From positions 806,001 to 870,000 of the forward strand of contig NZ_CP029347.1 of assembly GCF_003143555.1 (NCBI RefSeq): 64,000 nt of DNA, read 5' to 3'. Source of the stretch: Saliniradius amylolyticus. GTDB lineage: Bacteria; Pseudomonadota; Gammaproteobacteria; Enterobacterales; Alteromonadaceae. This document shows, piece by piece, positions 1 through 64,000 of the stretch (position 1 is its first letter; the number at the start of each line of letters is the position of its first letter). A model generated the notes under the pieces. The model was not told where the DNA came from. It saw only the letters and a program-made list of their open reading frames with translations, and ran no database searches. Both the position numbers and the translations under genes were made by a program.

Positions 1-488
1 AGTCGCCCTTTGACTCGGGGAATCGTCGTCACACGTCTTTTGCCTCCGCTTTTGCCTATCCCGAAGTGGACGAGGATATCGATATCGAGATCAATCCGGC
101 GGATTTGCGCATCGATACCTATCGCGCGTCAGGCGCGGGTGGTCAGCACGTTAACCGAACTGACTCGGCGGTGCGTATTACTCACGAGCCGACCGGTATC
201 GTGGTGCAGTGTCAGAATGACCGCTCTCAGCACAAGAACAAAGATCAGGCCATGAAGCAGTTAAAGGCCAAACTCTATGAGCTGGAGCTGAGCAAACAAA
301 ACGAAGAGCGCCAGGCGCTGGAAGACACCAAGTCCGATATCGGCTGGGGCAGTCAGATCCGCTCCTATGTACTGGACGATGCGCGCATCAAAGACTTGCG
401 CACCGGCGTCGAAGACAGAAATACCCAGGCCGTACTGGACGGCGGACTGGACAAATTCATTCAAGCCAGCCTGAAGTCCGGGCTGTAA
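1..488 (+). CDS. prfB: Peptide chain release factor 2, C-terminal part (partial at window edge)
   Basis: RF2 recognises UAA and UGA stop codons and triggers peptidyl-tRNA hydrolysis in the ribosome. The window opens inside the gene; the reading frame starts at base 3 and gives 161 residues. The catalytic GGQ motif is encoded at 138-146, followed by the conserved [13 protein letters not shown] stretch and an [11 protein letters not shown] segment typical of class I release factors. The N-terminal part and the usual programmed +1 frameshift site lie upstream, outside the window. lysS follows after 14 bp on the same strand, the standard prfB-lysS pairing. RF2 rather than RF1 is inferred from this neighbour and the sequence flavour. 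Confidence 0.95.
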
Positions 489-502
489 CTTTGGAAAGCA
501 AG

Positions 503-2059
503 ATGACTGATAGCCAACAAGATGAGAATAAGTTGATCGCTGAGCGTCGCGCCAAGCTGGCCGATATCCGCAGTCAGTGTAACGCCAACGGCCACCCAAA
601 CCGTTTTCGCCGTGAGCATTACAGCCAGGATTTACAGGATAAATTTGGCGAGCAGTCCAAAGAAGAGCTGGCCGAGCTGGGCGAAGTGGTTAGCATAGCC
701 GGACGAGTACTGGCCAAGCGTGGCCCCTTTATTCTGCTGCAGGATATGAAAGGCCGTATCCAGGCTTACGCCAGCAAAGATACCCAGAAGGACATCAAGG
801 CTCGCTATGGCTCGCTGGATATCGGTGACATCATCGGAGCCAGGGGCACCTTGCAAAAGTCCGGCCGCGGCGATCTCTATGTGACCATGGACGAGTATGA
901 GCTGCTGACCAAGTCGCTGCGTCCGCTGCCGGAAAAATTCCATGGGCTGGCGGATCAGGAAACCAAGTATCGTCAGCGTTATGTGGATCTGATCATGAGC
1001 GAGGACACCCGCGAAACCTTCCGGGTGCGCAGTCAGATTGTGAACGGTATCCGTCGTTATCTGAGCGAGCGTGAGTTTATGGAAGTGGAAACGCCTATGC
1101 TGCAGGTGATCCCAGGCGGCGCCACGGCTAAGCCCTTTGTGACTCACCATAACGCGCTGGACATCGATATGTACCTGCGTATCGCGCCAGAGCTGTATTT
1201 GAAACGCTTGGTGGTGGGCGGCTTCGATCGCGTGTTTGAGATCAACCGCAACTTCCGTAACGAAGGGCTGTCTACTCGCCATAACCCTGAGTTCACCATG
1301 ATCGAGTTTTACCAGGCCTATGCCGATTACAACGATCTGATGGATCTTACCGAGGATATGCTACGCACTCTGGCCAAGGATGTACTCGGCACCACGGAAA
1401 TCATCAACACCGAACGCGATGAGAACGGTGAGGTGGTCAGTGAAACCCGTTACGACTTCGGTCAGCCGTTCGAGCGTCTGTCGATGTCTGACGCCATCTT
1501 AAAGCACTGGCCCGATGCCGATAAGGACGCCATTAAGGACCCGGAAAACCATCTGGAGTCGTTAAAAGAAATGGCTCGCAAGCTGGGGATTAAAGAACCG
1601 GAAGTGGACGGTATCTGGGGCGCGGGTAAGTACCTGACCGAGATCTTCGAGGAGGTGGCCGAGCATAAGCTGATTCAGCCCACCTTTATCACCGAGTATC
1701 CCTGGGAAGTGTCCCCGCTGGCCCGTCGTAATGATGACAACCCCTTTATTACCGACCGTTTCGAATTCTTTGTGGGCGGCCGCGAGCTGGCCAATGGCTT
1801 CTCGGAGCTGAACGACGCCGAGGATCAGGCCGCACGCTTCCGCAAGCAGGTGGAAGAAAAAGACGCCGGTGACGAAGAGGCCATGCATTATGACGAAGAC
1901 TACATCCGCGCGCTGGAATACGGCCTGCCGCCGACAGCCGGTGAAGGCATCGGCATCGACCGTTTGGTGATGCTGTTTACCGACAGCCCCACCATCAAGG
2001 ATGTGATCCTGTTCCCGCATATGCGTCCTCAAAACAGCGAGGCATCAAAGGAAGCTTAA
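503..2059 (+). CDS. lysS: Lysyl-tRNA synthetase, class II
   Basis: Charges tRNA-Lys with lysine in the cytoplasm. The 518-residue protein has an N-terminal OB-fold anticodon-binding domain (about residues 60-165) and a class II catalytic core. Motif 2 is [11 protein letters not shown] near residue 245 and motif 3 is [13 protein letters not shown] near residue 480. I chose the ATG at 503 because GGAAAG lies just upstream; an in-frame TTG at 491 would add four residues and has no better ribosome-binding site. Length matches the family. It is probably cotranscribed with prfB, and the unit ends at the terminator just after the stop. Confidence 0.96.
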
Positions 2060-2068
2060 TCCGATAAG

Positions 2069-2097
2069 GCGGGAAGTCTCACTTCCCGCTTTTTTTT
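2069..2097 (+). terminator. Intrinsic terminator after prfB-lysS
   Basis: An 8-bp perfect stem (GCGGGAAG/CTTCCCGC) with a 5-nt loop is followed by eight T residues, 10 bp after the lysS stop. It ends the prfB-lysS unit and lies in the convergent gap before ogt. Confidence 0.92.
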
Positions 2098-2099
2098 GG

Positions 2100-2585
2100 C
2101 TACCCGTCTTTAGTCAAACAGCCTTCCAGCGTTAACAGCGCCCGTTTCCTGTCCAGTCCTCCGGCATAGCCGGTGAGCTTGCCGTTTTTACCGATGACTC
2201 TATGGCAGGGCACGATGATCGACAATGGATTCTTGCCATTAGCCAGCCCCACCGCGCGTACGGCATTGGGATTATCAATGGCATTGGCAATATCCTGATA
2301 ACTTCGGGTCTCACCATAAGGAATGCCTTGCAGTGCCTGCCAGACTTGTTGTTGAAACTCGCTGCCCCGAGGGGCAACAGGCAAATCGAAGCTCTGGCAC
2401 CGACCGGCAAAATAGGCCTGAAGCTGAGCGATTGCTTCCACAAGCAGCGCAAATTCGTCGTCTCGCTGTCCGAGCTCTTCGGGCTGACTGGTATGAGTGG
2501 TAAACCAGGCTCCAGAAAGCGCCTGTGAACTGGCTTGCAGGGTTACCGGCCCCAGAGGACTGTTAAAGATGGTGTAGCGATTCAT
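2100..2585 (-). CDS. ogt: Methylated-DNA--[protein]-cysteine S-methyltransferase
   Basis: A suicide repair protein that transfers the O6-alkyl group of guanine to its own cysteine. The 161-residue protein has the active-site PCHRVIG motif, with the acceptor Cys at about residue 127, followed by the GYAGGLDRK region typical of the Ogt/MGMT family. The ATG at 2585 is preceded by GGAG at a good distance and overlaps the upstream stop as ATGA. An in-frame TTG 15 bp upstream is less likely. The overlap indicates translational coupling to the Ada/AlkA fusion gene, so base excision and direct reversal of alkylation damage would be co-produced. Confidence 0.93.
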   Translation of the reverse strand: MNRYTIFNSPLGPVTLQASSQALSGAWFTTHTSQPEELGQRDDEFALLVEAIAQLQAYFAGRCQSFDLPVAPRGSEFQQQVWQALQGIPYGETRSYQDIANAIDNPNAVRAVGLANGKNPLSIIVPCHRVIGKNGKLTGYAGGLDRKRALLTLEGCLTKDG

Positions 2586-3943
2586 GATAGAAAACTCCAA
2601 CAGTGGAAGGTGGCGTAGCTACCCCAGGGGGCGGCAGAGTTGGCGTTCAGTTGCGGGAAACGGTCGAGCGCCTTTTTCACCACCAGATCGCCGTCTAAAA
2701 AACAATCGGTTTCGGACAGGCCACGCAAGCGTGCATAGCTAACCGTCCAGGGGCCGATACCTTTCAGCGCCAGCCAGTCGGAGGGCGGACTGTCCGGTGT
2801 GGACAACAGATGCTCTGCCAAGCGGCTTAGCGTAGCCTTACGGCTTTGCGGCATACGCAGAAAGCTTAGATCGGCGGAGGCGACCTGAGCCGGGGTGGGG
2901 AAACGGTTAGGAGATAACCGCTCGACCAATAGATTCAGTTGCCCAATGGCGGCTTTAACGGACACCTGTTGGCCCAGGATGGCTCGCACGCCTGCCTCCC
3001 AGGCAGTCCACACGCCGGGAATGCGGATGCCCGACTCGCTTATCAGGCCCGGAGCCACAGACTCCAGGTGGGACTCGATATGGTCAAGGTCGGCATCAAG
3101 GTCAAACATTTGCCGTAGCCGGTTCACCAAATGCCGGAGAAGGCGGATGTCATCCAGCTCAAATTCGATTTCCAGTGTGTTGGCGGGGTTTGCCCGAGGC
3201 AGACTGGCCTTAAACCAACCCTGGGTACCGGCGAGGGTAAAGCGGCGCTGATAACTTTGCTCATCCACCTGTTCCAATCCGTCGATGGCGCGCTGGCGAT
3301 AAAAAGCCAGAGTATGCTGCCAATGGAAAGGGCCTCGAAACGCCAGCGCCAGACTTTTTCGGTGCAGCGCGTGATTCTCCTGACGACGAATTTGACCGGG
3401 CGTGAGTTTCAGCGCCTTTTGAAATGCATCGTTAAAGCGACGGGTACTGTTAAAACCACTGGCAAAGCCAACCTCCGTGATGCTCATGGAGCTGCTGTGG
3501 AGGAGTTGCTTGGCAAACATCAGCTGATGATACTGGGCGTATTGTTTGGGCGACATCCCCAACTGTTGCTGAAATAGCTGGCGTAGGTAGCGATCACTAA
3601 CGCCTAATCGCTCACAAAGCTCGGGCAGTGACTGATGCTGTAACTCACCTTGTTCAATCAGTTTTGTGGCTCTTGATACGGTAGTTTCAACGCCGCGCCA
3701 GGCCCAGGAACCGGGCGCGCTGTCCGGCCGACAGCGAAGGCACGGGCGGTAGCCAGCCTGCAGGGCCTTAGCTTGGTGGGAGAAATACTCCACATTGTCC
3801 TCGTTGGGTAAAATGGCCGGGCAAATCGGCCGGCAGAAGATGCCAGTGGTTCTCACGGCCACGTAAAAGCGTCCGTCGAAGCGTGAATCACGAGCCATTC
3901 TGGCACGCTGGCATTCGTCTTTGGATAGATGACTGAGTTGCAT
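2582..3943 (-). CDS. alkA: Ada-type regulator fused to AlkA-type DNA-3-methyladenine glycosylase
   Basis: A 453-residue fusion. Residues 1-80 are an Ada zinc/methylphosphotriester domain with Cys37, Cys41, Cys68 and Cys71 in the FCRPIC and CLRC motifs. Residues about 85-190 are an AraC-type helix-turn-helix. Residues about 200-453 are the AlkA N-domain and HhH-GPD glycosylase, with the hairpin LKGIGPWTVSY and candidate catalytic Asp419 in FLDGDL. By family knowledge it would sense methylphosphotriesters, activate transcription and excise alkylated bases. The start ATG follows AAGG. The stop overlaps the ogt start (ATGA). Direct evidence for autoregulation is not visible. Confidence 0.92.
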   Translation of the reverse strand: MQLSHLSKDECQRARMARDSRFDGRFYVAVRTTGIFCRPICPAILPNEDNVEYFSHQAKALQAGYRPCLRCRPDSAPGSWAWRGVETTVSRATKLIEQGELQHQSLPELCERLGVSDRYLRQLFQQQLGMSPKQYAQYHQLMFAKQLLHSSSMSITEVGFASGFNSTRRFNDAFQKALKLTPGQIRRQENHALHRKSLALAFRGPFHWQHTLAFYRQRAIDGLEQVDEQSYQRRFTLAGTQGWFKASLPRANPANTLEIEFELDDIRLLRHLVNRLRQMFDLDADLDHIESHLESVAPGLISESGIRIPGVWTAWEAGVRAILGQQVSVKAAIGQLNLLVERLSPNRFPTPAQVASADLSFLRMPQSRKATLSRLAEHLLSTPDSPPSDWLALKGIGPWTVSYARLRGLSETDCFLDGDLVVKKALDRFPQLNANSAAPWGSYATFHCWSFLS

Positions 3944-4066
3944 TGAGCCTTGGTCACTGAAGCCGGAGTTATAGTGAGATTGTATTGGACTGAGTGCGAC
4001 TGACTAGCCATTTTCGGAAGTTAAAGTGAAATATCTGGCGCTTCCCTGTTATTACTTCGTCTATGG

Positions 4067-4087
4067 ATTCCTGCTTGGGGCAGGAAT
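4067..4087. repeat. Small hairpin with ATTCCTGC arms
   Basis: Arms ATTCCTGC (4067-4074) and GCAGGAAT (4080-4087) are perfect inverted repeats around a 5-nt loop. The layout resembles the ATTCC-N-GGAAT class of dispersed intergenic repeats found in several Proteobacteria. Only one copy is in the window. Confidence 0.5.
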
Positions 4088-4091
4088 GACG

Positions 4092-4146
4092 GGAAATGCA
4101 GAAAACGCAGGAGCTGTTTTCTGCCTCTTTATCCCTGAACATCGCC
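4092..4146 (+). repeat. 55-bp intergenic hairpin repeat, copy 1
   Basis: Copy 1 of a 55-bp direct repeat. It holds a perfect 9-bp inverted repeat, GCAGAAAAC (4098-4106) and GTTTTCTGC (4116-4124), around a 9-nt loop. Copy 2 is 294 bp downstream. Confidence 0.85.
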
Positions 4147-4385
4147 TTCTTACCTTTTTGACACCCGTCCATGGGGCGATATTCCAGCTCGGCCTTTTGC
4201 TTACAGCGTCCTGCCTCCAGCAAAAGTCCAGGTCGGGCATCCATTTCCCTCCCGCTCACTACTTCATTGGCTGCGCGCCCTCGCCAATGACATGCGCGGT
4301 TCGCCCACGGCCTCGCGTTCATCGCTCTCGGCGTGATGTTAAATCACCCCTCGCGCGCTTCGCGCACCGGACCGCCAGGGAAGGC

Positions 4386-4440
4386 GGAAATGCAGAAAAC
4401 GCAGGAGCTGTTTTCTGCCTCTTCACCCCTGGACATCGCC
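4386..4440 (+). repeat. 55-bp intergenic hairpin repeat, copy 2
   Basis: Differs from copy 1 at three positions, all in the right-hand third; the 9-bp hairpin is unchanged. No transposase, terminal repeats or target duplication is visible, so it looks like a REP/MITE-like non-coding element. Confidence 0.85.
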
Positions 4441-4486
4441 TCGAATTGCTCCCTGCATTCTCGGCATACCGTCCATCCTTGGACAT

Positions 4487-4511
4487 AAAAAAGGGCAGCC
4501 TGGCTGCCCTT
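4487..4511 (-). terminator. Intrinsic terminator of hup
   Basis: On the minus strand an 8-bp stem (AAGGGCAG/CTGCCCTT) with a 5-nt loop runs into a T-run, about 20 bp after the hup stop. Confidence 0.9.
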
Positions 4512-4532
4512 GGAAAAGTCTGGAATTCGCTG

Positions 4533-4805
4533 TTAGTTAACAGCGTCTTTCAGTGCCTTACCGGCTTTAAAGCTGGGGGCTTTGGAGGCGGCTATCTGGA
4601 TTTCCTGTCCGGTTTGAGGATTGCGGCCGGTGCGGGCAGAGCGCTGAGTGACTTTAAAAGTGCCAAAGCCTAACAGCGCGACTTCTTCCCCTTTTGCCAG
4701 AGACTCGGTAATGGCATCGGTAACAGAGTCGATCACGCGACCTGCCGAGGCTTTAGACAGTTCGGCGCTTTCGGCAACGGCATTGACCAGATCAGATTTA
4801 TTCAT
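4533..4805 (-). CDS. hup: HU-family histone-like DNA-binding protein
   Basis: A 90-residue nucleoid protein that binds and bends DNA as a dimer. The sequence starts MNKSDLV, carries the GFGTFKV segment and the beta-arm signature [13 protein letters not shown], and ends [11 protein letters not shown], all diagnostic of HU. The ATG at 4805 has AAGGA upstream; a longer in-frame extension exists but no HU protein starts there. The C-terminus resembles HupB and the body resembles both subunits, so I do not assign A or B. It is monocistronic with its own terminator. Confidence 0.95.
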
Positions 4806-4995
4806 GGTTATCATCCTTATGGTTACATCAGTATATTGGTCTCGCCTAACTATAACGAACGGCGAGATGAAGACAGACATTTTTTCGTATTTACCCTGTC
4901 ACTTTGTTGTGCAGGGAGATACCTATAGCAGGCCTGTTGCTCAGGCTACACAAAACCCGCAGTCTAAAGCAACACTGTGACAGGCACATGAACGA

Positions 4996-6522
4996 CTATT
5001 GGACAATTAACTCAATACCACAATGCCTGAGATTCATCGCGGTCGTTTCTAAATCCGCCTGTACCAATGTCGACGCTGCCAGCCAGTTGTCGGTAAAGGT
5101 CAGCTCAAGGCGCTGCTCTTCAGCCTTAGCTGTAATTTGGGGCAGTACGTTGTCCTGACGCTGAATGTGCAGGGTAGTGGCGATTTGTATTAAGGCTATC
5201 AGTCGGTGGACGGATTCTTTGCTGTAGATGACAAATTCCGGTACGTCCTCGCTGCGTACCTTCTTTCGGTGGAAGCGGGCCAGAGTGGCCAATAGCAGCT
5301 GTTGCTCCTGATTAAAGCCGGGAAGATCGGTATGGTTAAGAATATAGGCCGAGTGATGTTGCACGCGCCGCGAATTGATTTGCAAGCCCACCTCGTACAG
5401 TAAAGCGGCCCAGCCCAATAGCTGGCGTGCTTCATTATCGAGCTGCCAACTCTTCTTGACCTGATCGAACAGCTCAAGACTGGTTTGCAGTGCGCGCCGG
5501 GCCTGATCCGTATCCACATCATAACGAATGGCGAGACTCTCGGCGGTGCGTTCGCGAATATCGCCATGGGCCAGTTGTTCTTCCATCTCGTAAATCACAC
5601 CTTCACGCAAGGCGGCCGACGAAAACTGCAGTGACTGGATGCCCAGACTTTCGAAGATCCCGGTTAGCACACAAAGCCCGGCAGCGATGACCGGCTTGCG
5701 GTCTTCTCCGACGCCGGTGAGATTAAGTTGGTCAATATGACCGGCCTGGATACATTGTTGTCGTAATTGGTTCAATTCGTTGAGTGTAAGAGTATCGGGC
5801 GGTAAGTCAGGGTTCAATGACTGGGCGGCACTGGTTAACGCTTTTATGGTTCCGGAAGTGCCAATGGCTCTGTCCCAGCCGAGTTTACGGTATTTGTGCT
5901 GGATAAACTCCATCTCTTGTTGCACAGCGGTCATGGCTTTATTAAAACGCTTTTCGGTTAGCTTACCCTTGGCAAAATAGCGCTGATTAAAACTGACACA
6001 GCCCATTTGAATGCTGCGCATCAGCTGTGGCTGAAAACCGGTGCCAATTATAAACTCGGTGGAGCCGCCGCCGATGTCGATCACCAGATGCTGTCCTTTA
6101 GCGTCGGTGGTGTGAGCCACACCTTGATAGATAAGGCGCGCTTCTTCCATGCCAGAAATGATCTCGATAGGGTAGGGAATGACTGACCTGGCGGCCTTAA
6201 TAAAGTCTCTGGCATTAGTGGCATTGCGCAGGGTGTTAGTGGCAACGATGCGCACCGAGTCGGGGTGAAACCCTTGCAGACTATCGGCCATCTTAGCCAG
6301 TGCTGCCAGTCCACGCTCAATGGCCTCGGGCTCCAGAATATTGTCGGCATTTAATCCTTCGGCCAGCCGGACTCGCTCTTTGACCCGATGTAATATCTGA
6401 ACACTGCCGGCGATCACCCGTGCGATGACCAAATGAAAGCTGTTGGAACCGATATCCAGGGCGGCGACGTGGGTGGCCTCACGACTTTCCACATCCTCGA
6501 AGACCCGGCTGAGTTCTGACAT
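4996..6522 (-). CDS. ppx: Exopolyphosphatase (Ppx/GppA family)
   Basis: Degrades polyphosphate from its ends, releasing phosphate; GppA members hydrolyse pppGpp. The 508-residue protein shows the actin-like ATPase fold motifs: LDIGSNSFHLVIA near the N-terminus, the ISGMEEARLIYQG segment, and LVIDIGGGSTEF. A C-terminal HD-like helical region follows. The ATG overlaps the ppk stop codon as TAATG, indicating coupled translation in a ppk-ppx operon. Operon position favours Ppx over GppA, but sequence alone does not separate them. Confidence 0.92.
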   Translation of the reverse strand: MSELSRVFEDVESREATHVAALDIGSNSFHLVIARVIAGSVQILHRVKERVRLAEGLNADNILEPEAIERGLAALAKMADSLQGFHPDSVRIVATNTLRNATNARDFIKAARSVIPYPIEIISGMEEARLIYQGVAHTTDAKGQHLVIDIGGGSTEFIIGTGFQPQLMRSIQMGCVSFNQRYFAKGKLTEKRFNKAMTAVQQEMEFIQHKYRKLGWDRAIGTSGTIKALTSAAQSLNPDLPPDTLTLNELNQLRQQCIQAGHIDQLNLTGVGEDRKPVIAAGLCVLTGIFESLGIQSLQFSSAALREGVIYEMEEQLAHGDIRERTAESLAIRYDVDTDQARRALQTSLELFDQVKKSWQLDNEARQLLGWAALLYEVGLQINSRRVQHHSAYILNHTDLPGFNQEQQLLLATLARFHRKKVRSEDVPEFVIYSKESVHRLIALIQIATTLHIQRQDNVLPQITAKAEEQRLELTFTDNWLAASTLVQADLETTAMNLRHCGIELIVQ

Positions 6523-8621
6523 TAATCCTGTGACTCTTGCGTTAGCTTTTCCTGATTCTTCAGATAATGGTAGATCTCTACCTGAGAACGCAACTTTTTT
6601 CGGTTGCCCCTGGGCTCGTAAGGATTAGTCTGGTGCTCGTCGATGACTCTGGCCTTGGTGGTATCCCGACACTGAATGGTAAAGATATCGATAATACGTT
6701 GCGCCAGTCTGGCATCATAGACCGGACACCCCACCTCCACCCGGTTGTCCATATTTCGGGTCATCCAGTCGGCTGAAGAAATAAAGACTTTGCGATCACC
6801 GGCATTTTCGAAAATGGCCACCCTGGGGTGTTCCAAAAAACGGTCCACGACACTGGTAATGTAGATGTTATCGCTTAAACCTTTGACTCCCGGTTTTAGG
6901 GAGCACATGCCGCGGACTATGGCTCGAACTTCGACGCCAGCCTCACTGGCCCGATAGAGATCGTCGATAAGTGGTATATCCACCAGATTATTGACCTTCA
7001 GCCTGATACCAGCTGGCAAACCTGCCCGCGCATTTTGGATTTCCTGGCGGATCAGTAGCTGGATCTTGGTCCTGGCATTGATGGGTGAGACTTGCAGGTG
7101 CTGGAATTTGTAACGTCGGTAAGGATACTGAATAAACTCAAACACATTGACCGCTTCCTGAGCCAGCTCCTGATGGCGGGTGAATAAGCTGAAGTCGGTA
7201 TAAATCTTGGCGGTACTTTCGTTAAAGTTACCGGTACCAAAGTGGGCGTAGTGGATAAGCTCGCCGTTTTCCTCACGGCTGACAACACAGAGCTTAGAGT
7301 GAACTTTCAGAGTGGGAATGCCCAGAATCACCTTTATCCCGGCGTCGGTCATGCGCTTCGACCATTCGATGTTGGCCTCTTCATCGAACCGGGCTCGCAG
7401 CTCCACCATCACGGTAACTTGCTTGCCGTTGTGAACCGCGTCCATCAGTGAATTAATAATGCGTGATTTATTGGCCACCCGGTAAATGTTCAGTCGGATA
7501 TGGCGGACGTTCGGATCGAACGCGGCCTGGCGCACCATTTCCGTCATGTGCAGGAAGCGATGGTAGGGGTAGTAAAGCAGAATGTCGCTATGGCGGATGG
7601 CGTCAAATACCGTATCGAAATCGGCAAAGGCGCGGGCATTAATCGCTGGCAGCTTTTTGTTTTCCAGATAGTCCCGGCCCGGATTGGGAAAGCCGATAAA
7701 GTTCTTAAAGTTTCGATAGGCACCGCCGGCAATAAGGCTGTCGTAGGACGACATTTGCATTTCCTTGCGCAGAAAGCGCAGCATGTCTTTAGGCATATCC
7801 GAATCGTGGATTACCCGCACCGGCTCGGAAATCAGCCGTTGCTTCATGCTCTCGGACATCTTTTCCACGTAGCTCTCGTCGATCTCGTCGGTAATGGAAT
7901 ACTCGGCATCCCGAGTCATCTTAAAGGAGTAGGCATCCAGGTGATCAAAATCCACAATGCCCTTAAAGATGGTTTCCAGACAAAGGTCGATAATGTCATC
8001 CAGGAGGATAATATACTTGTGCTTGCGGCTTTTCTGCGGCGGCAGCTGGACAAAGCGTGACATGTATTCAGTGGGGACTTCGATGACCGCATACTGAGTT
8101 GGCTTGTCGACTTTGTGAATGCCCACTAACAGATAGGTGTCGGTGTCGTTAAGCCTGTCCACCAGATTCACCCGGTTGGTGACGATCACAGGGGCGATAT
8201 ACCGCAGAATCTTATTTTTAAAATAGTCTCTGAGCCAGTGGGCCTGATAGTCGTTGATATCCTCTTTTTGCAAAAGATGGATGTTGTATTTTTTCAGGCG
8301 CGTCACGACATCATTATAGATGCGCTCGAAGCTCTTGGTCATCTCAATGACCTTAGCCTGGATCTGATCCATCAGATGCTTGGTTTCTTCGGCCGCCTCG
8401 ATGTTTTTTTCATTAAGGTGGATGTAAATCTGGCGTTTCACATCAGCCACCCGCACTCGGTAGAACTCGTCCAGGTTGTTAGAGTATATGCCCAGAAAGC
8501 GGATACGTTCGACAATAGGGTTGCGCTTGTCGGCGGCCTCTTGCAGCACGCGCTCGTTAAAGGCCAGCCAACTGAGTTCTTTGGGGTAATAGGGGCCAGT
8601 TTTTAAGGTCATCCAATACAT
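6522..8621 (-). CDS. ppk: Polyphosphate kinase 1
   Basis: Reversibly polymerises the gamma-phosphate of ATP into polyphosphate. The 699-residue protein begins with the PKELSWLAFNERVLQEA region of the N-domain. The autophosphorylated His is in LKVHSKL (about residue 441), and a second conserved His lies in DRFLEHPR. Length is close to that of E. coli Ppk (about 690). The ATG at 8621 has a weak ribosome-binding site, and an in-frame ATG nine bases downstream is an alternative. A minus-strand Pho-box-like repeat lies 52 bp upstream, so phosphate-starvation control is likely. ppx follows with overlap. Confidence 0.95.
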   Translation of the reverse strand: MYWMTLKTGPYYPKELSWLAFNERVLQEAADKRNPIVERIRFLGIYSNNLDEFYRVRVADVKRQIYIHLNEKNIEAAEETKHLMDQIQAKVIEMTKSFERIYNDVVTRLKKYNIHLLQKEDINDYQAHWLRDYFKNKILRYIAPVIVTNRVNLVDRLNDTDTYLLVGIHKVDKPTQYAVIEVPTEYMSRFVQLPPQKSRKHKYIILLDDIIDLCLETIFKGIVDFDHLDAYSFKMTRDAEYSITDEIDESYVEKMSESMKQRLISEPVRVIHDSDMPKDMLRFLRKEMQMSSYDSLIAGGAYRNFKNFIGFPNPGRDYLENKKLPAINARAFADFDTVFDAIRHSDILLYYPYHRFLHMTEMVRQAAFDPNVRHIRLNIYRVANKSRIINSLMDAVHNGKQVTVMVELRARFDEEANIEWSKRMTDAGIKVILGIPTLKVHSKLCVVSREENGELIHYAHFGTGNFNESTAKIYTDFSLFTRHQELAQEAVNVFEFIQYPYRRYKFQHLQVSPINARTKIQLLIRQEIQNARAGLPAGIRLKVNNLVDIPLIDDLYRASEAGVEVRAIVRGMCSLKPGVKGLSDNIYITSVVDRFLEHPRVAIFENAGDRKVFISSADWMTRNMDNRVEVGCPVYDARLAQRIIDIFTIQCRDTTKARVIDEHQTNPYEPRGNRKKLRSQVEIYHYLKNQEKLTQESQD

Positions 8622-8672
8622 CGTTGCTTCATCAATTTGGCTCGGAGTCTAGCTGACTGACACTACTGTATT

Positions 8673-8690
8673 ATGACTGAAATATGACAG
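8673..8690 (-). promoter_or_regulatory. Candidate Pho box upstream of ppk-ppx
   Basis: On the minus strand CTGTCAT-ATTT-CAGTCAT gives two 7-mers in 11-bp register, matching the PhoB direct-repeat layout. A weaker third 7-mer (CAGTAGT) follows at the next step. It is in the orientation expected to activate ppk and lies between gcvR and ppk. Confidence 0.7.
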
Positions 8691-8707
8691 TCGGTCTGTG
8701 GACGTAT

Positions 8708-9220
8708 CTACGGCTTACCCTGCCACTGCACATCGACCATTAAGTCGTTGGCCAGGTTTTCTACTGCTTCTTGCAGCTCTTCGACTTGGATGTTGTCCGC
8801 CACCGCCAGTTCGAAGCGAGCACGGAACAGATCGCTGCCCCAGTTGGGAGCCGACTCACACAGACTCTCAAAGCGCAATATATTGATGTCAAACTGCTGT
8901 AAGGCGCCGGTAATCTGCTGAACGATGCCCGGTCTGTCATTGCCGGTAACTTCCAGTTCAACATGGTGACTGGTGGACGGATGAGGTACTTCTGCTTCCA
9001 CCAGTTTAATGTTTAGTTCGGGCATCTGATCGAGCTCGGTAACCAGACTATCCAGTTGCTCGGCGGGCAGGCGGACTTCCACAAAACCGGTAAAATGACC
9101 GCCCATATGAGCAAAATTACTGGCCAGCCAGTTACCCTGATGACGCTGCACAACACTGGCTATGGTTTGCACGATGCCGGGTTTGTCCTGACCCAACATG
9201 GTAAGAATCACGGTTTTCAT
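8708..9220 (-). CDS. gcvR: Double-ACT-domain protein, GcvR family
   Basis: A 170-residue protein of two ACT domains, about residues 1-80 and 88-170, each opening with a GQDKPGIVQ or GNDRPGIVQ ligand-loop motif. This is the architecture of GcvR, the accessory repressor of the glycine cleavage operon, which acts by binding GcvA rather than DNA. Start ATG has AAGAGG upstream. It faces away from pstC and shares no obvious link with the phosphate genes around it. Other paired-ACT regulators share this fold, so the exact target is inferred from the family. Confidence 0.78.
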   Translation of the reverse strand: MKTVILTMLGQDKPGIVQTIASVVQRHQGNWLASNFAHMGGHFTGFVEVRLPAEQLDSLVTELDQMPELNIKLVEAEVPHPSTSHHVELEVTGNDRPGIVQQITGALQQFDINILRFESLCESAPNWGSDLFRARFELAVADNIQVEELQEAVENLANDLMVDVQWQGKP

Positions 9221-9378
9221 GGTTAACCTCTTAAGGAATAAGGTTGGGGTTTTTCCTTCACTATAATGCAGGATTGGTACTAGCGCGAAATACTATCGTT
9301 ATTTCAACCGCTTAGTTTGCCTATGAATTCCCAGCGGGGTCAGTACAATGACAGTAGTTTTTTTGCAGTGGAGCCGAT

Positions 9379-11478
9379 GTGTCCAGGCTAAGCCTTTTTT
9401 CAAGCTCACATAACATCAGGCGGCAGCGACGGGATCGTTTGGCCCGGCGTGTTATCGCGGCGGGTGGTTGGATGGTGCTGGTGACCCTGGGCCTGTTAAT
9501 CTGGCACCTTGTGTATGTGGTGTGGCCGCTGCTTTACTCCCCCTCGGTGCAGATGCAGCAGCAATGGCCGCTACCCACACAGGCGAAAGTGCTGTTGCCC
9601 GGAGCTCAGGCAAATAACCAACCTGCCTTATTACTCAATGAAGACTGCCAGCTGTCATTGGCTGACCCACAAACCTGGCACACTCAGGCGCAGTTTCCGC
9701 TGCCGTGTTCGACTCGAGTGAAAGCAAGAGAGTACCTCGGCAGCCGCTATGTGTTTGAACTCAGTGGCGAAGGGGTACTGCGTATTATGCAGTTACGTCG
9801 CCGCGGCCAGGACTGGCAAAAGCAGCAGCGTGCGTCGTTTTATGCCCCCCACCAGGACATTGGGGGAAAAGACTGGCAGGTGGCCTTATCCGAACACTGG
9901 TATGGGCTGGCAGTAAAAACGGACAAGCACTGGGCGGTGAAGTGGGTGTCGCGCCATAATCCTTTGCAGAGTCATACTCAAAACCTGCCGGTGTCTGGAA
10001 AACTGACCTTGTTGCCGTCGCAAAATTTTGCACTGGTGGCCGACGGCAATAAGCTGCACCTGTTTGGAGCGAACCAGCAGAGTTATACATTCGACAAGCC
10101 AATTGAGTTTGTGCGGACCTTTGCTGACGATAAAGCTGTCATGCTGGGACTGGAAGGCGGGGAATGGCAGAAATGGTCGTTGGTTAATGAGCAGGGGCAA
10201 TTCAGGCTGCGCCAAAGCTATGTCAAACACCAACAGCAGACGCTACTCGACTTACAGACCATACCGGGGAAAGATCTACTGATATTGCTGACCGAGCAAC
10301 GACAGCTGGTGTTGCTTCTCGGCACTACGGGAGAAATATTGCTGCGCCAGTCACTGCCCCAGAATGCGGACAAGGTGTATTCGGTGGGGGATTCGCTGCA
10401 GGTATGGGACAGTAAGACGATGCAACGTTGGCAGATTCGGGACGCCGATTCCATTGTCAGTTTTGAGAGCTTGTGGCAGCCGGTATTGTACGATGGCTAC
10501 GCCCAGGCCGATTATGTGTGGCAATCCACAACCGCCAATGATGAGATTTCGGCCAAATACAGTCTGGTCCCTTTGGTGATCGGTAGTCTTAAGGCGGCGT
10601 TGGTGGCGCTTTTAGTGGCGGTGCCACTGGCTTTGGGGGCGGCTGTTTATACCGCCTATTTTGTTCCCCAGCGGCTGCGTAACTGGTTAAAGCCGGGCAT
10701 CGAAATGCTGGAAGCTATTCCTTCCGTGGTCATTGGTTTTATCGCCGCCATCTGGTTGACGCCGGTGGTGGAAGAATACTTGTTTGGTTTGATGCTGTTT
10801 TTGTTGAGTCTGCCATTTGTGATGGTATCGGCGGCCTTAAGTCAGCGCAGTATCGCCAAGTGTTTACCTCCACGTTGGCAGACGGGCTGGGAACTGCTGC
10901 TATTGATACCAGTACTGGCACTGTTGTTGTGGTTATGTTTAAGCGCGGGCAATGATTGGCAGCCTGAGGTTTGGAACCAATGGGTGGGCAACTACGCGCA
11001 GGACAGCCAATACAGTAGCAAAAATGCCATCGTGATTGCTTTGGCGTTGGGGATTGCCATTGCGCCGAGTATCTATTCGCTGGCTGAGGATGCTATCTAT
11101 GAAGTGCCGTCTCATCTTCGCCAAGCTTCTCTCGCCCTTGGCGCCACACGCATTCAGACACTGAGTCGGGTGGTGTTGGTCACCGCCTATCCCGGTATAT
11201 TCTCGGCGGTGATGTTGGGCTTATCGCGCGCTTTTGGTGAAACAATGATTCTACTGATGGTCACCGGTAATACGCCGGTGCCGGACTGGGACTTGTTTAG
11301 CGGCATCCGCACTCTGACCGCCAATATCGCCATTGAGCTTCCCGAGTCTAAGGTTGGCAGTATTCATTATCGCATTTTGTTCTTTACCGCCTTGCTGTTG
11401 TTTGGCTTTACCTTTTTGGTCAATACACTGGCTGAGTTAATTCGCCGCCATCTGCGGCGGCGTTATCAGAGGGTCTGA
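9379..11478 (+). CDS. pstC: Phosphate ABC transporter permease PstC, long form
   Basis: Inner-membrane permease subunit of the high-affinity phosphate importer. At 699 residues it is more than twice the size of E. coli PstC. One N-terminal transmembrane helix (about residues 24-46) is followed by a large soluble region (about 50-390) that looks like beta-rich, propeller-like blades. The permease domain (about 394-699) contains the cytoplasmic coupling loop LALGATRIQT and the RAFGETM segment. GTG start with GGAG upstream. pstA follows after 2 bp. The extra domain is inferred to be periplasmic from the single preceding helix; its role is unknown. No pstS is adjacent. Confidence 0.9.
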   Translation: MSRLSLFSSSHNIRRQRRDRLARRVIAAGGWMVLVTLGLLIWHLVYVVWPLLYSPSVQMQQQWPLPTQAKVLLPGAQANNQPALLLNEDCQLSLADPQTWHTQAQFPLPCSTRVKAREYLGSRYVFELSGEGVLRIMQLRRRGQDWQKQQRASFYAPHQDIGGKDWQVALSEHWYGLAVKTDKHWAVKWVSRHNPLQSHTQNLPVSGKLTLLPSQNFALVADGNKLHLFGANQQSYTFDKPIEFVRTFADDKAVMLGLEGGEWQKWSLVNEQGQFRLRQSYVKHQQQTLLDLQTIPGKDLLILLTEQRQLVLLLGTTGEILLRQSLPQNADKVYSVGDSLQVWDSKTMQRWQIRDADSIVSFESLWQPVLYDGYAQADYVWQSTTANDEISAKYSLVPLVIGSLKAALVALLVAVPLALGAAVYTAYFVPQRLRNWLKPGIEMLEAIPSVVIGFIAAIWLTPVVEEYLFGLMLFLLSLPFVMVSAALSQRSIAKCLPPRWQTGWELLLLIPVLALLLWLCLSAGNDWQPEVWNQWVGNYAQDSQYSSKNAIVIALALGIAIAPSIYSLAEDAIYEVPSHLRQASLALGATRIQTLSRVVLVTAYPGIFSAVMLGLSRAFGETMILLMVTGNTPVPDWDLFSGIRTLTANIAIELPESKVGSIHYRILFFTALLLFGFTFLVNTLAELIRRHLRRRYQRV

Positions 11479-11480
11479 GC

Positions 11481-13037
11481 ATGGGAATCCTGAACCGCCA
11501 GAAAAACGATTTACCCCTGATGCTCAGCGGCGTGCCGGCGGCGTTATTGCTGATGGTGATTTTATTGATTGCCGGGGTCATACTGGCCTATGGAGTCTCC
11601 TATTTCTGGCCCCAGCCTTTGTATGAAGTGCGTTATGAACAAGGTGGTACTACTCAGTCTGTATTTGCCAAGGTGCAATCCCGTGACTATCGCAGTTCAG
11701 AGGAGCACAGTCACTGGGTCATGAGTGGTGCCTTGCTGGAGCAGTTTGGTGCCCAGCAGTATATTGTCGAGAGCCGCCGTATTATTGATGCGCGAAGACC
11801 ACCGGAACTGACCGATATTTTGCTACGTAACGGCAATCGTCTATACGCTAAGCTACTGGCGGGCTATCAGGGGCCGCAGCGCCTGTCAGTGGAGCAGTTA
11901 CCGGAATTACTAAACAAAGTGTCGGCCCGGGTCCGTCAGGTCGAGGATTTAAAGCAAGACCAGCTGGGACCCATTCACCAGCAGCTCGCTCAGATGGAGC
12001 GTCGTGGCGTGGCCCAAGAGGCCCCCGCCCGGCAGAAACTTGCTCAACGTTTTGCCGAGCTTCAGGAGCAGATTCAACGCAAGGAGCGGGCGCTGGCTGA
12101 GTTCCGATTAAGTCTGATGGGGGCCGATGGCAGAGAGTTTAGTCTGCCGCTGGCTTCAGTGGATGATTACTGGCTGCTTAACCGCCTGGATGTACTGGAT
12201 AAGTTTCAGGTCTTTCTGACCCGGCTTTGGCACTTTGTCAGCGAGGGACCGAAGAGCTCAAACGATACCGGAGGCGTCTTCCCGGCCTTGTTCGGTACGG
12301 TGGTCATGGTTTTATTGATGACCGTGCTGGTAACGCCACTGGGCGTGATTGCGGCGCTCTATTTGAGTGAGTATGCGCCAGATAACGGACTGACCTCGCT
12401 GATCCGCATCGGCGTTAATAATCTGGCGGGCGTACCTTCTATCGTTTATGGTGTGTTTGGCTTGGGCTTCTGGGTGTACATCGTGGGCGGTCAGATCGAC
12501 GAGTGGCTGTTCAGTGACCACCTGCCCGCGCCGACCTTCGGTGCGCCGGGATTATTCTGGGCCTCGCTGACCATGGCCATGCTGACCTTACCCGTAGTGA
12601 TTGTTGCCACTGAAGAAGGCCTGCGCCGGGTGCCCAAGTCGCTTCGCCACGGTAGCTTTGCGCTCGGGGCTACCAAGTTTGAAACTATCTGGAATACGGT
12701 GCTGCCGATGGCAAGCCCTGGCATTATGACCGGCATGATTCTGGCGATTGCCCGTGGGGCCGGTGAGGTGGCACCGTTGTTACTGGTGGGTGCTGTTAAG
12801 TTTGCGCCGAGTTTGCCGGTAGACGGAGAATTTCCCTATCTGCATCTGGACCGACAGTTTATGCATCTTGGAGTATTGATTTACGATGGTGCTTTTCACA
12901 GCAATCATTTTGCCCAAAGCGGCTCGATGATGTTTGCGACCTGTTTGCTTTTGCTGTTGATCGTGGTGGTATTAAATGTGGCGGCAATTCTGGTACGGGC
13001 GCGACTGAGGGCGCGTTATCAGGCGTTGATAAGGTAA
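11481..13037 (+). CDS. pstA: Phosphate ABC transporter permease PstA, long form
   Basis: Second permease subunit of the phosphate importer, 518 residues against roughly 300 in E. coli. A transmembrane helix near residues 15-40 is followed by an insert containing a likely coiled coil (about 147-213, rich in Gln, Glu, Arg and Leu). The permease domain (about 259-518) has the coupling loop [10 protein letters not shown] and [14 protein letters not shown]. It starts 2 bp after the pstC stop, and pstB follows after 4 bp. Both permeases are enlarged in the same way, which suggests their soluble inserts act together, for example with a substrate-binding protein or sensor. That is inference. Confidence 0.9.
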
Positions 13038-13041
13038 GTGG

Positions 13042-13872
13042 ATGGATAATAGCAAACCCTTGTTTGATTATTTTTCTCTGGTTCAACCGGAGGTGGATCT
13101 TGAAGCTTTGTCACCGGAGCAGATCTCCGTGGAGGTCAAGGAGCTTAGCCTCTATTTTGACAATAACCAGGTGTTGGAGCGTATTGGCATGAGTGTGCCG
13201 AAACATCAGGTTACTTCCCTGATCGGACCCAGTGGTTCAGGCAAGTCCACATTGCTTAGCTGTTTTAATCGCCTCAATGACCTGGAGCCCGGCTGTAAAG
13301 TTGAGGGTGAAGTGATCATTGATGGAAGAAATATCTATGACCGGCGTGAGGATGTTGCGCGCCTCAGACGCCAGGTGGGCATGGTCTTTCAAAAGCCCAA
13401 CCCGTTTCCAATGTCGGTGTATGAAAATCTGGTTTATGGTCTGAAAATTCGGGGAATCAAAGATCGACGTCAGCTGGATAACGCGGCCGAGAAGGCCCTG
13501 AAGGATGTGGCTTTATGGGATGAGGTGAAAGACCGTTTATTCGACTCTGCACTGACCTTGTCTGGCGGCCAGCAGCAGAGACTGGTGATTGCCCGGGCCA
13601 TTGCGCTGGAGCCAGAGATTCTGTTACTGGACGAGCCAACCTCGGCGCTGGACCCGATTTCCACGCTGACCATCGAAGAGCTGATCAACCAACTAAAATC
13701 GAAGTTTACCGTTCTGATTGTGACCCACAATATGCAACAAGCGGCAAGGGTGTCAGACTTCACCGCCTTCTTGCACGAGGGGCGTCTGGTGGAGTACTCC
13801 GATACCAACCGTTTGTTCACCCGGCCCAGACAGGAACAAACCGAAGAATACATTACAGGGCGTTACGGCTGA
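13042..13872 (+). CDS. pstB: Phosphate ABC transporter ATP-binding protein
   Basis: Cytoplasmic ATPase that powers phosphate import and takes part in PhoR signalling. The 276 residues include Walker [10 protein letters not shown] (about 63-71), signature LSGGQQQR and Walker [13 protein letters not shown], with the PstB-specific [12 protein letters not shown] after the Q-loop. The N-terminus has about 20 residues more than E. coli PstB. The stop overlaps the phoU start (TGATG). Confidence 0.97.
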
Positions 13873-14588
13873 TGGATAACATTAAACTCAACACCCACAT
13901 ATCAGGCCGCTTTAACCAGGAGCTGGAGAACCTGCGTAACGCCGTGCTGACTATGGGCGGGGTCGTGGAGCAGCAGCTGTGTGATGCGGTGGTTGCCCTT
14001 CGGGATAATAACGCCGGGCTGGCAGAAAAAGTGGTGGTGAACGATCAGACCGTCAACGCCATGGAAGTGCAGATTGACGAAGAGTGCTTGCGTATCATCG
14101 CCAAGCGCCATCCGGCCGCCAGCGATTTACGCCTGGTAATGACCATTAACAAAGTGACCGCCGATATCGAGCGCATTGGCGATGATGTGGAGAGGATTGC
14201 GGGGTTGATCGTTAAGCGAACCTTGCCGGTGTCGGCCGATATCAAAAATGGCATGGTGGCGACCGGCAATCAGGTGATGGAGTTGTTTCGTCAAACTTTG
14301 AATGCCTTTGCCCGTATGGATGCGGAGGCAGCACTTGAGATTCATATGCAGGATCAGGACATCGATGAGCGCTACAAGCAACTGTTGATGCAGGCCGTTA
14401 CCGAGATGCAACAGGAACGGGAGTCGATGCATCAGTGGCTGGAGATCCTGTGGGCCATGCGCTCTCTGGAGCGAGTCGGGGATAGATGTAAGAATATCTG
14501 TGAGTATGTGATTTACTTAGTGCAAGGTAAGGATATTCGCCATGCTTCACGTCATGAGATTCGCGACAAGCTCAATGAGTTACGCTAG
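13872..14588 (+). CDS. phoU: Phosphate signalling protein PhoU
   Basis: A 238-residue helical protein of two three-helix PhoU repeats. Each repeat has its metal-binding motif region: DEECLRIIAKRHPAASDLR with RIGDDVERI in the first, and RSLERVGDRCKNICEYV in the second. PhoU mediates repression of the PhoR-PhoB system by the Pst transporter when phosphate is ample. The start codon overlaps the pstB stop, so production is coupled. This is the last gene of the pst unit. Confidence 0.96.
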   Translation: MDNIKLNTHISGRFNQELENLRNAVLTMGGVVEQQLCDAVVALRDNNAGLAEKVVVNDQTVNAMEVQIDEECLRIIAKRHPAASDLRLVMTINKVTADIERIGDDVERIAGLIVKRTLPVSADIKNGMVATGNQVMELFRQTLNAFARMDAEAALEIHMQDQDIDERYKQLLMQAVTEMQQERESMHQWLEILWAMRSLERVGDRCKNICEYVIYLVQGKDIRHASRHEIRDKLNELR

Positions 14589-14609
14589 GATTAGCGAAAA
14601 TTTTTCAAA

Positions 14610-14627
14610 TTGTCACAAAAGTGTCAT
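14610..14627 (+). promoter_or_regulatory. Candidate Pho box 1 upstream of DUF47-pit
   Basis: TTGTCAC-AAAA-GTGTCAT: two 7-mers 11 bp apart with an A-rich spacer, matching the PhoB direct-repeat layout and oriented toward the DUF47 gene. It starts 22 bp after the phoU stop. Confidence 0.75.
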
Positions 14628-14661
14628 ATTTAATGTTGTACCATACGCGCCGCGTTGATGG

Positions 14662-14679
14662 TTGTCACAAAACTGTCAT
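14662..14679 (+). promoter_or_regulatory. Candidate Pho box 2 upstream of DUF47-pit
   Basis: TTGTCAC-AAAA-CTGTCAT, nearly identical to box 1 and closest to consensus in this window. A partial third 7-mer (CTGAAAT) follows at the next 11-bp step. It sits 66 bp upstream of the GTG start. Confidence 0.8.
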
Positions 14680-14744
14680 GCAACTGAAATATTGCACTTT
14701 ACAGTGATAGTGTATGATTCGCTCGAAATAAAAGGGTCAGTATA

Positions 14745-15431
14745 GTGCCATTTATGTCTAACAGTTCGTTTCTTGACGTATTCGCCAAGTCGCCGCTGAA
14801 ACCACTTGAGGAGCACATAAATCTTGTGCATAAGTGCAGCCAGGGCTTGTTACCTTTCTTTGAAGCCGTCTTTAAGCAAGATTGGTCAGCCGTAGAAAAA
14901 GCTTATGAGAGCATCGCCGATCTGGAGCGCGACGCCGATGATCTGAAACGAGAGCTCAGAGCTAATCTGCCTGCCGGTATCTTTATGCCGGTTCAGCGCC
15001 ATGATGTGCTGGATTTGCTCAGTCAGCAGGACAAGATCGCCAACCGCTCCCGCGACATCGCCGGACGGGTGTTTGGCCGTGAATTGCCGATTCCGGCTGA
15101 GATCAAAGAAACCTTCCTTACCTATTTAAATCGTTGCCTTGACGCGACACGCCAGGCCAAGGTCGTGACCAATGAACTCGATGAGTTGTTGGAAGCGGGT
15201 TTCCGCGGTCGTGAGGTTAAGCTGGTGGAAGAGATGATCGCCGAGCTAGACCAGATCGAAGACGATACCGATAAGATGCAGATTAAGCTGCGTCGTGACT
15301 TAAGAGCCCTTGAGGCCAATTTAAATCCCATCGACGTGATGTTCCTTTACAGCGTCATCGAATGGATCGGCGATCTTGCCGATATCTCCGAGCGAGTCGG
15401 TTCCCGACTGGAATTAATGCTGGCAAGTTAA
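14745..15431 (+). CDS. DUF47 (TIGR00153) PhoU-like accessory protein of Pit
   Basis: A 228-residue all-helical protein related to PhoU. The FAKSPLKPLEEH start, LPAGIFMPVQRHDVLDLL and RVGSRLELML end match the TIGR00153 family that sits next to Pit transporters. The family is thought to modulate Pit activity. A GTG at 14745 has AAGGG eight bases upstream, and an ATG at 14754 is possible but worse placed. pit follows after 12 bp in an apparent two-gene operon. The tandem Pho boxes in front imply induction by phosphate starvation. Confidence 0.9.
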   Translation: MPFMSNSSFLDVFAKSPLKPLEEHINLVHKCSQGLLPFFEAVFKQDWSAVEKAYESIADLERDADDLKRELRANLPAGIFMPVQRHDVLDLLSQQDKIANRSRDIAGRVFGRELPIPAEIKETFLTYLNRCLDATRQAKVVTNELDELLEAGFRGREVKLVEEMIAELDQIEDDTDKMQIKLRRDLRALEANLNPIDVMFLYSVIEWIGDLADISERVGSRLELMLAS

Positions 15432-15443
15432 GGGCACAGTTTT

Positions 15444-16712
15444 ATGGATATTATCAGTACGTACGGCTTTATGCTGGTCGCGACGGCGGCCGTGGTTGGT
15501 TTTTTGATGGCCTGGGGGATTGGCGCCAATGACGTGGCCAATGCCATGGGTACCTCTGTGGGGTCAAAAGCCTTAACCATCAAACAGGCGATCCTGATCG
15601 CCATGGTCTTTGAATTTGCCGGGGCCTACCTGGCCGGCGGCGAGGTCACCTCCACCATCAGAAAAGGCATTATCGACAGTGCCTTTTTTGTTGACCAACC
15701 GGAATTGCTGGTGTTCGGCATGATCTCTGCCTTGTTGGCAGCCGGTATCTGGCTGGTTATCGCCTCCTGGTTGGGCTGGCCTGTGTCCACCACCCACTCT
15801 ATTATCGGTGCTATTGTTGGTTTTGCTGCCGTTGGCGTCAGCACTGAGGCGGTAGAGTGGGGCAAGGTGATCGGCGTTGTCGGTAGCTGGGTCATCACTC
15901 CGGCCATCTCGGGCTTTATTGCCTATCTCATCTTTATGAGTGCACAGAAGCTGATCTTTAATACCGACAATCCGCTGCAGAATGCCAAACGCTATGTGCC
16001 ACTTTATATGGCCTTTGCCGGCTTTGTAATGTCGCTGGTTACCATTAAGAAGGGCCTTAAGCACGTCGGTATGGAAATGGGCACCGCCGAAGGTTACGCC
16101 TGGGCTGTCGGTATCTCAGTATTAGTAGCACTGGTGGGTAGCTACTTTATCCGCGGTTTGAAGACCGACGCTAAGGCCGACAAGAAGATGCATTACGCCA
16201 GTGTCGAGCGGGTATTTGCGGTACTGATGATTGTTACCGCCTGCTGTATGGCTTTTGCCCATGGCTCGAACGACGTGGCCAACGCCATTGGTCCTTTGGC
16301 TGCCGTGGTATCGGTAGTGCATAACAACGGTGAGATTGCTGCCAAAGCGCAACTCGCCTGGTGGATACTGCCTCTGGGTGGTATCGGCATCGTAGCGGGT
16401 CTGGCTATCTTTGGTCATCGCGTGATTAAGACCATTGGTAAGGGCATTACCCATTTGACTCCCAGTCGTGGTTTTGCCGCCGAACTGGCTGCAGCCACAA
16501 CCGTAGTGGTCGCTTCAGGTACCGGTTTGCCAATCTCCACCACACAAACCCTGGTGGGGGCGGTGTTAGGTGTTGGTATGGCGCGCGGTATCGCTGCTTT
16601 GAACCTAAGCGTGGTGCGTAACATTGTGGTTTCGTGGGTAGTCACTCTGCCTGTGGGAGCGGTGTTGTCCATCATGTTCTTCTTTATGCTTAAGGGGATC
16701 TTTATCGCCTAA
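15444..16712 (+). CDS. pit: Inorganic phosphate transporter, Pit family
   Basis: A 422-residue inner-membrane transporter that moves metal-phosphate complexes with protons or sodium. It has the two inverted signature motifs, GANDVANAMGTSVGSKALT near the N-terminus and GSNDVANAIGPLAAV in the second half, within about ten hydrophobic segments. The intervening loop is moderately long and polar. It is co-oriented with the DUF47 gene and ends in a strong terminator. E. coli pitA is not a Pho target, so the upstream Pho boxes mark a different logic. Confidence 0.95.
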   Translation: MDIISTYGFMLVATAAVVGFLMAWGIGANDVANAMGTSVGSKALTIKQAILIAMVFEFAGAYLAGGEVTSTIRKGIIDSAFFVDQPELLVFGMISALLAAGIWLVIASWLGWPVSTTHSIIGAIVGFAAVGVSTEAVEWGKVIGVVGSWVITPAISGFIAYLIFMSAQKLIFNTDNPLQNAKRYVPLYMAFAGFVMSLVTIKKGLKHVGMEMGTAEGYAWAVGISVLVALVGSYFIRGLKTDAKADKKMHYASVERVFAVLMIVTACCMAFAHGSNDVANAIGPLAAVVSVVHNNGEIAAKAQLAWWILPLGGIGIVAGLAIFGHRVIKTIGKGITHLTPSRGFAAELAAATTVVVASGTGLPISTTQTLVGAVLGVGMARGIAALNLSVVRNIVVSWVVTLPVGAVLSIMFFFMLKGIFIA

Positions 16713-16733
16713 GCTGATAAAGCATCTGGAAAC

Positions 16734-16762
16734 AAAAAAGCCCGGCACCGCCGGGCTTTTTT
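16734..16762. terminator. Intrinsic terminator after pit
   Basis: GCCCGGC/GCCGGGC stem with a 3-nt loop, A-run before and T-run after, so it can act in both directions. It is 21 bp after the pit stop. Confidence 0.92.
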
Positions 16763-16845
16763 ATGTGTGTCGTGGACTTACGGGAGAGGGTCCAATATAT
16801 TCGTAAAAATCGATTAAGAAATAGATAATAGTCGGGAATGTGAAT

Positions 16846-17751
16846 ATGAAGTGGCCGAACCTCAAGCATCTGTATTATCTGGTGGTGTTGCACGAAGAGC
16901 AGCACTTTAACCGGGCGGCCAAACGTTGCTTTGTCAGTCAGTCCACGTTAAGTACTGCCATTCAGAACTTAGAAGAGCACTTTGGTTGCCAGATGCTGGA
17001 GCGGGACCATAAGACCTTTATATTTACCCCATTTGGTCATGAGGTGGTTCAGCGAAGTCGGGCCTTATTAAATCAAGCCAGCGATCTGTTGGATTTTGTT
17101 CATAGCGCCGGGGACTGGCAGGCCGGCAAACTCAGGTTAGGGGTGATTCCCACGATTGCCCCCTTTATGCTCGAACCTCTGATAAATGAAGTGCAGGATA
17201 AGTTGCCCAAGCTGAACCTGCAGATTCAGGAGGACACCACCAGTCACCTGCTGCAGCAACTCAATAACGGCGAATTGGATCTGTTGGTTCTGGCCCTGCC
17301 TATGGAGACGCCCGGGTGCAAACAGTTGGTAATCGGTCACGATCCATTCCATTTGGTGGCACACCCGGAAATGTTAGAGCAACTGCCGAGTCCTCTCGAT
17401 TACTCCCAGTTGCCGGAAAACAGCGTATTTTTATTGCAGCAGGAGCACTGTATGACAGGCCACGCGGTAAGTGCCTGTGGGCTCAGACACAGTGAGCAGG
17501 TCAGTGCCCTGGCGGCCAGCAGCTTGTTTACGTTGGTACAACTGGCGAACAGTAAGCTGGGGCTGACCTTCCTGCCCGAACTGGCCCTGAAAAGCGACGT
17601 GTTGGCGCATACCCAGTTGGTCTCCTTCCCGGCAGAAGACCGGGCTTTTCGGGAGATTGGCCTGGTCTGGCGCAGTGGTACCACAAGAATGCGTTTATTC
17701 CGACGTCTGGCCGAAGTCATTGCACCGTTGATGCCCAAGCCAAAACTTTGA
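16846..17751 (+). CDS. oxyR: Hydrogen peroxide-responsive regulator OxyR
   Basis: A LysR-type regulator that activates peroxide-defence genes when oxidised. The 301 residues have an N-terminal winged helix (about 1-65) and a periplasmic-binding-like sensor domain. Two cysteines nine residues apart, Cys202 and Cys211 in EHCMTGHAVSAC, match the redox pair Cys199/Cys208 of E. coli OxyR. The ATG at 16846 has GGGAA upstream; a GTG two codons earlier is an alternative. It is flanked by the pit terminator and an independent promoter for the next gene, so it is monocistronic. Typical OxyR partners such as a catalase gene are not in the window. Confidence 0.9.
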   Translation: MKWPNLKHLYYLVVLHEEQHFNRAAKRCFVSQSTLSTAIQNLEEHFGCQMLERDHKTFIFTPFGHEVVQRSRALLNQASDLLDFVHSAGDWQAGKLRLGVIPTIAPFMLEPLINEVQDKLPKLNLQIQEDTTSHLLQQLNNGELDLLVLALPMETPGCKQLVIGHDPFHLVAHPEMLEQLPSPLDYSQLPENSVFLLQQEHCMTGHAVSACGLRHSEQVSALAASSLFTLVQLANSKLGLTFLPELALKSDVLAHTQLVSFPAEDRAFREIGLVWRSGTTRMRLFRRLAEVIAPLMPKPKL

Positions 17752-17782
17752 GTCCCAGAACACTTTGTGTTGCGGATAATAC

Positions 17783-17810
17783 TTGCATTTATACGTAAAG
17801 CCCCTATTAT
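17783..17810 (+). promoter_or_regulatory. Sigma-70-like promoter of the DUF2490 gene
   Basis: TTGCAT (17783-17788), a 16-bp spacer and TATTAT (17805-17810). A start site near 17817 would precede the reverse Pho array and the coding start. Confidence 0.55.
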
Positions 17811-17825
17811 GCGCAGCCATGAAAT

Positions 17826-17854
17826 ATGACAGTTTTATGGCATTTTTATGACAT
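17826..17854 (-). promoter_or_regulatory. Triple Pho half-site array, reverse orientation, over the DUF2490 start
   Basis: On the minus strand ATGTCAT, ATGCCAT and CTGTCAT are separated by AAAA spacers in strict 11-bp register. The array lies downstream of the predicted promoter, and its last site contains the start codon of the next gene. Bound PhoB would block transcription rather than activate it, or activate leftward transcription. Confidence 0.65.
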
Positions 17855-18459
17855 CGTTACGTATAACTATTTTGAGTTTGGTGCTGGTCAGCAGTTTAAG
17901 CTTTGCTGACACCGAGCAATGGTGGAATGAATTCAGCGCCAAGACGGCGTATCAGGATTACAGCTTAAACTTCGCCAGTGAGCAGAAGACCGATTTAACC
18001 GGTGATGGCCTGTTTATGTTGAACGGTAAGTTCAGCGTGTCTCGCTCCGTGGCTGAAGGTTTGGATCTTGGTGTGGAGTTTCGCCACGAGTCGAAAGGGG
18101 CTGAGGGTGACTTTAGTAGTGAAGAGTGGCGAGTAGCGCCTTTTGCCAAGAAGAAGCTGTCCATAAATGGCGTTAAGACGGCTTGGCGTCTGAAGCTGGA
18201 AAACCGCTGGAAGAATGACGACTACGGCTTGCGTGCTCGTTTAAGAGGTAAAGTGTCCGAGGTATACGGCGACTACAAAGCCTACGCCAGTTATGAGTAC
18301 TTCTATAAACTGAGCGACGGAGAAAAAGACAAAAACCGTGTTGCTATAGGCGCCGAGCGGCAGCTGACTCAAGACTGGAAAGGCGACCTTTACCTGTTGC
18401 GCGAGTCTGGTTCCAGTGTGGCTTGGGTGATCGGTACCAAGTTTAAATACAAATTTTAA
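17848..18459 (+). CDS. DUF2490-like outer-membrane beta-barrel candidate
   Basis: A 203-residue protein with a signal peptide (about residues 1-20, cleavage after SFA) and alternating hydrophobic/charged strands. The pattern WRLKLENRW, YGLRARLRGK and a C-terminal FKYKF with terminal Phe suggests an outer-membrane barrel. It resembles DUF2490; function is not known. The start lies inside a reverse Pho half-site array. A ten-codon reading frame at 17819-17851 overlaps it as ATGA and could be a leader. It ends in a strong terminator. Confidence 0.65.
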   Translation: MTSLRITILSLVLVSSLSFADTEQWWNEFSAKTAYQDYSLNFASEQKTDLTGDGLFMLNGKFSVSRSVAEGLDLGVEFRHESKGAEGDFSSEEWRVAPFAKKKLSINGVKTAWRLKLENRWKNDDYGLRARLRGKVSEVYGDYKAYASYEYFYKLSDGEKDKNRVAIGAERQLTQDWKGDLYLLRESGSSVAWVIGTKFKYKF

Positions 18460-18480
18460 TCAGGCCTGACAGGCTAGAAT

Positions 18481-18512
18481 AAAAAAACCGCCCTTAGCCC
18501 GGCGGTTTTTTT
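18481..18512. terminator. Intrinsic terminator after DUF2490 gene
   Basis: AAACCGCC/GGCGGTTT stem with an 8-nt loop, an A-run before and a T-run after, 21 bp after the stop. Confidence 0.88.
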
Positions 18513-18545
18513 ATGTTTGTTTGTCAGTGAGAAGGTGGTTTGCCG

Positions 18546-18563
18546 CTGTCATCAGATTGTCAG
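18546..18563 (+). promoter_or_regulatory. Upstream Pho box of the MSP130-like lipoprotein gene
   Basis: CTGTCAT-CAGA-TTGTCAG: two 7-mers 11 bp apart on the plus strand. The second lies exactly 88 bp (eight 11-bp steps) before the first site of the main array, so the two clusters fall on the same helical face. Confidence 0.65.
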
Positions 18564-18644
18564 GGAGCAAAACGTTAGGTTGAAAATTGAACGCTTAGGG
18601 ACAAATACGACGGTTGTATTAAATTCGGTGCGGTTGATGGAGTT

Positions 18645-18695
18645 GTGTCAATAAGATTTCAAAAAGTTGTCACGACGTTGTCGTTGTGCTGTCAA
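18645..18695 (+). promoter_or_regulatory. Five-site Pho half-site array before the MSP130-like gene
   Basis: Five 7-mers start at 18645, 18656, 18667, 18678 and 18689, each 11 bp apart: GTGTCAA, ATTTCAA, TTGTCAC, TTGTCGT and CTGTCAA. Three are close to the PhoB consensus CTGTCAT and two are weaker. A GATGTT at 18706-18711 could serve as the -10 element, and the coding start follows at 18748. Confidence 0.72.
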
Positions 18696-18747
18696 TAAAT
18701 CTTGGGATGTTAGTGGTCTTAACACTCCAAGTAACCGAGACAGACTA

Positions 18748-20538
18748 ATGACAAATGAAAACCGAATTAAACCAGCACTTCTTGCGCTATCTGTAGCGTT
18801 TGCATTATCAGGCTGTGCCTTGGAAGGCGATGATGGCCTACAGGGGCAACCAGGCCCTCAGGGGGAGCAGGGACCTCAAGGTGACCAGGGACCCGCAGGA
18901 GATGATGCGGTTAAAGGGATTACCATGAAGGTGGTCGCCAGAACCATATTAAATCCAGAAGACCCCGAGGGAGCGGCGGAGATTGTACAGTACCATCCCC
19001 AGACGTTGACTGCTTATGCTATCAATAGCGCGGCCAGCACTCCGACCATTGCCATGATAGATATGACGACTGTCAGCAATGAGCAAGTCACCAACCCACT
19101 GACAGCCGACACCCTTAACTCTACCTCAATGCCACTGGAAACGGAGGTCAATGGCAAAACGCTAGTCGGTGCAAATAGTATTGCGGTGCATGGTGACTGG
19201 CTGGTAGTGGCGATGGAAGCCTCCCATGGTGTGCGTGGCGAGGTTTTGTTTTACAACGGCCTGAATGAAGGCAGTCCGGATTATGTGGGGGCGATTGAAG
19301 CGGGCTTCTTACCCGACATGGTGACGTTTACACCGGATGGGAGCAAGGTCATTGTCGCCAATGAGGGTGAGCCTAATGGGGATTTTAGTGAGGACCCTGA
19401 AGGTTCGGTGACCGTTATTGAATTAGTCGGCAGCGACCTCAGTGCTGCCAGTGTGACGGAGCTGGGTTTTCAGGCCTTCAACGATCAAAAAGAAGCGCTC
19501 AGTGCTATGGGCATGCATTTTCCAACGCCCAATGGCCGCACTATCAATGGAAATACCGTGGATAGTAGTGTCGCTCAGGACCTTGAGCCCGAATACATAA
19601 CGGCAACCAACGATATGGCTTATGTGACCTTGCAGGAAAACAACGGCCTTGCGATGATCAACCTCAATGACCTGTCGATACGCATTCAAGGCCTTGGCTT
19701 TAAGGATTGGTCGCGACTACAGATAGATGCGATGGAAGACGGTACAGTCAGCTTTGGTCAATACCAAAACTTGTATGGTGTATATATGCCAGACAGCATC
19801 GCCAGTTATCAATGGAAAGGCGCTGATTTTTTGGTAACGGCCAACGAGGGCGATGCGCGTGAATATTTCTTTGAGGTGGCTGATGAAGCTGAGTGCATCA
19901 CGGCAGGCGGTGTTGATTACGATGAAGATGATGGTTGTCTGAGCTACACCGATGAGGTGAAAGTTGAAGACTTAATTTTCGAGCCGGGTGTTGAGATCAG
20001 CGCCGATTTGTCTGATTTGAGAGTAACTCAGGCCTTGGGAGATGCCGATGGAAACGGAGAGTACAGTGCCGCTTATGCCTATGGAGCACGATCCTTTACC
20101 ATCTGGGATACGAACGGTCTGGTGGTATTCGACTCAGGCGATGATATTGAACGGATTACGGCATCCGTGCATGGCGATGCCTTTAATAACAACGACGATG
20201 AAAACGAGGGGGATTCCCGCTCAGAGAATAAAGGTGCAGAACCAGAAGCACTGACACTGGGGATGGTGGGTGAGAGAACCTACGCCTTTGTTGGGCTTGA
20301 GCGCATGGGGGGCATTATGATTTATGACATTACGAACCCCTACGATGCTCAATTCGTCGACTACCTGATTAACCGGGATCTTACAGAAGGGTTGGAGCCC
20401 GGTGATGGTATCGGTGATTTGGCTCCTGAGGGCATGAAGTTCGTGCCTGCTGAGGAGAGTGCTTCGGGCCAACCACTACTGATCGTGGGTAATGAGGTCA
20501 GTGGCTCGGTAACGGTTTGGCAAGTGGAGCAATACTGA
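18748..20538 (+). CDS. MSP130-like (choice-of-anchor I) lipoprotein with collagen-like stalk
   Basis: A 596-residue lipoprotein. The lipobox is LSGC with Cys23 and Ala at +2, which favours the outer membrane. Residues 27-53 form nine Gly-X-Y triplets (QGQPGPQGEQGPQGDQG core), a short collagen-like stalk. The rest is a large beta-propeller-like domain with FLPDMVTFTPDGSKVIVANEGEP and LVTANEGDAREY, signatures of the choice-of-anchor I family. Bacterial members are often labelled alkaline phosphatase and are homologous to sea-urchin MSP130. I chose the ATG at 18748 because the longer reading frame starts inside the Pho array and would bury the signal peptide. Enzymatic activity is not established. 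Confidence 0.82.
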   Translation: MTNENRIKPALLALSVAFALSGCALEGDDGLQGQPGPQGEQGPQGDQGPAGDDAVKGITMKVVARTILNPEDPEGAAEIVQYHPQTLTAYAINSAASTPTIAMIDMTTVSNEQVTNPLTADTLNSTSMPLETEVNGKTLVGANSIAVHGDWLVVAMEASHGVRGEVLFYNGLNEGSPDYVGAIEAGFLPDMVTFTPDGSKVIVANEGEPNGDFSEDPEGSVTVIELVGSDLSAASVTELGFQAFNDQKEALSAMGMHFPTPNGRTINGNTVDSSVAQDLEPEYITATNDMAYVTLQENNGLAMINLNDLSIRIQGLGFKDWSRLQIDAMEDGTVSFGQYQNLYGVYMPDSIASYQWKGADFLVTANEGDAREYFFEVADEAECITAGGVDYDEDDGCLSYTDEVKVEDLIFEPGVEISADLSDLRVTQALGDADGNGEYSAAYAYGARSFTIWDTNGLVVFDSGDDIERITASVHGDAFNNNDDENEGDSRSENKGAEPEALTLGMVGERTYAFVGLERMGGIMIYDITNPYDAQFVDYLINRDLTEGLEPGDGIGDLAPEGMKFVPAEESASGQPLLIVGNEVSGSVTVWQVEQY

Positions 20539-20565
20539 CTGAGCGCCAAACGCACTTGTGTACAT

Positions 20566-20595
20566 AAAAAAACCGCCGGTACCGGCGGTTTTTTT
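20566..20595. terminator. Bidirectional palindromic terminator
   Basis: A perfect 15-bp palindrome: an A-run, ACCGCCGGT/ACCGGCGGT arms and a T-run, 27 bp after the lipoprotein stop. Confidence 0.92.
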
Positions 20596-20676
20596 ATGTC
20601 CTGATCGCGTGCCGCCATGACACTCAACCCGAACAAGGTTAGAATTTGCAGAATAATCCTTATAGAGAGCGCATAT

Positions 20677-21801
20677 ATGACCGATTCTGTGGTGATCAGC
20701 GGCAGTGGCCTGTGGACCCCGGCCGAGAGTATCAGTAATGAGGAGCTGGTCGCGGTATACAACCAGTGGGCCGAGCAGTTTAATCAACAGCATCAGCAAG
20801 CCATCGAAGCCGGCGAAATAGACGCGAAACCTTTTTCCAGTGCCGAGTTTATCGAGAAGGCCTCCGGTATCAAGAGCCGCTATGTGTATGAAAAATCGGG
20901 CATTCTGGATATCGATCGTATGAAGCCTAAAATGCCGGAGCGCCCCGAGAGTGCCCGCTCTGAGCAGGCCGAGATTGCTATTGATGCGGCCCAAAAAGCC
21001 TTAGCTGCGGCGGGCCGAAGCGCCTCGGAGGTGGATGCGGTGATTGTTTCTTGTGCCTACACTCAGCGAGCTTATCCGGCGATTGCCATCGAGGTTCAGG
21101 ATGCCCTGGGCATTCAGGGCTTTGGGTTTGATATGCTGGTGGCCTGTTCGGCGGCGACCTTCGGTTTGCATCGTGCTTATGAAATGGTCAAGGCGGGCAC
21201 GGCCAGGTCGGTACTGGTGATCAACCCTGAACTGGTCTCGCCGCAGTTAAACTACTGCGATCGCGACAGCCACTTTATTTTCGGTGATGTGGCTACCGCT
21301 ATGTTGGTGGAAGACGGGGCACAAGCCACTGGTCCGCATGTGTTTGAGATCCTGGGCACTAAGGCAGTAACCCAGTTTTCTAACAACATTCGCTCTAACT
21401 TTGGTTACATGGCCCGAGCCTATGACAGCGACCCTTACGGGGCCGATAAGTTGTTCCATCAAAACGGTCGTAAGGTGTTTAAGGAAGTCTGCCCTATGGC
21501 AGCGGATCACTTGCAGCAGCATCTGGCCGATTGTGGCTACGACACCACGGATGTTCGCCGCTGGTGGTTGCATCAGGCCAATATCAATATGAATCTACTG
21601 ATCGCGAAAAAGCTACTGGGCCGGGACGCCAGCGAAGATGAGGCGCCTATCGTACTGGACAGGTTCGCCAATACTGCCTCAGCCGGTTCCATGATCGCCT
21701 TCAACCTGCATCATCAGGATATGCAAAGTGGTGAGCTTGGCGTGCTGTGTTCCTTCGGAGCGGGTTACTCAATTGGTAGTCTGGTGTTGAAGAAACGCTA
21801 A
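20677..21801 (+). CDS. Beta-ketoacyl-ACP synthase III family protein (FabH-like)
   Basis: A 374-residue thiolase-fold condensing enzyme. The catalytic triad of KAS III is visible: Cys157 in LVACSAATFG, His299 in WWLHQANINMN and Asn332 in DRFANTASAGS. It has a longer N-terminal segment (about 45 extra residues between the first strand and the ASGIKSRY motif) than E. coli FabH. The ATG at 20677 follows GAGAG. This longer FabH-like class is common in marine gammaproteobacteria, and its role in initiating fatty acid synthesis is likely but not certain. It stands alone between terminators. Confidence 0.85.
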   Translation: MTDSVVISGSGLWTPAESISNEELVAVYNQWAEQFNQQHQQAIEAGEIDAKPFSSAEFIEKASGIKSRYVYEKSGILDIDRMKPKMPERPESARSEQAEIAIDAAQKALAAAGRSASEVDAVIVSCAYTQRAYPAIAIEVQDALGIQGFGFDMLVACSAATFGLHRAYEMVKAGTARSVLVINPELVSPQLNYCDRDSHFIFGDVATAMLVEDGAQATGPHVFEILGTKAVTQFSNNIRSNFGYMARAYDSDPYGADKLFHQNGRKVFKEVCPMAADHLQQHLADCGYDTTDVRRWWLHQANINMNLLIAKKLLGRDASEDEAPIVLDRFANTASAGSMIAFNLHHQDMQSGELGVLCSFGAGYSIGSLVLKKR

Positions 21802-21817
21802 GTCGTCAAACAGAGCA

Positions 21818-21850
21818 GGAAACGGGGCTGGATTAACGCGCCCCGCTTCC
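21818..21850. terminator. Possible terminator between the FabH-like gene and glcB
   Basis: A CGGGGC/GCCCCG stem with partly paired GGAA/TTCC flanks lies between the converging genes. It has no proper T-run on either strand, so the call is weak. Confidence 0.35.
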
Positions 21851-21857
21851 CAAACGC

Positions 21858-24023
21858 TTAGTCTTGCTGTTGCTTCATCTCTAAACGCTTCTTGTGCAGC
21901 ACCGGTTCGGTATAGCCCGATGGTTGGGTCTTACCGTTGAAGATCAGTTCACTGGCAGCCTGAAATGCAATGCTCTTCTCTGGCTCTGGCAGCATGGCAA
22001 TGTACTCGGGATCACCGCTATTTTGCTTATCCACCAACGCCGCCATCCGTTTTAAAGTTTCTTCTACCTGCGACTGACTGACGATGCCGTGATGCAGCCA
22101 GTTGGCAATATGCTGACTGGAAATACGTAAGGTGGCTCTGTCTTCCATCAGGCCCACATCGTGAATATCTGGCACCTTGGAGCATCCGACTCCCTGATGC
22201 ACCCAGCGTACTACGTAACCCAGAATGCCCTGCACATTGTTATCCAACTCCTGCTGAACCTCATCGGCGCTGAGAGTGTCTGGCTGTTCCAGCAGCGGAA
22301 TTTGCAGCAAGGTGTCTCGCAGGCCTTGGGCATCGGGAAGGTGTTTTTGAACCTCGAACACATCCACCTGATGATAGTGCAGCGCATGCAGAGTCGCGGC
22401 AGTCGGTGAGGGTACCCAGGCGGTATTGGCTCCGGCTTTGGGGTGACCTATTTTCGCTTCCATCATCTCCGCCATCTTATCCGGCATGGGCCACATGCCC
22501 TTACCGATCTGAGCCTTACCGGACAGGCCCGATTTTAATCCGATCAAGACATTGGCTTGCTCGTAGGCCTGGATCCAGGGGCGCTGCTTGAGCTCACCTT
22601 TGCGGGCAAAAGGCCCGGCGAGCATACTGGTATGGATCTCGTCACCGGTGCGATCCAAAAAGCCGGTATTGATGAATATGACCCGCTCCCTGGCTGCCTC
22701 AATACAAGCCTTAAGGTTCAGGCTGGTGCGACGCTCCTCGTCCATAATGCCCATTTTCAGTGTATTGGCAGGCAGGTCCACCAACTGTTCTACACGGGCA
22801 AACAGGGTGTTGGTAAAGGCCACTTCTTCCGGTCCGTGCATCTTAGGCTTAACGATATAGACACTGCCGGTTCGGCTGTTGCCGAACTGACCCTGATTCA
22901 TAATATCCAGCTTGGCAATAAGGCTGGTGATCACTCCGTCCATCAGGCCTTCAAAGACGGGCTCGCCATCCAAAGTGATGGCCGGATTGCGCATAAGGTG
23001 GCCCACATTGCGAATCAGCATCAGGCTGCGACCTGGCAGGCTCAGGCCTTTTCCATCCGGAGTTTGATAGTCACGGTCCGGATTTAGGCGCCGCGTGAGG
23101 GTGTTGCCGTCTTTTTGCATTTTAATGCTCAGATCACCCATCACCAACCCAAGCCAGTTTTGATACACCAGGGTCTTGTCTTCGCCGTCGACGGCGGCCA
23201 CCGAGTCCTCACAATCCATAATGGTGGTCAGCGCTGACTCCATCAGGATATCGCTGACATGAGCGGGGTCGGTCCTACCCACAGGGTGGCTGGCATTGAT
23301 TTGAATCTCGGCGTGCAGGCCATTGTGCTGCAGTAAAACGGCATCGGGTTGGCTGGCATCCCCCTTGAATCCCACAAACTGGCCGGGGGAAGCCAGGGTT
23401 GTCACATCACCGTTTTCCAGGCTCACGCTGAGTTGACCGTTATCGATGCGATAACCGGTGACCTGGCGGTGCTGGCCCTGCGTAAGAGGGGCAATCTTAT
23501 CCAGCCAGTCCTTGGCCCAGGTGACCACCTTCTGCCCTCGCACCGGGTTATATTGGCTTCCTTTCTCGGCACCATCTGTTTCGGGGAGCACGTCGGTACC
23601 ATAGGCGGCATCGTACAGGCTGCCCCAGCGTGCATTGGCAGCATTTAGCGCATAGCGAGCGTTATTGATAGGCACTACCAGTTGGGGACCGGCCAGGCGA
23701 GCGATCTCGTCATCCACGTTTTGGGTTTGAATACGAAAGTCGGCAGGCTCAGATTGCAGATAGCCGATGCTTTCTAAAAATGCCTTGTAATCGGAGGCCG
23801 CCAGAGTTGGATGCTGGCGATGATAGTCATCGATGTGTTGCTGTAATTGCTCTCGCTTATCCAGTAATGCCTGGTTTTCCGGGCTCAAATCTTTGAGTAA
23901 GTGAGCGAAGCCTCGCCAGAATAGCGCCGGGTCCAGGCCGGTTTTAGGCAGGACTTGCTGTTCAAGAAAGTCGCATAGTTGAGGGTGAACGCTGAGTGCG
24001 TCGCGTTGCTGATAGGCCGCCAT
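21858..24023 (-). CDS. glcB: Malate synthase G
   Basis: Condenses glyoxylate with acetyl-CoA to malate, the second step of the glyoxylate shunt. The 721-residue length, the [24 protein letters not shown] region and the long beta-rich insert (residues about 130-260) mark isoform G rather than the shorter Ace[23 protein letters not shown] and [15 protein letters not shown] are catalytic-core segments. AGGAG precedes the ATG. It lies 108 bp downstream of, and co-oriented with, the LysR gene; no terminator is visible between them. Confidence 0.96.
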
Positions 24024-24131
24024 ACATTGCTCCTGTAGATCCAGATGCCTCCAGTCTAGCCAGCCCGGTGTTAATTGTTGAGTTTATGCCACCTATCTTC
24101 ATCATTCATACAAATTATGAGAGTTTTATTA

Positions 24132-25070
24132 CTACTCCAATTCACGGGCGATATCGATGATCAGTCGGCGTAGCCAGATGTGGCCAGCATCGTGCTGAAG
24201 CAGGGCGCTCCAGGCCATTTTCAGGGCAATGGGCGGAATATCGAATGGCGGTTCTAAGATGGCCATGTCCGGGTCTTTAGCATAAATCTGTGCCGCACGG
24301 CTGGGAAGGGTGGCAATCAGGTTTTGCTCCTTGGCCAGTTGCAGGGCCACATGATAATGGCGGGTAAATACCCGGATATGTCGTTTCTTGCCGATCTTAC
24401 TGAGTTCGAGGTCCACCCAGCCCAGTTTCTGAACTTCGTTGGGATCGATACCCACGCCCACACCAAAGCCGGTTTTGCTGACCCAAATGTGTTGGCTGTC
24501 CAGATAATTCTCTAACGTAAAGGCTTTAAGTACCGGGTTTTCCCTGTTGACCACGCACGAGAAGGTGTCGTACCAGAGAACTTTCTGGTGGAAGGACAGA
24601 GGTAGCTCTTCGAATCGATTGATGGCCATGTCTACCTTGCCGTGCTCTACATCGTGGAAGGTCACATCACTGGGGGTGATCACATCTAAGGTGATCCCGG
24701 GGGCTTCTTTGTTAAGTTGACGAATCACCTCTAACAGCAGGGTCGATTCGGCATAGTCGCTGGCCATGATGCGAAAAGTACGCGTACTGGTCGCCGGTTC
24801 GAAGTCGGTACTGGGCTGAATGACTGACTCCAGGTTGAAAAGAGTATCGCGGATTACTGGCTGTAACTCGAGGGCGCGTTGTGTTGGTGTCATGCCATCG
24901 GAGGTGCGAATTAATATGGGGTCGTTAAACAGCTCCCGAAGTCGCTTCAGGCCGTTACTCATTGCGGGCTGAGTAATGCTGAGCTGATTGGCGGCCCGCG
25001 TGACACTGCGTTCTCTTAGCAACACATCGAAATACACCAACAGGTTCAGGTCTACTTTAGATATATTCAT
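24132..25070 (-). CDS. LysR-type regulator, probably of glyoxylate-shunt genes
   Basis: A 312-residue LysR-type transcription factor with N-terminal helix-turn-helix (SVTRAANQLSITQPAMSNGLKRL, about residues 22-44) and a substrate-binding-like effector domain. It is divergent from aceA and directly upstream of glcB, so it likely controls both. Its effector cannot be read from sequence. I do not recognise it as a named regulator. The 148-bp gap to aceA contains A/T-rich stretches such as GTTAATAAATTGGTTGAATC that could hold its binding site. Confidence 0.85.
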   Translation of the reverse strand: MNISKVDLNLLVYFDVLLRERSVTRAANQLSITQPAMSNGLKRLRELFNDPILIRTSDGMTPTQRALELQPVIRDTLFNLESVIQPSTDFEPATSTRTFRIMASDYAESTLLLEVIRQLNKEAPGITLDVITPSDVTFHDVEHGKVDMAINRFEELPLSFHQKVLWYDTFSCVVNRENPVLKAFTLENYLDSQHIWVSKTGFGVGVGIDPNEVQKLGWVDLELSKIGKKRHIRVFTRHYHVALQLAKEQNLIATLPSRAAQIYAKDPDMAILEPPFDIPPIALKMAWSALLQHDAGHIWLRRLIIDIARELE

Positions 25071-25218
25071 GTAGGTTATGCCCGGAATCTAGTTAATAAA
25101 TTGGTTGAATCATAGCGTGACTGGCTAATCTTGTCAGCAACAGGTTTTCAATCTGTGCTGCCAAAACACAACAACAAGTGCAGCGATGAGTTAACAGTGT
25201 CTGAAAGAGGAAAGAACT

Positions 25219-26814
25219 ATGTCAGCCTACCAACATGCTATTGATACCGCCAGCCAGCTTTGCAATGGTCAACCTACCTGGCAAAACATTAATCCCGAGT
25301 TTGTGGCTCGTATGCAGACTCAAAATCGCTTTAAGACCGGGCTGGATATCGCCCGTTATACGGCCTCGGTAATGCGCCGGGATATGACCGAGTATGATGC
25401 CAATCCTGCAGCTTACACACAGTCCTTAGGTTGCTGGCATGGCTTTGTGGGTCAGCAGAAACTGCTGTCGATTAAAAAGCATCATGGCACCACCAACAAA
25501 CGTTACCTGTATCTGTCCGGATGGATGGTGGCGGCCATGCGCTCGGAGTTTGGTCCTCTTCCAGACCAGTCCATGCATGAAAAGACCGCGGTACCGGCGC
25601 TTATCGAAGAGCTGTACGGCTTCTTAAAGCAGGCCGATGCCCGCGAGTTGGGCCATTTATTTACGCAGCTGGATGAGGCTCAAGGCCATGGCGACCAGGT
25701 GGCGGTGCAGCGCCTGCAAAATGAAATCGACAGTTTTGAAACGCATGTCGTTCCAATTATTGCCGATATTGACGCGGGTTTCGGCAATGAAGAAGCCACT
25801 TACCTGCTGGCTAAGAAGATGATCGAAGCCGGGGCCTGCTGCATTCAAATCGAAAACCAGGTGTCCGACGCTAAGCAGTGTGGCCATCAGGACGGTAAAG
25901 TCACCGTGCCTCACGAGGACTTCTTAGCTAAGATCAATGCCGTACGTTACGCCTTCTTAGAGCTGGGCGTGGACGATGGGGTGATTGTGGCTCGCACCGA
26001 TTCTCTGGGCGCAGGCCTGACGCAAAAGATCCCGGTTGCTCAGCAGGCGGGGGATTTAGCCGACCAATACAACGCGTTTCTTGAAACCACTCCGGTGGCA
26101 TCAGCAGAAGACGTCAGTGATGGTGATATGGTGATCAAGCAAAATGGTGAGCTGAGAAAGCCCGTGCGTCTGCCCAACGGCTTGTACAAGTTCAAGGCAG
26201 GAACGGGTGAGGATCGGGTGGTACTGGATTGCATCACCAGCTTACAAAATGGTGCCGATCTGTTGTGGATAGAGACTGAGAAGCCACACATTGGTCAGAT
26301 TGCGGGTATGGTCAATCGCATTCGTGATGTGGTGCCGGATGCTAAGCTGGTATACAACAACTCACCATCCTTCAACTGGACACTGAATTTCCGTCAGCAA
26401 GTGTTTGATGCCTGGCAGCAGCAAGGTAAGGATATAAGTCAGTACCAACGGCCCGAACTCATGAGCGAAGCTTACGATGGCAGTGAGCTGGCTCAGGAAG
26501 CGGACCGTTGGATCCAGAACTTCCAGAAAGACGCGGCCGAGCAGGCGGGGATCTTCCATCATCTGATTACTCTGCCGACCTATCATACGGCGGCGTTGTC
26601 TACGGATAATCTGGCCAAAGGCTACTTTGGCGATGAAGGAATGCTGGCCTATGTGGATAAGGTTCAGCGCCAGGAGATTCGCCAACAACTGGCTTGTGTC
26701 AAACACCAGGATATGGCTGGCTCCAATCTGGGGGATGATCACAAGGAGTATTTCTCCGGAGAACAGGCACTGAAAGCCGGAGGCGCCAACAACACAATGA
26801 ATCAGTTTGGCTAA
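25219..26814 (+). CDS. aceA: Isocitrate lyase, long form
   Basis: Splits isocitrate into succinate and glyoxylate, the first step of the glyoxylate shunt. The 531-residue protein carries the active-site KQCGH motif with catalytic Cys at about residue 221, preceded by IDAGFGNEEATYLLAKKMIEAGA. It is about 100 residues longer than the E. coli enzyme, as in Pseudomonas and other marine bacteria. Strong AGAGGAAAG ribosome-binding site. The product feeds GlcB, encoded nearby. Terminated by an intrinsic terminator. Confidence 0.96.
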   Translation: MSAYQHAIDTASQLCNGQPTWQNINPEFVARMQTQNRFKTGLDIARYTASVMRRDMTEYDANPAAYTQSLGCWHGFVGQQKLLSIKKHHGTTNKRYLYLSGWMVAAMRSEFGPLPDQSMHEKTAVPALIEELYGFLKQADARELGHLFTQLDEAQGHGDQVAVQRLQNEIDSFETHVVPIIADIDAGFGNEEATYLLAKKMIEAGACCIQIENQVSDAKQCGHQDGKVTVPHEDFLAKINAVRYAFLELGVDDGVIVARTDSLGAGLTQKIPVAQQAGDLADQYNAFLETTPVASAEDVSDGDMVIKQNGELRKPVRLPNGLYKFKAGTGEDRVVLDCITSLQNGADLLWIETEKPHIGQIAGMVNRIRDVVPDAKLVYNNSPSFNWTLNFRQQVFDAWQQQGKDISQYQRPELMSEAYDGSELAQEADRWIQNFQKDAAEQAGIFHHLITLPTYHTAALSTDNLAKGYFGDEGMLAYVDKVQRQEIRQQLACVKHQDMAGSNLGDDHKEYFSGEQALKAGGANNTMNQFG

Positions 26815-26838
26815 GCTCAGGGTATAAGTGAGTAGAGG

Positions 26839-26865
26839 AAGGCCGTGGGTGACCACGGCCTTTTT
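26839..26865 (+). terminator. Intrinsic terminator after aceA
   Basis: A 10-bp stem (AAGGCCGTGG/CCACGGCCTT), a 4-nt loop and a T-run, 24 bp after the aceA stop. Confidence 0.92.
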
Positions 26866-26943
26866 GCGTATAGACAAGGGCTCGCATCAGCAAAGCGGGC
26901 AAGCTATGATAGAAACATTGTTGTGTAATAGGTGAGTTTGGTT

Positions 26944-27909
26944 ATGTCGCAGTTGTTGTCATCGGTGGATCAGCGTACCAACCTGGTGGGAGAGAACCGA
27001 CTGGAGTTGTTGTTATTCCGCCTGGGCAGTCGTCAGCTGTTTGCCATGAATGTGTTTAAGGTACGGGAAGTGATCCGGGTACCCAGCTTAAGCAAAATGC
27101 CCGGCTCCCACCCCCATCTTAAAGGTGTAATGGATTTTCGGGGACACTCGGTGCCCATTATCGACTTGCGCAGTGCCATTCGCTTGCCGGGAAAAATGGA
27201 TCATGAGCACGAAAATGTCATCATCACCGAGTACAACCGCACGGTGCAGGGTTTTTTGATTGGTCAGGTAATGAATATTGTTAACACCTCCTGGTCCGAT
27301 ATTCAGCCGCCCCCGAAAACGTTAGGACGAGGCAGCTACTTGACCGCCATTACCCACACCGAGTTGGAAGGGCAGCGGGAGATCGTCGAGATTATCGACG
27401 TGGAGAAAGTTCTGGCCGAGATTGTGGACTATGACGTGGAGTTGCCTCAAGAGGTCTTGGACGACGAAGTCACCGCTCACCTGGCCGGCAAGAAGGTGCT
27501 GATTGTGGACGACTCTCCTACCGCCCGTGGCCAGGTTAAGAACACTCTCAGTCAGGTGGGTATTGAGGTGATAGAATGCCAGGATGGTCGCGAGGCCCTG
27601 GACTTACTAAAACATTGGGCCGATGAGGGCATCGATATTTATCAGCAGATCCTGATGATGTTTACCGACGCCGAAATGCCGGAAATGGACGGTTACAGTC
27701 TGACCGCCTCGGTACGTGATGATGCCCGCATGAAGAATCTGTATGTGGTTCTGAATACGTCGTTGAGTGGCTCATTTAACCAGGCCATGGTGAAAAAGGT
27801 GGGCTGCGATGGTTTCATCTCTAAATTCCAGCCTGAGCTTTTAGTGGTGGAGGCGCAAAAGTGCATGCGCCGTATTCTGGAAGGCAAAGCGCCTCACGAT
27901 GTGACGTGA
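26944..27909 (+). CDS. cheV: Chemotaxis coupling protein CheV
   Basis: A 321-residue hybrid of an N-terminal CheW-like domain (about residues 20-165) and a C-terminal receiver domain. The CheW part has the VMDFRGHSVPIIDLR core. The receiver has VLIVDDSPTARG and the phospho-acceptor Asp in MFTDAEMPEMDGY. CheV couples receptors to CheA and may tune adaptation. The ATG at 26944 is preceded by GGTGAG, and a GTG four codons earlier is the alternative. It is monocistronic and lies about 7 kb from the main chemotaxis operon. Confidence 0.93.
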   Translation: MSQLLSSVDQRTNLVGENRLELLLFRLGSRQLFAMNVFKVREVIRVPSLSKMPGSHPHLKGVMDFRGHSVPIIDLRSAIRLPGKMDHEHENVIITEYNRTVQGFLIGQVMNIVNTSWSDIQPPPKTLGRGSYLTAITHTELEGQREIVEIIDVEKVLAEIVDYDVELPQEVLDDEVTAHLAGKKVLIVDDSPTARGQVKNTLSQVGIEVIECQDGREALDLLKHWADEGIDIYQQILMMFTDAEMPEMDGYSLTASVRDDARMKNLYVVLNTSLSGSFNQAMVKKVGCDGFISKFQPELLVVEAQKCMRRILEGKAPHDVT

Positions 27910-27934
27910 AAGGCTTCTGGGGCGGAGTTAATGT

Positions 27935-29140
27935 CTAAAGGCGCCCCAGCAATACTTCGCGGAAGAATCGGGCCAGGTTAATCTTAAACTCTTCGGGGCG
28001 CACACACGCCTCGATATCGTCTTGATCCCGGGTCAGATCCAGTATTCGAACGTCCTTATAGTGGCCAGAGCGCACGGAGTAAAAGCTGGCGACCTTGGGC
28101 TTTAACGGGTCATCCTTATTGGCTTTTATCACGATGGCCAACTTTTCGCTTTTTAACTTCACCAGTGACCCCACCGGATGCACGCCGATACAACGGATGA
28201 ACTGTTGCACCAGAGACTGATCCAACTGCCCCTGGCTGGTGGACAGCAAGCGTTTTAAGGCCTGAGTGGCATTCAGGGATTTGCGGTACGGGCGATCGGC
28301 GGTAAGGGCGTCGTAGCTGTCGACAATCGCAGCCATGCGGGCATAGACGGAAATCTCATCGCCTTGTTTGCCGTTGGGGTAGCCAGAGCCATCCAGCCTT
28401 TCGTGGTGGTTCTGGACCACATCCAGCACGGTGTCACTGGCGTGCTCGGATTGTTCTAACAAATCGACCGCAACATCCACATGGCTTTCTACAATGGTGC
28501 GCTCCTGGTCGCTGAGCTTACCGCGTTGGTTCAGAATATCTTCGGGTAGGGTCGCCATACCGGCGTCCATTAACAGCCCAGCCAGGCCCAGCTCGTCGAT
28601 GGTGGCTTTGTCAAAGCCCATCTGTCGGGCAAACATGGCCATCAAAATGGAGCAGTTCAGCGAATGCTCCATCAGATATTGTTCTCTATCTTTGATCTGG
28701 GTGAGCAGGCTAATGGCGTCGGCATTATCGAACACCGAGTCGATAATATCCGCGCTGACCTCGGTTAATTCGCCAATGGGCGGCAGGGCACCTTTCTTGA
28801 GCTTTTTAACAAATCGGCTCTGAATGGTCCTGGCCTTATCATACAGTTGGCCGGCCTGCTCAATGGCCGCCATGGGGTCCTCGTTAGCAGGACTGGCTGA
28901 GATGGCTTTTGGCGATTCGGTCGTTTGTTCCGACACATTCAATTCCAGCCCCTGTTCCAGAACGCTGCGGGCCAGGTCTACTTCCACTTCTTGCACGCCT
29001 TTTTGCCTGAGCTGTTCGAGCAGGCGCTCGGATTTTATCAGGCCTTGGGTCTTGATGGTCAGCTCGCCCGTCTGTCGGGTGACTTGAGTGACAAACATGC
29101 CCAGTTGGATGTCATTGATGGAAAATCGCTGCGTGCTCAT
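27935..29140 (-). CDS. DUF3391/HD-GYP domain protein with an altered HD motif
   Basis: A 401-residue protein with an N-terminal DUF3391 region (about residues 5-130) and an HD-GYP domain (about 150-340). HD-GYP enzymes hydrolyse cyclic di-GMP. The GYP motif is intact (HHERLDGSGYP, about 243-253), as is DSYDALTADRPYR. The central HD motif reads LMDAGM (about 190-195), so the metal-binding His and the following Lys of HDIGK are replaced by Met. It may be inactive or act as a cyclic di-GMP sensor. The ATG at 29140 has a weak ribosome-binding site; a TTG lies three codons upstream. Convergent with cheV. Confidence 0.85.
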   Translation of the reverse strand: MSTQRFSINDIQLGMFVTQVTRQTGELTIKTQGLIKSERLLEQLRQKGVQEVEVDLARSVLEQGLELNVSEQTTESPKAISASPANEDPMAAIEQAGQLYDKARTIQSRFVKKLKKGALPPIGELTEVSADIIDSVFDNADAISLLTQIKDREQYLMEHSLNCSILMAMFARQMGFDKATIDELGLAGLLMDAGMATLPEDILNQRGKLSDQERTIVESHVDVAVDLLEQSEHASDTVLDVVQNHHERLDGSGYPNGKQGDEISVYARMAAIVDSYDALTADRPYRKSLNATQALKRLLSTSQGQLDQSLVQQFIRCIGVHPVGSLVKLKSEKLAIVIKANKDDPLKPKVASFYSVRSGHYKDVRILDLTRDQDDIEACVRPEEFKINLARFFREVLLGRL

Positions 29141-29219
29141 AAGGTTCAATTATGACAGGAACGGGGAGGAGACTTATAGCGGAAAATCCCCTCGGCGGCA
29201 AGCGCCGAGGGGGGGATGA

Positions 29220-29822
29220 TTATTGGCGCCAGGCGGGAATGCCCGGTTCGTAGCTATCAATCGCCTCGGCATGCTGCAGAGTTTCGCCGATGGCATCCAG
29301 GCCATTCAGTAACTTATATTTATGATGTTCTTTGATATCGAACTCAAACGTCTTGTCGGCCACTTTAACCTGCTGGTTGGGCAGATCGATGGTGATAGGA
29401 ATGTCGGCGTCGGCTGTTACCAAATCGAACAACGCATCCATCTGCTGATGGCTCAAGGCGACGGGCAACAGCTGATTATTCATGCAGTTACCATAGAAGA
29501 TATCGGCAAAGCTTGGCGCAATGACGGCCTCGAAACCATAATCGGTCAACGACCAGGGCGCGTGCTCGCGGCTGCTGCCACAGCCGAAGTTTTCCCGCGC
29601 CAGCAGAATATTGGCCCCTTGGTGTTCGGGCTTATTCAAGACAAAATCCGGGTTAGGTTGTTTTTCTTCCAGATCCAGATAGCGCCAGTCGTGAAACAGG
29701 TGCTTGCCAAAACCAGCGCGGCTGACGGCGGTTAAAAACTGCTTGGGGATGATTTGATCCGTATCTACGTTGGCCTGATTTAAAGGCACGGCCTTGCCCT
29801 GTATGGTGGAAATGGGCTTCAT
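29220..29822 (-). CDS. leuD: 3-isopropylmalate dehydratase small subunit
   Basis: Small subunit of isopropylmalate isomerase in leucine synthesis. The 200-residue protein shows [13 protein letters not shown] near the N-terminus and [15 protein letters not shown], the signature of the swivel domain. I took the ATG at 29822, which overlaps the leuC stop as ATGA and has AGGGAG upstream; a longer frame exists but runs back through leuC. It is the last gene of the leu operon. Confidence 0.96.
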
Positions 29823-31218
29823 GCTTGTAACTCCCTGACATCGACAAAATGACCCTTGATGGCAGCCGCAGCGGCCATGGCGGGGCTGACCAGGTGGGTG
29901 CGCGCGTTGCGACCCTGACGGCCCTCGAAGTTGCGGTTGCTGGTTGAAGCGCAGCGATCGCCGGGCTGCAAAATATCGTCGTTCATACCCAGACACATAG
30001 AGCAGCCGGGCAGACGCCATTCAAAGCCCGCCTCGGTAAAGATTTTATCCAGACCTTCGGCTTCAGCCTGGGCCTTAACCGCTGCCGAGCCGGGGACCAC
30101 CATGGCGGTGACTGAACTCGGCACTTTACCTTGAGCGGCCACCTTAGCGGCCGCGCGAAGATCTTCGATACGACTGTTGGTGCAAGAGCCGATAAAGACA
30201 TGGCTGACGGCGATATCGGTGAGCTTCTGACCTGGCCTAAGATCCATATATTGCAAGGCTTTCTGCGCTGAGGTTTGCACTACAGGGTCGGTGAAACTCT
30301 CCGGGTCGGGTACCACAGCATTGATCGCAGCCACCTGCCCGGGGTTGGTGCCCCAGGTCAACTGAGGCTCGATGTCTTCGGCTTTTAGAGTCACGGTGGT
30401 GTCAAACCGGGCATCCGCGTCGGACTTTAGCTGCTGCCAGTCGCTGATGGCGGCTTCCCAGTCTGCGCCTTGAGGGGCTCGCTCCCGGCCTTTTAAATAA
30501 TCGATGGTGGTCTGATCCGGGGCGATCAGGCCAGCTTTGGCACCGGCTTCGATGCTCATATTACAGATGGTCATGCGCTCTTCCATGGACAGCGCCTCAA
30601 TGGCACTGCCGGCGTACTCAATTACATGGCCGGTGGCGCCAGCATGGCCGATCTGCCCGATGATCGCCAGGATAATGTCTTTGGCGGTCACACCTAGTCC
30701 CAGTTCACCATCGACTTTGACCAGCATGGTCTTGGCTGGGCTCTGTTTTAACGTCTGGGTGGCAAATACATGTTCTACCTCTGAGGTGCCAATGCCGAAA
30801 GCCAGAGCGCCAAAAGCGCCATGTGTCGCGGTGTGAGAATCACCACAAACCACCGTCATGCCCGGTAGGATAAGGCCCAGCTCAGGGGCAATAACATGGA
30901 TAATGCCTTGTTTCTTATGACCAACGGGAAACAGTTCCACCCCGTGTTTCTCACAGTTATCCCTTAAGGTGGACAGTTGCAGGGCATTGGTGGGACCGCA
31001 GGCATCCAGCGCCAGCGAGCGGGTGGAAATGCTGTGATCCATGGTAGCGAAGGTTTTATCCGGGCGGCGCAACTTGCGGCCCTTATCGTCCAGTCCCGCA
31101 AAGGCCTGGGGTGAGGTGACTTCGTGGATCAGGTGGCGGTCGATATAGATTAAGTTATCGCTACCGGAGCGGGCTACCAAATGTGTATCCCAGATTTTCT
31201 CGTATAAGGTCTTACCCA

Positions 31219-31219
<1 letters not shown>
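29819..31219 (-). CDS. leuC: 3-isopropylmalate dehydratase large subunit
   Basis: Large, iron-sulphur subunit of isopropylmalate isomerase, 466 residues, aconitase family. Cluster-ligand motifs are visible: FIGSCTNSR and GCSMCLGMN, with [14 protein letters not shown] upstream. Start and stop overlap leuB (TGATG) and leuD (ATGA), so the four leu products are translated as a coupled set. Confidence 0.97.
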
Positions 31220-32316
<1,097 letters not shown>

Positions 32317-33870
32317 TTATACCCCTGCTATTTTCTGTTGTTTTTTCTCATCTATCTGGTCCGCCAGACAGGTGTTGTTTAATACATAAATCAAGGCCTT
32401 GACGCCGGCTTCAACGATGTCGGTGGCAAGACCAATACCATTAAAACGACGGCCCTTGTACTCGGCGACCACACTGACCTGGGCCAGGGCGTCAGCACCT
32501 TCGCCCTTGGAGTCCAGTTTAAAGTCGGCGATTTCCACTTCATCATTGCCGGTAACCTGGATGATGGCATTAAAGGCCGCATCCACAGGACCATTGCCAG
32601 TGGCTGACGCTGTGCCTTCCTCCTCGCCCATGCGCATTTTTACCGTGGCGCTGGGGATCATGCCCTTGCCGGCGTTGGCTTGAAGGTACAGCAGCTCGTA
32701 ATGAGGTTCTTGCTGTTTTTGCTGATCGAAAAACACCAGGGCTTCCAGGTCGTAATCGAAGACCTGACCTTTTTTGTCGGCCAGTTTCAAAAAGCCCTCA
32801 TAAAGGGTCTCTAAGTCGAAGTCGCTATCCTTATAGCCCAACTCGTGCATCCGGTGCTTGATCACGTGGCGGCCGGAGCGGGAGGTCAGGTTTAAATTGT
32901 TTTTATTAATGCCCACGCTTTCGGGAGTCATGATTTCGTAGGTGTTCTGTGATTTCAGCACACCGTCCTGGTGAATGCCGGAGGAGTGGCTGAAGGCATT
33001 GGCCCCGACGATGGCCTTGTTGGCCTGTACCGGCATATTACAGATCTGGCTAACCAGCTTCGAACTGCGGGATATCTCGGTACTGTTGATGCCGGTGGAC
33101 AAGCCCAGTAATTCCTGACGGGTTTGCAGGATCATGGCGATTTCTTCCAACGAACAGTTGCCGGCCCGCTCACCGATACCGTTAAGGGTACATTCTACCT
33201 GACGAGCTCCGGCTTGCACCGCAGCCAGAGAGTTGGCTACCGCCAGACCTAAGTCGTTATGACAATGGACGGAGATGGTGGCCTGGTCGATATTGGGCAC
33301 CCGATCAAACAGGTTTTGAATGATGCCACCAAACTCGGTGGGGATGGTATAGCCCACAGTATCCGGGATGTTAACCGTGCTGGCCCCGGCTTTAATGGCT
33401 GCTTCCACCATTCTGCACAGGTAGTCCGGATCGGTTCGGCCAGCGTCTTCACAGGAAAATTCCACATCGTCGGTATACTGGCGAGCATGCTTAACTGCCT
33501 TGACCGCCATTTCCAATACCTCGTCCTGGGACTTTCTCAATTTGCTGTCCACGTGGATACTGGAGGTCGCAATAAAGGTATGTATACGAAAACGTTCGGC
33601 GACGCTCAGCGCCTCACCACAGGCATCAATATCTTTAAATACGGCTCGTGACAGACCACACACCACGGAGTCTTTTACTTCACGGGCGATCTGCTGTACT
33701 GAGGTAAAGTCTCCGGGGGAGGATACCGGGAAACCTGCTTCGATCACATCGACGCCCAGCCGTTCCAACGCCAGGGCAATTTGAATCTTTTCTTTGACAC
33801 TCAGGCTGGCGGGCAGAGCCTGCTCGCCGTCTCGTAAAGTGGTATCAAATATTTTTACCTGCTCTGTCAT
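32317..33870 (-). CDS. leuA: 2-isopropylmalate synthase
   Basis: Commits ketoisovalerate and acetyl-CoA to leucine synthesis. The 517-residue protein begins with the [16 protein letters not shown] motif, contains the metal site [17 protein letters not shown], and has the C-terminal regulatory domain (about residues 385-517) that binds leucine. Two adjacent ATGs are possible; the one at 33870 has AAGGA at better spacing. It is the first structural gene after the leu leader and attenuator. Expected controls are attenuation and feedback inhibition. Confidence 0.97.
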
Positions 33871-33906
33871 CATCTTATCCTTCTGGCATTTTCTCGGCGC
33901 TGAAAC

Positions 33907-33931
33907 GAAAAACCCGTGCTAGGCACGGGTT
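33907..33931 (-). terminator. leu operon attenuator (Rho-independent)
   Basis: On the minus strand AACCCGTGC and GCACGGGTT form a 9-bp stem with a 3-nt loop, followed by a T-run, 36 bp before leuA. The upstream arm can instead pair with GCACGGG in the leader (33965-33971), giving an antiterminator. Confidence 0.88.
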
Positions 33932-33954
33932 TGTTTGATGCGACTGTCGCTTGG

Positions 33955-34023
33955 CTACGACTTCCCCGTGCAATCTGGTTGCCCTGATAGTAGTCGTAGT
34001 GTCAGTAAAGCGGTCGCGTACAT
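33955..34023 (-). CDS. leuL: leu operon leader peptide
   Basis: A 22-codon reading frame directly upstream of the attenuator. It contains the segment LLTLRLL, so five of 22 codons are Leu, three of them CTA, which is usually rare in such genomes. Within the leader, CTACGACT (33992-33999) pairs with AGTCGTAG (33955-33962) as a pause hairpin. When Leu-tRNA is scarce, ribosomes would stall over these codons and allow the antiterminator. The ribosome-binding site is weak. Too short to be caught by standard gene finders. Confidence 0.85.
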   Translation of the reverse strand: MYATALLTLRLLSGQPDCTGKS

Positions 34024-34056
34024 AGTTTCAATCTGATTCATTCGCTGCTGGCGCTA

Positions 34057-34085
34057 TTGTTAAATGTTATGGCCTAAACAGTCAA
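34057..34085 (-). promoter_or_regulatory. Candidate leu operon promoter
   Basis: On the minus strand TTGACT (34080-34085), a 17-bp spacer and TAACAA (34057-34062). The -35 is strong and the -10 is weak. It would start RNA about 30 nt before the leader peptide ATG. Confidence 0.45.
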
Positions 34086-34101
34086 GCTTTGTGATGGTTT
34101 T

Positions 34102-34139
34102 ATCCTAATATCTTTTTGCTTTTTGTTTTCTATTAGGAT
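34102..34139. repeat. Inverted repeat in the AT-rich leu-flhA divide
   Basis: ATCCTAATA (34102-34110) and TATTAGGAT (34131-34139) are perfect 9-bp inverted repeats around a 20-nt T-rich spacer, between two divergent operons. There is no T-run, so it is not an obvious terminator. It could be an operator. Confidence 0.6.
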
Positions 34140-34224
34140 GTATGTTTTGTTTTTATGGGTGTGTTTAGTTCTTTTATACCCAGACGGTCTTTTATTAAGC
34201 ACTTGATTGAGGCTTGTGAAAAAC

Positions 34225-34240
34225 TGGACCGCTTTTTGCA
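34225..34240 (+). promoter_or_regulatory. Sigma-54-type promoter of flhA
   Basis: TGGACCGCTTTTTGCA matches the -24 GG and -12 TTGC core of sigma-54 promoters, with exactly 12 bp between the first G of GG and the G of GC. Predicted start near 34251. FlrA/FleQ-type control of flhA is established in Vibrio and Pseudomonas. Confidence 0.75.
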
Positions 34241-34284
34241 GAGTCAGGCCAGTTGTCAAAATTTCGTTGTTTGAGCCTGACTCT
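34240..34284 (+). repeat. 10-bp inverted repeat abutting the flhA start codon
   Basis: AGAGTCAGGC (34240-34249) and GCCTGACTCT (34275-34284) are perfect inverted repeats. The right arm ends immediately before the ATG at 34285 and covers any ribosome-binding site, while the left arm lies between the sigma-54 -12 element and the predicted start site. Confidence 0.85.
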
Positions 34285-36384
34285 ATGGAACTAAGCGCTT
34301 ACCTGAATCGATTCGATAAAGAACGCTTCAAACAGATGTCCTCCGGCCTGGGTGCGCCGGTAATTCTGCTGGCCATTATGGGTATGGTGATCCTACCCAT
34401 GCCGCCGGTGCTGTTGGATATTTTGTTTAGCTTTAATATTGCCCTGTCACTGGTGGTGATATTAGTGAGCGTGTTCACTCAACGGCCCGTAGAGTTTGGT
34501 GCTTTTCCTTTGGTGCTACTGATCGCCACAGTACTCAGGCTGGCTTTGAATGTAGCCTCTACCCGAGTGGTCTTGCTGGAAGGTCACGAAGGGGGAGACG
34601 CTGCTGGTAAGGTCATAGAAGCATTTGGTGAGGTGGTCATCGGTGGCAACTATGCTGTGGGTATCGTGGTGTTCGCCATCCTGATGATTATCAACTTTAA
34701 GGTGGTGACCGCCGGTGCAGGCCGGATTTCCGAGGTGAGCGCGCGTTTTACTCTGGATGCTTTGCCGGGCAAGCAGATGGCCATCGACGCCGATCTGAAC
34801 GCGGGATTCATTAATCAGGAAGAGGCCAGACAGCGTCGTCAGGAAGTGACCGCTGAGGCTGACTTTTACGGCTCCATGGACGGTGCTTCTAAATTTGTTA
34901 AAGGCGACGCTATTGCGGGCTTAGTGATCATGGTGATCAACATCGTCGGCGGTCTGTTTATCGGCATGATTCAGCACGATCTCAGCTTCAGTCAGGCAGT
35001 GGAAATTTACACACTGCTCACCATTGGTGATGGCCTGGTGGCGCAAATTCCATCGTTACTGTTATCCGTTGCCACCGCGATTATCGTGACCCGGGAAAAT
35101 GACACTCAGGAAATGGGCGCAGAGGTTAAGCGCCAACTCGGTAACCGCACCGCGTTGACCATTACAACCGGCATATTATTTGTAATGGGCATCGTACCCG
35201 GTATGCCGCATATGGCATTTCTGGGTCTGGCCTGTGTTACCGGTGGGCTCGCGTATTACAGCTACTATATTGAGAAAAAGCAGGCGGAACAGCCTCAACA
35301 GCCAGAAAATCTGCCTGAGCAATCTCAATCCAAAGGCGAAGTCAAAGAGCTGGGTTGGGAAGATGTGCAGCAGGTCGATACCATTGGTCTTGAAGTCGGC
35401 TACCGGTTGATCCCCTTGGTGGACAAGTCTCAGGGAGGCGAACTGCTGACGCGCATTAAAGGTGTGCGTAAGAAGCTGTCCCAGGAGCTCGGGTTCTTAA
35501 TCCCACCGGTACACATTCGAGATAACCTTGATCTCAGTCCTAATAACTACACCATCGCCATGCTGGGTGTGACCATCGGTGAGGCGGAAATCGCTCACGA
35601 TGCGGAGCTTGCTATTAACCCCGGTCAGGTGTTCGGTAAACTGGAAGGCACGCCAACCACTGACCCGGCCTTTGGCTTAGAAGCTGTATGGATTAAATCA
35701 GAGCAGAAAGAGCATGCTCAGACTCTCGGCTATACCGTTGTCGATGCGGCGACTGTAGTGGCTACTCACCTGAGCCAGCTGCTGACGAATAATGCCTATC
35801 AGTTGCTGGGCTATGAAGAGGTACAGCAACTTCTGGATATGCTCGCGAAGCAGCATCCTAAGCTGGTGGAAGGCTTGGTGCCGGATGTGATGCCGTTGGG
35901 TACGGTGGTCAAGGTGCTGCAAACCCTGTTGTATGAAGGCATTCCGATTCGGGATCTGCGCACCATTATCCAGACCCTGTGCGAGTATGGACCTAAGAGT
36001 CAAGATCCCGACGTTCTGGTATCGGCCGTGCGCATCGCTTTAAAACGCCTGATCGTTCAGGAAATCAATGGTTCGAGTCAGGAAATTCCGGTAATCACGC
36101 TATCTCCAGATTTGGAACAGATGTTGCATAAGTCTCTTCAGGCTGGCGGCAATGAAGGCGCTGGCATCGAACCCGGCCTGGCTGAGAAGATGCAGAACTC
36201 ACTCGGCGAAGTGGCGCAGCAGCAAGAGCTGGCCGGAGAACCTGCGGTACTGCTGACATCTGGCATGTTGCGGCCCGTGTTATCGCGTTTCCTGAAAAAC
36301 GCGATCAGTGGCTTACATGTATTGTCGTATCAGGAAGTACCGGATGATAAACAGATCAAGATCGTTAGTGCCATCGGGCAGTAA
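34285..36384 (+). CDS. flhA: Flagellar export apparatus protein FlhA
   Basis: Integral membrane core of the flagellar type III export gate. The 699 residues have about eight hydrophobic segments in the first half, the FHIPEP signature region (RLALNVASTRVVLLEGHEG and SEVSARFTLDALPGKQMAIDAD) and a large cytoplasmic domain that docks substrates. I took the ATG at 34285, giving the usual length; a longer frame reads through the promoter. The Shine-Dalgarno match is weak (GAG) and lies within an inverted repeat. flhB is not adjacent. It begins a long flagellar/chemotaxis operon. Confidence 0.95.
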   Translation: MELSAYLNRFDKERFKQMSSGLGAPVILLAIMGMVILPMPPVLLDILFSFNIALSLVVILVSVFTQRPVEFGAFPLVLLIATVLRLALNVASTRVVLLEGHEGGDAAGKVIEAFGEVVIGGNYAVGIVVFAILMIINFKVVTAGAGRISEVSARFTLDALPGKQMAIDADLNAGFINQEEARQRRQEVTAEADFYGSMDGASKFVKGDAIAGLVIMVINIVGGLFIGMIQHDLSFSQAVEIYTLLTIGDGLVAQIPSLLLSVATAIIVTRENDTQEMGAEVKRQLGNRTALTITTGILFVMGIVPGMPHMAFLGLACVTGGLAYYSYYIEKKQAEQPQQPENLPEQSQSKGEVKELGWEDVQQVDTIGLEVGYRLIPLVDKSQGGELLTRIKGVRKKLSQELGFLIPPVHIRDNLDLSPNNYTIAMLGVTIGEAEIAHDAELAINPGQVFGKLEGTPTTDPAFGLEAVWIKSEQKEHAQTLGYTVVDAATVVATHLSQLLTNNAYQLLGYEEVQQLLDMLAKQHPKLVEGLVPDVMPLGTVVKVLQTLLYEGIPIRDLRTIIQTLCEYGPKSQDPDVLVSAVRIALKRLIVQEINGSSQEIPVITLSPDLEQMLHKSLQAGGNEGAGIEPGLAEKMQNSLGEVAQQQELAGEPAVLLTSGMLRPVLSRFLKNAISGLHVLSYQEVPDDKQIKIVSAIGQ

Positions 36385-36399
36385 TAGAGGGGAGAGGCC

Positions 36400-37749
36400 A
36401 TGAAAATCAGACGCTTTTATGGAAAGGACATGCGCGACGCTTTGTCGCAGGTGAAAGAAGAACTGGGCGGTGATGCGGTAATCATGTCGCAAAAGAAGGT
36501 CGGTGATGGCATCGAAGTGGTGGCAGCCTATGATAAAGAGCCGACTAAGTCCGCGGTGCAGCCACAAGCTCAGCCGCAAGCTAAAGCTCAGAGTTCGGTC
36601 ACTCCGCTGCGCCAGAAATCTGACACCCTGTCTTCTCAGGCGAAGGCTTCGCCCAGCCTGAGTGAGATTATCGGTGATGAAGGTCAGGACTCCTTGCGAG
36701 CGCTACTGGAGAAGCAAGGTGCCATACCCAGTCAGCCCCAAACCACCTCCGAACCCGGTCCTCAGACTCAACCTGTAGCTGACCCCAAGCCTGTCCCCTC
36801 TCAGGCTCAGCCGGCCGCACAGCAGGGCTCAATGGACGACATTCGTCAGGAGCTGGCCTCGCTGCGCAATGTCTTAGAGTTTCAGGTCTCTGGTCTGATG
36901 AAACAGCAGCGTCAGCAGGAGCGCCCCTTACACGATTATCTTATCGAGCGGCTCAAACAGATGGGCATCAGTGAATCTCTGGCTGAGGAAGTGGTGTCGT
37001 ACACGCCGCCCAATTGCGAAGAGCGAGATGCCTGGAAGTTTTTGCTGAAGTTGCTGGCCAATAAAATCCACACCTCTAATAACGATATTGTACGCAATGG
37101 CGGCGTGGTGGCCTTGGTGGGTCCCACGGGGACGGGTAAAACGACTACCATCGCCAAGCTGGCGGCCCAGTACGCGCGTCGTCATGGCGGTGACAAGGTG
37201 GCACTGATTACGATCGACAGCTATCGCATTGCAGCTTATGAACAGTTGGCGACTTATGGCAAAATCATTGGTTGCCAGGTGAAAAAGGCCGCCACGTCCG
37301 AAGAACTGTCCGATTTGTTGTATCAGTTCCGTAATAAAGGCCTGGTGCTTATAGATACTGCTGGTTTCGGGCAAAGAGACGCTCGCCTAATCAAACAGTT
37401 AGATACATTGAGCCAGTCAAGTTATGCTAGTATCAATCATTATCTGGTGCTGGCTGCCAATGCCCAGCGTCAGGTTATGACGCACACCCTCGACACCTAT
37501 GGACAGATTCCGCTAAAAGGCTGTATTCTGTCAAAATTAGACGAGTGCTACAGTTTAGGGGAAGCTGTCAGTGTCGCGATCGAGCAGCGCTTGCCGGTAA
37601 GTTACTTGACCGATGGTCAGAGAGTGCCGGAAGACATTAAGGCGGCCGATGCAAAATATTTGATCTCATGCGCGGCCAGACTCTATAAACAATTTGCGCT
37701 CGGAGCGGCCAAAACCCAACGAGCGGTGAACTCAGCAGTATCAATATGA
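36400..37749 (+). CDS. flhF: Flagellar placement GTPase FlhF
   Basis: An SRP-type GTPase that marks the pole for flagellum assembly. The 449 residues have an N-terminal B domain, a Gln/Pro/Ser-rich linker (about 45-150) and the NG domain with P-loop GPTGTGKTTTIAKL (about 241-254). GGAG precedes the ATG. The stop overlaps flhG (ATGA), so the positive regulator and its antagonist are co-produced. Confidence 0.95.
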   Translation: MKIRRFYGKDMRDALSQVKEELGGDAVIMSQKKVGDGIEVVAAYDKEPTKSAVQPQAQPQAKAQSSVTPLRQKSDTLSSQAKASPSLSEIIGDEGQDSLRALLEKQGAIPSQPQTTSEPGPQTQPVADPKPVPSQAQPAAQQGSMDDIRQELASLRNVLEFQVSGLMKQQRQQERPLHDYLIERLKQMGISESLAEEVVSYTPPNCEERDAWKFLLKLLANKIHTSNNDIVRNGGVVALVGPTGTGKTTTIAKLAAQYARRHGGDKVALITIDSYRIAAYEQLATYGKIIGCQVKKAATSEELSDLLYQFRNKGLVLIDTAGFGQRDARLIKQLDTLSQSSYASINHYLVLAANAQRQVMTHTLDTYGQIPLKGCILSKLDECYSLGEAVSVAIEQRLPVSYLTDGQRVPEDIKAADAKYLISCAARLYKQFALGAAKTQRAVNSAVSI

Positions 37750-38618
37750 TTGAGGATCAGGCGAGTAGCTTACGAAGAATGAATCAGCCTAAGCAGATTA
37801 AAGTGATTGCGGTCACAGGGGGAAAAGGGGGTGTGGGTAAAACCAATATCACCCTGAACACGGCTATCGCCATGGCCAAGCAGGGCAAGCGCGTTATGGT
37901 GCTGGACGCCGACTTGGGACTGGCTAACGTGGACGTTATGCTTGGGCTGAGAGTCGAAAAGAACCTGTCTCATGTGTTGTCCGGCGAGTGCTTGTTGGAT
38001 GAGATTCTGGTAGAGGGCCCTCATGGCATCAAGATTGCCCCAGCCAGTTCCGGCACCCAGAGTATGACCGAACTCAGCCCCACAGAGCACGCTGGCTTGA
38101 TTCGCGCCTTCAGTGAATTGCAAAGCCAAATCGATGTTCTGATTGTGGATACCGCCGCCGGTATCTCCGACATGGTATTAAGCTTTTCCCGAGCCTCTCA
38201 GGACATTATGGTAGTGGTTTGCGACGAGCCCACCTCCCTGACCGACGCTTATGCTTTGATCAAAATTTTGAATCGCGATTATGGCGTATTCAAATTCAAG
38301 GTCGTGGCCAATATGGTTAAAAACCTGCGCGAAGGGCAGGAGTTGTTTGCTAAGTTGTCCAAGGTAACCCATCGATTTTTGGATGTCGCTTTGGAACTGG
38401 TGGCCACGGTGCCCTTCGATGAAAATATCCGTAAGGCTGTGCGCAAGCAGCAGCCTATTGTGGATGCCTTCCCGGGTTCGCCTGCATCTGTCGCCATTAC
38501 CAACCTGGCCAAACAGGCTTTGCGTTGGCCGGTTCCGGAGCAGGCTGGTGGACATTTGGAGTTTTTCCTGGAGCAGTTGGTAAATCACGACCCCCAAATG
38601 CAGAGAGATAAGGCGTGA
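37746..38618 (+). CDS. flhG: Flagellar number regulator FlhG (FleN), MinD-like ATPase
   Basis: A 290-residue ParA/MinD-family ATPase that limits flagellum number and antagonises FlhF and the FlrA/FleQ activator. It has the deviant Walker A TGGKGGVGKTN (about 25-35), VLDADLGLANVDVMLGL and the IVDTAAGISD motif. Overlaps both flhF and fliA. Confidence 0.95.
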   Translation: MIEDQASSLRRMNQPKQIKVIAVTGGKGGVGKTNITLNTAIAMAKQGKRVMVLDADLGLANVDVMLGLRVEKNLSHVLSGECLLDEILVEGPHGIKIAPASSGTQSMTELSPTEHAGLIRAFSELQSQIDVLIVDTAAGISDMVLSFSRASQDIMVVVCDEPTSLTDAYALIKILNRDYGVFKFKVVANMVKNLREGQELFAKLSKVTHRFLDVALELVATVPFDENIRKAVRKQQPIVDAFPGSPASVAITNLAKQALRWPVPEQAGGHLEFFLEQLVNHDPQMQRDKA

Positions 38619-39340
38619 ACAGTAAAGCGGCAGCTTATCAACAACAAGACGATAAACGTCAACTGATCGAACAGCATGCGCCTTTGGTGAAGCGCATCGC
38701 CCATCACCTGATGGCAAGACTGCCAGCCAGCGTGCTGGTTGATGACTTGATCCAATCGGGGATGATCGGGTTGTTGGAGGCGGCCAAAAACTTTGATGGT
38801 TCCAAGGGAGCCAGCTTTGAAACCTTTGCCGGTATCCGTATTCGCGGTGCCATGTTGGATGAGATTCGAAAAGGTGACTGGACCCCGCGTTCGGTGCATA
38901 AGAATGGCCGCGCTATTGCCGAAGCTATTTCCGAGGTGGAAAAAGAGACCGGTCGCGACGCTCGCGATCTGGAAGTGGCTGAGAAAATGCAGGTCAGCGT
39001 GGATGATTACCACCAGATGCTCAATGAAGTGAATGCGGGTCGGATGATCGGTATTGAGGACCTGGGAGTAACAGAAGATGTGCTCAGTACCGAAGAGTCT
39101 CGCCAGGCAGACACGCCTTATCGTGATCTGGAACAAGGTGCGTTTCAAAAGGCGCTCGCCCACGCGATTACCACTTTGCCGGAGCGGGAAGCCATAGTAT
39201 TGTCCCTGTATTATGACGAAGAGTTGAACTTACGAGAGATCGGCGAGGTACTTGACGTCAGTGAATCCAGGGTGAGTCAGATTCATAGCCAGGCGATGTT
39301 GCGTTTGCGGACTCGGATGCAAACTTGGCAGGCCGCCTAG
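38615..39340 (+). CDS. fliA: Flagellar sigma factor 28
   Basis: A 241-residue sigma-70-family factor for late flagellar genes. Region 2 contains DDLIQSGMIGLLEAA, region 3 runs from about 90 to 160, and region 4 ends with helix-turn-helix LREIGEVLDVSESRVSQIHSQA. The GTG start overlaps the flhG stop as GTGA. Coupling to flhFG is typical of polar-flagellated bacteria. Confidence 0.96.
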   Translation: MNSKAAAYQQQDDKRQLIEQHAPLVKRIAHHLMARLPASVLVDDLIQSGMIGLLEAAKNFDGSKGASFETFAGIRIRGAMLDEIRKGDWTPRSVHKNGRAIAEAISEVEKETGRDARDLEVAEKMQVSVDDYHQMLNEVNAGRMIGIEDLGVTEDVLSTEESRQADTPYRDLEQGAFQKALAHAITTLPEREAIVLSLYYDEELNLREIGEVLDVSESRVSQIHSQAMLRLRTRMQTWQAA

Positions 39341-39388
39341 AAAGCAGTATGTTAATTCTAATCAGTGCAATCCTCATCGGAGGCAGTT

Positions 39389-39772
39389 TTGGATAAAAAT
39401 ATGAAAATTCTTGTTGTTGATGACTTTTCAACAATGAGACGAATCATTAAAAACCTTTTAAAAGATCTTGGCTTTACCAATGTCCAGGAAGCGGACGACG
39501 GTAACACTGCACTGCCAATGCTTCAGCAGGGAGATTTCGACTTTGTCGTGACCGACTGGAATATGCCGGGCATGCAAGGTATCGACCTGTTACGGGCCAT
39601 TCGTTCCGATGATAATCTAAAGCACCTTCCCGTATTGATGGTGACCGCGGAAGCCAAGAAAGAGCAAATCGTGGCGGCGGCCCAGGCCGGAGTCAACGGT
39701 TATGTCGTTAAGCCGTTCACTGCAGCCACATTGAAAGAAAAGCTCGACAAAATTTTCGAACGCCTGGGTTAA
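39389..39772 (+). CDS. cheY: Chemotaxis response regulator CheY
   Basis: Phosphorylated by CheA, it binds the flagellar switch. The 127 residues show VVDDFST at the start, phospho-acceptor Asp56 in [10 protein letters not shown] and the switch Lys in GYVVKPF. I chose the TTG at 39389 because GGAGG lies 5 bases upstream and the resulting start [15 protein letters not shown] parallels E. coli CheY. The ATG at 39401 is too far from the ribosome-binding site, and the frame also opens further upstream. Confidence 0.95.
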
Positions 39773-39805
39773 TCCGGCGCCTCCTACCCGAATAAGGAAC
39801 GCCCG

Positions 39806-40555
39806 ATGACAGATAAATCCAATACCCCCATCTCCCTGGAAGAAGCCAGGGAATTGGTGCAATTGCTTGAGCAAGGCGATAATGAGGGAGCTAACGCGCT
39901 GTTGGAATCCATCAGCTTGCGGGACTCCACCGAGCTGTTTGCCGAAGTGGGCAAACTGACCCGCCAGCTGCACGATTCATTGAATAACTTTCAATTGGAT
40001 GCCCGCATTGCCAACCTGGCCAATGAAGACATTCCCGACGCCAAGACCCGACTAAACTATGTGATCGAAACCACGGAGCAGGCTGCTAATACCACCATGG
40101 ACGCGGTAGAAAAGAGTATGCCCATGGTGGAGCAGTTGAATGCGAATATCGGTGAGATACTGCCCGAGTGGAAGCGTCTGATGAGCCGTGACATTGAGCT
40201 GGGAGAGTTTAAAGCGCTGTGCCATAAGGTGGACGCCTTGCTGGAGCAGTCGAACAATGACACGGCTAAGTTGACCGAATTAATGACCGAAGTGTTAATG
40301 GCTCAAGGTTATCAAGATCTAACTGGGCAGGTGATTCGTAAAGTCATCGACCTCGTTAAAGAGGTGGAAGACAGTCTGGTTCACATGTTGACTGTATTTG
40401 GTGAACCGGAAGTCAATGAAAAAGCTAATAAATCTGAGTCTGATTCCGATAAAGCCAGAGAGGCTGAAGGCCCCATCATCGATGCCGAGAATCGCGACGA
40501 TGTTGTGACCGGTCAGGATGATGTGGACGATTTGCTGTCGAGCTTAGGATTTTAG
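39806..40555 (+). CDS. cheZ: CheY-P phosphatase CheZ
   Basis: Dephosphorylates CheY-P. The 249-residue helical protein has the catalytic-helix region YQDLTGQVIRKVIDLV and ends QDDVDDLLSSLGF, the amphipathic tail that binds CheY in known CheZ structures. An AAGGA ribosome-binding site precedes the ATG. A charged, flexible stretch (about 205-230) separates core and tail. Confidence 0.95.
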   Translation: MTDKSNTPISLEEARELVQLLEQGDNEGANALLESISLRDSTELFAEVGKLTRQLHDSLNNFQLDARIANLANEDIPDAKTRLNYVIETTEQAANTTMDAVEKSMPMVEQLNANIGEILPEWKRLMSRDIELGEFKALCHKVDALLEQSNNDTAKLTELMTEVLMAQGYQDLTGQVIRKVIDLVKEVEDSLVHMLTVFGEPEVNEKANKSESDSDKAREAEGPIIDAENRDDVVTGQDDVDDLLSSLGF

Positions 40556-40564
40556 GGGGCTGAA

Positions 40565-42757
40565 ATGGCTTACGATGTTGACGAGGAAATACTACAGGAC
40601 TTTCTGATCGAAGCGGGCGAGATACTCGACCAGCTTCAGGAGCAGTTAGTGGATCTGGAGAACAACCCAGATGATCAAGATCTGCTGAATGCCATTTTCC
40701 GCAGCTTCCATACCGTTAAGGGCGGCGCTGGATTTCTCTCGTTAACTGAGTTGGTGGATATTTGTCACGGCGCAGAGAACGTCTTTGACATCTTGCGTAA
40801 CGGTCAGCGTCAGGTGACATCCGATTTAATGGATGTAATCCTGGAGTCCTTGGATACTGTCAACGATATGTTTGAGCGGGTTAAAGCCAGAGAGGATTTG
40901 GAGCCCGCTTCTCCTGAATTGCTGGACACCCTGCATCGCCTTAGCAAACCGGAATCGGAAGATGAAAAGGCGGCCGCCGAATCTGCGCCAGCAGAGCCCG
41001 AGCCCGACCCTGAGCCGGAAGCGCCGACACCCTCTGAAAACGCTGAACAGGCAGGAGAGGGTGACAGCATTGATGAGATCACCGAAGATGAATTCGAAGC
41101 GCTGCTGGATGAGTTGCACGGTCCGGGCAGCGGTCCCTCCAAGGCTGAAAAAGAGGCAGCTTCAGCGGCTCCATCCGGAGAGAAAAAAGGTGAAGACGGT
41201 GATGAGGATATTACCGATGAAGAATTTGAAGCCTTACTGGATGAACTCCATGGAGAGGGTAAGTTCAAGGCGGGTGAAGAACCTGACAAGAAATCCACTA
41301 AAGAAGCTGCGGCAACATCTTCTGGTGAGGGTGATGAAGAGATTGACGAAGACGAGTTTGAGGCTCTGCTAGATCAGCTGCATGGTAAGGGTAAAGGCCC
41401 TGGTGCTGATGAGGACAAGTCGGCAGCACCCAGCCCCTCTCCCTCTCCGGCGCCGAGTCCGTCTCCCAAATCCGAGTCTGGCTCTCCCAAGCCTGCTCCT
41501 GCGCCGAAGCCCACACCGGCAGTGAAGAAACCGGCGACCAATGACAAGAAACCAGAGCGTAAAGCCGCCGCTGCTCCGCCGGCGGAAACAACCGTTCGTG
41601 TGGACACGAAGCGTCTGGATGAAATTATGAATATGGTTGGCGAGCTGGTATTGGTCCGTAATCGTTTGCTGACGCTGGGCAATAATGTGACCGATGAGAA
41701 CATGACCAAGGCCATTTCCAACCTGGATGTGGTGACTGGCGACTTGCAAGGCGCGGTGATGAAGACCCGGATGCAGCCGATCAAGAAAGTCTTCGGTCGT
41801 TTTCCTCGAGTGGTTCGGGACCTGGCACGCAGCCTGAAGAAAGAGATTACCCTTAGTTTGGAAGGGGAAGAGACGGATCTGGATAAGAATCTGGTGGAAG
41901 CTCTGGCTGACCCCTTGGTGCACTTGGTGCGTAACTCGGTTGATCATGGCATTGAGATGCCTGACGAGCGGGAAGACGTTGGTAAACCGCGCATGGGTAA
42001 TGTCAAGCTTGCCGCGTCACAGGAAGGCGACCATATCCTTTTGACCATTCAAGACGATGGTAAAGGTATGGATCCGGAGAAACTTAAAGAAATCGCCATC
42101 AATCGTGGTGTTCTGGATCCGGATTCGGCGGCGCGTCTGTCGGATACCGAGGCCTTTAACCTGATCTTTGCCCCCGGCTTTTCCACCAAGACCGAAATTT
42201 CCGATATCTCCGGTCGCGGCGTGGGCATGGATGTGGTCAAAACCAAGATCAACCAGTTAAATGGTACCATCCACATCGACTCTGAAAAGAATGTGGGCAC
42301 TCGTCTGGACATCAAAGTGCCACTGACGCTGGCCATCCTGCCAACCTTGATGGTGGTGATTGGCGAACAGACCTTTGCTCTGCCGTTGGGTGCCGTCAGC
42401 GAGATCATTAATGTGGATGAGAGCCGCACCAATACAGTGGATGGTCAGCTGACCATGATTGTGCGTAACAAAGCCATTCCCTTGTTCTACCTACGGGAAT
42501 GGTTGGTGCGTAATCCGAGCCCCGAACCTATTGACCGCAGCAAAGGCCATGTAGTGGTGGTGCAGCAAGGCACTCAACAGTTTGGCTTTGTGGTGGACAG
42601 TCTCATCGGTCAGGAAGAAGTGGTCATTAAACCCTTGGATAAGTTGTTACAAGGCACGCCGGGTATGGCCGGCGCGACTATCACCAGCGATGGTGGCATT
42701 GCGCTGATCGTTGACATCCCCAGTCTGGTTAAGCATTACGGTAAAAAATCCCGATAA
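40565..42757 (+). CDS. cheA: Chemotaxis histidine kinase CheA with a repeat-rich linker
   Basis: A 730-residue kinase. P1 holds phospho-acceptor His49 (RSFHTVKGG). Dimerisation (P3), ATPase (P4: VRNSVDHGIE, DDGKGMD, GRGVGMDVVK) and CheW-like P5 domains fill residues about 345-730. Between P1 and P3 lies an acidic, Pro- and Ala-rich linker with three copies of a 15-residue segment, DEFEALLDELHG core, starting at residues 172, 216 and 260, exactly 44 apart. No ordinary P2 domain is recognisable. In Vibrio this region of CheA includes the segment that contacts ParP, whose homologue is encoded nearby. Confidence 0.96.
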   Translation: MAYDVDEEILQDFLIEAGEILDQLQEQLVDLENNPDDQDLLNAIFRSFHTVKGGAGFLSLTELVDICHGAENVFDILRNGQRQVTSDLMDVILESLDTVNDMFERVKAREDLEPASPELLDTLHRLSKPESEDEKAAAESAPAEPEPDPEPEAPTPSENAEQAGEGDSIDEITEDEFEALLDELHGPGSGPSKAEKEAASAAPSGEKKGEDGDEDITDEEFEALLDELHGEGKFKAGEEPDKKSTKEAAATSSGEGDEEIDEDEFEALLDQLHGKGKGPGADEDKSAAPSPSPSPAPSPSPKSESGSPKPAPAPKPTPAVKKPATNDKKPERKAAAAPPAETTVRVDTKRLDEIMNMVGELVLVRNRLLTLGNNVTDENMTKAISNLDVVTGDLQGAVMKTRMQPIKKVFGRFPRVVRDLARSLKKEITLSLEGEETDLDKNLVEALADPLVHLVRNSVDHGIEMPDEREDVGKPRMGNVKLAASQEGDHILLTIQDDGKGMDPEKLKEIAINRGVLDPDSAARLSDTEAFNLIFAPGFSTKTEISDISGRGVGMDVVKTKINQLNGTIHIDSEKNVGTRLDIKVPLTLAILPTLMVVIGEQTFALPLGAVSEIINVDESRTNTVDGQLTMIVRNKAIPLFYLREWLVRNPSPEPIDRSKGHVVVVQQGTQQFGFVVDSLIGQEEVVIKPLDKLLQGTPGMAGATITSDGGIALIVDIPSLVKHYGKKSR

Positions 42758-42775
42758 CACAAGGCAGTAGTTGGA

Positions 42776-43891
42776 ATGGCGTATAAAGTTCTGGTGGTGG
42801 ATGATTCAACGTTTTTCCGGCGTCGAGTAGCGGAAATCTTGGATCAGGAACCAGGATTGGAGGTTGTAGGACAGGCCAGAAATGGGAAGGAGGCGCTGAC
42901 TCTTACCGAGCAGTTGGATCCGGATGTCATCACCATGGACGTGGAAATGCCGATCATGGATGGCATTACCGCCGTGGGTAAGATCATGGCTCAGTCGCCG
43001 CGCCCGATCATTATGTTTTCTTCACTGACGCACGAGGGCGCTCAGGCTACTCTTGACGCCCTTGATGCTGGTGCGCTGGATTTTCTGCCGAAGAAATTCG
43101 AAGATATCGCTCAGGATCGCAAAGAGGCAGTGACTCTTTTGCGACAGAAGGTAAAGAGTCTGGCGCGCAAGCGCCATTTTATGCCTTCCCGGCCCCGAGC
43201 CAGTTTACGGCAGCGCCCCCTGACACCAACCGCTCGGCCTGACACGACTCGACCCACCCCTTCCGGGGAGTCGCAGCGGCGCCAGCCCTTACGGGCGTCA
43301 GGCAAGTCTTATAAGGTTCTTGCCATTGGGGCCTCAACCGGTGGTCCTGTGGCACTACAACAAATTTTGAGTAATCTGCCCGCGAACTTCCCTTATCCGG
43401 TGTTATTGGTTCAGCATATGCCCGGTACTTTTACCAAGGCCTTTGCCGAGCGCCTGGATGGGCTGTGTAAGATCCGAGTCAAAGAAGCCGCTCAGGGCGA
43501 TGTACTCAAGCCTGGCCATGCCTATCTTGCTCCCGGCGGCACTCAGATGTTAATGGAAGGCAACCCTCAGCAGTGTTCTATCAAGATCATTCAGGAAGCC
43601 ACCATCAGTGGGGTGACCTATAAGCCAAGTGTGGATCTCAGCTTTGCGTCGCTCGGACGTATTTTTGGTGGCGATGTATTGGCGATTGTGCTGACTGGTA
43701 TGGGGGCCGATGGACGGGAAGGTTGCCGTTCCTTGAAGCAAAAAGGTGCCACTATCTGGGCTCAGGATGAGAAGACTTCTGTGGTCTATGGCATGCCGCA
43801 GGCAGTCGCGAGTGCCGGACTGTCGTCCAAAGACTTACCCATCGACCAGGTGGTGGAGCACGTGTTGGCTGAAATGAAGGTGTCTGGCTGA
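42776..43891 (+). CDS. cheB: Chemotaxis methylesterase/glutamine deamidase CheB
   Basis: Removes methyl groups from chemoreceptors in adaptation. The 371 residues have an N-terminal receiver (Asp55 in ITMDVEMP) and a C-terminal esterase with Ser about 186 (IGASTGGP), His about 214 (VQHMPGTF) and Asp about 312 (TGMGADG), joined by a basic, Ser/Pro-rich linker of about 50 residues. No cheR is in this operon. The start has only a weak upstream Shine-Dalgarno sequence. Confidence 0.95.
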
Positions 43892-43942
43892 TATGCAGGC
43901 CCGTATTGCCATTGATGGCAAGTCTGCCGAGAGAAATTGGCT

Positions 43943-44707
43943 ATGAAGATTTGGACGGTGGCCAATCAGAAAGGTGGAGTGGGCAAGACTACCACTACGG
44001 TCACCCTCGGCGCCTTATTGGCGCAGAAAGGCTATCGTGTCATGTTGGTGGATACCGACCCGCACGCCTCGCTGAGTTATTACTTTGGGGTAGATTCGGA
44101 AGAACTGTCCGGCAGCGTCTATGATGTGTTTACCGCCGGAAGTAACCTGTCGTCTGACACTGTGCTGGATGCCCTTTGCCCGACGAAACTGGATTCTCTG
44201 TTTTTATTACCGGCGACCATGGCACTGGCGACCCTGGATCGCAGCATGGGTACGCAAAGCGGTATGGGCTTGCTGTTGAAAAAAGCACTGCATCTGGTAG
44301 AAAGCGAATTTGACTATGTACTGATTGACTGTCCACCGGTGCTAGGGGTATTGATGGTCAATGCGTTGGCAGCATGTGAACAAATCCTGGTGCCCGTGCA
44401 AACTGAGTATCTGGCTCTGAAGGGCTTGGATCGTATGATGCGAACTCTGGAGATCATGCGTGGCAACCAGAGTGGTGAATATCAGTTTACCATTGTGCCG
44501 ACCATGTACGATAAGCGAACCAAAGCCGCCTTAGAGTCGTACCAGAGACTGAAGCAGACCTATGGTGACAAGGTATGGAACGGCGTAATCCCGGTGGATA
44601 CGCGCTTTCGCGATGCCAGCCAGGCTCTGACACCACCGCCCGTCTATTGTCCGAAAAGCCGTGGTGTGATTGCCTATGAGCGACTATTAACCAGTATCGA
44701 ACAGTGA
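43943..44707 (+). CDS. parC: ParA-like polar chemotaxis-array localiser ParC
   Basis: A 254-residue ParA-family ATPase with P-loop KGGVGKTTTT (about 10-19) and DTDPHASLSYYFG. In Vibrio the gene at this place, ParC, positions chemotaxis arrays at the cell pole. ATG at 43943 has GAGAGA upstream; a TTG two codons earlier is possible. parP follows. This is not the chromosomal partition ParA. The symbol follows Vibrio usage and must not be confused with topoisomerase IV parC. Confidence 0.85.
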   Translation: MKIWTVANQKGGVGKTTTTVTLGALLAQKGYRVMLVDTDPHASLSYYFGVDSEELSGSVYDVFTAGSNLSSDTVLDALCPTKLDSLFLLPATMALATLDRSMGTQSGMGLLLKKALHLVESEFDYVLIDCPPVLGVLMVNALAACEQILVPVQTEYLALKGLDRMMRTLEIMRGNQSGEYQFTIVPTMYDKRTKAALESYQRLKQTYGDKVWNGVIPVDTRFRDASQALTPPPVYCPKSRGVIAYERLLTSIEQ

Positions 44708-44717
44708 GTGGTAAACA

Positions 44718-45443
44718 GTGAGTTCCGGTCATTTTGCGAATGAAAATATAATGCAGGCCTATCTGAGCGATCTGTTGACCGAACCTGAGGTTGACCCGGT
44801 CCAGCAGCAGTCAGTGGAACGGTTGCTGAAGTCGGCCGAACAGCATCTGAAACCGGCGCAATCAGAGACTAAGGTGGTGACGGATGCGGCCGATAAAGAA
44901 CCACAGACGCAGTCTAAGCCACAGACTCAGGCTGGTGAAGGAGGGGGCGCCTCAGTCGCAGAGCGGGCTGGGTTTGAACAAGGTGAGTTTCAGGCACTGT
45001 ATTTTACTGTGGCTGGCTTACTACTGGCGGTACCATTGACCGAACTGGGCGGTATTCACCAATTGGAGAAGACCTCGCCCTTGTTCGGTAAGCCCGACTG
45101 GTTTGATGGGGTGATGATCCACAAACAGCAGAAGTTGAACGTGGTGGATACCGCGCGTTGGGTAATGCCGCAAAAGTACGATGAAACACTGGCAGAATCA
45201 CTAAATTATCAATATCTTATAATGTTAGGAGAAAGCCAGTGGGGATTGGCCTGTGAGTCGCTGGTCAATAACGTCACCCTGCAGCATGAGGATATTAAGT
45301 GGAGTGACGGCCAGGGTAAGCGTCCCTGGTTGGCAGGACTGGTCAAAGAGAAGATGTGTGCCCTTATTCATGTCAGCGAGCTGATTAAAATGCTGGATCG
45401 GGGCATGGGAATGAATGACGATAATTCGGGAGCGGGTCTATGA
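44718..45443 (+). CDS. parP: CheW-like array protein ParP
   Basis: A 241-residue protein with an N-terminal unstructured Gln/Glu-rich region and a C-terminal CheW-like domain (about 95-235). In Vibrio, ParP binds ParC with its N-terminus and CheA with its C-terminal domain, keeping arrays at the pole. Here N-terminal MQAYLSDLL resembles the conserved start. GTG at 44718 was kept; an ATG at 44751 is an alternative. The stop overlaps cheW (ATGA). Confidence 0.8.
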   Translation: MSSGHFANENIMQAYLSDLLTEPEVDPVQQQSVERLLKSAEQHLKPAQSETKVVTDAADKEPQTQSKPQTQAGEGGGASVAERAGFEQGEFQALYFTVAGLLLAVPLTELGGIHQLEKTSPLFGKPDWFDGVMIHKQQKLNVVDTARWVMPQKYDETLAESLNYQYLIMLGESQWGLACESLVNNVTLQHEDIKWSDGQGKRPWLAGLVKEKMCALIHVSELIKMLDRGMGMNDDNSGAGL

Positions 45444-45946
45444 CGGCTGAACAAAGTAAGAGTACTTCCATTCTGGATAAGGGTGTGGAAGATAACGACG
45501 AGGTGCTCCAGTGGGTTACCTTCCGTCTGGGGGATGAAACTTACGGCATCAACGTGATGCAGGTGCAGGAAGTGCTTCGCTATACTGAGATCGCTCCGGT
45601 ACCGGGCGCGCCTTACTATGTCCTGGGGATCATTAACCTGCGTGGTAATGTGGTAACGGTGATCGATACTCGCTCACGCTTCGGTCTGGACGCTCACGAG
45701 GTTACTGACAACACCCGTATCGTTATCATCGAATCTGACAAACAGGTCGTGGGCATCTTGGTCGACAGCGTTGCCGAGGTGGTTTACCTGAAAAGCTCTG
45801 AGATCGATAGTGCGCCCAATGTGGGTACCGAAGAAAGCGCGAAATTCATTCAGGGCGTGAGTAATCGTGATGGAGAGCTACTGATTCTGGTGGACCTCAA
45901 TAAGCTGCTGACTGATGAAGAGTGGGATGAAATCTCGGCCTTATAA
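45440..45946 (+). CDS. cheW: Chemotaxis coupling protein CheW
   Basis: A 168-residue adaptor linking receptors to CheA. It has the CheW core: VTFRLGDETYGINVMQVQEVLR, VLGIINLRGNVVTVIDTR and ISAL end. The start overlaps parP's stop (ATGA), and the unit is terminated by an intrinsic hairpin just downstream. Confidence 0.96.
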   Translation: MTAEQSKSTSILDKGVEDNDEVLQWVTFRLGDETYGINVMQVQEVLRYTEIAPVPGAPYYVLGIINLRGNVVTVIDTRSRFGLDAHEVTDNTRIVIIESDKQVVGILVDSVAEVVYLKSSEIDSAPNVGTEESAKFIQGVSNRDGELLILVDLNKLLTDEEWDEISAL

Positions 45947-45965
45947 CCGCAACCCCCGATTGATC

Positions 45966-45993
45966 ATGCCCGGTATACGCCGGGCATTTTTTT
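45966..45993 (+). terminator. Intrinsic terminator between cheW and DUF2802
   Basis: ATGCCCGG/CCGGGCAT stem with a 6-nt loop and a 7-T run. The downstream gene's AAAGGAG ribosome-binding site begins one base after it. Confidence 0.88.
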
Positions 45994-46007
45994 AAAGGAG
46001 TCGGCTT

Positions 46008-46415
46008 TTGGAATTGCAGTGGTTCATCGGCACTGTCGGCGCCGTTTTGGTGTTGTTGTTGCTATTACTGGCCTGGCAGATTCGTCGCTCGGGACGCTTG
46101 CATGAGCAGTTACGATCGATATCGGAAAAACAGCATCAGCAGGCCAAACGACTGACCGAAGTCGACGCCCAGCTTCATGAACTTCGCACCGGTAGCATCG
46201 GGGTGGGGGATAGAGTGAAGCAACTTACCGTGCAGCTCGAAGAGCTAAAACAGCAACAACGGGAGCTGGCTGAGATGGAGCCGGAGTCTAAGCTCTATTC
46301 CAAGGCGGTAAAGCTGTTTCAGAATGGCGCAGGGATCGAAGAGGTGATGCAGGAATGTGAACTGCCTCGTGCCGAGGCTGAGTTGCTATTTAACCTGCAC
46401 GGTAAAGCGTCCTGA
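46008..46415 (+). CDS. DUF2802 membrane-anchored protein
   Basis: A 135-residue protein with one N-terminal transmembrane helix (about residues 5-26) followed by a coiled coil (about 30-90, rich in Gln, Glu and Leu) and a C-terminal helical region. The family sits after cheW in polar-flagellated gammaproteobacteria; function is unknown. The TTG start is well supported by AAAGGAG seven bases upstream. It may be read from leakage through the preceding terminator. Confidence 0.8.
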   Translation: MELQWFIGTVGAVLVLLLLLLAWQIRRSGRLHEQLRSISEKQHQQAKRLTEVDAQLHELRTGSIGVGDRVKQLTVQLEELKQQQRELAEMEPESKLYSKAVKLFQNGAGIEEVMQECELPRAEAELLFNLHGKAS

Positions 46416-46657
46416 TCGTCATATCCTTGTATTCTTAAAAGTCGGTTAATGCGCCTTGCTGACTGACCAAACTCCTTCCTTTTTGCGCTGTTATCGCATC
46501 ACTTACGTTGTCTTGTCAGGCTTCTGGAAAGGATGTTGAAGCAGTGGACAGAATCGTTGACTTTTAGTCTCCAGTAAAACACTCACGACAAATGACATCA
46601 ATAATGAGCTATTGTTTAATAAGCTGTTTTTGTCTGTCTAAATGGTAAGCCGTAGTT

Positions 46658-49600
46658 ATGAGACGCGTACTCGACCATCTTGTAGGAGGATTATTTCTCT
46701 CCGTACTGTTAGTCAGTTCCGTGCACGCGTCGGTCTCGCCTACCATCCCTATCCCTCAGTTCAAACAGCTTTCAACCGCGGATGGCCTCAGCCAGGATAC
46801 CGTGAATGACTTATTGATCGCGCCAGATGGTTATCTTTGGGTCGCCACCGAGTTTGGCCTACACCGCTATGACGGCTACCGGGTCAGCCTGGCACCGGCC
46901 CCTCTCAACGGTTTGCCGATAGTGCGACTTGCCGTCGACCAGCAAGGCCGCTTATGGGCGGGTACAAGGTATTCGGGGATCTATGTTTTTGATCTGTCCA
47001 GTGGCGAGATAATTAAACACCTTAAACTCCCCTTTGAAGATAATGAAAGCATCATGCAGACCATGGAAGGTTTTATTGCTGATCGAGCCGATGCTAGCTT
47101 ACTGGCTGTCAGTAATCGCGTTATCCGAGTCGGGACTTCCGGGGAGGTTGGTGAAGAGCTTGTAAGTATTGGCGACTCCCTTGTTGATACGCACCGATGG
47201 ATACGAGCTATTCATCGGCTGGGAGATGTGCTCTACATTGGGACCACGGCTGGCTGCATTGCCTATCATCTGAAATTGGATGTTATGCGTTCTGTTCAGT
47301 TGGTACCGGAGTCACAGAAAAATAAAGATAATAGCAATGTAAAAGCGTTTTATAATAGTGGGGATCGCGTCTACATTGGCACGGTCGAAGGGCTCTATTC
47401 AACCAGTCACCAACAAGTGATTGATTATCTGGAAAGCGCGGCATCATTCCCCACGGTTGAAGTCATCTTACCCCAGAGAAATATCTGGCAGATAGTTGAT
47501 AGCCAAAGAGGAACTTATCTTGCCACCGACCATGGTCTTTACCTCTTATCCAATTCAAACGCGGAAACCTTGCATATCTTCCGTACCAGTGATGGAAGAA
47601 TCCCAATATCCGATGATGATTTGAAAACAGTCGCTTTGGATAAGCACGGCAACCTATGGCTGGGCACTCAATCCGATGGTGCTCTTTACTGGTCGGCTGA
47701 CGCACTTGGTTTTCAAACCATATCTCAACATACCCACTCCCAACTGAGTCACGATCAAGTATGGACAATTCATGAGTCTGACAATGGATTGATCTGGATA
47801 GGGACTCAAAACGGTTTGAACGCTTATGAGCCTGATACGGGGGAAGTCACAAGCTATCTGGTTAATCAAGATGAGAAGCAAGTGGAGAGTGCCAGCAGTA
47901 TTTACCAAATCCTTCCTTTGGGAGAGGGTAAACTCTGGCTAACGACGGCAAGCGAAGTTGGTCTGTTTGATACTTCAACTGGCCATTATTCTGAAGTTAC
48001 GCTTACCGGGGCGGCCTCTATGCCCAAATACGTTTGGGGCGCTAACCTGGACGCCCGGGGCCGAGTCTGGTTCGTCGCTGAAGCGGGAATCTACACTTAT
48101 GAGCCCGATACCAACAAACTGACACTGAATGAGAAACTCAGTGCAAAATTTAATATCAATGAAGTTGCTGGGATACTATCAACAGAGAGTGAGTTCCCAA
48201 ATGAACTTATGTTATCGGTCAGTGGGGCACTATGGCAGCTGAACACTGAAACCAATGAGGTTGATAAAGTCCACGAAGTGGAAGGTGAGATCGGTCCCTA
48301 CGAATATGCTGAGAGCGTAGTATTTGATCATGACAACAGGCTGTGGGTAAGTTATTCCGGTCATGGGCTGTATGTTGTTGACAGGCAGACAAAGCAAGTT
48401 GTCGCGCATTATGATGCCAAGAACAGTGGCCTTGAGAGTGACACTCTTTACCAACTCACAACGGACAGCAAAGGTAATATCTGGACCAGTTCTCACACTG
48501 GTTTGTACCGCTACTCGTTCGACACAGAGACCTTCCAACAGTTTGATGTGACACAAGGCTTGCTGACTAATGAGTTCAACGGTGGAGCCAGCTCGAAGTT
48601 AGATGATGGGCGCATTGTCTTTGGTTCAGTAAAAGGAGCCGTAGCGGTAACGCCTTCGGCGTTCAACGTGGCCCCGGAGCATCAGGGTAAGGTTAAGGTG
48701 AGCGATATACGCTTGCTCTCTGGGGGCCTCGACTACCCTTTGGTGGACCTCACAGGTGAAAAAGTCGTTATCGATCATGACGATGTAGGCTTAGTCGTTG
48801 AGTTCACCACTGTGGATTATAAGTACAGCGACCAGACACGATTTCGGTACACCCTCTCTGGAGATAAAAGTATTCAGTCCCCGCCCAGCAAGGAAGCTTT
48901 CGCCGTATTCCCTAACCTTTCGCCTGGCGAATATCAACTGACTATTTATGCTCAGGATCCTGGATCGGGCGAATCTCTGATCCCAGCCTATCTAAGCATC
49001 CATGTCATGCACGCGCCCTGGTCTTCACCATTGGCTTTGTCCCTTTATGTCTTGTTGACGCTCACACTATTTGGAGCCTGGCTCTATCACCGACAGCTGG
49101 GGCGTCAGCGTTTAATTGAGGCAAACACCAGTTTGCAGGAGAACCAGAGGCGACTTCAACTTGCCTTGGCTGTCAGTAACAGCGGCGTGTGGGAGTGGCA
49201 AGCGGATACGAATCAGTGTTACGAGCCCAGAATTAAAGACGTATTGGGGTATAGCTCTGATCGCATTGATATGGATGAATTTCATGCATTGATTCATCCG
49301 GAGGACCGGCAGCACGCTATCGACCACTGGCAGGCATTCTTAGACAATTCACAAGCGATCTTTGATATCAGCTATCGTCTGAAGGGGAACGATAATCTAT
49401 GGTATTGGTTCCGTGACTTGGGACGTGCTGTATCAAGGGACGAAGATGGGCAAGCCCTTCAGGCAAGCGGCATCTATACCAATATTACTGAGACGCGAAT
49501 TAATGAAGAACGGGCGAAACTGTTTGGTGAAGCCTATAAAAATACTCAGGACTGGGTCGTTATTCTGAATGCAAGACAAGCCCCTATCGCTGCCAATGAC

Positions 49601-51169
49601 GCCTTTCTAAGAGTCTTTGGTTATCGCCATGAGGGGGAACTGACGGCTCAAAAAGCGGACTTCTCCTTTGGCGTAGATAAAGAAAAACGGCGCTACTATA
49701 CCTCTGTCATCAGTCACTTGGCTTTAAATGACTACTGGCAGGGTGAGGATCTCATAACACCCTCTGATGGCCAATCGAGAGATGTACAGGTCAGAATCAG
49801 CGCCGTGTCTATGTCACCGGCCAAAGAGGCTGCAGAGCTTTACTATGTAGTGATATTGACTGACATCAGTGAGCAGAAACAGGCTGAGAATGAGCTTAAG
49901 CAATTGGCAAATTACGATCCTCTCACTAACTTGCCTAATCGTTCTCTTTTAATGGACCGGATCAAACAGGGAATCCATCATGCCCGCCGCTATAAAAATC
50001 AAATGGCATTGTTGTTTGTTGATTTGGATAAATTTAAGCAAGTCAATGATTCGATGGGTCACGAAGCCGGTGATTCGCTGCTCCAGGAAATAGCGAATCG
50101 TATGCAGCTGGTGCTGAGGGGAGGCGATACTGTTGCTCGCCTCGGAGGTGATGAATTTGTCATTCTCTCGTCCGATTATGACAGCGTGGAAGACGTTACT
50201 CACATGGCTGACCGCATTATTCACACGGTGGAACGTCCGGTAGTTTTAAACGGTCAGGAAGTGACGGTTTCCTGCAGTATTGGTATTGCTTTATTCCCTG
50301 ATGATGCAGGGGACTCCTCAGCGTTGCTGCGTAATGCCGATATCGCTATGTATCATGCCAAGGAAATGGGGCGCGGCCATTTTCAATTCTTTGCCGAACA
50401 TATGAACGAGAGAGCCCATGGCCAGCTTGAAGCTGAGCAAGAGCTAAGGCGCGCATTCGCGCAACAAGAGTTCATTAATTACTATCAGCCTATTATGGAT
50501 ACGGCTAATGACTGCATTATGGGGTATGAGCTGTTACTGCGTTGGCAAAAACAGGGGCAACTTATCTCCCCGGCTGACTTTATACCCATGGCCGAGGATA
50601 TGGGCCTGATAGTACCAATGACCATTCAGGCGATAGAACGAGGGGTCGAGTTTCTTAAGACCCAATACGGCAAAATGGAGTCCTGTTATTTATCGGTTAA
50701 TCTATCGCCCGTTCATTTCGAGTCAGATATGGACATGAGTCAAGTGCTGTCTGCGTTAGACGACGCAAATCTTCCCCCTTCAGTGATTACTTTTGAAATA
50801 ACTGAAGGCGTATTAATGAAAGACTACCAACAGGCCAGGCAGACGATGGGTGAGCTCAAGTCTGCAGGCTTCCGTTTAGCTCTGGATGACTTTGGTACCG
50901 GTTACTCTTCATTGAAATATTTAAAAGAGTTTCCGCTGGATCTACTCAAGATAGATAAGAGTTTTGTGGCTGACATTGGGTTGGACAAAAATGATGAGCA
51001 AATTATTGCGACCATACTGATGATGGCAAGTAATCTGGATATGCAGTGCATCGCCGAAGGAATTGAGTCTGAACAGCAGAAGGCTTTTCTTGAGAAGCTG
51101 GGGTGTTTCTGGCATCAGGGTTTTTATTACCACAAGCCTATGTCACAGGAGCAGTGCGGCAAACTGTAA
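46658..51169 (+). CDS. Propeller-PAS-PAS-GGDEF-EAL cyclic di-GMP sensor
   Basis: A 1,503-residue membrane sensor with a signal peptide (about 1-25), a periplasmic two-component-regulator propeller (about 30-700), a Y_Y_Y-type domain, a transmembrane helix (about 787-810), two PAS domains (about 828-1075), a GGDEF domain and an EAL domain. The diguanylate cyclase motif GGDEF (about 1163) is intact, with an RGGD inhibitory site upstream. The phosphodiesterase motifs ELLLR, ALDDFGTGYSS and KIDKSF are intact. Both activities are predicted. The ligand of the propeller is unknown. It is preceded by 242 bp without a visible gene. Confidence 0.93.
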   Translation: MRRVLDHLVGGLFLSVLLVSSVHASVSPTIPIPQFKQLSTADGLSQDTVNDLLIAPDGYLWVATEFGLHRYDGYRVSLAPAPLNGLPIVRLAVDQQGRLWAGTRYSGIYVFDLSSGEIIKHLKLPFEDNESIMQTMEGFIADRADASLLAVSNRVIRVGTSGEVGEELVSIGDSLVDTHRWIRAIHRLGDVLYIGTTAGCIAYHLKLDVMRSVQLVPESQKNKDNSNVKAFYNSGDRVYIGTVEGLYSTSHQQVIDYLESAASFPTVEVILPQRNIWQIVDSQRGTYLATDHGLYLLSNSNAETLHIFRTSDGRIPISDDDLKTVALDKHGNLWLGTQSDGALYWSADALGFQTISQHTHSQLSHDQVWTIHESDNGLIWIGTQNGLNAYEPDTGEVTSYLVNQDEKQVESASSIYQILPLGEGKLWLTTASEVGLFDTSTGHYSEVTLTGAASMPKYVWGANLDARGRVWFVAEAGIYTYEPDTNKLTLNEKLSAKFNINEVAGILSTESEFPNELMLSVSGALWQLNTETNEVDKVHEVEGEIGPYEYAESVVFDHDNRLWVSYSGHGLYVVDRQTKQVVAHYDAKNSGLESDTLYQLTTDSKGNIWTSSHTGLYRYSFDTETFQQFDVTQGLLTNEFNGGASSKLDDGRIVFGSVKGAVAVTPSAFNVAPEHQGKVKVSDIRLLSGGLDYPLVDLTGEKVVIDHDDVGLVVEFTTVDYKYSDQTRFRYTLSGDKSIQSPPSKEAFAVFPNLSPGEYQLTIYAQDPGSGESLIPAYLSIHVMHAPWSSPLALSLYVLLTLTLFGAWLYHRQLGRQRLIEANTSLQENQRRLQLALAVSNSGVWEWQADTNQCYEPRIKDVLGYSSDRIDMDEFHALIHPEDRQHAIDHWQAFLDNSQAIFDISYRLKGNDNLWYWFRDLGRAVSRDEDGQALQASGIYTNITETRINEERAKLFGEAYKNTQDWVVILNARQAPIAANDAFLRVFGYRHEGELTAQKADFSFGVDKEKRRYYTSVISHLALNDYWQGEDLITPSDGQSRDVQVRISAVSMSPAKEAAELYYVVILTDISEQKQAENELKQLANYDPLTNLPNRSLLMDRIKQGIHHARRYKNQMALLFVDLDKFKQVNDSMGHEAGDSLLQEIANRMQLVLRGGDTVARLGGDEFVILSSDYDSVEDVTHMADRIIHTVERPVVLNGQEVTVSCSIGIALFPDDAGDSSALLRNADIAMYHAKEMGRGHFQFFAEHMNERAHGQLEAEQELRRAFAQQEFINYYQPIMDTANDCIMGYELLLRWQKQGQLISPADFIPMAEDMGLIVPMTIQAIERGVEFLKTQYGKMESCYLSVNLSPVHFESDMDMSQVLSALDDANLPPSVITFEITEGVLMKDYQQARQTMGELKSAGFRLALDDFGTGYSSLKYLKEFPLDLLKIDKSFVADIGLDKNDEQIIATILMMASNLDMQCIAEGIESEQQKAFLEKLGCFWHQGFYYHKPMSQEQCGKL

Positions 51170-51205
51170 CCTTGTCTTCAGGTGTGTGTCGGAAGTTGGC
51201 GGCAG

Positions 51206-51520
51206 TTATACCCGGCGGGTGGTTTGTCCCTTTAGATCTTGCCAGCTTTCCGGGAATTTGCCTTGCAGCACATAGGAGAAGGCGATCAACTCGGCAATCA
51301 CATAATAGAGCTCCGGTGGAATTTCCTGACCCAGATCCAGGGTATTAAGAAAAGTCGCCAATTGCTCGTCTTCATGCACCAGCACGCCATTTTCTCTTGC
51401 TAACTGGATGATATCTTCTGCCAGGTCGCCAAAGCCCTTGGCGATGACCTCAGGGGCGGATTGTTTGCCATCCTGATACTTCAGGCCAACGGCCGATTTG
51501 GGTTTGTTAGATTCACTCAT
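51206..51520 (-). CDS. FlhB C-terminal-domain protein (FlhB-like switch fragment)
   Basis: A 104-residue soluble protein matching the C-terminal cytoplasmic part of FlhB. It starts just where FlhB is cleaved: the AVGLKYQDGKQSAPEVIAKG segment corresponds to the region after NPTH, but the NPTH itself and all membrane segments are absent. It overlaps the upstream FliK-like gene (ATGA). It could act with or in place of the processed FlhB fragment. Not a truncated remnant, as its start is well formed. Confidence 0.85.
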   Translation of the reverse strand: MSESNKPKSAVGLKYQDGKQSAPEVIAKGFGDLAEDIIQLARENGVLVHEDEQLATFLNTLDLGQEIPPELYYVIAELIAFSYVLQGKFPESWQDLKGQTTRRV

Positions 51521-53457
51521 GCATGGGTCTCAAAAAGATGGTAAGGCTGGGGTTTCAGACTCTTGGGGATCTGCCCCAGCTCGCACCGGGTATCGGTTAC
51601 CGTCAGTCCCAGGGTTTCCAGGCGCTCTTTTAACAGCGGCAAATACTTTTCAGCCTTATTCTTTACATGTGGCTGGTCGGCGTAAAGGTGCAGCTCCAAC
51701 TCCTGTCGGTACAACTTGGCTTTTGCCAATAACCCCTGTTCCTCGCCAATAGTGAGCCTCATCGTTAAGTTCCAGCGTTTCTCGCCCGTCGACTCCTCCG
51801 GATTATTGTGCTCAGGAAGATCTTCCCGCTTAATCAGTAGCTCTGCGTCGCGATGAGGCGCGCTGCCCAGTGGCAGGGTGTAATGAAACAGTTCCTGTCC
51901 TTGAATGGCGGCATCGGCCGCGCCAATCTTGCTACCTGGGTGCTGGTTTAACAGGCTGCTGAGCTGTCTTATCAGTTGATGACGCTGCTCAAGCTGGGCA
52001 AAGTTATTCAGATTCGGAAGCTGGGAGCCCGCAGTCGGAGCGCTGGCCTCACCGCGAGCTTGTATTAACTGACTGAGTCCCTCCATTAACCTGGTTCCTT
52101 GCTCAGGGCGATGGCGAGTCATGCGCGCGCTCAAGGCGATCTGCAATAAGGTGACCAGCCCGCCCATAAAGCCACTCTGACTGGTCGGGGTAGTCAGTTG
52201 GGTGGGCGTTATATTCAGTGCAGGGAGAGTCAGCAGTTGCCGGAGTTGCTGAGCGTCATCCCGGCTGCCCTGTGGCAGGCTACGGTTGAGCTGCTCACTA
52301 ATTTTATTCATTAAGCCACCCAGTTCACCACTCTTTGGCAGCCCCTTTAAAGTGGCCTGGAGTTGGTTCAGGCCCTCGGCCGGCGAACTCTGCTGGCTCT
52401 GCAGTTGCCTTAATAAGCCCACGATTTGTTGACGGGTCGAGGCATCGGCCTGTTGCGCCAGATTCACGATGGGAGAGGGCGGACGAGGCGGTAATTGAGG
52501 GCTAAGTTTTAAGCCTTGCTCGCTGAGTAATACTTCGGGCCTGGGCGTAATACGGCTGATATTCAGTCCGGTCGGTGGCTTGTCGCCCGCTTCGGGCGCC
52601 TTGATGCCTATCGGTTCTGGCCGGGCCAGACTCTTTAATTGCTTAATACCTTGATCGTCCAGCCTCAAAGTGGCGCTGGGACTGGCCGGAGAAGACCAGC
52701 GAGCCTGAAGGCGGCCCGGCTCGGCGTAACTGAGTTTGATTTGTGGCGATGGGCTTTGTCGTAACAGCTGCCCTAGCTCCTGTTTACTGGATTTTATCAG
52801 CAGCTGTTGCTGCCACTGCTGTAATTGAGTCTTGGAGAGTGTTGCTGCCGATTCCCCACTGACTAAGACTGGTGCCAATGAGGCTGCCTGTTGAGGCTGA
52901 AGTGGCAGTCTGGTGGATTGCTGCGATTTAGCCGACGTCAACGTAAGCTGCCACTGCTGTTGTACTTGTTTCAGCTCTAACTTCACCGCTTCGCCGGGTT
53001 TTACGCTTAGTTCCGGTCGGGCTGGTAGTTGTATGTGCTGACCTGAGGACAGTTTTATGCTGAGCTGCTGACGGCTACTTTCCATCACCGTGCCATTTAA
53101 GGTCAGGGGACCCGGTTGCTGACTGGCAAAGGCAGCCATGACCTTGGCTGACAGACTCGAGGAGAGGCTCTTGGATAGGAGCTGCACCTGGTCCCGGGTG
53201 CTGGTAGCTTGGGCGACCAAACCATACTGGTTGGCGCTTATCTGCTGCAGCTGATACTGCTGGCCGGTTTGTAACTGCCCGCTAACCTGACTTCTGGCTA
53301 CGGTAATGGGCTGATTGGACGCCATAAAAGTGATGGCTGTATCGTTCATCAGCTTTACTTTAAGTTGCAGGCCACTGAGATCCTGCCCCCGGCCCAATGC
53401 GGTCGGGGTGGTCATCTGGAGGCTCAGTTGTGGCAGTGTCAGGCGTAGGTCGCTCAT
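51517..53457 (-). CDS. FliK-like hook-length/substrate-switch protein
   Basis: A 646-residue Gln/Ser/Leu-rich protein with the flagellar hook-length control C-terminal domain (about residues 560-635: RWNLTMRLTIGEEQGLL and ELELHLYAD). The first 550 residues are low-complexity and likely elongated. It is coupled to the FlhB-C-like gene, the partner that FliK touches in switching. It lies outside a typical fliK neighbourhood, so a second, standard fliK elsewhere is likely; the name is withheld for that reason. Confidence 0.82.
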   Translation of the reverse strand: MSDLRLTLPQLSLQMTTPTALGRGQDLSGLQLKVKLMNDTAITFMASNQPITVARSQVSGQLQTGQQYQLQQISANQYGLVAQATSTRDQVQLLSKSLSSSLSAKVMAAFASQQPGPLTLNGTVMESSRQQLSIKLSSGQHIQLPARPELSVKPGEAVKLELKQVQQQWQLTLTSAKSQQSTRLPLQPQQAASLAPVLVSGESAATLSKTQLQQWQQQLLIKSSKQELGQLLRQSPSPQIKLSYAEPGRLQARWSSPASPSATLRLDDQGIKQLKSLARPEPIGIKAPEAGDKPPTGLNISRITPRPEVLLSEQGLKLSPQLPPRPPSPIVNLAQQADASTRQQIVGLLRQLQSQQSSPAEGLNQLQATLKGLPKSGELGGLMNKISEQLNRSLPQGSRDDAQQLRQLLTLPALNITPTQLTTPTSQSGFMGGLVTLLQIALSARMTRHRPEQGTRLMEGLSQLIQARGEASAPTAGSQLPNLNNFAQLEQRHQLIRQLSSLLNQHPGSKIGAADAAIQGQELFHYTLPLGSAPHRDAELLIKREDLPEHNNPEESTGEKRWNLTMRLTIGEEQGLLAKAKLYRQELELHLYADQPHVKNKAEKYLPLLKERLETLGLTVTDTRCELGQIPKSLKPQPYHLFETHA

Positions 53458-53637
53458 AGATTGTTATCGGCAATATTCGCTGGCTTATGAATTAGGAACC
53501 CTTTGATCATCATCAACTATAACTCGGCGAGGACGACAACACGAGATCTGGCAAAGGGGGGTGGCTGTGGTATCATTGGCGCCGTTTTTTTAGCCCACTT
53601 TTAAGGCACCGTAGTTGCCTGTGCTGGAGTACTGAGC

Positions 53638-54261
53638 TTGGCGTCTTTGTCCGCTGACAATTTGGCCTGCGTTAAACGTGATCGGGTGCTGTTTGAGGGC
53701 CTGAGTCTGCGGTTGCAGCCCGGGCAAATTCTGCAAATCGCCGGGGTTAACGGCGCAGGGAAAACCAGTTTACTGCGCATACTGGCGGGCCTCTCGATGC
53801 CTGAGAGCGGACGGGTATGCTGGAATGACAGCCCCATAGACGATGACCCGTGTGGCTTTCATCAATCCTTGATCTATATCGGCCATAAGCCCGGCGTGAA
53901 TCGCCTCTGTAGTGCCCAACAAAATCTGGAACAGTGGTGCCGTATTCACGAAGTGGCTCATGAGCAACATATCCTCCCGGTGATCGACCGTTTAGGCCTG
54001 GTCGGGCTGGAAGACCTGCCTGCCGGACAGCTTTCCGCCGGACAACAGCGGCGTATCGCCTTGGCGCGACTCTGGTTAAAAAGTGCTCCTCTGTGGGTCC
54101 TGGATGAACCCTTCACCGCTTTGGATCGTAATGCAATTGCTTTGGTGGAACGGCGTATGCAGCAGCATCTTGAGCATGGTGGCATGATTGCGGTGACATC
54201 TCATCAGCCGCTGTCGTTGTCCCACTCGCTGGAGCGGTTAGAACTGGAGTATCAGTTATGA
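53638..54261 (+). CDS. ccmA: Haem exporter ATP-binding protein CcmA
   Basis: ATPase of the CcmABCD complex that releases haem-loaded CcmE for cytochrome c maturation. The 207 residues have GVNGAGKTSLLR (Walker A), LSAGQQRRIALARLWL (signature) and WVLDEPFTALD (Walker B). The TTG start has GGAG eight bases upstream. It opens a tightly overlapping ccm operon; the ccmB start overlaps its stop (ATGA). Confidence 0.95.
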   Translation: MASLSADNLACVKRDRVLFEGLSLRLQPGQILQIAGVNGAGKTSLLRILAGLSMPESGRVCWNDSPIDDDPCGFHQSLIYIGHKPGVNRLCSAQQNLEQWCRIHEVAHEQHILPVIDRLGLVGLEDLPAGQLSAGQQRRIALARLWLKSAPLWVLDEPFTALDRNAIALVERRMQQHLEHGGMIAVTSHQPLSLSHSLERLELEYQL

Positions 54262-54926
54262 GTCGTGGGCTTAACGCCGTGTTTGCGCGTGAACTGAGTC
54301 TGGCCTATCAGCAGCGCTCTGAGCTGGCTCAGCCTCTGGTGTTTTTTATTCTGGTTATCACCCTGTTTCCATTGGCCGTGGGGCCAGGTCCGCAAACGTT
54401 ACAGAAGCTGGCTCCCGGTATTGTCTGGATTGCGGCTTTGCTGTCGTCCTTGCTGGGGCTGGAGCGGTTGTTTCGGGATGATTTTGAAGATGGCTGGTTA
54501 GAACAGCAAATGCTCAGTCCGATTCCTTTATCGGTCCTGGTTATTGTGAAGGTAAGTACTCACTGGCTATTAACTATAATGCCGCTGTTGCTGATTTCGC
54601 CACTGTTGGCGTTGTTGCTCAATCTCTCTTCGCACATGTATTGGGCCTTATTGCTTACCTTATTAATCGGTACGCCCCTGCTAAGTCTTGTGGGGGCCGG
54701 TGGTGTGGCTTTGACCCTGGGCCTTAAGCGGGGCGGGGTTCTATTGTCCCTGTTACTGTTACCGCTGTTTGTGCCTCTGTTAATTTTTGCCACCTCGGCG
54801 GTCGATGCCGCCTCCATGCAACTGGATTACACGGGACAGCTTGCCATTATGGGGGCCCTGTTATTACTGGCACTGGCTTTGATGCCTTTTGCTACAGCTT
54901 ATGGTTTAAGAGTGAGTCAGAACTGA
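54258..54926 (+). CDS. ccmB: Haem exporter membrane protein CcmB
   Basis: A 222-residue, six-helix inner-membrane protein forming the channel partner of CcmA. The C-terminal half is extremely hydrophobic and Leu-rich. The stop overlaps ccmC (TGATG). Confidence 0.95.
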   Translation: MSRGLNAVFARELSLAYQQRSELAQPLVFFILVITLFPLAVGPGPQTLQKLAPGIVWIAALLSSLLGLERLFRDDFEDGWLEQQMLSPIPLSVLVIVKVSTHWLLTIMPLLLISPLLALLLNLSSHMYWALLLTLLIGTPLLSLVGAGGVALTLGLKRGGVLLSLLLLPLFVPLLIFATSAVDAASMQLDYTGQLAIMGALLLLALALMPFATAYGLRVSQN

Positions 54927-55669
54927 TGTGGAAATGGCTACATCCTTACGCAAAAACGGACAGAGCTTATCAACTGTGTGGCCAATTGTGGCCCTGGCTG
55001 GCGGGTTTGTCTTTATTGATATTGCTTGTGGGCTTTATCTGGGGGCTGGCGTTCGCGCCAGCCGACTACCAGCAGGGCGATTCGTTTCGCATTATCTATC
55101 TGCATGTGCCCAGTGCCATCTGGTCTATGGGCGCCTATTCAGCCATGGCTATTGCGGCCTTTATAGGGCTTGTATGGCAGATACGCACCGCTAACATGGC
55201 CATCGCTGCGATTGCCCCTGTGGGGGCGGTCATGACACTGATTGCCCTGATTACGGGGGCCGCGTGGGGCAAGCCCATGTGGGGTACCTGGTGGGTGTGG
55301 GATGCGCGTCTGACCTCCGAGTTAATTTTACTGTTTTTGTATCTGGGGGTGATGGCGCTGTACAACGCCTTTGATGACAAGCAGCAGGGAGCCAAGGCAT
55401 CGGGGGTGATGGCTTTGATCGGCGTGGTTAATTTGCCCATCATCCATTTCTCGGTGGAATGGTGGAATACCTTGCATCAGGGGGCGACCATCACTAAGTT
55501 TGCCAAGCCTTCCATCGATAATGCCATGCTGTGGCCGCTGTTATTATCGTTGCTGGGACTGGGCTTATTTGTAGCGGCGGCAAGTCTGTACCGGCTGCAG
55601 AATGAGATCTTGCGTCGTGAGATCCACCGGCCCTGGGTGGTGAAGTTGATTCAGGGGCAGGAGGACTAA
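54926..55669 (+). CDS. ccmC: Haem transporter CcmC
   Basis: A 247-residue membrane protein of the haem-handling family. The tryptophan-rich WWD motif GTWWVWDARLTSE (about residue 118) binds haem and is followed by predicted His ligands in the periplasmic loops. CcmC delivers haem to CcmE. One base separates its stop from ccmD. Confidence 0.96.
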   Translation: MWKWLHPYAKTDRAYQLCGQLWPWLAGLSLLILLVGFIWGLAFAPADYQQGDSFRIIYLHVPSAIWSMGAYSAMAIAAFIGLVWQIRTANMAIAAIAPVGAVMTLIALITGAAWGKPMWGTWWVWDARLTSELILLFLYLGVMALYNAFDDKQQGAKASGVMALIGVVNLPIIHFSVEWWNTLHQGATITKFAKPSIDNAMLWPLLLSLLGLGLFVAAASLYRLQNEILRREIHRPWVVKLIQGQED

Positions 55670-55670
55670 G

Positions 55671-55880
55671 ATGGCATTTGCGTCTTTCAGTGAGTTTTGG
55701 GCGATGGGCGGCTATGGCTTTTTTGTCTGGTTGTCTTTTGGTACGGGTGTGGGGCTAATGCTTTGGCTCTGGGGCCAGGGCATCTGGAGCCGTCGTCAAT
55801 TGCGTCGCCAGGTACAAAAAGAGTTGCAGCGTCAGCAGCGCATTAAGCAGTATCGACAACAGCAGGAGAGTGGACAGTGA
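55671..55880 (+). CDS. ccmD: CcmD, small membrane subunit
   Basis: A 69-residue protein with one transmembrane helix (about residues 13-34) and a basic, Gln-rich C-terminal tail, the usual CcmD form. It stabilises the CcmABC-CcmE complex. GGAGG precedes the ATG, and the stop overlaps the ccmE GTG start. Confidence 0.92.
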
Positions 55881-56344
55881 ACCCGAGAAGAAAACAACGT
55901 CTGATAGCCGTGAGCGCCATCGTCCTTGTGATGGCTGGGGCCGTTAGCCTGATGTTGTATGCACTCAATCAGAACATCGATCTGTTCTATACGCCCACTG
56001 AAATCGTCGAGGGCAAAAATGGCGCTAAGCCTCAGCCAGGTCAGCGCCTTCGAGTAGGTGGGCTGGTGGTGGAAGGGTCTGTTGAACGTGACCCGGACTC
56101 GCTGGCTGTCAGCTTTGACTTGATGGACACCGGCCCTAAAGTCACTGTGCGCTATCAAGGCATTCTGCCGGATCTGTTTCGTGAAGGACAAGGCATCGTC
56201 GCTACCGGCACCTTACAACAAGGTGATGTGATCGAAGCCGAAGAGGTGCTGGCCAAGCACGACGAGGAATATATGCCGCCCGAGGTGGCTGAAGCCATGA
56301 AAGGCATTAAGCACGTTAAACCCTCAGAAAATACCAGTTATTAG
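55877..56344 (+). CDS. ccmE: Haem chaperone CcmE
   Basis: A 155-residue periplasmic chaperone anchored by one N-terminal helix (about 8-30). The haem-binding His128 and Tyr132 form HDEEY, the family motif HXXXY. It carries haem covalently and hands it to CcmF. The GTG start overlaps ccmD. Confidence 0.96.
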
Positions 56345-56352
56345 AGCCGTTT

Positions 56353-58314
56353 ATGATCGCTGAGCTTGGACACTATTCACTGGCGCTGGCGCTGTTTTTA
56401 ACCCTGCTGATGGCAATTTATCCGCTGTGGGGAGCGCAATCCGGTAATGATACTATGATCGCCTCAGCCAAGCCGTTGGCGGTGGGGGCATTCCTGTTTA
56501 CGGCGTTGTCTTATGCCTGTTTAACCTACGCCTTCTTAACCCATGATTTTACCCTCGCCTATGTGGCACAAAACTCCAACACTCAGTTGCCCTGGTACTA
56601 TCGGGTCACTGCGGTCTGGGGCGGCCATGAAGGCTCGTTTCTACTCTGGGTGCTGATCTTCTCCATCTGGACGGTGGCCGTGGCCCTGTTCAGTCGAGTG
56701 ATGCCGGCAGCCATGGTGGCGCGTGTGATCGGGGTTCTGGGGCTTGTGGGGGTCGGCTTTTATTTATACATGCTGACCGTTTCCAACCCGTTCGAACGTT
56801 TACTGCCGTTTTTCCCTGTGGATGGCCGTGATCTCAATCCGCTGTTGCAGGATTTTGGCATGATCATTCACCCGCCGCTGCTGTATATGGGCTACGTGGG
56901 CTTTTCGGTGGCCTTTGCCTTTGCCATCTCCGCGTTGATCTCAGGCCAGCTGGATTCGGCCTGGGCACGCTGGTCACGCCCGTGGACACTGGCGGCCTGG
57001 GTATTTCTGACGCTGGGAATCGCCCTTGGTAGCTGGTGGGCTTATAACGAGCTGGGCTGGGGCGGTTGGTGGTTCTGGGACCCGGTGGAAAACGCTTCCT
57101 TTATGCCCTGGCTGGTGGGCACGGCTTTATTGCACTCTCTGGCCGTTACTGAAAAGCGAAAGTCGTTTAAGTCCTGGACGGTGCTGCTGGCCATTGCTGC
57201 CTTTTCATTGAGTCTTTTGGGAACCTTCCTGGTGCGCTCCGGCGTTTTGGTGTCGGTGCACTCCTTCGCCAGTGACCCAAGCCGAGGCTTGTTTATTCTG
57301 GGCTTGTTGGTGTTGGTGATCGGCGGTTCTTTATTGCTTTACGCCTTAAGAGCACCGGCTCTGCAGAGTGTGGGCCGTTATGAGCTGATTTCCCGTGAGA
57401 CCATGCTGATTGGCAATAATATTCTGCTTTCGGCCGCTACCCTGGTGGTGTTGCTTGGCACCTTGTTACCCTTAGTACATAAGGAACTTGGGCTCGGTTC
57501 TATTTCGGTGGGTGCCCCCTTTTTCAATCAGATGTTTACCTACCTGATAGTGCCTTTCGTATTCTTGCTGTCTATCGGGCCTTTGAGTCGCTGGAAACGC
57601 CAGCCTTTAGGGGCGCTTAAGAATCAGTTGTTGTTGGCTGCAGGAATCAGTCTGGTCGCGGCACTGCTGATTGGCTTTGGCAACGAACCGGTGTCTTACT
57701 TAGCCATTTTGGGACTGGCGCTGAGTTTCTGGGTGATGCTCGCCACCATTCAGGAAATTTATCAACGCATTGGTCATCAGGCCTCGCCCATGGCGGGGCT
57801 GACTAAGCTGACCCGCAGTCACTGGGGCATGGTGCTGGGGCATTTGGGCTTTGCGGTGATGCTTATCGGTATTACCGGGGTGAGCAATTATTCCGAAGAG
57901 CGCGATGTACGGATGAGTGCCGGTCAAAGCCTGATGGTGCAGGACTATCAGTTTCGTTTTAATGGTGTCGAGTCTTTAAAAGGGCCTAATTACAGCGGCA
58001 ATGTGGCTAAGCTGGATATCTTTCGGGATGATCAACAGATCGGTCATCTGGAGGCGGAAAAACGCTTCTATCCGGTTCAGCGTAACACTATGACCGAGGC
58101 GGCAGTAGATGTGGGCCTGACGCGGGATCTTTATGTAGCGCTGGGCGAGTCCTTTGACGATGGCAGCTGGGCACTGCGGATTTATGTTAAAGCCTATGTT
58201 CGCTGGATTTGGGGGGGCGCCATCCTGATGGCTTTGGGGGGCTTACTGTCCATGAGCGATAAACGCTACCGGGTGAAAGTGAAAGGCAAGCGTTCGACGG
58301 AGGCCACAACATGA
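56353..58314 (+). CDS. ccmF: Cytochrome c synthetase CcmF
   Basis: A 653-residue membrane protein that, with CcmH/I, ligates haem to apocytochrome c. The WWD motif GWGGWWFWDPVENASF starts near residue 235, and about 14 hydrophobic segments are visible. The stop overlaps the ccmG ATG. Confidence 0.97.
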   Translation: MIAELGHYSLALALFLTLLMAIYPLWGAQSGNDTMIASAKPLAVGAFLFTALSYACLTYAFLTHDFTLAYVAQNSNTQLPWYYRVTAVWGGHEGSFLLWVLIFSIWTVAVALFSRVMPAAMVARVIGVLGLVGVGFYLYMLTVSNPFERLLPFFPVDGRDLNPLLQDFGMIIHPPLLYMGYVGFSVAFAFAISALISGQLDSAWARWSRPWTLAAWVFLTLGIALGSWWAYNELGWGGWWFWDPVENASFMPWLVGTALLHSLAVTEKRKSFKSWTVLLAIAAFSLSLLGTFLVRSGVLVSVHSFASDPSRGLFILGLLVLVIGGSLLLYALRAPALQSVGRYELISRETMLIGNNILLSAATLVVLLGTLLPLVHKELGLGSISVGAPFFNQMFTYLIVPFVFLLSIGPLSRWKRQPLGALKNQLLLAAGISLVAALLIGFGNEPVSYLAILGLALSFWVMLATIQEIYQRIGHQASPMAGLTKLTRSHWGMVLGHLGFAVMLIGITGVSNYSEERDVRMSAGQSLMVQDYQFRFNGVESLKGPNYSGNVAKLDIFRDDQQIGHLEAEKRFYPVQRNTMTEAAVDVGLTRDLYVALGESFDDGSWALRIYVKAYVRWIWGGAILMALGGLLSMSDKRYRVKVKGKRSTEATT

Positions 58315-58883
58315 AGAAGATTGCCTTATTTGCTCTGCCGCTGGGCTTGTTTGCGCTGGTGTCGGTGTTTTTATTGTCGGGGCTGTTCTCCGATCCCAGA
58401 GAACGGCAGTCCACCCTAATCGGTCAGCCGGTACCGGATTTTAATTTACCCGACGTGATGGACGATAATGTGCGTTATGGCCCAGAAGTGTTCGCCGGTA
58501 AGGTGACGCTGCTCAACGTCTGGGGGACCTGGTGTGTCACCTGCGCGGTGGAGTTGCCGTATTTAACCGAGCTGCGCCAGCAGGGCGTACGCATTGTTGG
58601 GCTGTACTACGAAGCGGATATGGACCCGGATTTTGGCGGCAAGAGCTTAACGGCAATGCGCCAGGATATCCGCCAGACACTTGGACGGCTGGGTAATCCT
58701 TATCAATTTAATATCTTCGATGAGAAGCGGCAGTATTCGTTGGATTTGGGCGTTACCGGTGCGCCGGAAACCTTCCTTATCGATAAGCAGGGCGTGGTGC
58801 GCCTGCATCACATCGGCGATGTGAATGAGCGGGTATGGCAAAACCAGATCCAGCCGCTCTATCAGGAGTTACAACAGCAATGA
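58311..58883 (+). CDS. ccmG: Thiol:disulfide interchange protein CcmG (DsbE)
   Basis: A 190-residue membrane-anchored thioredoxin that keeps apocytochrome cysteines reduced. N-terminal anchor residues about 3-24. The active site is WCVTC (Cys75, Cys78), a Val in place of the usual Pro. It overlaps ccmF and ccmH. Confidence 0.95.
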   Translation: MKKIALFALPLGLFALVSVFLLSGLFSDPRERQSTLIGQPVPDFNLPDVMDDNVRYGPEVFAGKVTLLNVWGTWCVTCAVELPYLTELRQQGVRIVGLYYEADMDPDFGGKSLTAMRQDIRQTLGRLGNPYQFNIFDEKRQYSLDLGVTGAPETFLIDKQGVVRLHHIGDVNERVWQNQIQPLYQELQQQ

Positions 58884-59317
58884 GACTATTTAGCGTACTT
58901 CTGATGCTGCTAAGCCTGGGTGCGACAGCGCAGCAGGAGCGATTCCATTTTGAAGATCCTGCCAAAAGACAGCTTTTTAACGAGCTGAGCGCAGAGTTAC
59001 GCTGCCCTAAATGTCAGAACCAGAATATTGCCGACTCCAATGCCATGGTGGCCAGAGACTTAAAGCGTAAGACCTATCAATTGGTACAACAGGGGCAGAG
59101 CAAGCAGCAAGTTATTGAGTATATGAAACAGCGTTATGGCGATTTTGTTTATTATCAGCCGCCGGTAACGCCACTGACATCTTTGCTATGGCTGCTGCCA
59201 GTAGGCTTTATTTTGCTGGCGATAATGGCTCTGGTTGTGCGACGTCGTCGGCAGGCTGCGATATCAGAGGACATACTCAGTGAGGCCGATAAGCTTCTGG
59301 ATAAGGAGGAACAATGA
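58880..59317 (+). CDS. ccmH: CcmH, cytochrome c maturation thiol protein
   Basis: A 145-residue periplasmic protein with signal peptide, the LRCPKC motif (Cys42, Cys45) and a C-terminal membrane helix (about 100-120). It reduces the apocytochrome disulfide. The ATG at 58880 overlaps the ccmG stop and follows AGGAG; a longer frame starts inside ccmG and is rejected. Confidence 0.95.
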   Translation: MRLFSVLLMLLSLGATAQQERFHFEDPAKRQLFNELSAELRCPKCQNQNIADSNAMVARDLKRKTYQLVQQGQSKQQVIEYMKQRYGDFVYYQPPVTPLTSLLWLLPVGFILLAIMALVVRRRRQAAISEDILSEADKLLDKEEQ

Positions 59318-60525
59318 CAGCCTTTTGGATAGCTCTTGGTGTATTGACCTTGGCGGCCTTGCTGTTTCCTCTGTGGGCCTTGTGGCGGCATCACCAGGTC
59401 GAGCGCGTTAGCAGCGGCCAGTTGAACGCCAGCATTACTCGCCAGCGGTTGCAGGAACTGGATGTCGAAGTGGCAGAAGGGCTGCTCTCAGAGCGCGATT
59501 ACCAGCAGGCGGTAGAGGATGTTAAAACGGCGCTGGTACTGGAGCAGCACGAAGAGCGTCCTAGTCATTCCAAAAGAAGCTGGCTGGCCTTGCTGATTGG
59601 CACTGTTATTGCGGCGGTGGTAACGGCAGTGGTTTATGTCAGCGGCAGTGGTATCGAGTCGCTGCAACACTGGCAGCAGACGAAAGGGCGCATTGGTGAT
59701 TTAGGCAAGCGCATTGTGGTCGATGCCGACCCCTCTATTACCCGGCAGGATCTGAGCGATTTTGCCCTGGCGCTTCGAACCCGGCTGCAAGCTGAACCCG
59801 ATGCACCAGAAGGCTGGTTGCTGCTGGGGCGGGTGCATGCCAGTTTAAACCGTCACGATGCGGCCATCGAAGCCTTTGACAAGTCCCTGGCGCTGGACGG
59901 CTCCCGCGACAGTGCAAGGCTGAATCTGGCCCAAAGTCTGGTATCCACCGGGCGTGAAGAAAATCTAACACGAGCTTTGCACATTCTTTCACCGCTAAAG
60001 GAAGCCACACCAGGTGACAGTAGTGTGCTAGGACTGATGGCCATTGCCGCTACTCAGTTGGGGCAAAAGGATCTCGCCATCGACAGCTGGCAGGAACTAG
60101 CAGCCATGTTGCCCGACGATAATCCCATGCAAGCAGAAATTGACGCCCGGATCGGTGAACTGACCGGTAAGATCACCGGCATTGATGTGGTGATTGAGCT
60201 GGCTGGCTCCTTGCGTGATCAAGTGCCAGAAGACGGCATGCTGGTTGTGTTTGCCCGTCCTTCGGATACTGAGTCGGGCATGCCGGTGGCTGTGGTGCGC
60301 CAGCCCGTATCCCAGTGGCCGGTACAAGTGACGCTTACCGACGCCGACAGTGTTATGCCCAGTCAGCGTTTATCCGACTTGCAACAGGTGACCCTGACCG
60401 CTAGAGTCTCCGCCGATGGTGATGTGATGGCCGCCAGTGGCGAGCTGCAGGGGCAAGCTCAGGTGATCTTAACGCCCCAAAAAACCGTTAAAGCCCAGAT
60501 TCGAATCGATAAGGAATTGGAATGA
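59314..60525 (+). CDS. ccmI: CcmI, TPR apocytochrome chaperone
   Basis: A 403-residue protein with two N-terminal membrane helices (about residues 3-22 and 88-110), a TPR region (about 160-260) and a C-terminal globular domain. CcmI holds apocytochrome c for the CcmF/H complex. The mlaA ATG overlaps its stop. Confidence 0.9.
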   Translation: MTAFWIALGVLTLAALLFPLWALWRHHQVERVSSGQLNASITRQRLQELDVEVAEGLLSERDYQQAVEDVKTALVLEQHEERPSHSKRSWLALLIGTVIAAVVTAVVYVSGSGIESLQHWQQTKGRIGDLGKRIVVDADPSITRQDLSDFALALRTRLQAEPDAPEGWLLLGRVHASLNRHDAAIEAFDKSLALDGSRDSARLNLAQSLVSTGREENLTRALHILSPLKEATPGDSSVLGLMAIAATQLGQKDLAIDSWQELAAMLPDDNPMQAEIDARIGELTGKITGIDVVIELAGSLRDQVPEDGMLVVFARPSDTESGMPVAVVRQPVSQWPVQVTLTDADSVMPSQRLSDLQQVTLTARVSADGDVMAASGELQGQAQVILTPQKTVKAQIRIDKELE

Positions 60526-61310
60526 GTCGCATCTATTTTATTGTAGTAATCAGCCTGTTGTTGTTAGGGGGCTGCAGTTCATCACAGCAAGCAGAGCAGC
60601 GTGCCGAGGCTAACCAGCCTTCAATGGCCGGCAGTGATAAGTACGAACAGCGCGATCCGCTTGAGCCTGTCAACCGCCCCTTCTGGACACTGAACTGGGA
60701 TTACCTGGATCCCTATCTCATCCGGCCGCTAGCGGTAGGGTATAAGACGGTGATGCCAGATTTTGCACGCACGGGATTGTTAAATGCGGCCAATAATTTG
60801 TCGGAGCCCGCCAGTGCCTTAAACAACCTATTACAAGGTGATATGGAAGAGTCCTTGATCAGTGTGGGACGCTTTGTAGTGAACTCTACTTTTGGTCTGT
60901 TTGGCACCCTGGATGTGGCCACCGATATGGGCTTGAATTTAAAAGAAGAAGAATTTGGTCAAACCCTTGGCGTGTGGGGTGTGGGCAATGGTGCCTATTT
61001 GATGGTGCCCGCGATGGGTCCCAATGATTTGCGCGCTGCTGCTGGCAGCGCCGTGGATAATGCTTATTTTCCTATCGATAATCTTGCCTGGCAGGTAAAC
61101 CTGTTTCGAGTGGCGGTGCAGGCGCTCGAAGCCCGCATCGATCTGATGGCTCAGGAGCAGATGATCAATGGTGCCGTGGACCCTTATGCCATGGTGCGGA
61201 ATGTTTACTTCCAAAAACAGGACGCCGACTTGAAAGATGGCAAAGTGGAGATCTCCAGGGAAGAGGAAGAATTAAACGATGATATTGACGCTTACCTGAG
61301 AGACCTTTAA
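60522..61310 (+). CDS. mlaA: Outer-membrane lipoprotein MlaA (VacJ)
   Basis: A 262-residue lipoprotein that removes mislocalised phospholipids from the outer leaflet. The lipobox is LGGC (Cys18), and DPLEPVNRPFW, LLNAANNLSEPASALNN and NSTFGLFGTLDVA are MlaA signatures. Overlap with the ccmI stop places it in the ccm operon, away from mlaBCDEF genes. Its stop overlaps the stop of a convergent DUF454 gene. Confidence 0.95.
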   Translation: MSRIYFIVVISLLLLGGCSSSQQAEQRAEANQPSMAGSDKYEQRDPLEPVNRPFWTLNWDYLDPYLIRPLAVGYKTVMPDFARTGLLNAANNLSEPASALNNLLQGDMEESLISVGRFVVNSTFGLFGTLDVATDMGLNLKEEEFGQTLGVWGVGNGAYLMVPAMGPNDLRAAAGSAVDNAYFPIDNLAWQVNLFRVAVQALEARIDLMAQEQMINGAVDPYAMVRNVYFQKQDADLKDGKVEISREEEELNDDIDAYLRDL

Positions 61311-61669
61311 TGCTGTGGCTCTGGCCGCAGCCAGAGCCACAGCAAAACGAAGGTACAAATCAGGGTCACAATTATGGCCAACCAGCTGTTGGCCTGACTC
61401 ATCCATAACAGCAGCATGCTGAGCCCGATCAACAGGGTGGCCATATATTTAGCGCGCCGACGCACATAGCCACCACCTCGCCACTGACGAATATCATCAC
61501 CGAACTTAGGATGGCCCAGCAGGTAATTTTCCAGTCGGGGCCACCCCTTGCTACTTGCCCAGGCTGCCACCAGAATGAAGGGGACTGTGGGCAAGCCCGG
61601 AAGCAACACCCCGATGAATCCAGTTATGAGCGACAACGAGGCAAGAATACGCCAGTAGATTGCTACCAA
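61307..61669 (-). CDS. DUF454 (YbaN family) inner-membrane protein
   Basis: A 120-residue protein with three or four hydrophobic segments, including ASLSLITGFIGVLLPGLPTVPF, the family signature. The TTG at 61669 has GGAG eight bases upstream; an upstream in-frame TTG at 61708 is an alternative. The stop codon overlaps that of mlaA. Function is unknown. Confidence 0.78.
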   Translation of the reverse strand: MVAIYWRILASLSLITGFIGVLLPGLPTVPFILVAAWASSKGWPRLENYLLGHPKFGDDIRQWRGGGYVRRRAKYMATLLIGLSMLLLWMSQANSWLAIIVTLICTFVLLWLWLRPEPQH

Positions 61670-61841
61670 TGGTGCAGCTCCGCCTCTGTTATAGTGAATA
61701 AAAACCAATACATTAATATTCGCTCATTAGTGCTAGAAACGCACGCCTTGTGATGTGTTTCCGCATAGCTGAACTTTATTCTGTTATAACGGGTAAACAC
61801 AGGTGTATTTTTGATTAAGCAATAAAACCATGGAGTGAGTA

Positions 61842-62702
61842 ATGGCACAAGACAGCTACACCCCACCTAAGGTTTGGGCCTTCGACAACGAAAGCGGTGG
61901 TAAATTTGCCAGTATCAACCGGCCTACCGCCGGGGCCCGGTTCGATAAGACCTTGCCCAAAGGTGAGCAGCCGTTTCAACTGTATTCTCTGGCAACGCCG
62001 AATGGCGTCAAGACATCCATCATGTTTGAAGAACTGCTGGAAACGGGCATTAAGGAGGCTGAATACGACGCCTGGCTGATCGACATTGGCGAGGGCGAGC
62101 AGTTCGGTAGCGGCTTTGTTGAACTTAATCCCAACTCCAAGATCCCGGCGTTGCTGGATACCACTACCGATACCCGAGTGTTTGAATCAGGATCTATCCT
62201 GCTGTATTTGGCTGAGAAGTTTGAGGCCTTCATCCCCAGCGATCATCGAGGCCGGACTGAGTGCATGAACTGGTTGTTCTGGCAGATGGGCAGTGCGCCC
62301 TTCCTGGGGGGCGGCTTTGGGCACTTTTATAACTATGCGCCCGAGAAGCTGGAATACCCCATCAATCGCTACGCCATGGAGACCAAACGTCAGCTGGATG
62401 TGCTGGATAAGCATCTGGCCGAGCATCAGTATATGGCAGGCAAAGATTACTCCATCGCCGATATGGCCATCTGGCCTTGGTATGGCGTTTTAGCCCAAGG
62501 CAAATTGTATGATGCCGGTGAATTTTTACAGGTGCAGGACTACAAGCATCTTCAACGCTGGACTGAGCAAATAGCCCAGCGCCCCGCCGTTCAACGGGGC
62601 CGGATGGTCAATCGCGTTTGGGGAGAGGAACACGAACAGCTACATGAACGCCATCACGCTAGCGACTTTGAGCATAAGACTCAGGATAAGTTAGGGTACT
62701 AA
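61842..62702 (+). CDS. yghU: Glutathione S-transferase YghU-like
   Basis: A 286-residue GST. VFESGSILLYLAEKF marks the thioredoxin fold, and MNWLFWQMGSAPFLGGGFGHFY with the C-terminal LHERHHASDFE closely match E. coli YghU, a Nu-class enzyme with disulfide-bond reductase activity. GGAGTGAGT lies upstream of the ATG. It is monocistronic. Confidence 0.93.
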   Translation: MAQDSYTPPKVWAFDNESGGKFASINRPTAGARFDKTLPKGEQPFQLYSLATPNGVKTSIMFEELLETGIKEAEYDAWLIDIGEGEQFGSGFVELNPNSKIPALLDTTTDTRVFESGSILLYLAEKFEAFIPSDHRGRTECMNWLFWQMGSAPFLGGGFGHFYNYAPEKLEYPINRYAMETKRQLDVLDKHLAEHQYMAGKDYSIADMAIWPWYGVLAQGKLYDAGEFLQVQDYKHLQRWTEQIAQRPAVQRGRMVNRVWGEEHEQLHERHHASDFEHKTQDKLGY

Positions 62703-62710
62703 ATAAGAAA

Positions 62711-62785
62711 TGGCGTCCCCACTAGGAATCGAACCTAGATCTAAGCCTTAGGAGGGCCTTGTTTTATCCATTAAACTATGGGGAC
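62711..62785 (-). tRNA. tRNA-Arg (anticodon CCT)
   Basis: On the minus strand a complete cloverleaf: acceptor GTCCCCA/TGGGGAC, D-arm with AATGGATA loop, anticodon stem AGGCC/GGCTT with loop CTCCTAA (anticodon CCT, reading AGG), T-arm CTAGG/CCTAG with loop TTCGATT. The 3'-CCA is encoded. It lies 61 bp downstream of flgT on the same strand, and no integrase or attachment duplication is visible. Confidence 0.96.
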
Positions 62786-62845
62786 AAACTACCAAGCATC
62801 GATCGGAAGCAGGATTATTGCTGATGCAGTAGTTTTTTGAAAGCC

Positions 62846-63982
62846 CTAACGCTTGGTGACAAAGTCATTTGGCTGAATATTCAGCAAAGGCTGGCCGTTA
62901 ACAGACTCTACTACCGCAGAGGTGCCGGAGATGGACATCACCTGTACCTTAAAGGGGTGCAGTTGATACTGGTAATGGCTATTGCCTTCGGTGTCAAAGA
63001 ACTGCCCGAGTTTGAATACCTGCATTTGGTCTCCCTGATTAACGCCGTGTTCCCGTCCCAGGTTTATGGTGATTTCTTCGCCCACAACTCGCACCACCCG
63101 ACCATAAGAGGGCAGGCAGGCAACTTCCTCATCGACGCGCTCAGCGATGCGTTGCAGTAAGTTATTGACGCCACTGCCATAGGTGGAGCTCCAGAATGCC
63201 CCGGAGGCGGCATCGACGATTTCGTTGTGGGGGTATGACCAGAGTGCCTGAGTTTGGAAGGTGTCGGTAAACAATAGCTCGCCGGTAATGCCGTTAATCA
63301 GATAAGCGCGCAAACTAAAGTGGCGTTGTGTTTGGTCCGACTGCCAGAAGCGCAGGCTACCTGCAGATTCCACCTTGTGACTGAGATCGAGAATTTCGCC
63401 AAACAGTACCAGTTGAGTCCCCGTATCGCGAGACAGGGTGATGGCCTGCTGGGTCATATCCTGCTGAGGGCTGTAGTAGTTAGGGAAAATATGGTCGATG
63501 CGGGCATGGCCGGCACTGACGCTGAAGTTCTGCTCCAGCCTGCGGGGCACGGTTTCGCCCAATTCATACAGTTGTCCGAGGCGAGCCTGAGCGCGCTTGT
63601 AAATGGGGAACCAGGTGGTGGCGATATCTTTCTTATAGCCGGTAATGTCACAGTCGGTCTTGGCCGGGAAGATGTCGGCGCGAATGGTGACGGAGATCAG
63701 ATCGCCGCTGTAGTTCTCCGAGACCATTTCCACGCTGTTAACTTCGCCACCGGAGAGTACCTCCAACCGGTCATCGCTGAGCAAGCCATCGGTGAGCTTT
63801 TGGATACTGGCCACCTTGGCCCCGGAAAACAGCAAGGCTTGTTTGATGGCCTCTTCGGTGGCCATGCGCCGGGCATGTTCCCGGTTACCCTGGATGATGG
63901 TCGCCTGGCCACTGGCTTCGTACCAGATGGCTTCAGCGCCCAGAGGCATAAATAGAACAAAGAGTAGTAACAGTCGTCTCAC
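62846..63982 (-). CDS. flgT: Flagellar H-ring protein FlgT
   Basis: A 378-residue periplasmic protein that forms the outer part of the H-ring in sheathed or polar sodium-driven flagella of Vibrio-type bacteria. It has a signal peptide (about residues 1-18) and then three domains; the N-terminal one contains WYEASGQATI and MATEEAIKQALLFSGA, the FlgT N-domain hallmark. The GTG start at 63982 is near the window end, so upstream partners are not seen. Confidence 0.88.
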   Translation of the reverse strand: MRRLLLLFVLFMPLGAEAIWYEASGQATIIQGNREHARRMATEEAIKQALLFSGAKVASIQKLTDGLLSDDRLEVLSGGEVNSVEMVSENYSGDLISVTIRADIFPAKTDCDITGYKKDIATTWFPIYKRAQARLGQLYELGETVPRRLEQNFSVSAGHARIDHIFPNYYSPQQDMTQQAITLSRDTGTQLVLFGEILDLSHKVESAGSLRFWQSDQTQRHFSLRAYLINGITGELLFTDTFQTQALWSYPHNEIVDAASGAFWSSTYGSGVNNLLQRIAERVDEEVACLPSYGRVVRVVGEEITINLGREHGVNQGDQMQVFKLGQFFDTEGNSHYQYQLHPFKVQVMSISGTSAVVESVNGQPLLNIQPNDFVTKR

Positions 63983-64000
63983 CTTGATACTCGCTATGTC

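Follow-up and report, generated by a model that had tools for sequence, protein, structure and literature searches.

A predicted PhoB promoter before a stalked choice-of-anchor I lipoprotein gene of Saliniradius amylolyticus, and a stalk module common to phosphatase-headed lipoproteins

Five head-to-tail half-sites, repeated every 11 bp, precede a lipoprotein gene of Saliniradius amylolyticus, and this array is very probably the operator of a PhoB-controlled promoter. The array was studied within a window, i.e., the whole stretch of 64,000 nucleotides that was analysed (positions 806,001 to 870,000 of contig NZ_CP029347.1). As a promoter, it is a strong instance of a switch that is already known. 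What is new here is a stalk module that is common to phosphatase-headed lipoproteins. The uncharacterised choice-of-anchor I family thereby gains a role in phosphorus scavenging that can be tested, in bacteria of marine type, for which the use of organic phosphorus matters, and the common stalk suggests a modular display of such enzymes outside the cell.

The original prediction described seven CTGTCAT-like 7-mers separated by multiples of 11 bp, two of the five main sites being weak. Direct reading of the letters agrees with it exactly. The successive spacings of the seven 7-mers are 11, 88, 11, 11, 11 and 11, and the main block reads GTGTCAA (18645), ATTTCAA (18656), TTGTCAC (18667), TTGTCGT (18678) and CTGTCAA (18689). 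The half-site and -10 matrices used for scoring represent the E. coli consensus, and the controls are simple Markov models. With these matrices, the weak sites ATTTCAA and TTGTCGT score 4.4 and 4.6 bits, and the remaining three score 6.7–9.8 bits. The block thus holds at least two half-sites with a TGTCA core arranged as 11-bp direct repeats, as a Pho box does. A terminator-like hairpin comes after the upstream DUF2490 gene, so 18515–18747 is intergenic and lies before the next gene, that of the lipoprotein (Table 1).

Table 1. Features of the window discussed in the text (positions are those of the window).
Feature	Position	Strand	Basis
ppk (polyphosphate kinase) and Ppx/GppA phosphatase genes	4996..8621	-	family matches
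Genes for two BPD_transp_1 permeases, ABC ATPase and PhoU	9379..14588	+	family matches
Pho half-sites before DUF47-pit (14610, 14621; 14662, 14673, 14684)	14610..14690	+	predicted PhoB promoter, 22.3 bits
Genes for DUF47 (PhoU_div) and a phosphate transporter of the PHO4 family (Pit)	14745..16712	+	family matches
Reverse-orientation Pho triplet over the DUF2490 gene start	17826..17854	-	22.2 bits
Intrinsic terminator-like hairpin after the DUF2490 gene	18479..18514	+	14-pair stem, then T run
Upstream half-site pair CTGTCAT (18546), TTGTCAG (18557)	18546..18563	+	letters, 17.7 bits
Five-half-site Pho box array, 7-4-7 repeats	18645..18695	+	letters, matrix score, genome pattern scan, register conservation
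Predicted -10 hexamer GATGTT, 10 nt past the last half-site	18706..18711	+	letters; spacing conserved in relatives
Lipoprotein gene, 596 aa, ATG at 18748	18748..20538	+	family matches, structure; lipobox by eye

At 33.8 bits, the main block is the strongest 11-bp chain in the window, and the runner-up reaches 22.3 bits. When the 234-bp region was simulated 5,000 times with a first-order Markov model, no chain exceeded 21.1 bits, and the maximum of 60 window-sized simulations was 19.4 bits. With gaps of 7–10 or 12–15 bp, the best chain anywhere in the window scores 16.3 bits. The array lies far above chance frequency. The two weak half-sites speak for chance repetition in an intergenic region, but none of the 5,000 region simulations or the 60 window simulations reaches the array score and the array is conserved across genera, which makes chance a practically negligible explanation.

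The whole genome was scanned for four TGTCA cores at 11 bp with up to three mismatches, a pattern that does not rank every array in the genome. It gave three matches, and the reversed-pattern control of this genome-wide scan gave 0 and 0. Two of the matches are overlapping parts of the main array with two mismatches each. The third, with three mismatches, lies on the reverse strand at 311001–311038 of the genome (locus L080) and is, by this pattern, the second-best four-core Pho array in the genome. Its three good half-sites are separated from TACCTT by a 10-nt spacer. The ORF next to this locus encodes glucose-1-phosphate adenylyltransferase, which acts in glycogen synthesis, and starts some 400–470 nt downstream.

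The promoter layout was compared among orthologs. Protein searches gave a match in 37 of 59 genomes, the own genome included, and in 19 named loci. The upstreams of 41 orthologs and the own one were tested after strand correction, with the most upstream in-frame ATG taken as the start codon of each ortholog. A near-duplicate (L010 of L009), three Bacteroidota loci (L023, L024, L027) and three loci with a short upstream or one truncated at the end of a contig (L017, L018, L020) were left out; the register analysis described below further leaves out the near-duplicates L011 and L022. In 31 of the 42 upstreams, an 11-bp half-site chain reached p≤0.05 when each sequence was tested against Markov simulations of its own, a count that includes the own one and two near-duplicate pairs, both among the named contigs. 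The same family contributes 17 (of 21 tested), other families within the order contribute 5 (of 8) and the named contigs 8 (of 12), to which the own one is added. The 11 upstreams that miss p≤0.05 include the closest orthologs by protein identity, those of Idiomarina (L009, L011). Controls of repeat length and strand, which use the same sequences and are independent of the Markov background model, point in the same direction. Forward chains of at least 15 bits occur in 18 of the 41 orthologous upstreams at gap 11; each of the remaining gaps between 7 and 15 gives 0–2 of 41, and the antisense strand, again with an 11-bp gap, gives 1 of 41. The comparison of orthologous upstream regions that had been proposed with the original prediction thus turned out in its favor, since 11-bp arrays are kept in many relatives.

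In E. coli, the distance from a Pho box to the TAN3T/A -10 element downstream of it is described as 10 bp (PMC1906773). A TA exactly 10 nt past the last half-site is present in 25 of 40 orthologous upstreams (one row of the 41 ran off the end), and TAnnnT is present in 21. At other spacings from 4 to 19, TA occurs in a mean of 2 upstreams and in 8 at most (spacing 15). The own hexamer GATGTT stands at exactly 10 nt, though it is a poor match to TAnnnT/A, and a sigma-70 scan of the own region found no promoter. With 10 nt between the last half-site and the -10 element, PhoB would stand in for the -35 element.

For the analysis of registers, rows were anchored by the last half-site and the -10 element only, with a threshold of 12. 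This threshold was passed by 22 of 39 relatives and failed by 17; the own locus, with an anchor score of 11.8, fails it because of its weak -10. At the free registers 1–4, half-sites are present in 6, 9, 7 and 5 of the 22 rows, and off phase in 1–2%. Register 5 is filled in 1 of the 22 rows, and beyond it there is background. As the signal spans five registers and then stops, up to five half-sites are the design of this promoter family and no peculiarity of the window. Five half-sites are not exceptional, as several relatives have that number. In several rows, including the own one, steps 0, 2 and 4 are stronger than steps 1 and 3, a pattern that would arise from the pairing of a strong with a weak half in every 22-bp PhoB dimer site. 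Synteny as a general rule was dropped. Within the flanks of 1.5–4 kb, one relative (L041) retains part of the gene order pit-LysR-target-FabH, and FabH lies downstream in seven more.

The upstream pair is a different matter from the main array. Its own score was reached in 19 of 20,000 simulations of the 126-bp stretch in which it lies. As it is this unlikely by chance alone, the pair may bind PhoB, and it is probably a real, separate predicted PhoB site. The meaning that had been attached to its in-phase position 88 bp from the array found no support. It is improbable that the pair functionally extends the main array through phasing, by looping or by a PhoB filament. The pair is above chance and its distance is an exact multiple of 11, but a given spacing is a multiple of 11 with a chance of 1 in 11, and 88 bp of B-DNA, counted with 10.5 bp to the turn, make 8.38 turns. 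Registers 12 and 13, where the pair is positioned, are filled in 1 of the 22 anchored relatives each, and no second block of at least 11 bits above a main chain of at least 12 was present in the other orthologs tested. In the pit promoter, two half-site clusters are 41 bp apart and out of 11-bp phase. For want of conservation, and given the 1-in-11 phasing and the helical turns, the pair and the array were not accepted as one long array. Between them lies a near-perfect palindrome, AATACGACGGTTGTATT (18604–18620), of which the rest of the genome holds one copy with a single mismatch (G000 1327483) and four copies with two mismatches. It was rejected as a second operator, as an equally good palindrome occurs in 63 of 300 simulated regions.

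The surroundings of the array are rich in phosphate genes. Forward chains of at least 15 bits stand before only three of the 29 gene starts tested in the window, namely the lipoprotein gene (33.8 bits), DUF47-pit (22.3 bits) and ppk (a half-site pair of 16.6 bits). From order and context, the permease-ATPase-PhoU cluster would be pstC-pstA-pstB-phoU. The stretch before the pstC-like gene (9221–9379) holds no forward Pho box (6.9 bits). Elsewhere, the genome encodes PhoB at 621848–622525 (368.8 bits, cut-off 296.2), and the ORF after it is PhoR (557.7 bits, cut-off 390), followed by a PstS-type gene; the genome of the array thus has both PhoB and PhoR. The one PhoA gene of the genome has no Pho box in the stretch fetched around it. 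With this gene and the pstC-like gene lacking a box, Pho-box scoring misses some expected members. PhoX (PF05787) gave no match in the own protein or in the own genome. Given that the genome shows no PhoX match and no box at its phoA, the main extracellular scavenging protein under Pho control may be this lipoprotein.

The proposed control by PhoB is well supported by an activator layout that stands before the lipoprotein gene and is conserved, by the ppk-ppx, pstCAB-phoU-like and DUF47-pit genes in the window, and by the PhoB/PhoR pair in the genome. Direct-repeat binding is general in the OmpR/PhoB family, and the PhoB model has four further full-length matches of 174–199 bits and a fifth of 129 bits, all under the cut-off. 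Both facts would allow another regulator of this family to bind the array through its 11-bp direct repeats. Such a regulator is very unlikely, however. The half-sites have the TGTCA core described for E. coli PhoB sites (PMC4415409, PMC6194859), the strong forward arrays found elsewhere in the window sit at phosphate genes, and in relatives, arrays of this kind mark genes for PhoX, PhoA and phytase-like proteins. PhoB is thus the preferred regulator of the array.

A further set of three Pho half-sites, in reverse orientation, overlaps the DUF2490 gene start. In this region (17806–17854), a promoter-like TTGCAT-16-TATTAT, identified by eye, stands just before the triplet. PhoB possibly acts here as a repressor, by analogy with the antisense PhoB sites that are reported to repress at the -10 element of E. 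coli phoB (PMC6194859). The DUF2490 protein had no match in the other 58 relatives.

The product of the lipoprotein gene is composed of three parts. A signal peptide carries the lipobox LSGC (residues 20–23, read by eye). It is followed by a collagen-like GxxGxx stalk at about residues 27–53, in which nine triplets are visible, and by a choice-of-anchor I beta-propeller at about residues 58–595. The stalk matches Pfam Collagen with E 2.3e-4 and 21.3 bits, under the cut-off of 27.2. The propeller matches PF22494 with 290.7 bits (cut-off 32) over profile positions 10–488 of 489 and NF038117 with 429 bits (cut-off 300) over positions 1–458 of 458. Confidence in the predicted structure is high from about residue 57 onward, with a mean pLDDT of 87.7 overall, and comparison with solved structures shows that the head is a seven-bladed propeller. 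The encoded protein is a putative outer-membrane, surface-exposed lipoprotein. The fold was not usable as a guide to function, as generic seven-bladed propellers tie at Z of about 29–31 among the best 50 matches listed. Phosphotriesterase 5hrm, at Foldseek rank 10 and with a TM of 0.41 only, was likewise not used as evidence. In the choice-of-anchor I alignment, P348-D349 is invariant and P189-D190 is nearly invariant, and the many invariant acidic positions (EPE, NEGD and the Pro-Asp motifs) suggest a metal site. Among the invariant positions are the acidic E208, E280, E282, D349, E367 and E498 and the arginine R371. The library entries for PF22494 and NF038117 name no function, and a literature search on choice-of-anchor I, alone or with phosphate, found nothing.

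The whole-protein search in relatives also gave N-terminal-only matches to other proteins. A profile of the lipobox and stalk module (the first 60 residues) is present in 39 of 59 genomes. Heads were counted for 58 module matches with E up to 2e-8, weaker ones being left out. The heads are choice-of-anchor I (24, labelled by position from the protein search), PhoA (12), PhoX (6), phytase-like (4), imelysin (4), NHL (2) and others (6), the last being two outer-membrane cytochromes, one spondin-like head, one DUF5122 and two proteins without a named head. Pho boxes lie directly before 5 of the 6 PhoX genes and 3 of the 4 phytase-like genes; the exceptions, without a significant box, are PhoX L063 (p=0.07) and phytase-like L116 (p=0.49). 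The stalked PhoA genes (L066, L068, L069, L132-L138, L140, L161), of which 11 of 12 have a DUF7151 domain, are without a significant box of their own, and all 12 are second behind another phoA, a plain one. The first phoA of each pair has a Pho box in 12 of 12 cases (p≤0.01), and all 12 are PhoA by Pfam. Units with other heads have no box directly before the gene (0/12) and one box in 12 when the upstream gene is counted; in four of these 12 units (L070, L076, L118, L123), the stretch fetched holds no same-strand ORF of at least 120 aa upstream. In the spondin-N-like pair L115/L154, of which the second is stalked, an 11-bp chain of 14.5 bits (p=0.005) stands before the first gene.

When boxes before the upstream operon partner are counted as well, in both groups, 20 of the 22 units with PhoX, PhoA or phytase-like heads are Pho-boxed vs 1 of the 12 with other heads (Fisher p=3.0e-6); when only boxes directly before the gene are counted, the numbers are 8/22 vs 0/12 (p=0.03). 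As the units with other heads are mostly without a box, the head, not the stalk alone, predicts the Pho box. TA at the 10-nt spacing is found in 1 of 5 PhoX arrays, 2 of 3 phytase-like arrays and 9 of 12 phoA promoters, and the fixed layout is therefore clear for choice-of-anchor I and phoA and unclear for PhoX. Among the papers listed in a literature search, mostly judged from the listing, no collagen-stalked phosphatase appeared; one of them, PMC7916636, contains "collagen-like" once.

In relatives, the anchor and stalk carry Pho-boxed PhoX, PhoA and phytase-like heads, and for this reason, the choice-of-anchor I head is probably a metal-dependent phosphoesterase or a partner of one. Phytase-like proteins align with the choice-of-anchor I profile along the propeller (hhalign 99.9%, E 4.9e-34). 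Taken with the phosphatase-type Pho-boxed heads, this alignment leads to the expectation of a phosphoesterase or a direct partner. Whether the head is enzymatic is evenly balanced in our judgement. The broader proposal, that the choice-of-anchor I propeller is a surface phosphate-starvation phosphoesterase and one of several interchangeable Pho-boxed stalk heads in Alteromonadales, may equally well be right or wrong. Two Pho-boxed, stalked proteins of about 840 aa (L073, L074) have a choice-of-anchor I-like propeller followed by a phytase-like domain.

Under the same PhoB-controlled promoter, the propeller might instead be non-enzymatic, i.e., an adhesin, an S-layer-like protein or a phosphate-binding scaffold. 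This alternative is rather unlikely, but it has points in its favor. The stalk weakly matches models of collagen-like adhesins, in each case far below the cut-off, and the top match of the PDB profile search is a surface-layer propeller (1l0q, E 9e-11). ElpS of Caulobacter crescentus is described as raising phosphatase activity while being judged not itself an enzyme, and is thus read as an activator (PMC2996285). Against a non-enzymatic head, all Pho-boxed stalked heads from other families in relatives, except for a spondin-like one, are of phosphatase or phytase-like type, and the invariant acidic positions would be those of a metal site.

With a phosphoesterase head, the system could work as follows. 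In low phosphate, phosphorylated PhoB would cover the five head-to-tail 11-bp half-sites, replace the -35 element and recruit RNA polymerase. The transcript would be translated into the lipoprotein, whose lipid anchor and collagen-like stalk would carry the seven-bladed choice-of-anchor I propeller, and the head would free phosphate from organic phosphorus outside the cell. The binding of PhoB and the response to phosphate are predicted here from the layout of the promoter.

The promoter resembles E. coli PhoB promoters in its TGTCA half-sites and 11-bp direct repeats (PMC4415409, PMC6194859) and in its last half-site, which lies 10 nt before the predicted -10 element (PMC1906773). It differs from the E. 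coli minimum of two half-sites by five contiguous half-sites, an extra pair 88 bp upstream and a weak -10. The protein differs from the PF22494 and NF038117 library entries by its collagen-like stalk, lipobox and Pho box. With the stalked PhoX lipoproteins (PF05787), boxed in 5/6 units, it has the N-terminal module in common. PhoX is described as a propeller phosphatase (PMC11098088), but the PhoX propeller is six-bladed, whereas the choice-of-anchor I head is seven-bladed. Homology of the head to PhoX was rejected, since hhalign aligns only the N-terminal 52 columns, i.e., the stalk module.

Synechococcus PCC 7942 is a strain of S. elongatus, and PF22494 is present in the S. elongatus control genome. 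PhoA-aty, an atypical alkaline phosphatase of Synechococcus PCC 7942 and algae, is reported as first found in the Synechococcus strain (PMC11098088). According to the description, conserved D and E residues abound in it, PhoX and phosphotriesterase have its Pro-Asp motif in common with it, and relatives occur in proteobacteria and marine animals (PMC4548154). The choice-of-anchor I head, compared by description only, has such Pro-Asp motifs as well (P348-D349, P189-D190). Membership of PhoA-aty in the PF22494 family is a lead. Choice-of-anchor I is a widespread family, to which the animal protein MSP130 also belongs. According to the sources, MSP130 is involved in biomineralisation (PMC4237138, PMC4897951), and an origin by horizontal transfer has been proposed for it (PMC4237138). 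If the head is a phosphoesterase, this would bear on the role of the animal relatives in skeleton building, given the link to MSP130. A further likeness is to ElpS, an outer-membrane surface lipoprotein that is described as being made on phosphate starvation, with no other functional domain reported for it (PMC2996285). Compared by description only, both would be surface lipoproteins tied to phosphate starvation.
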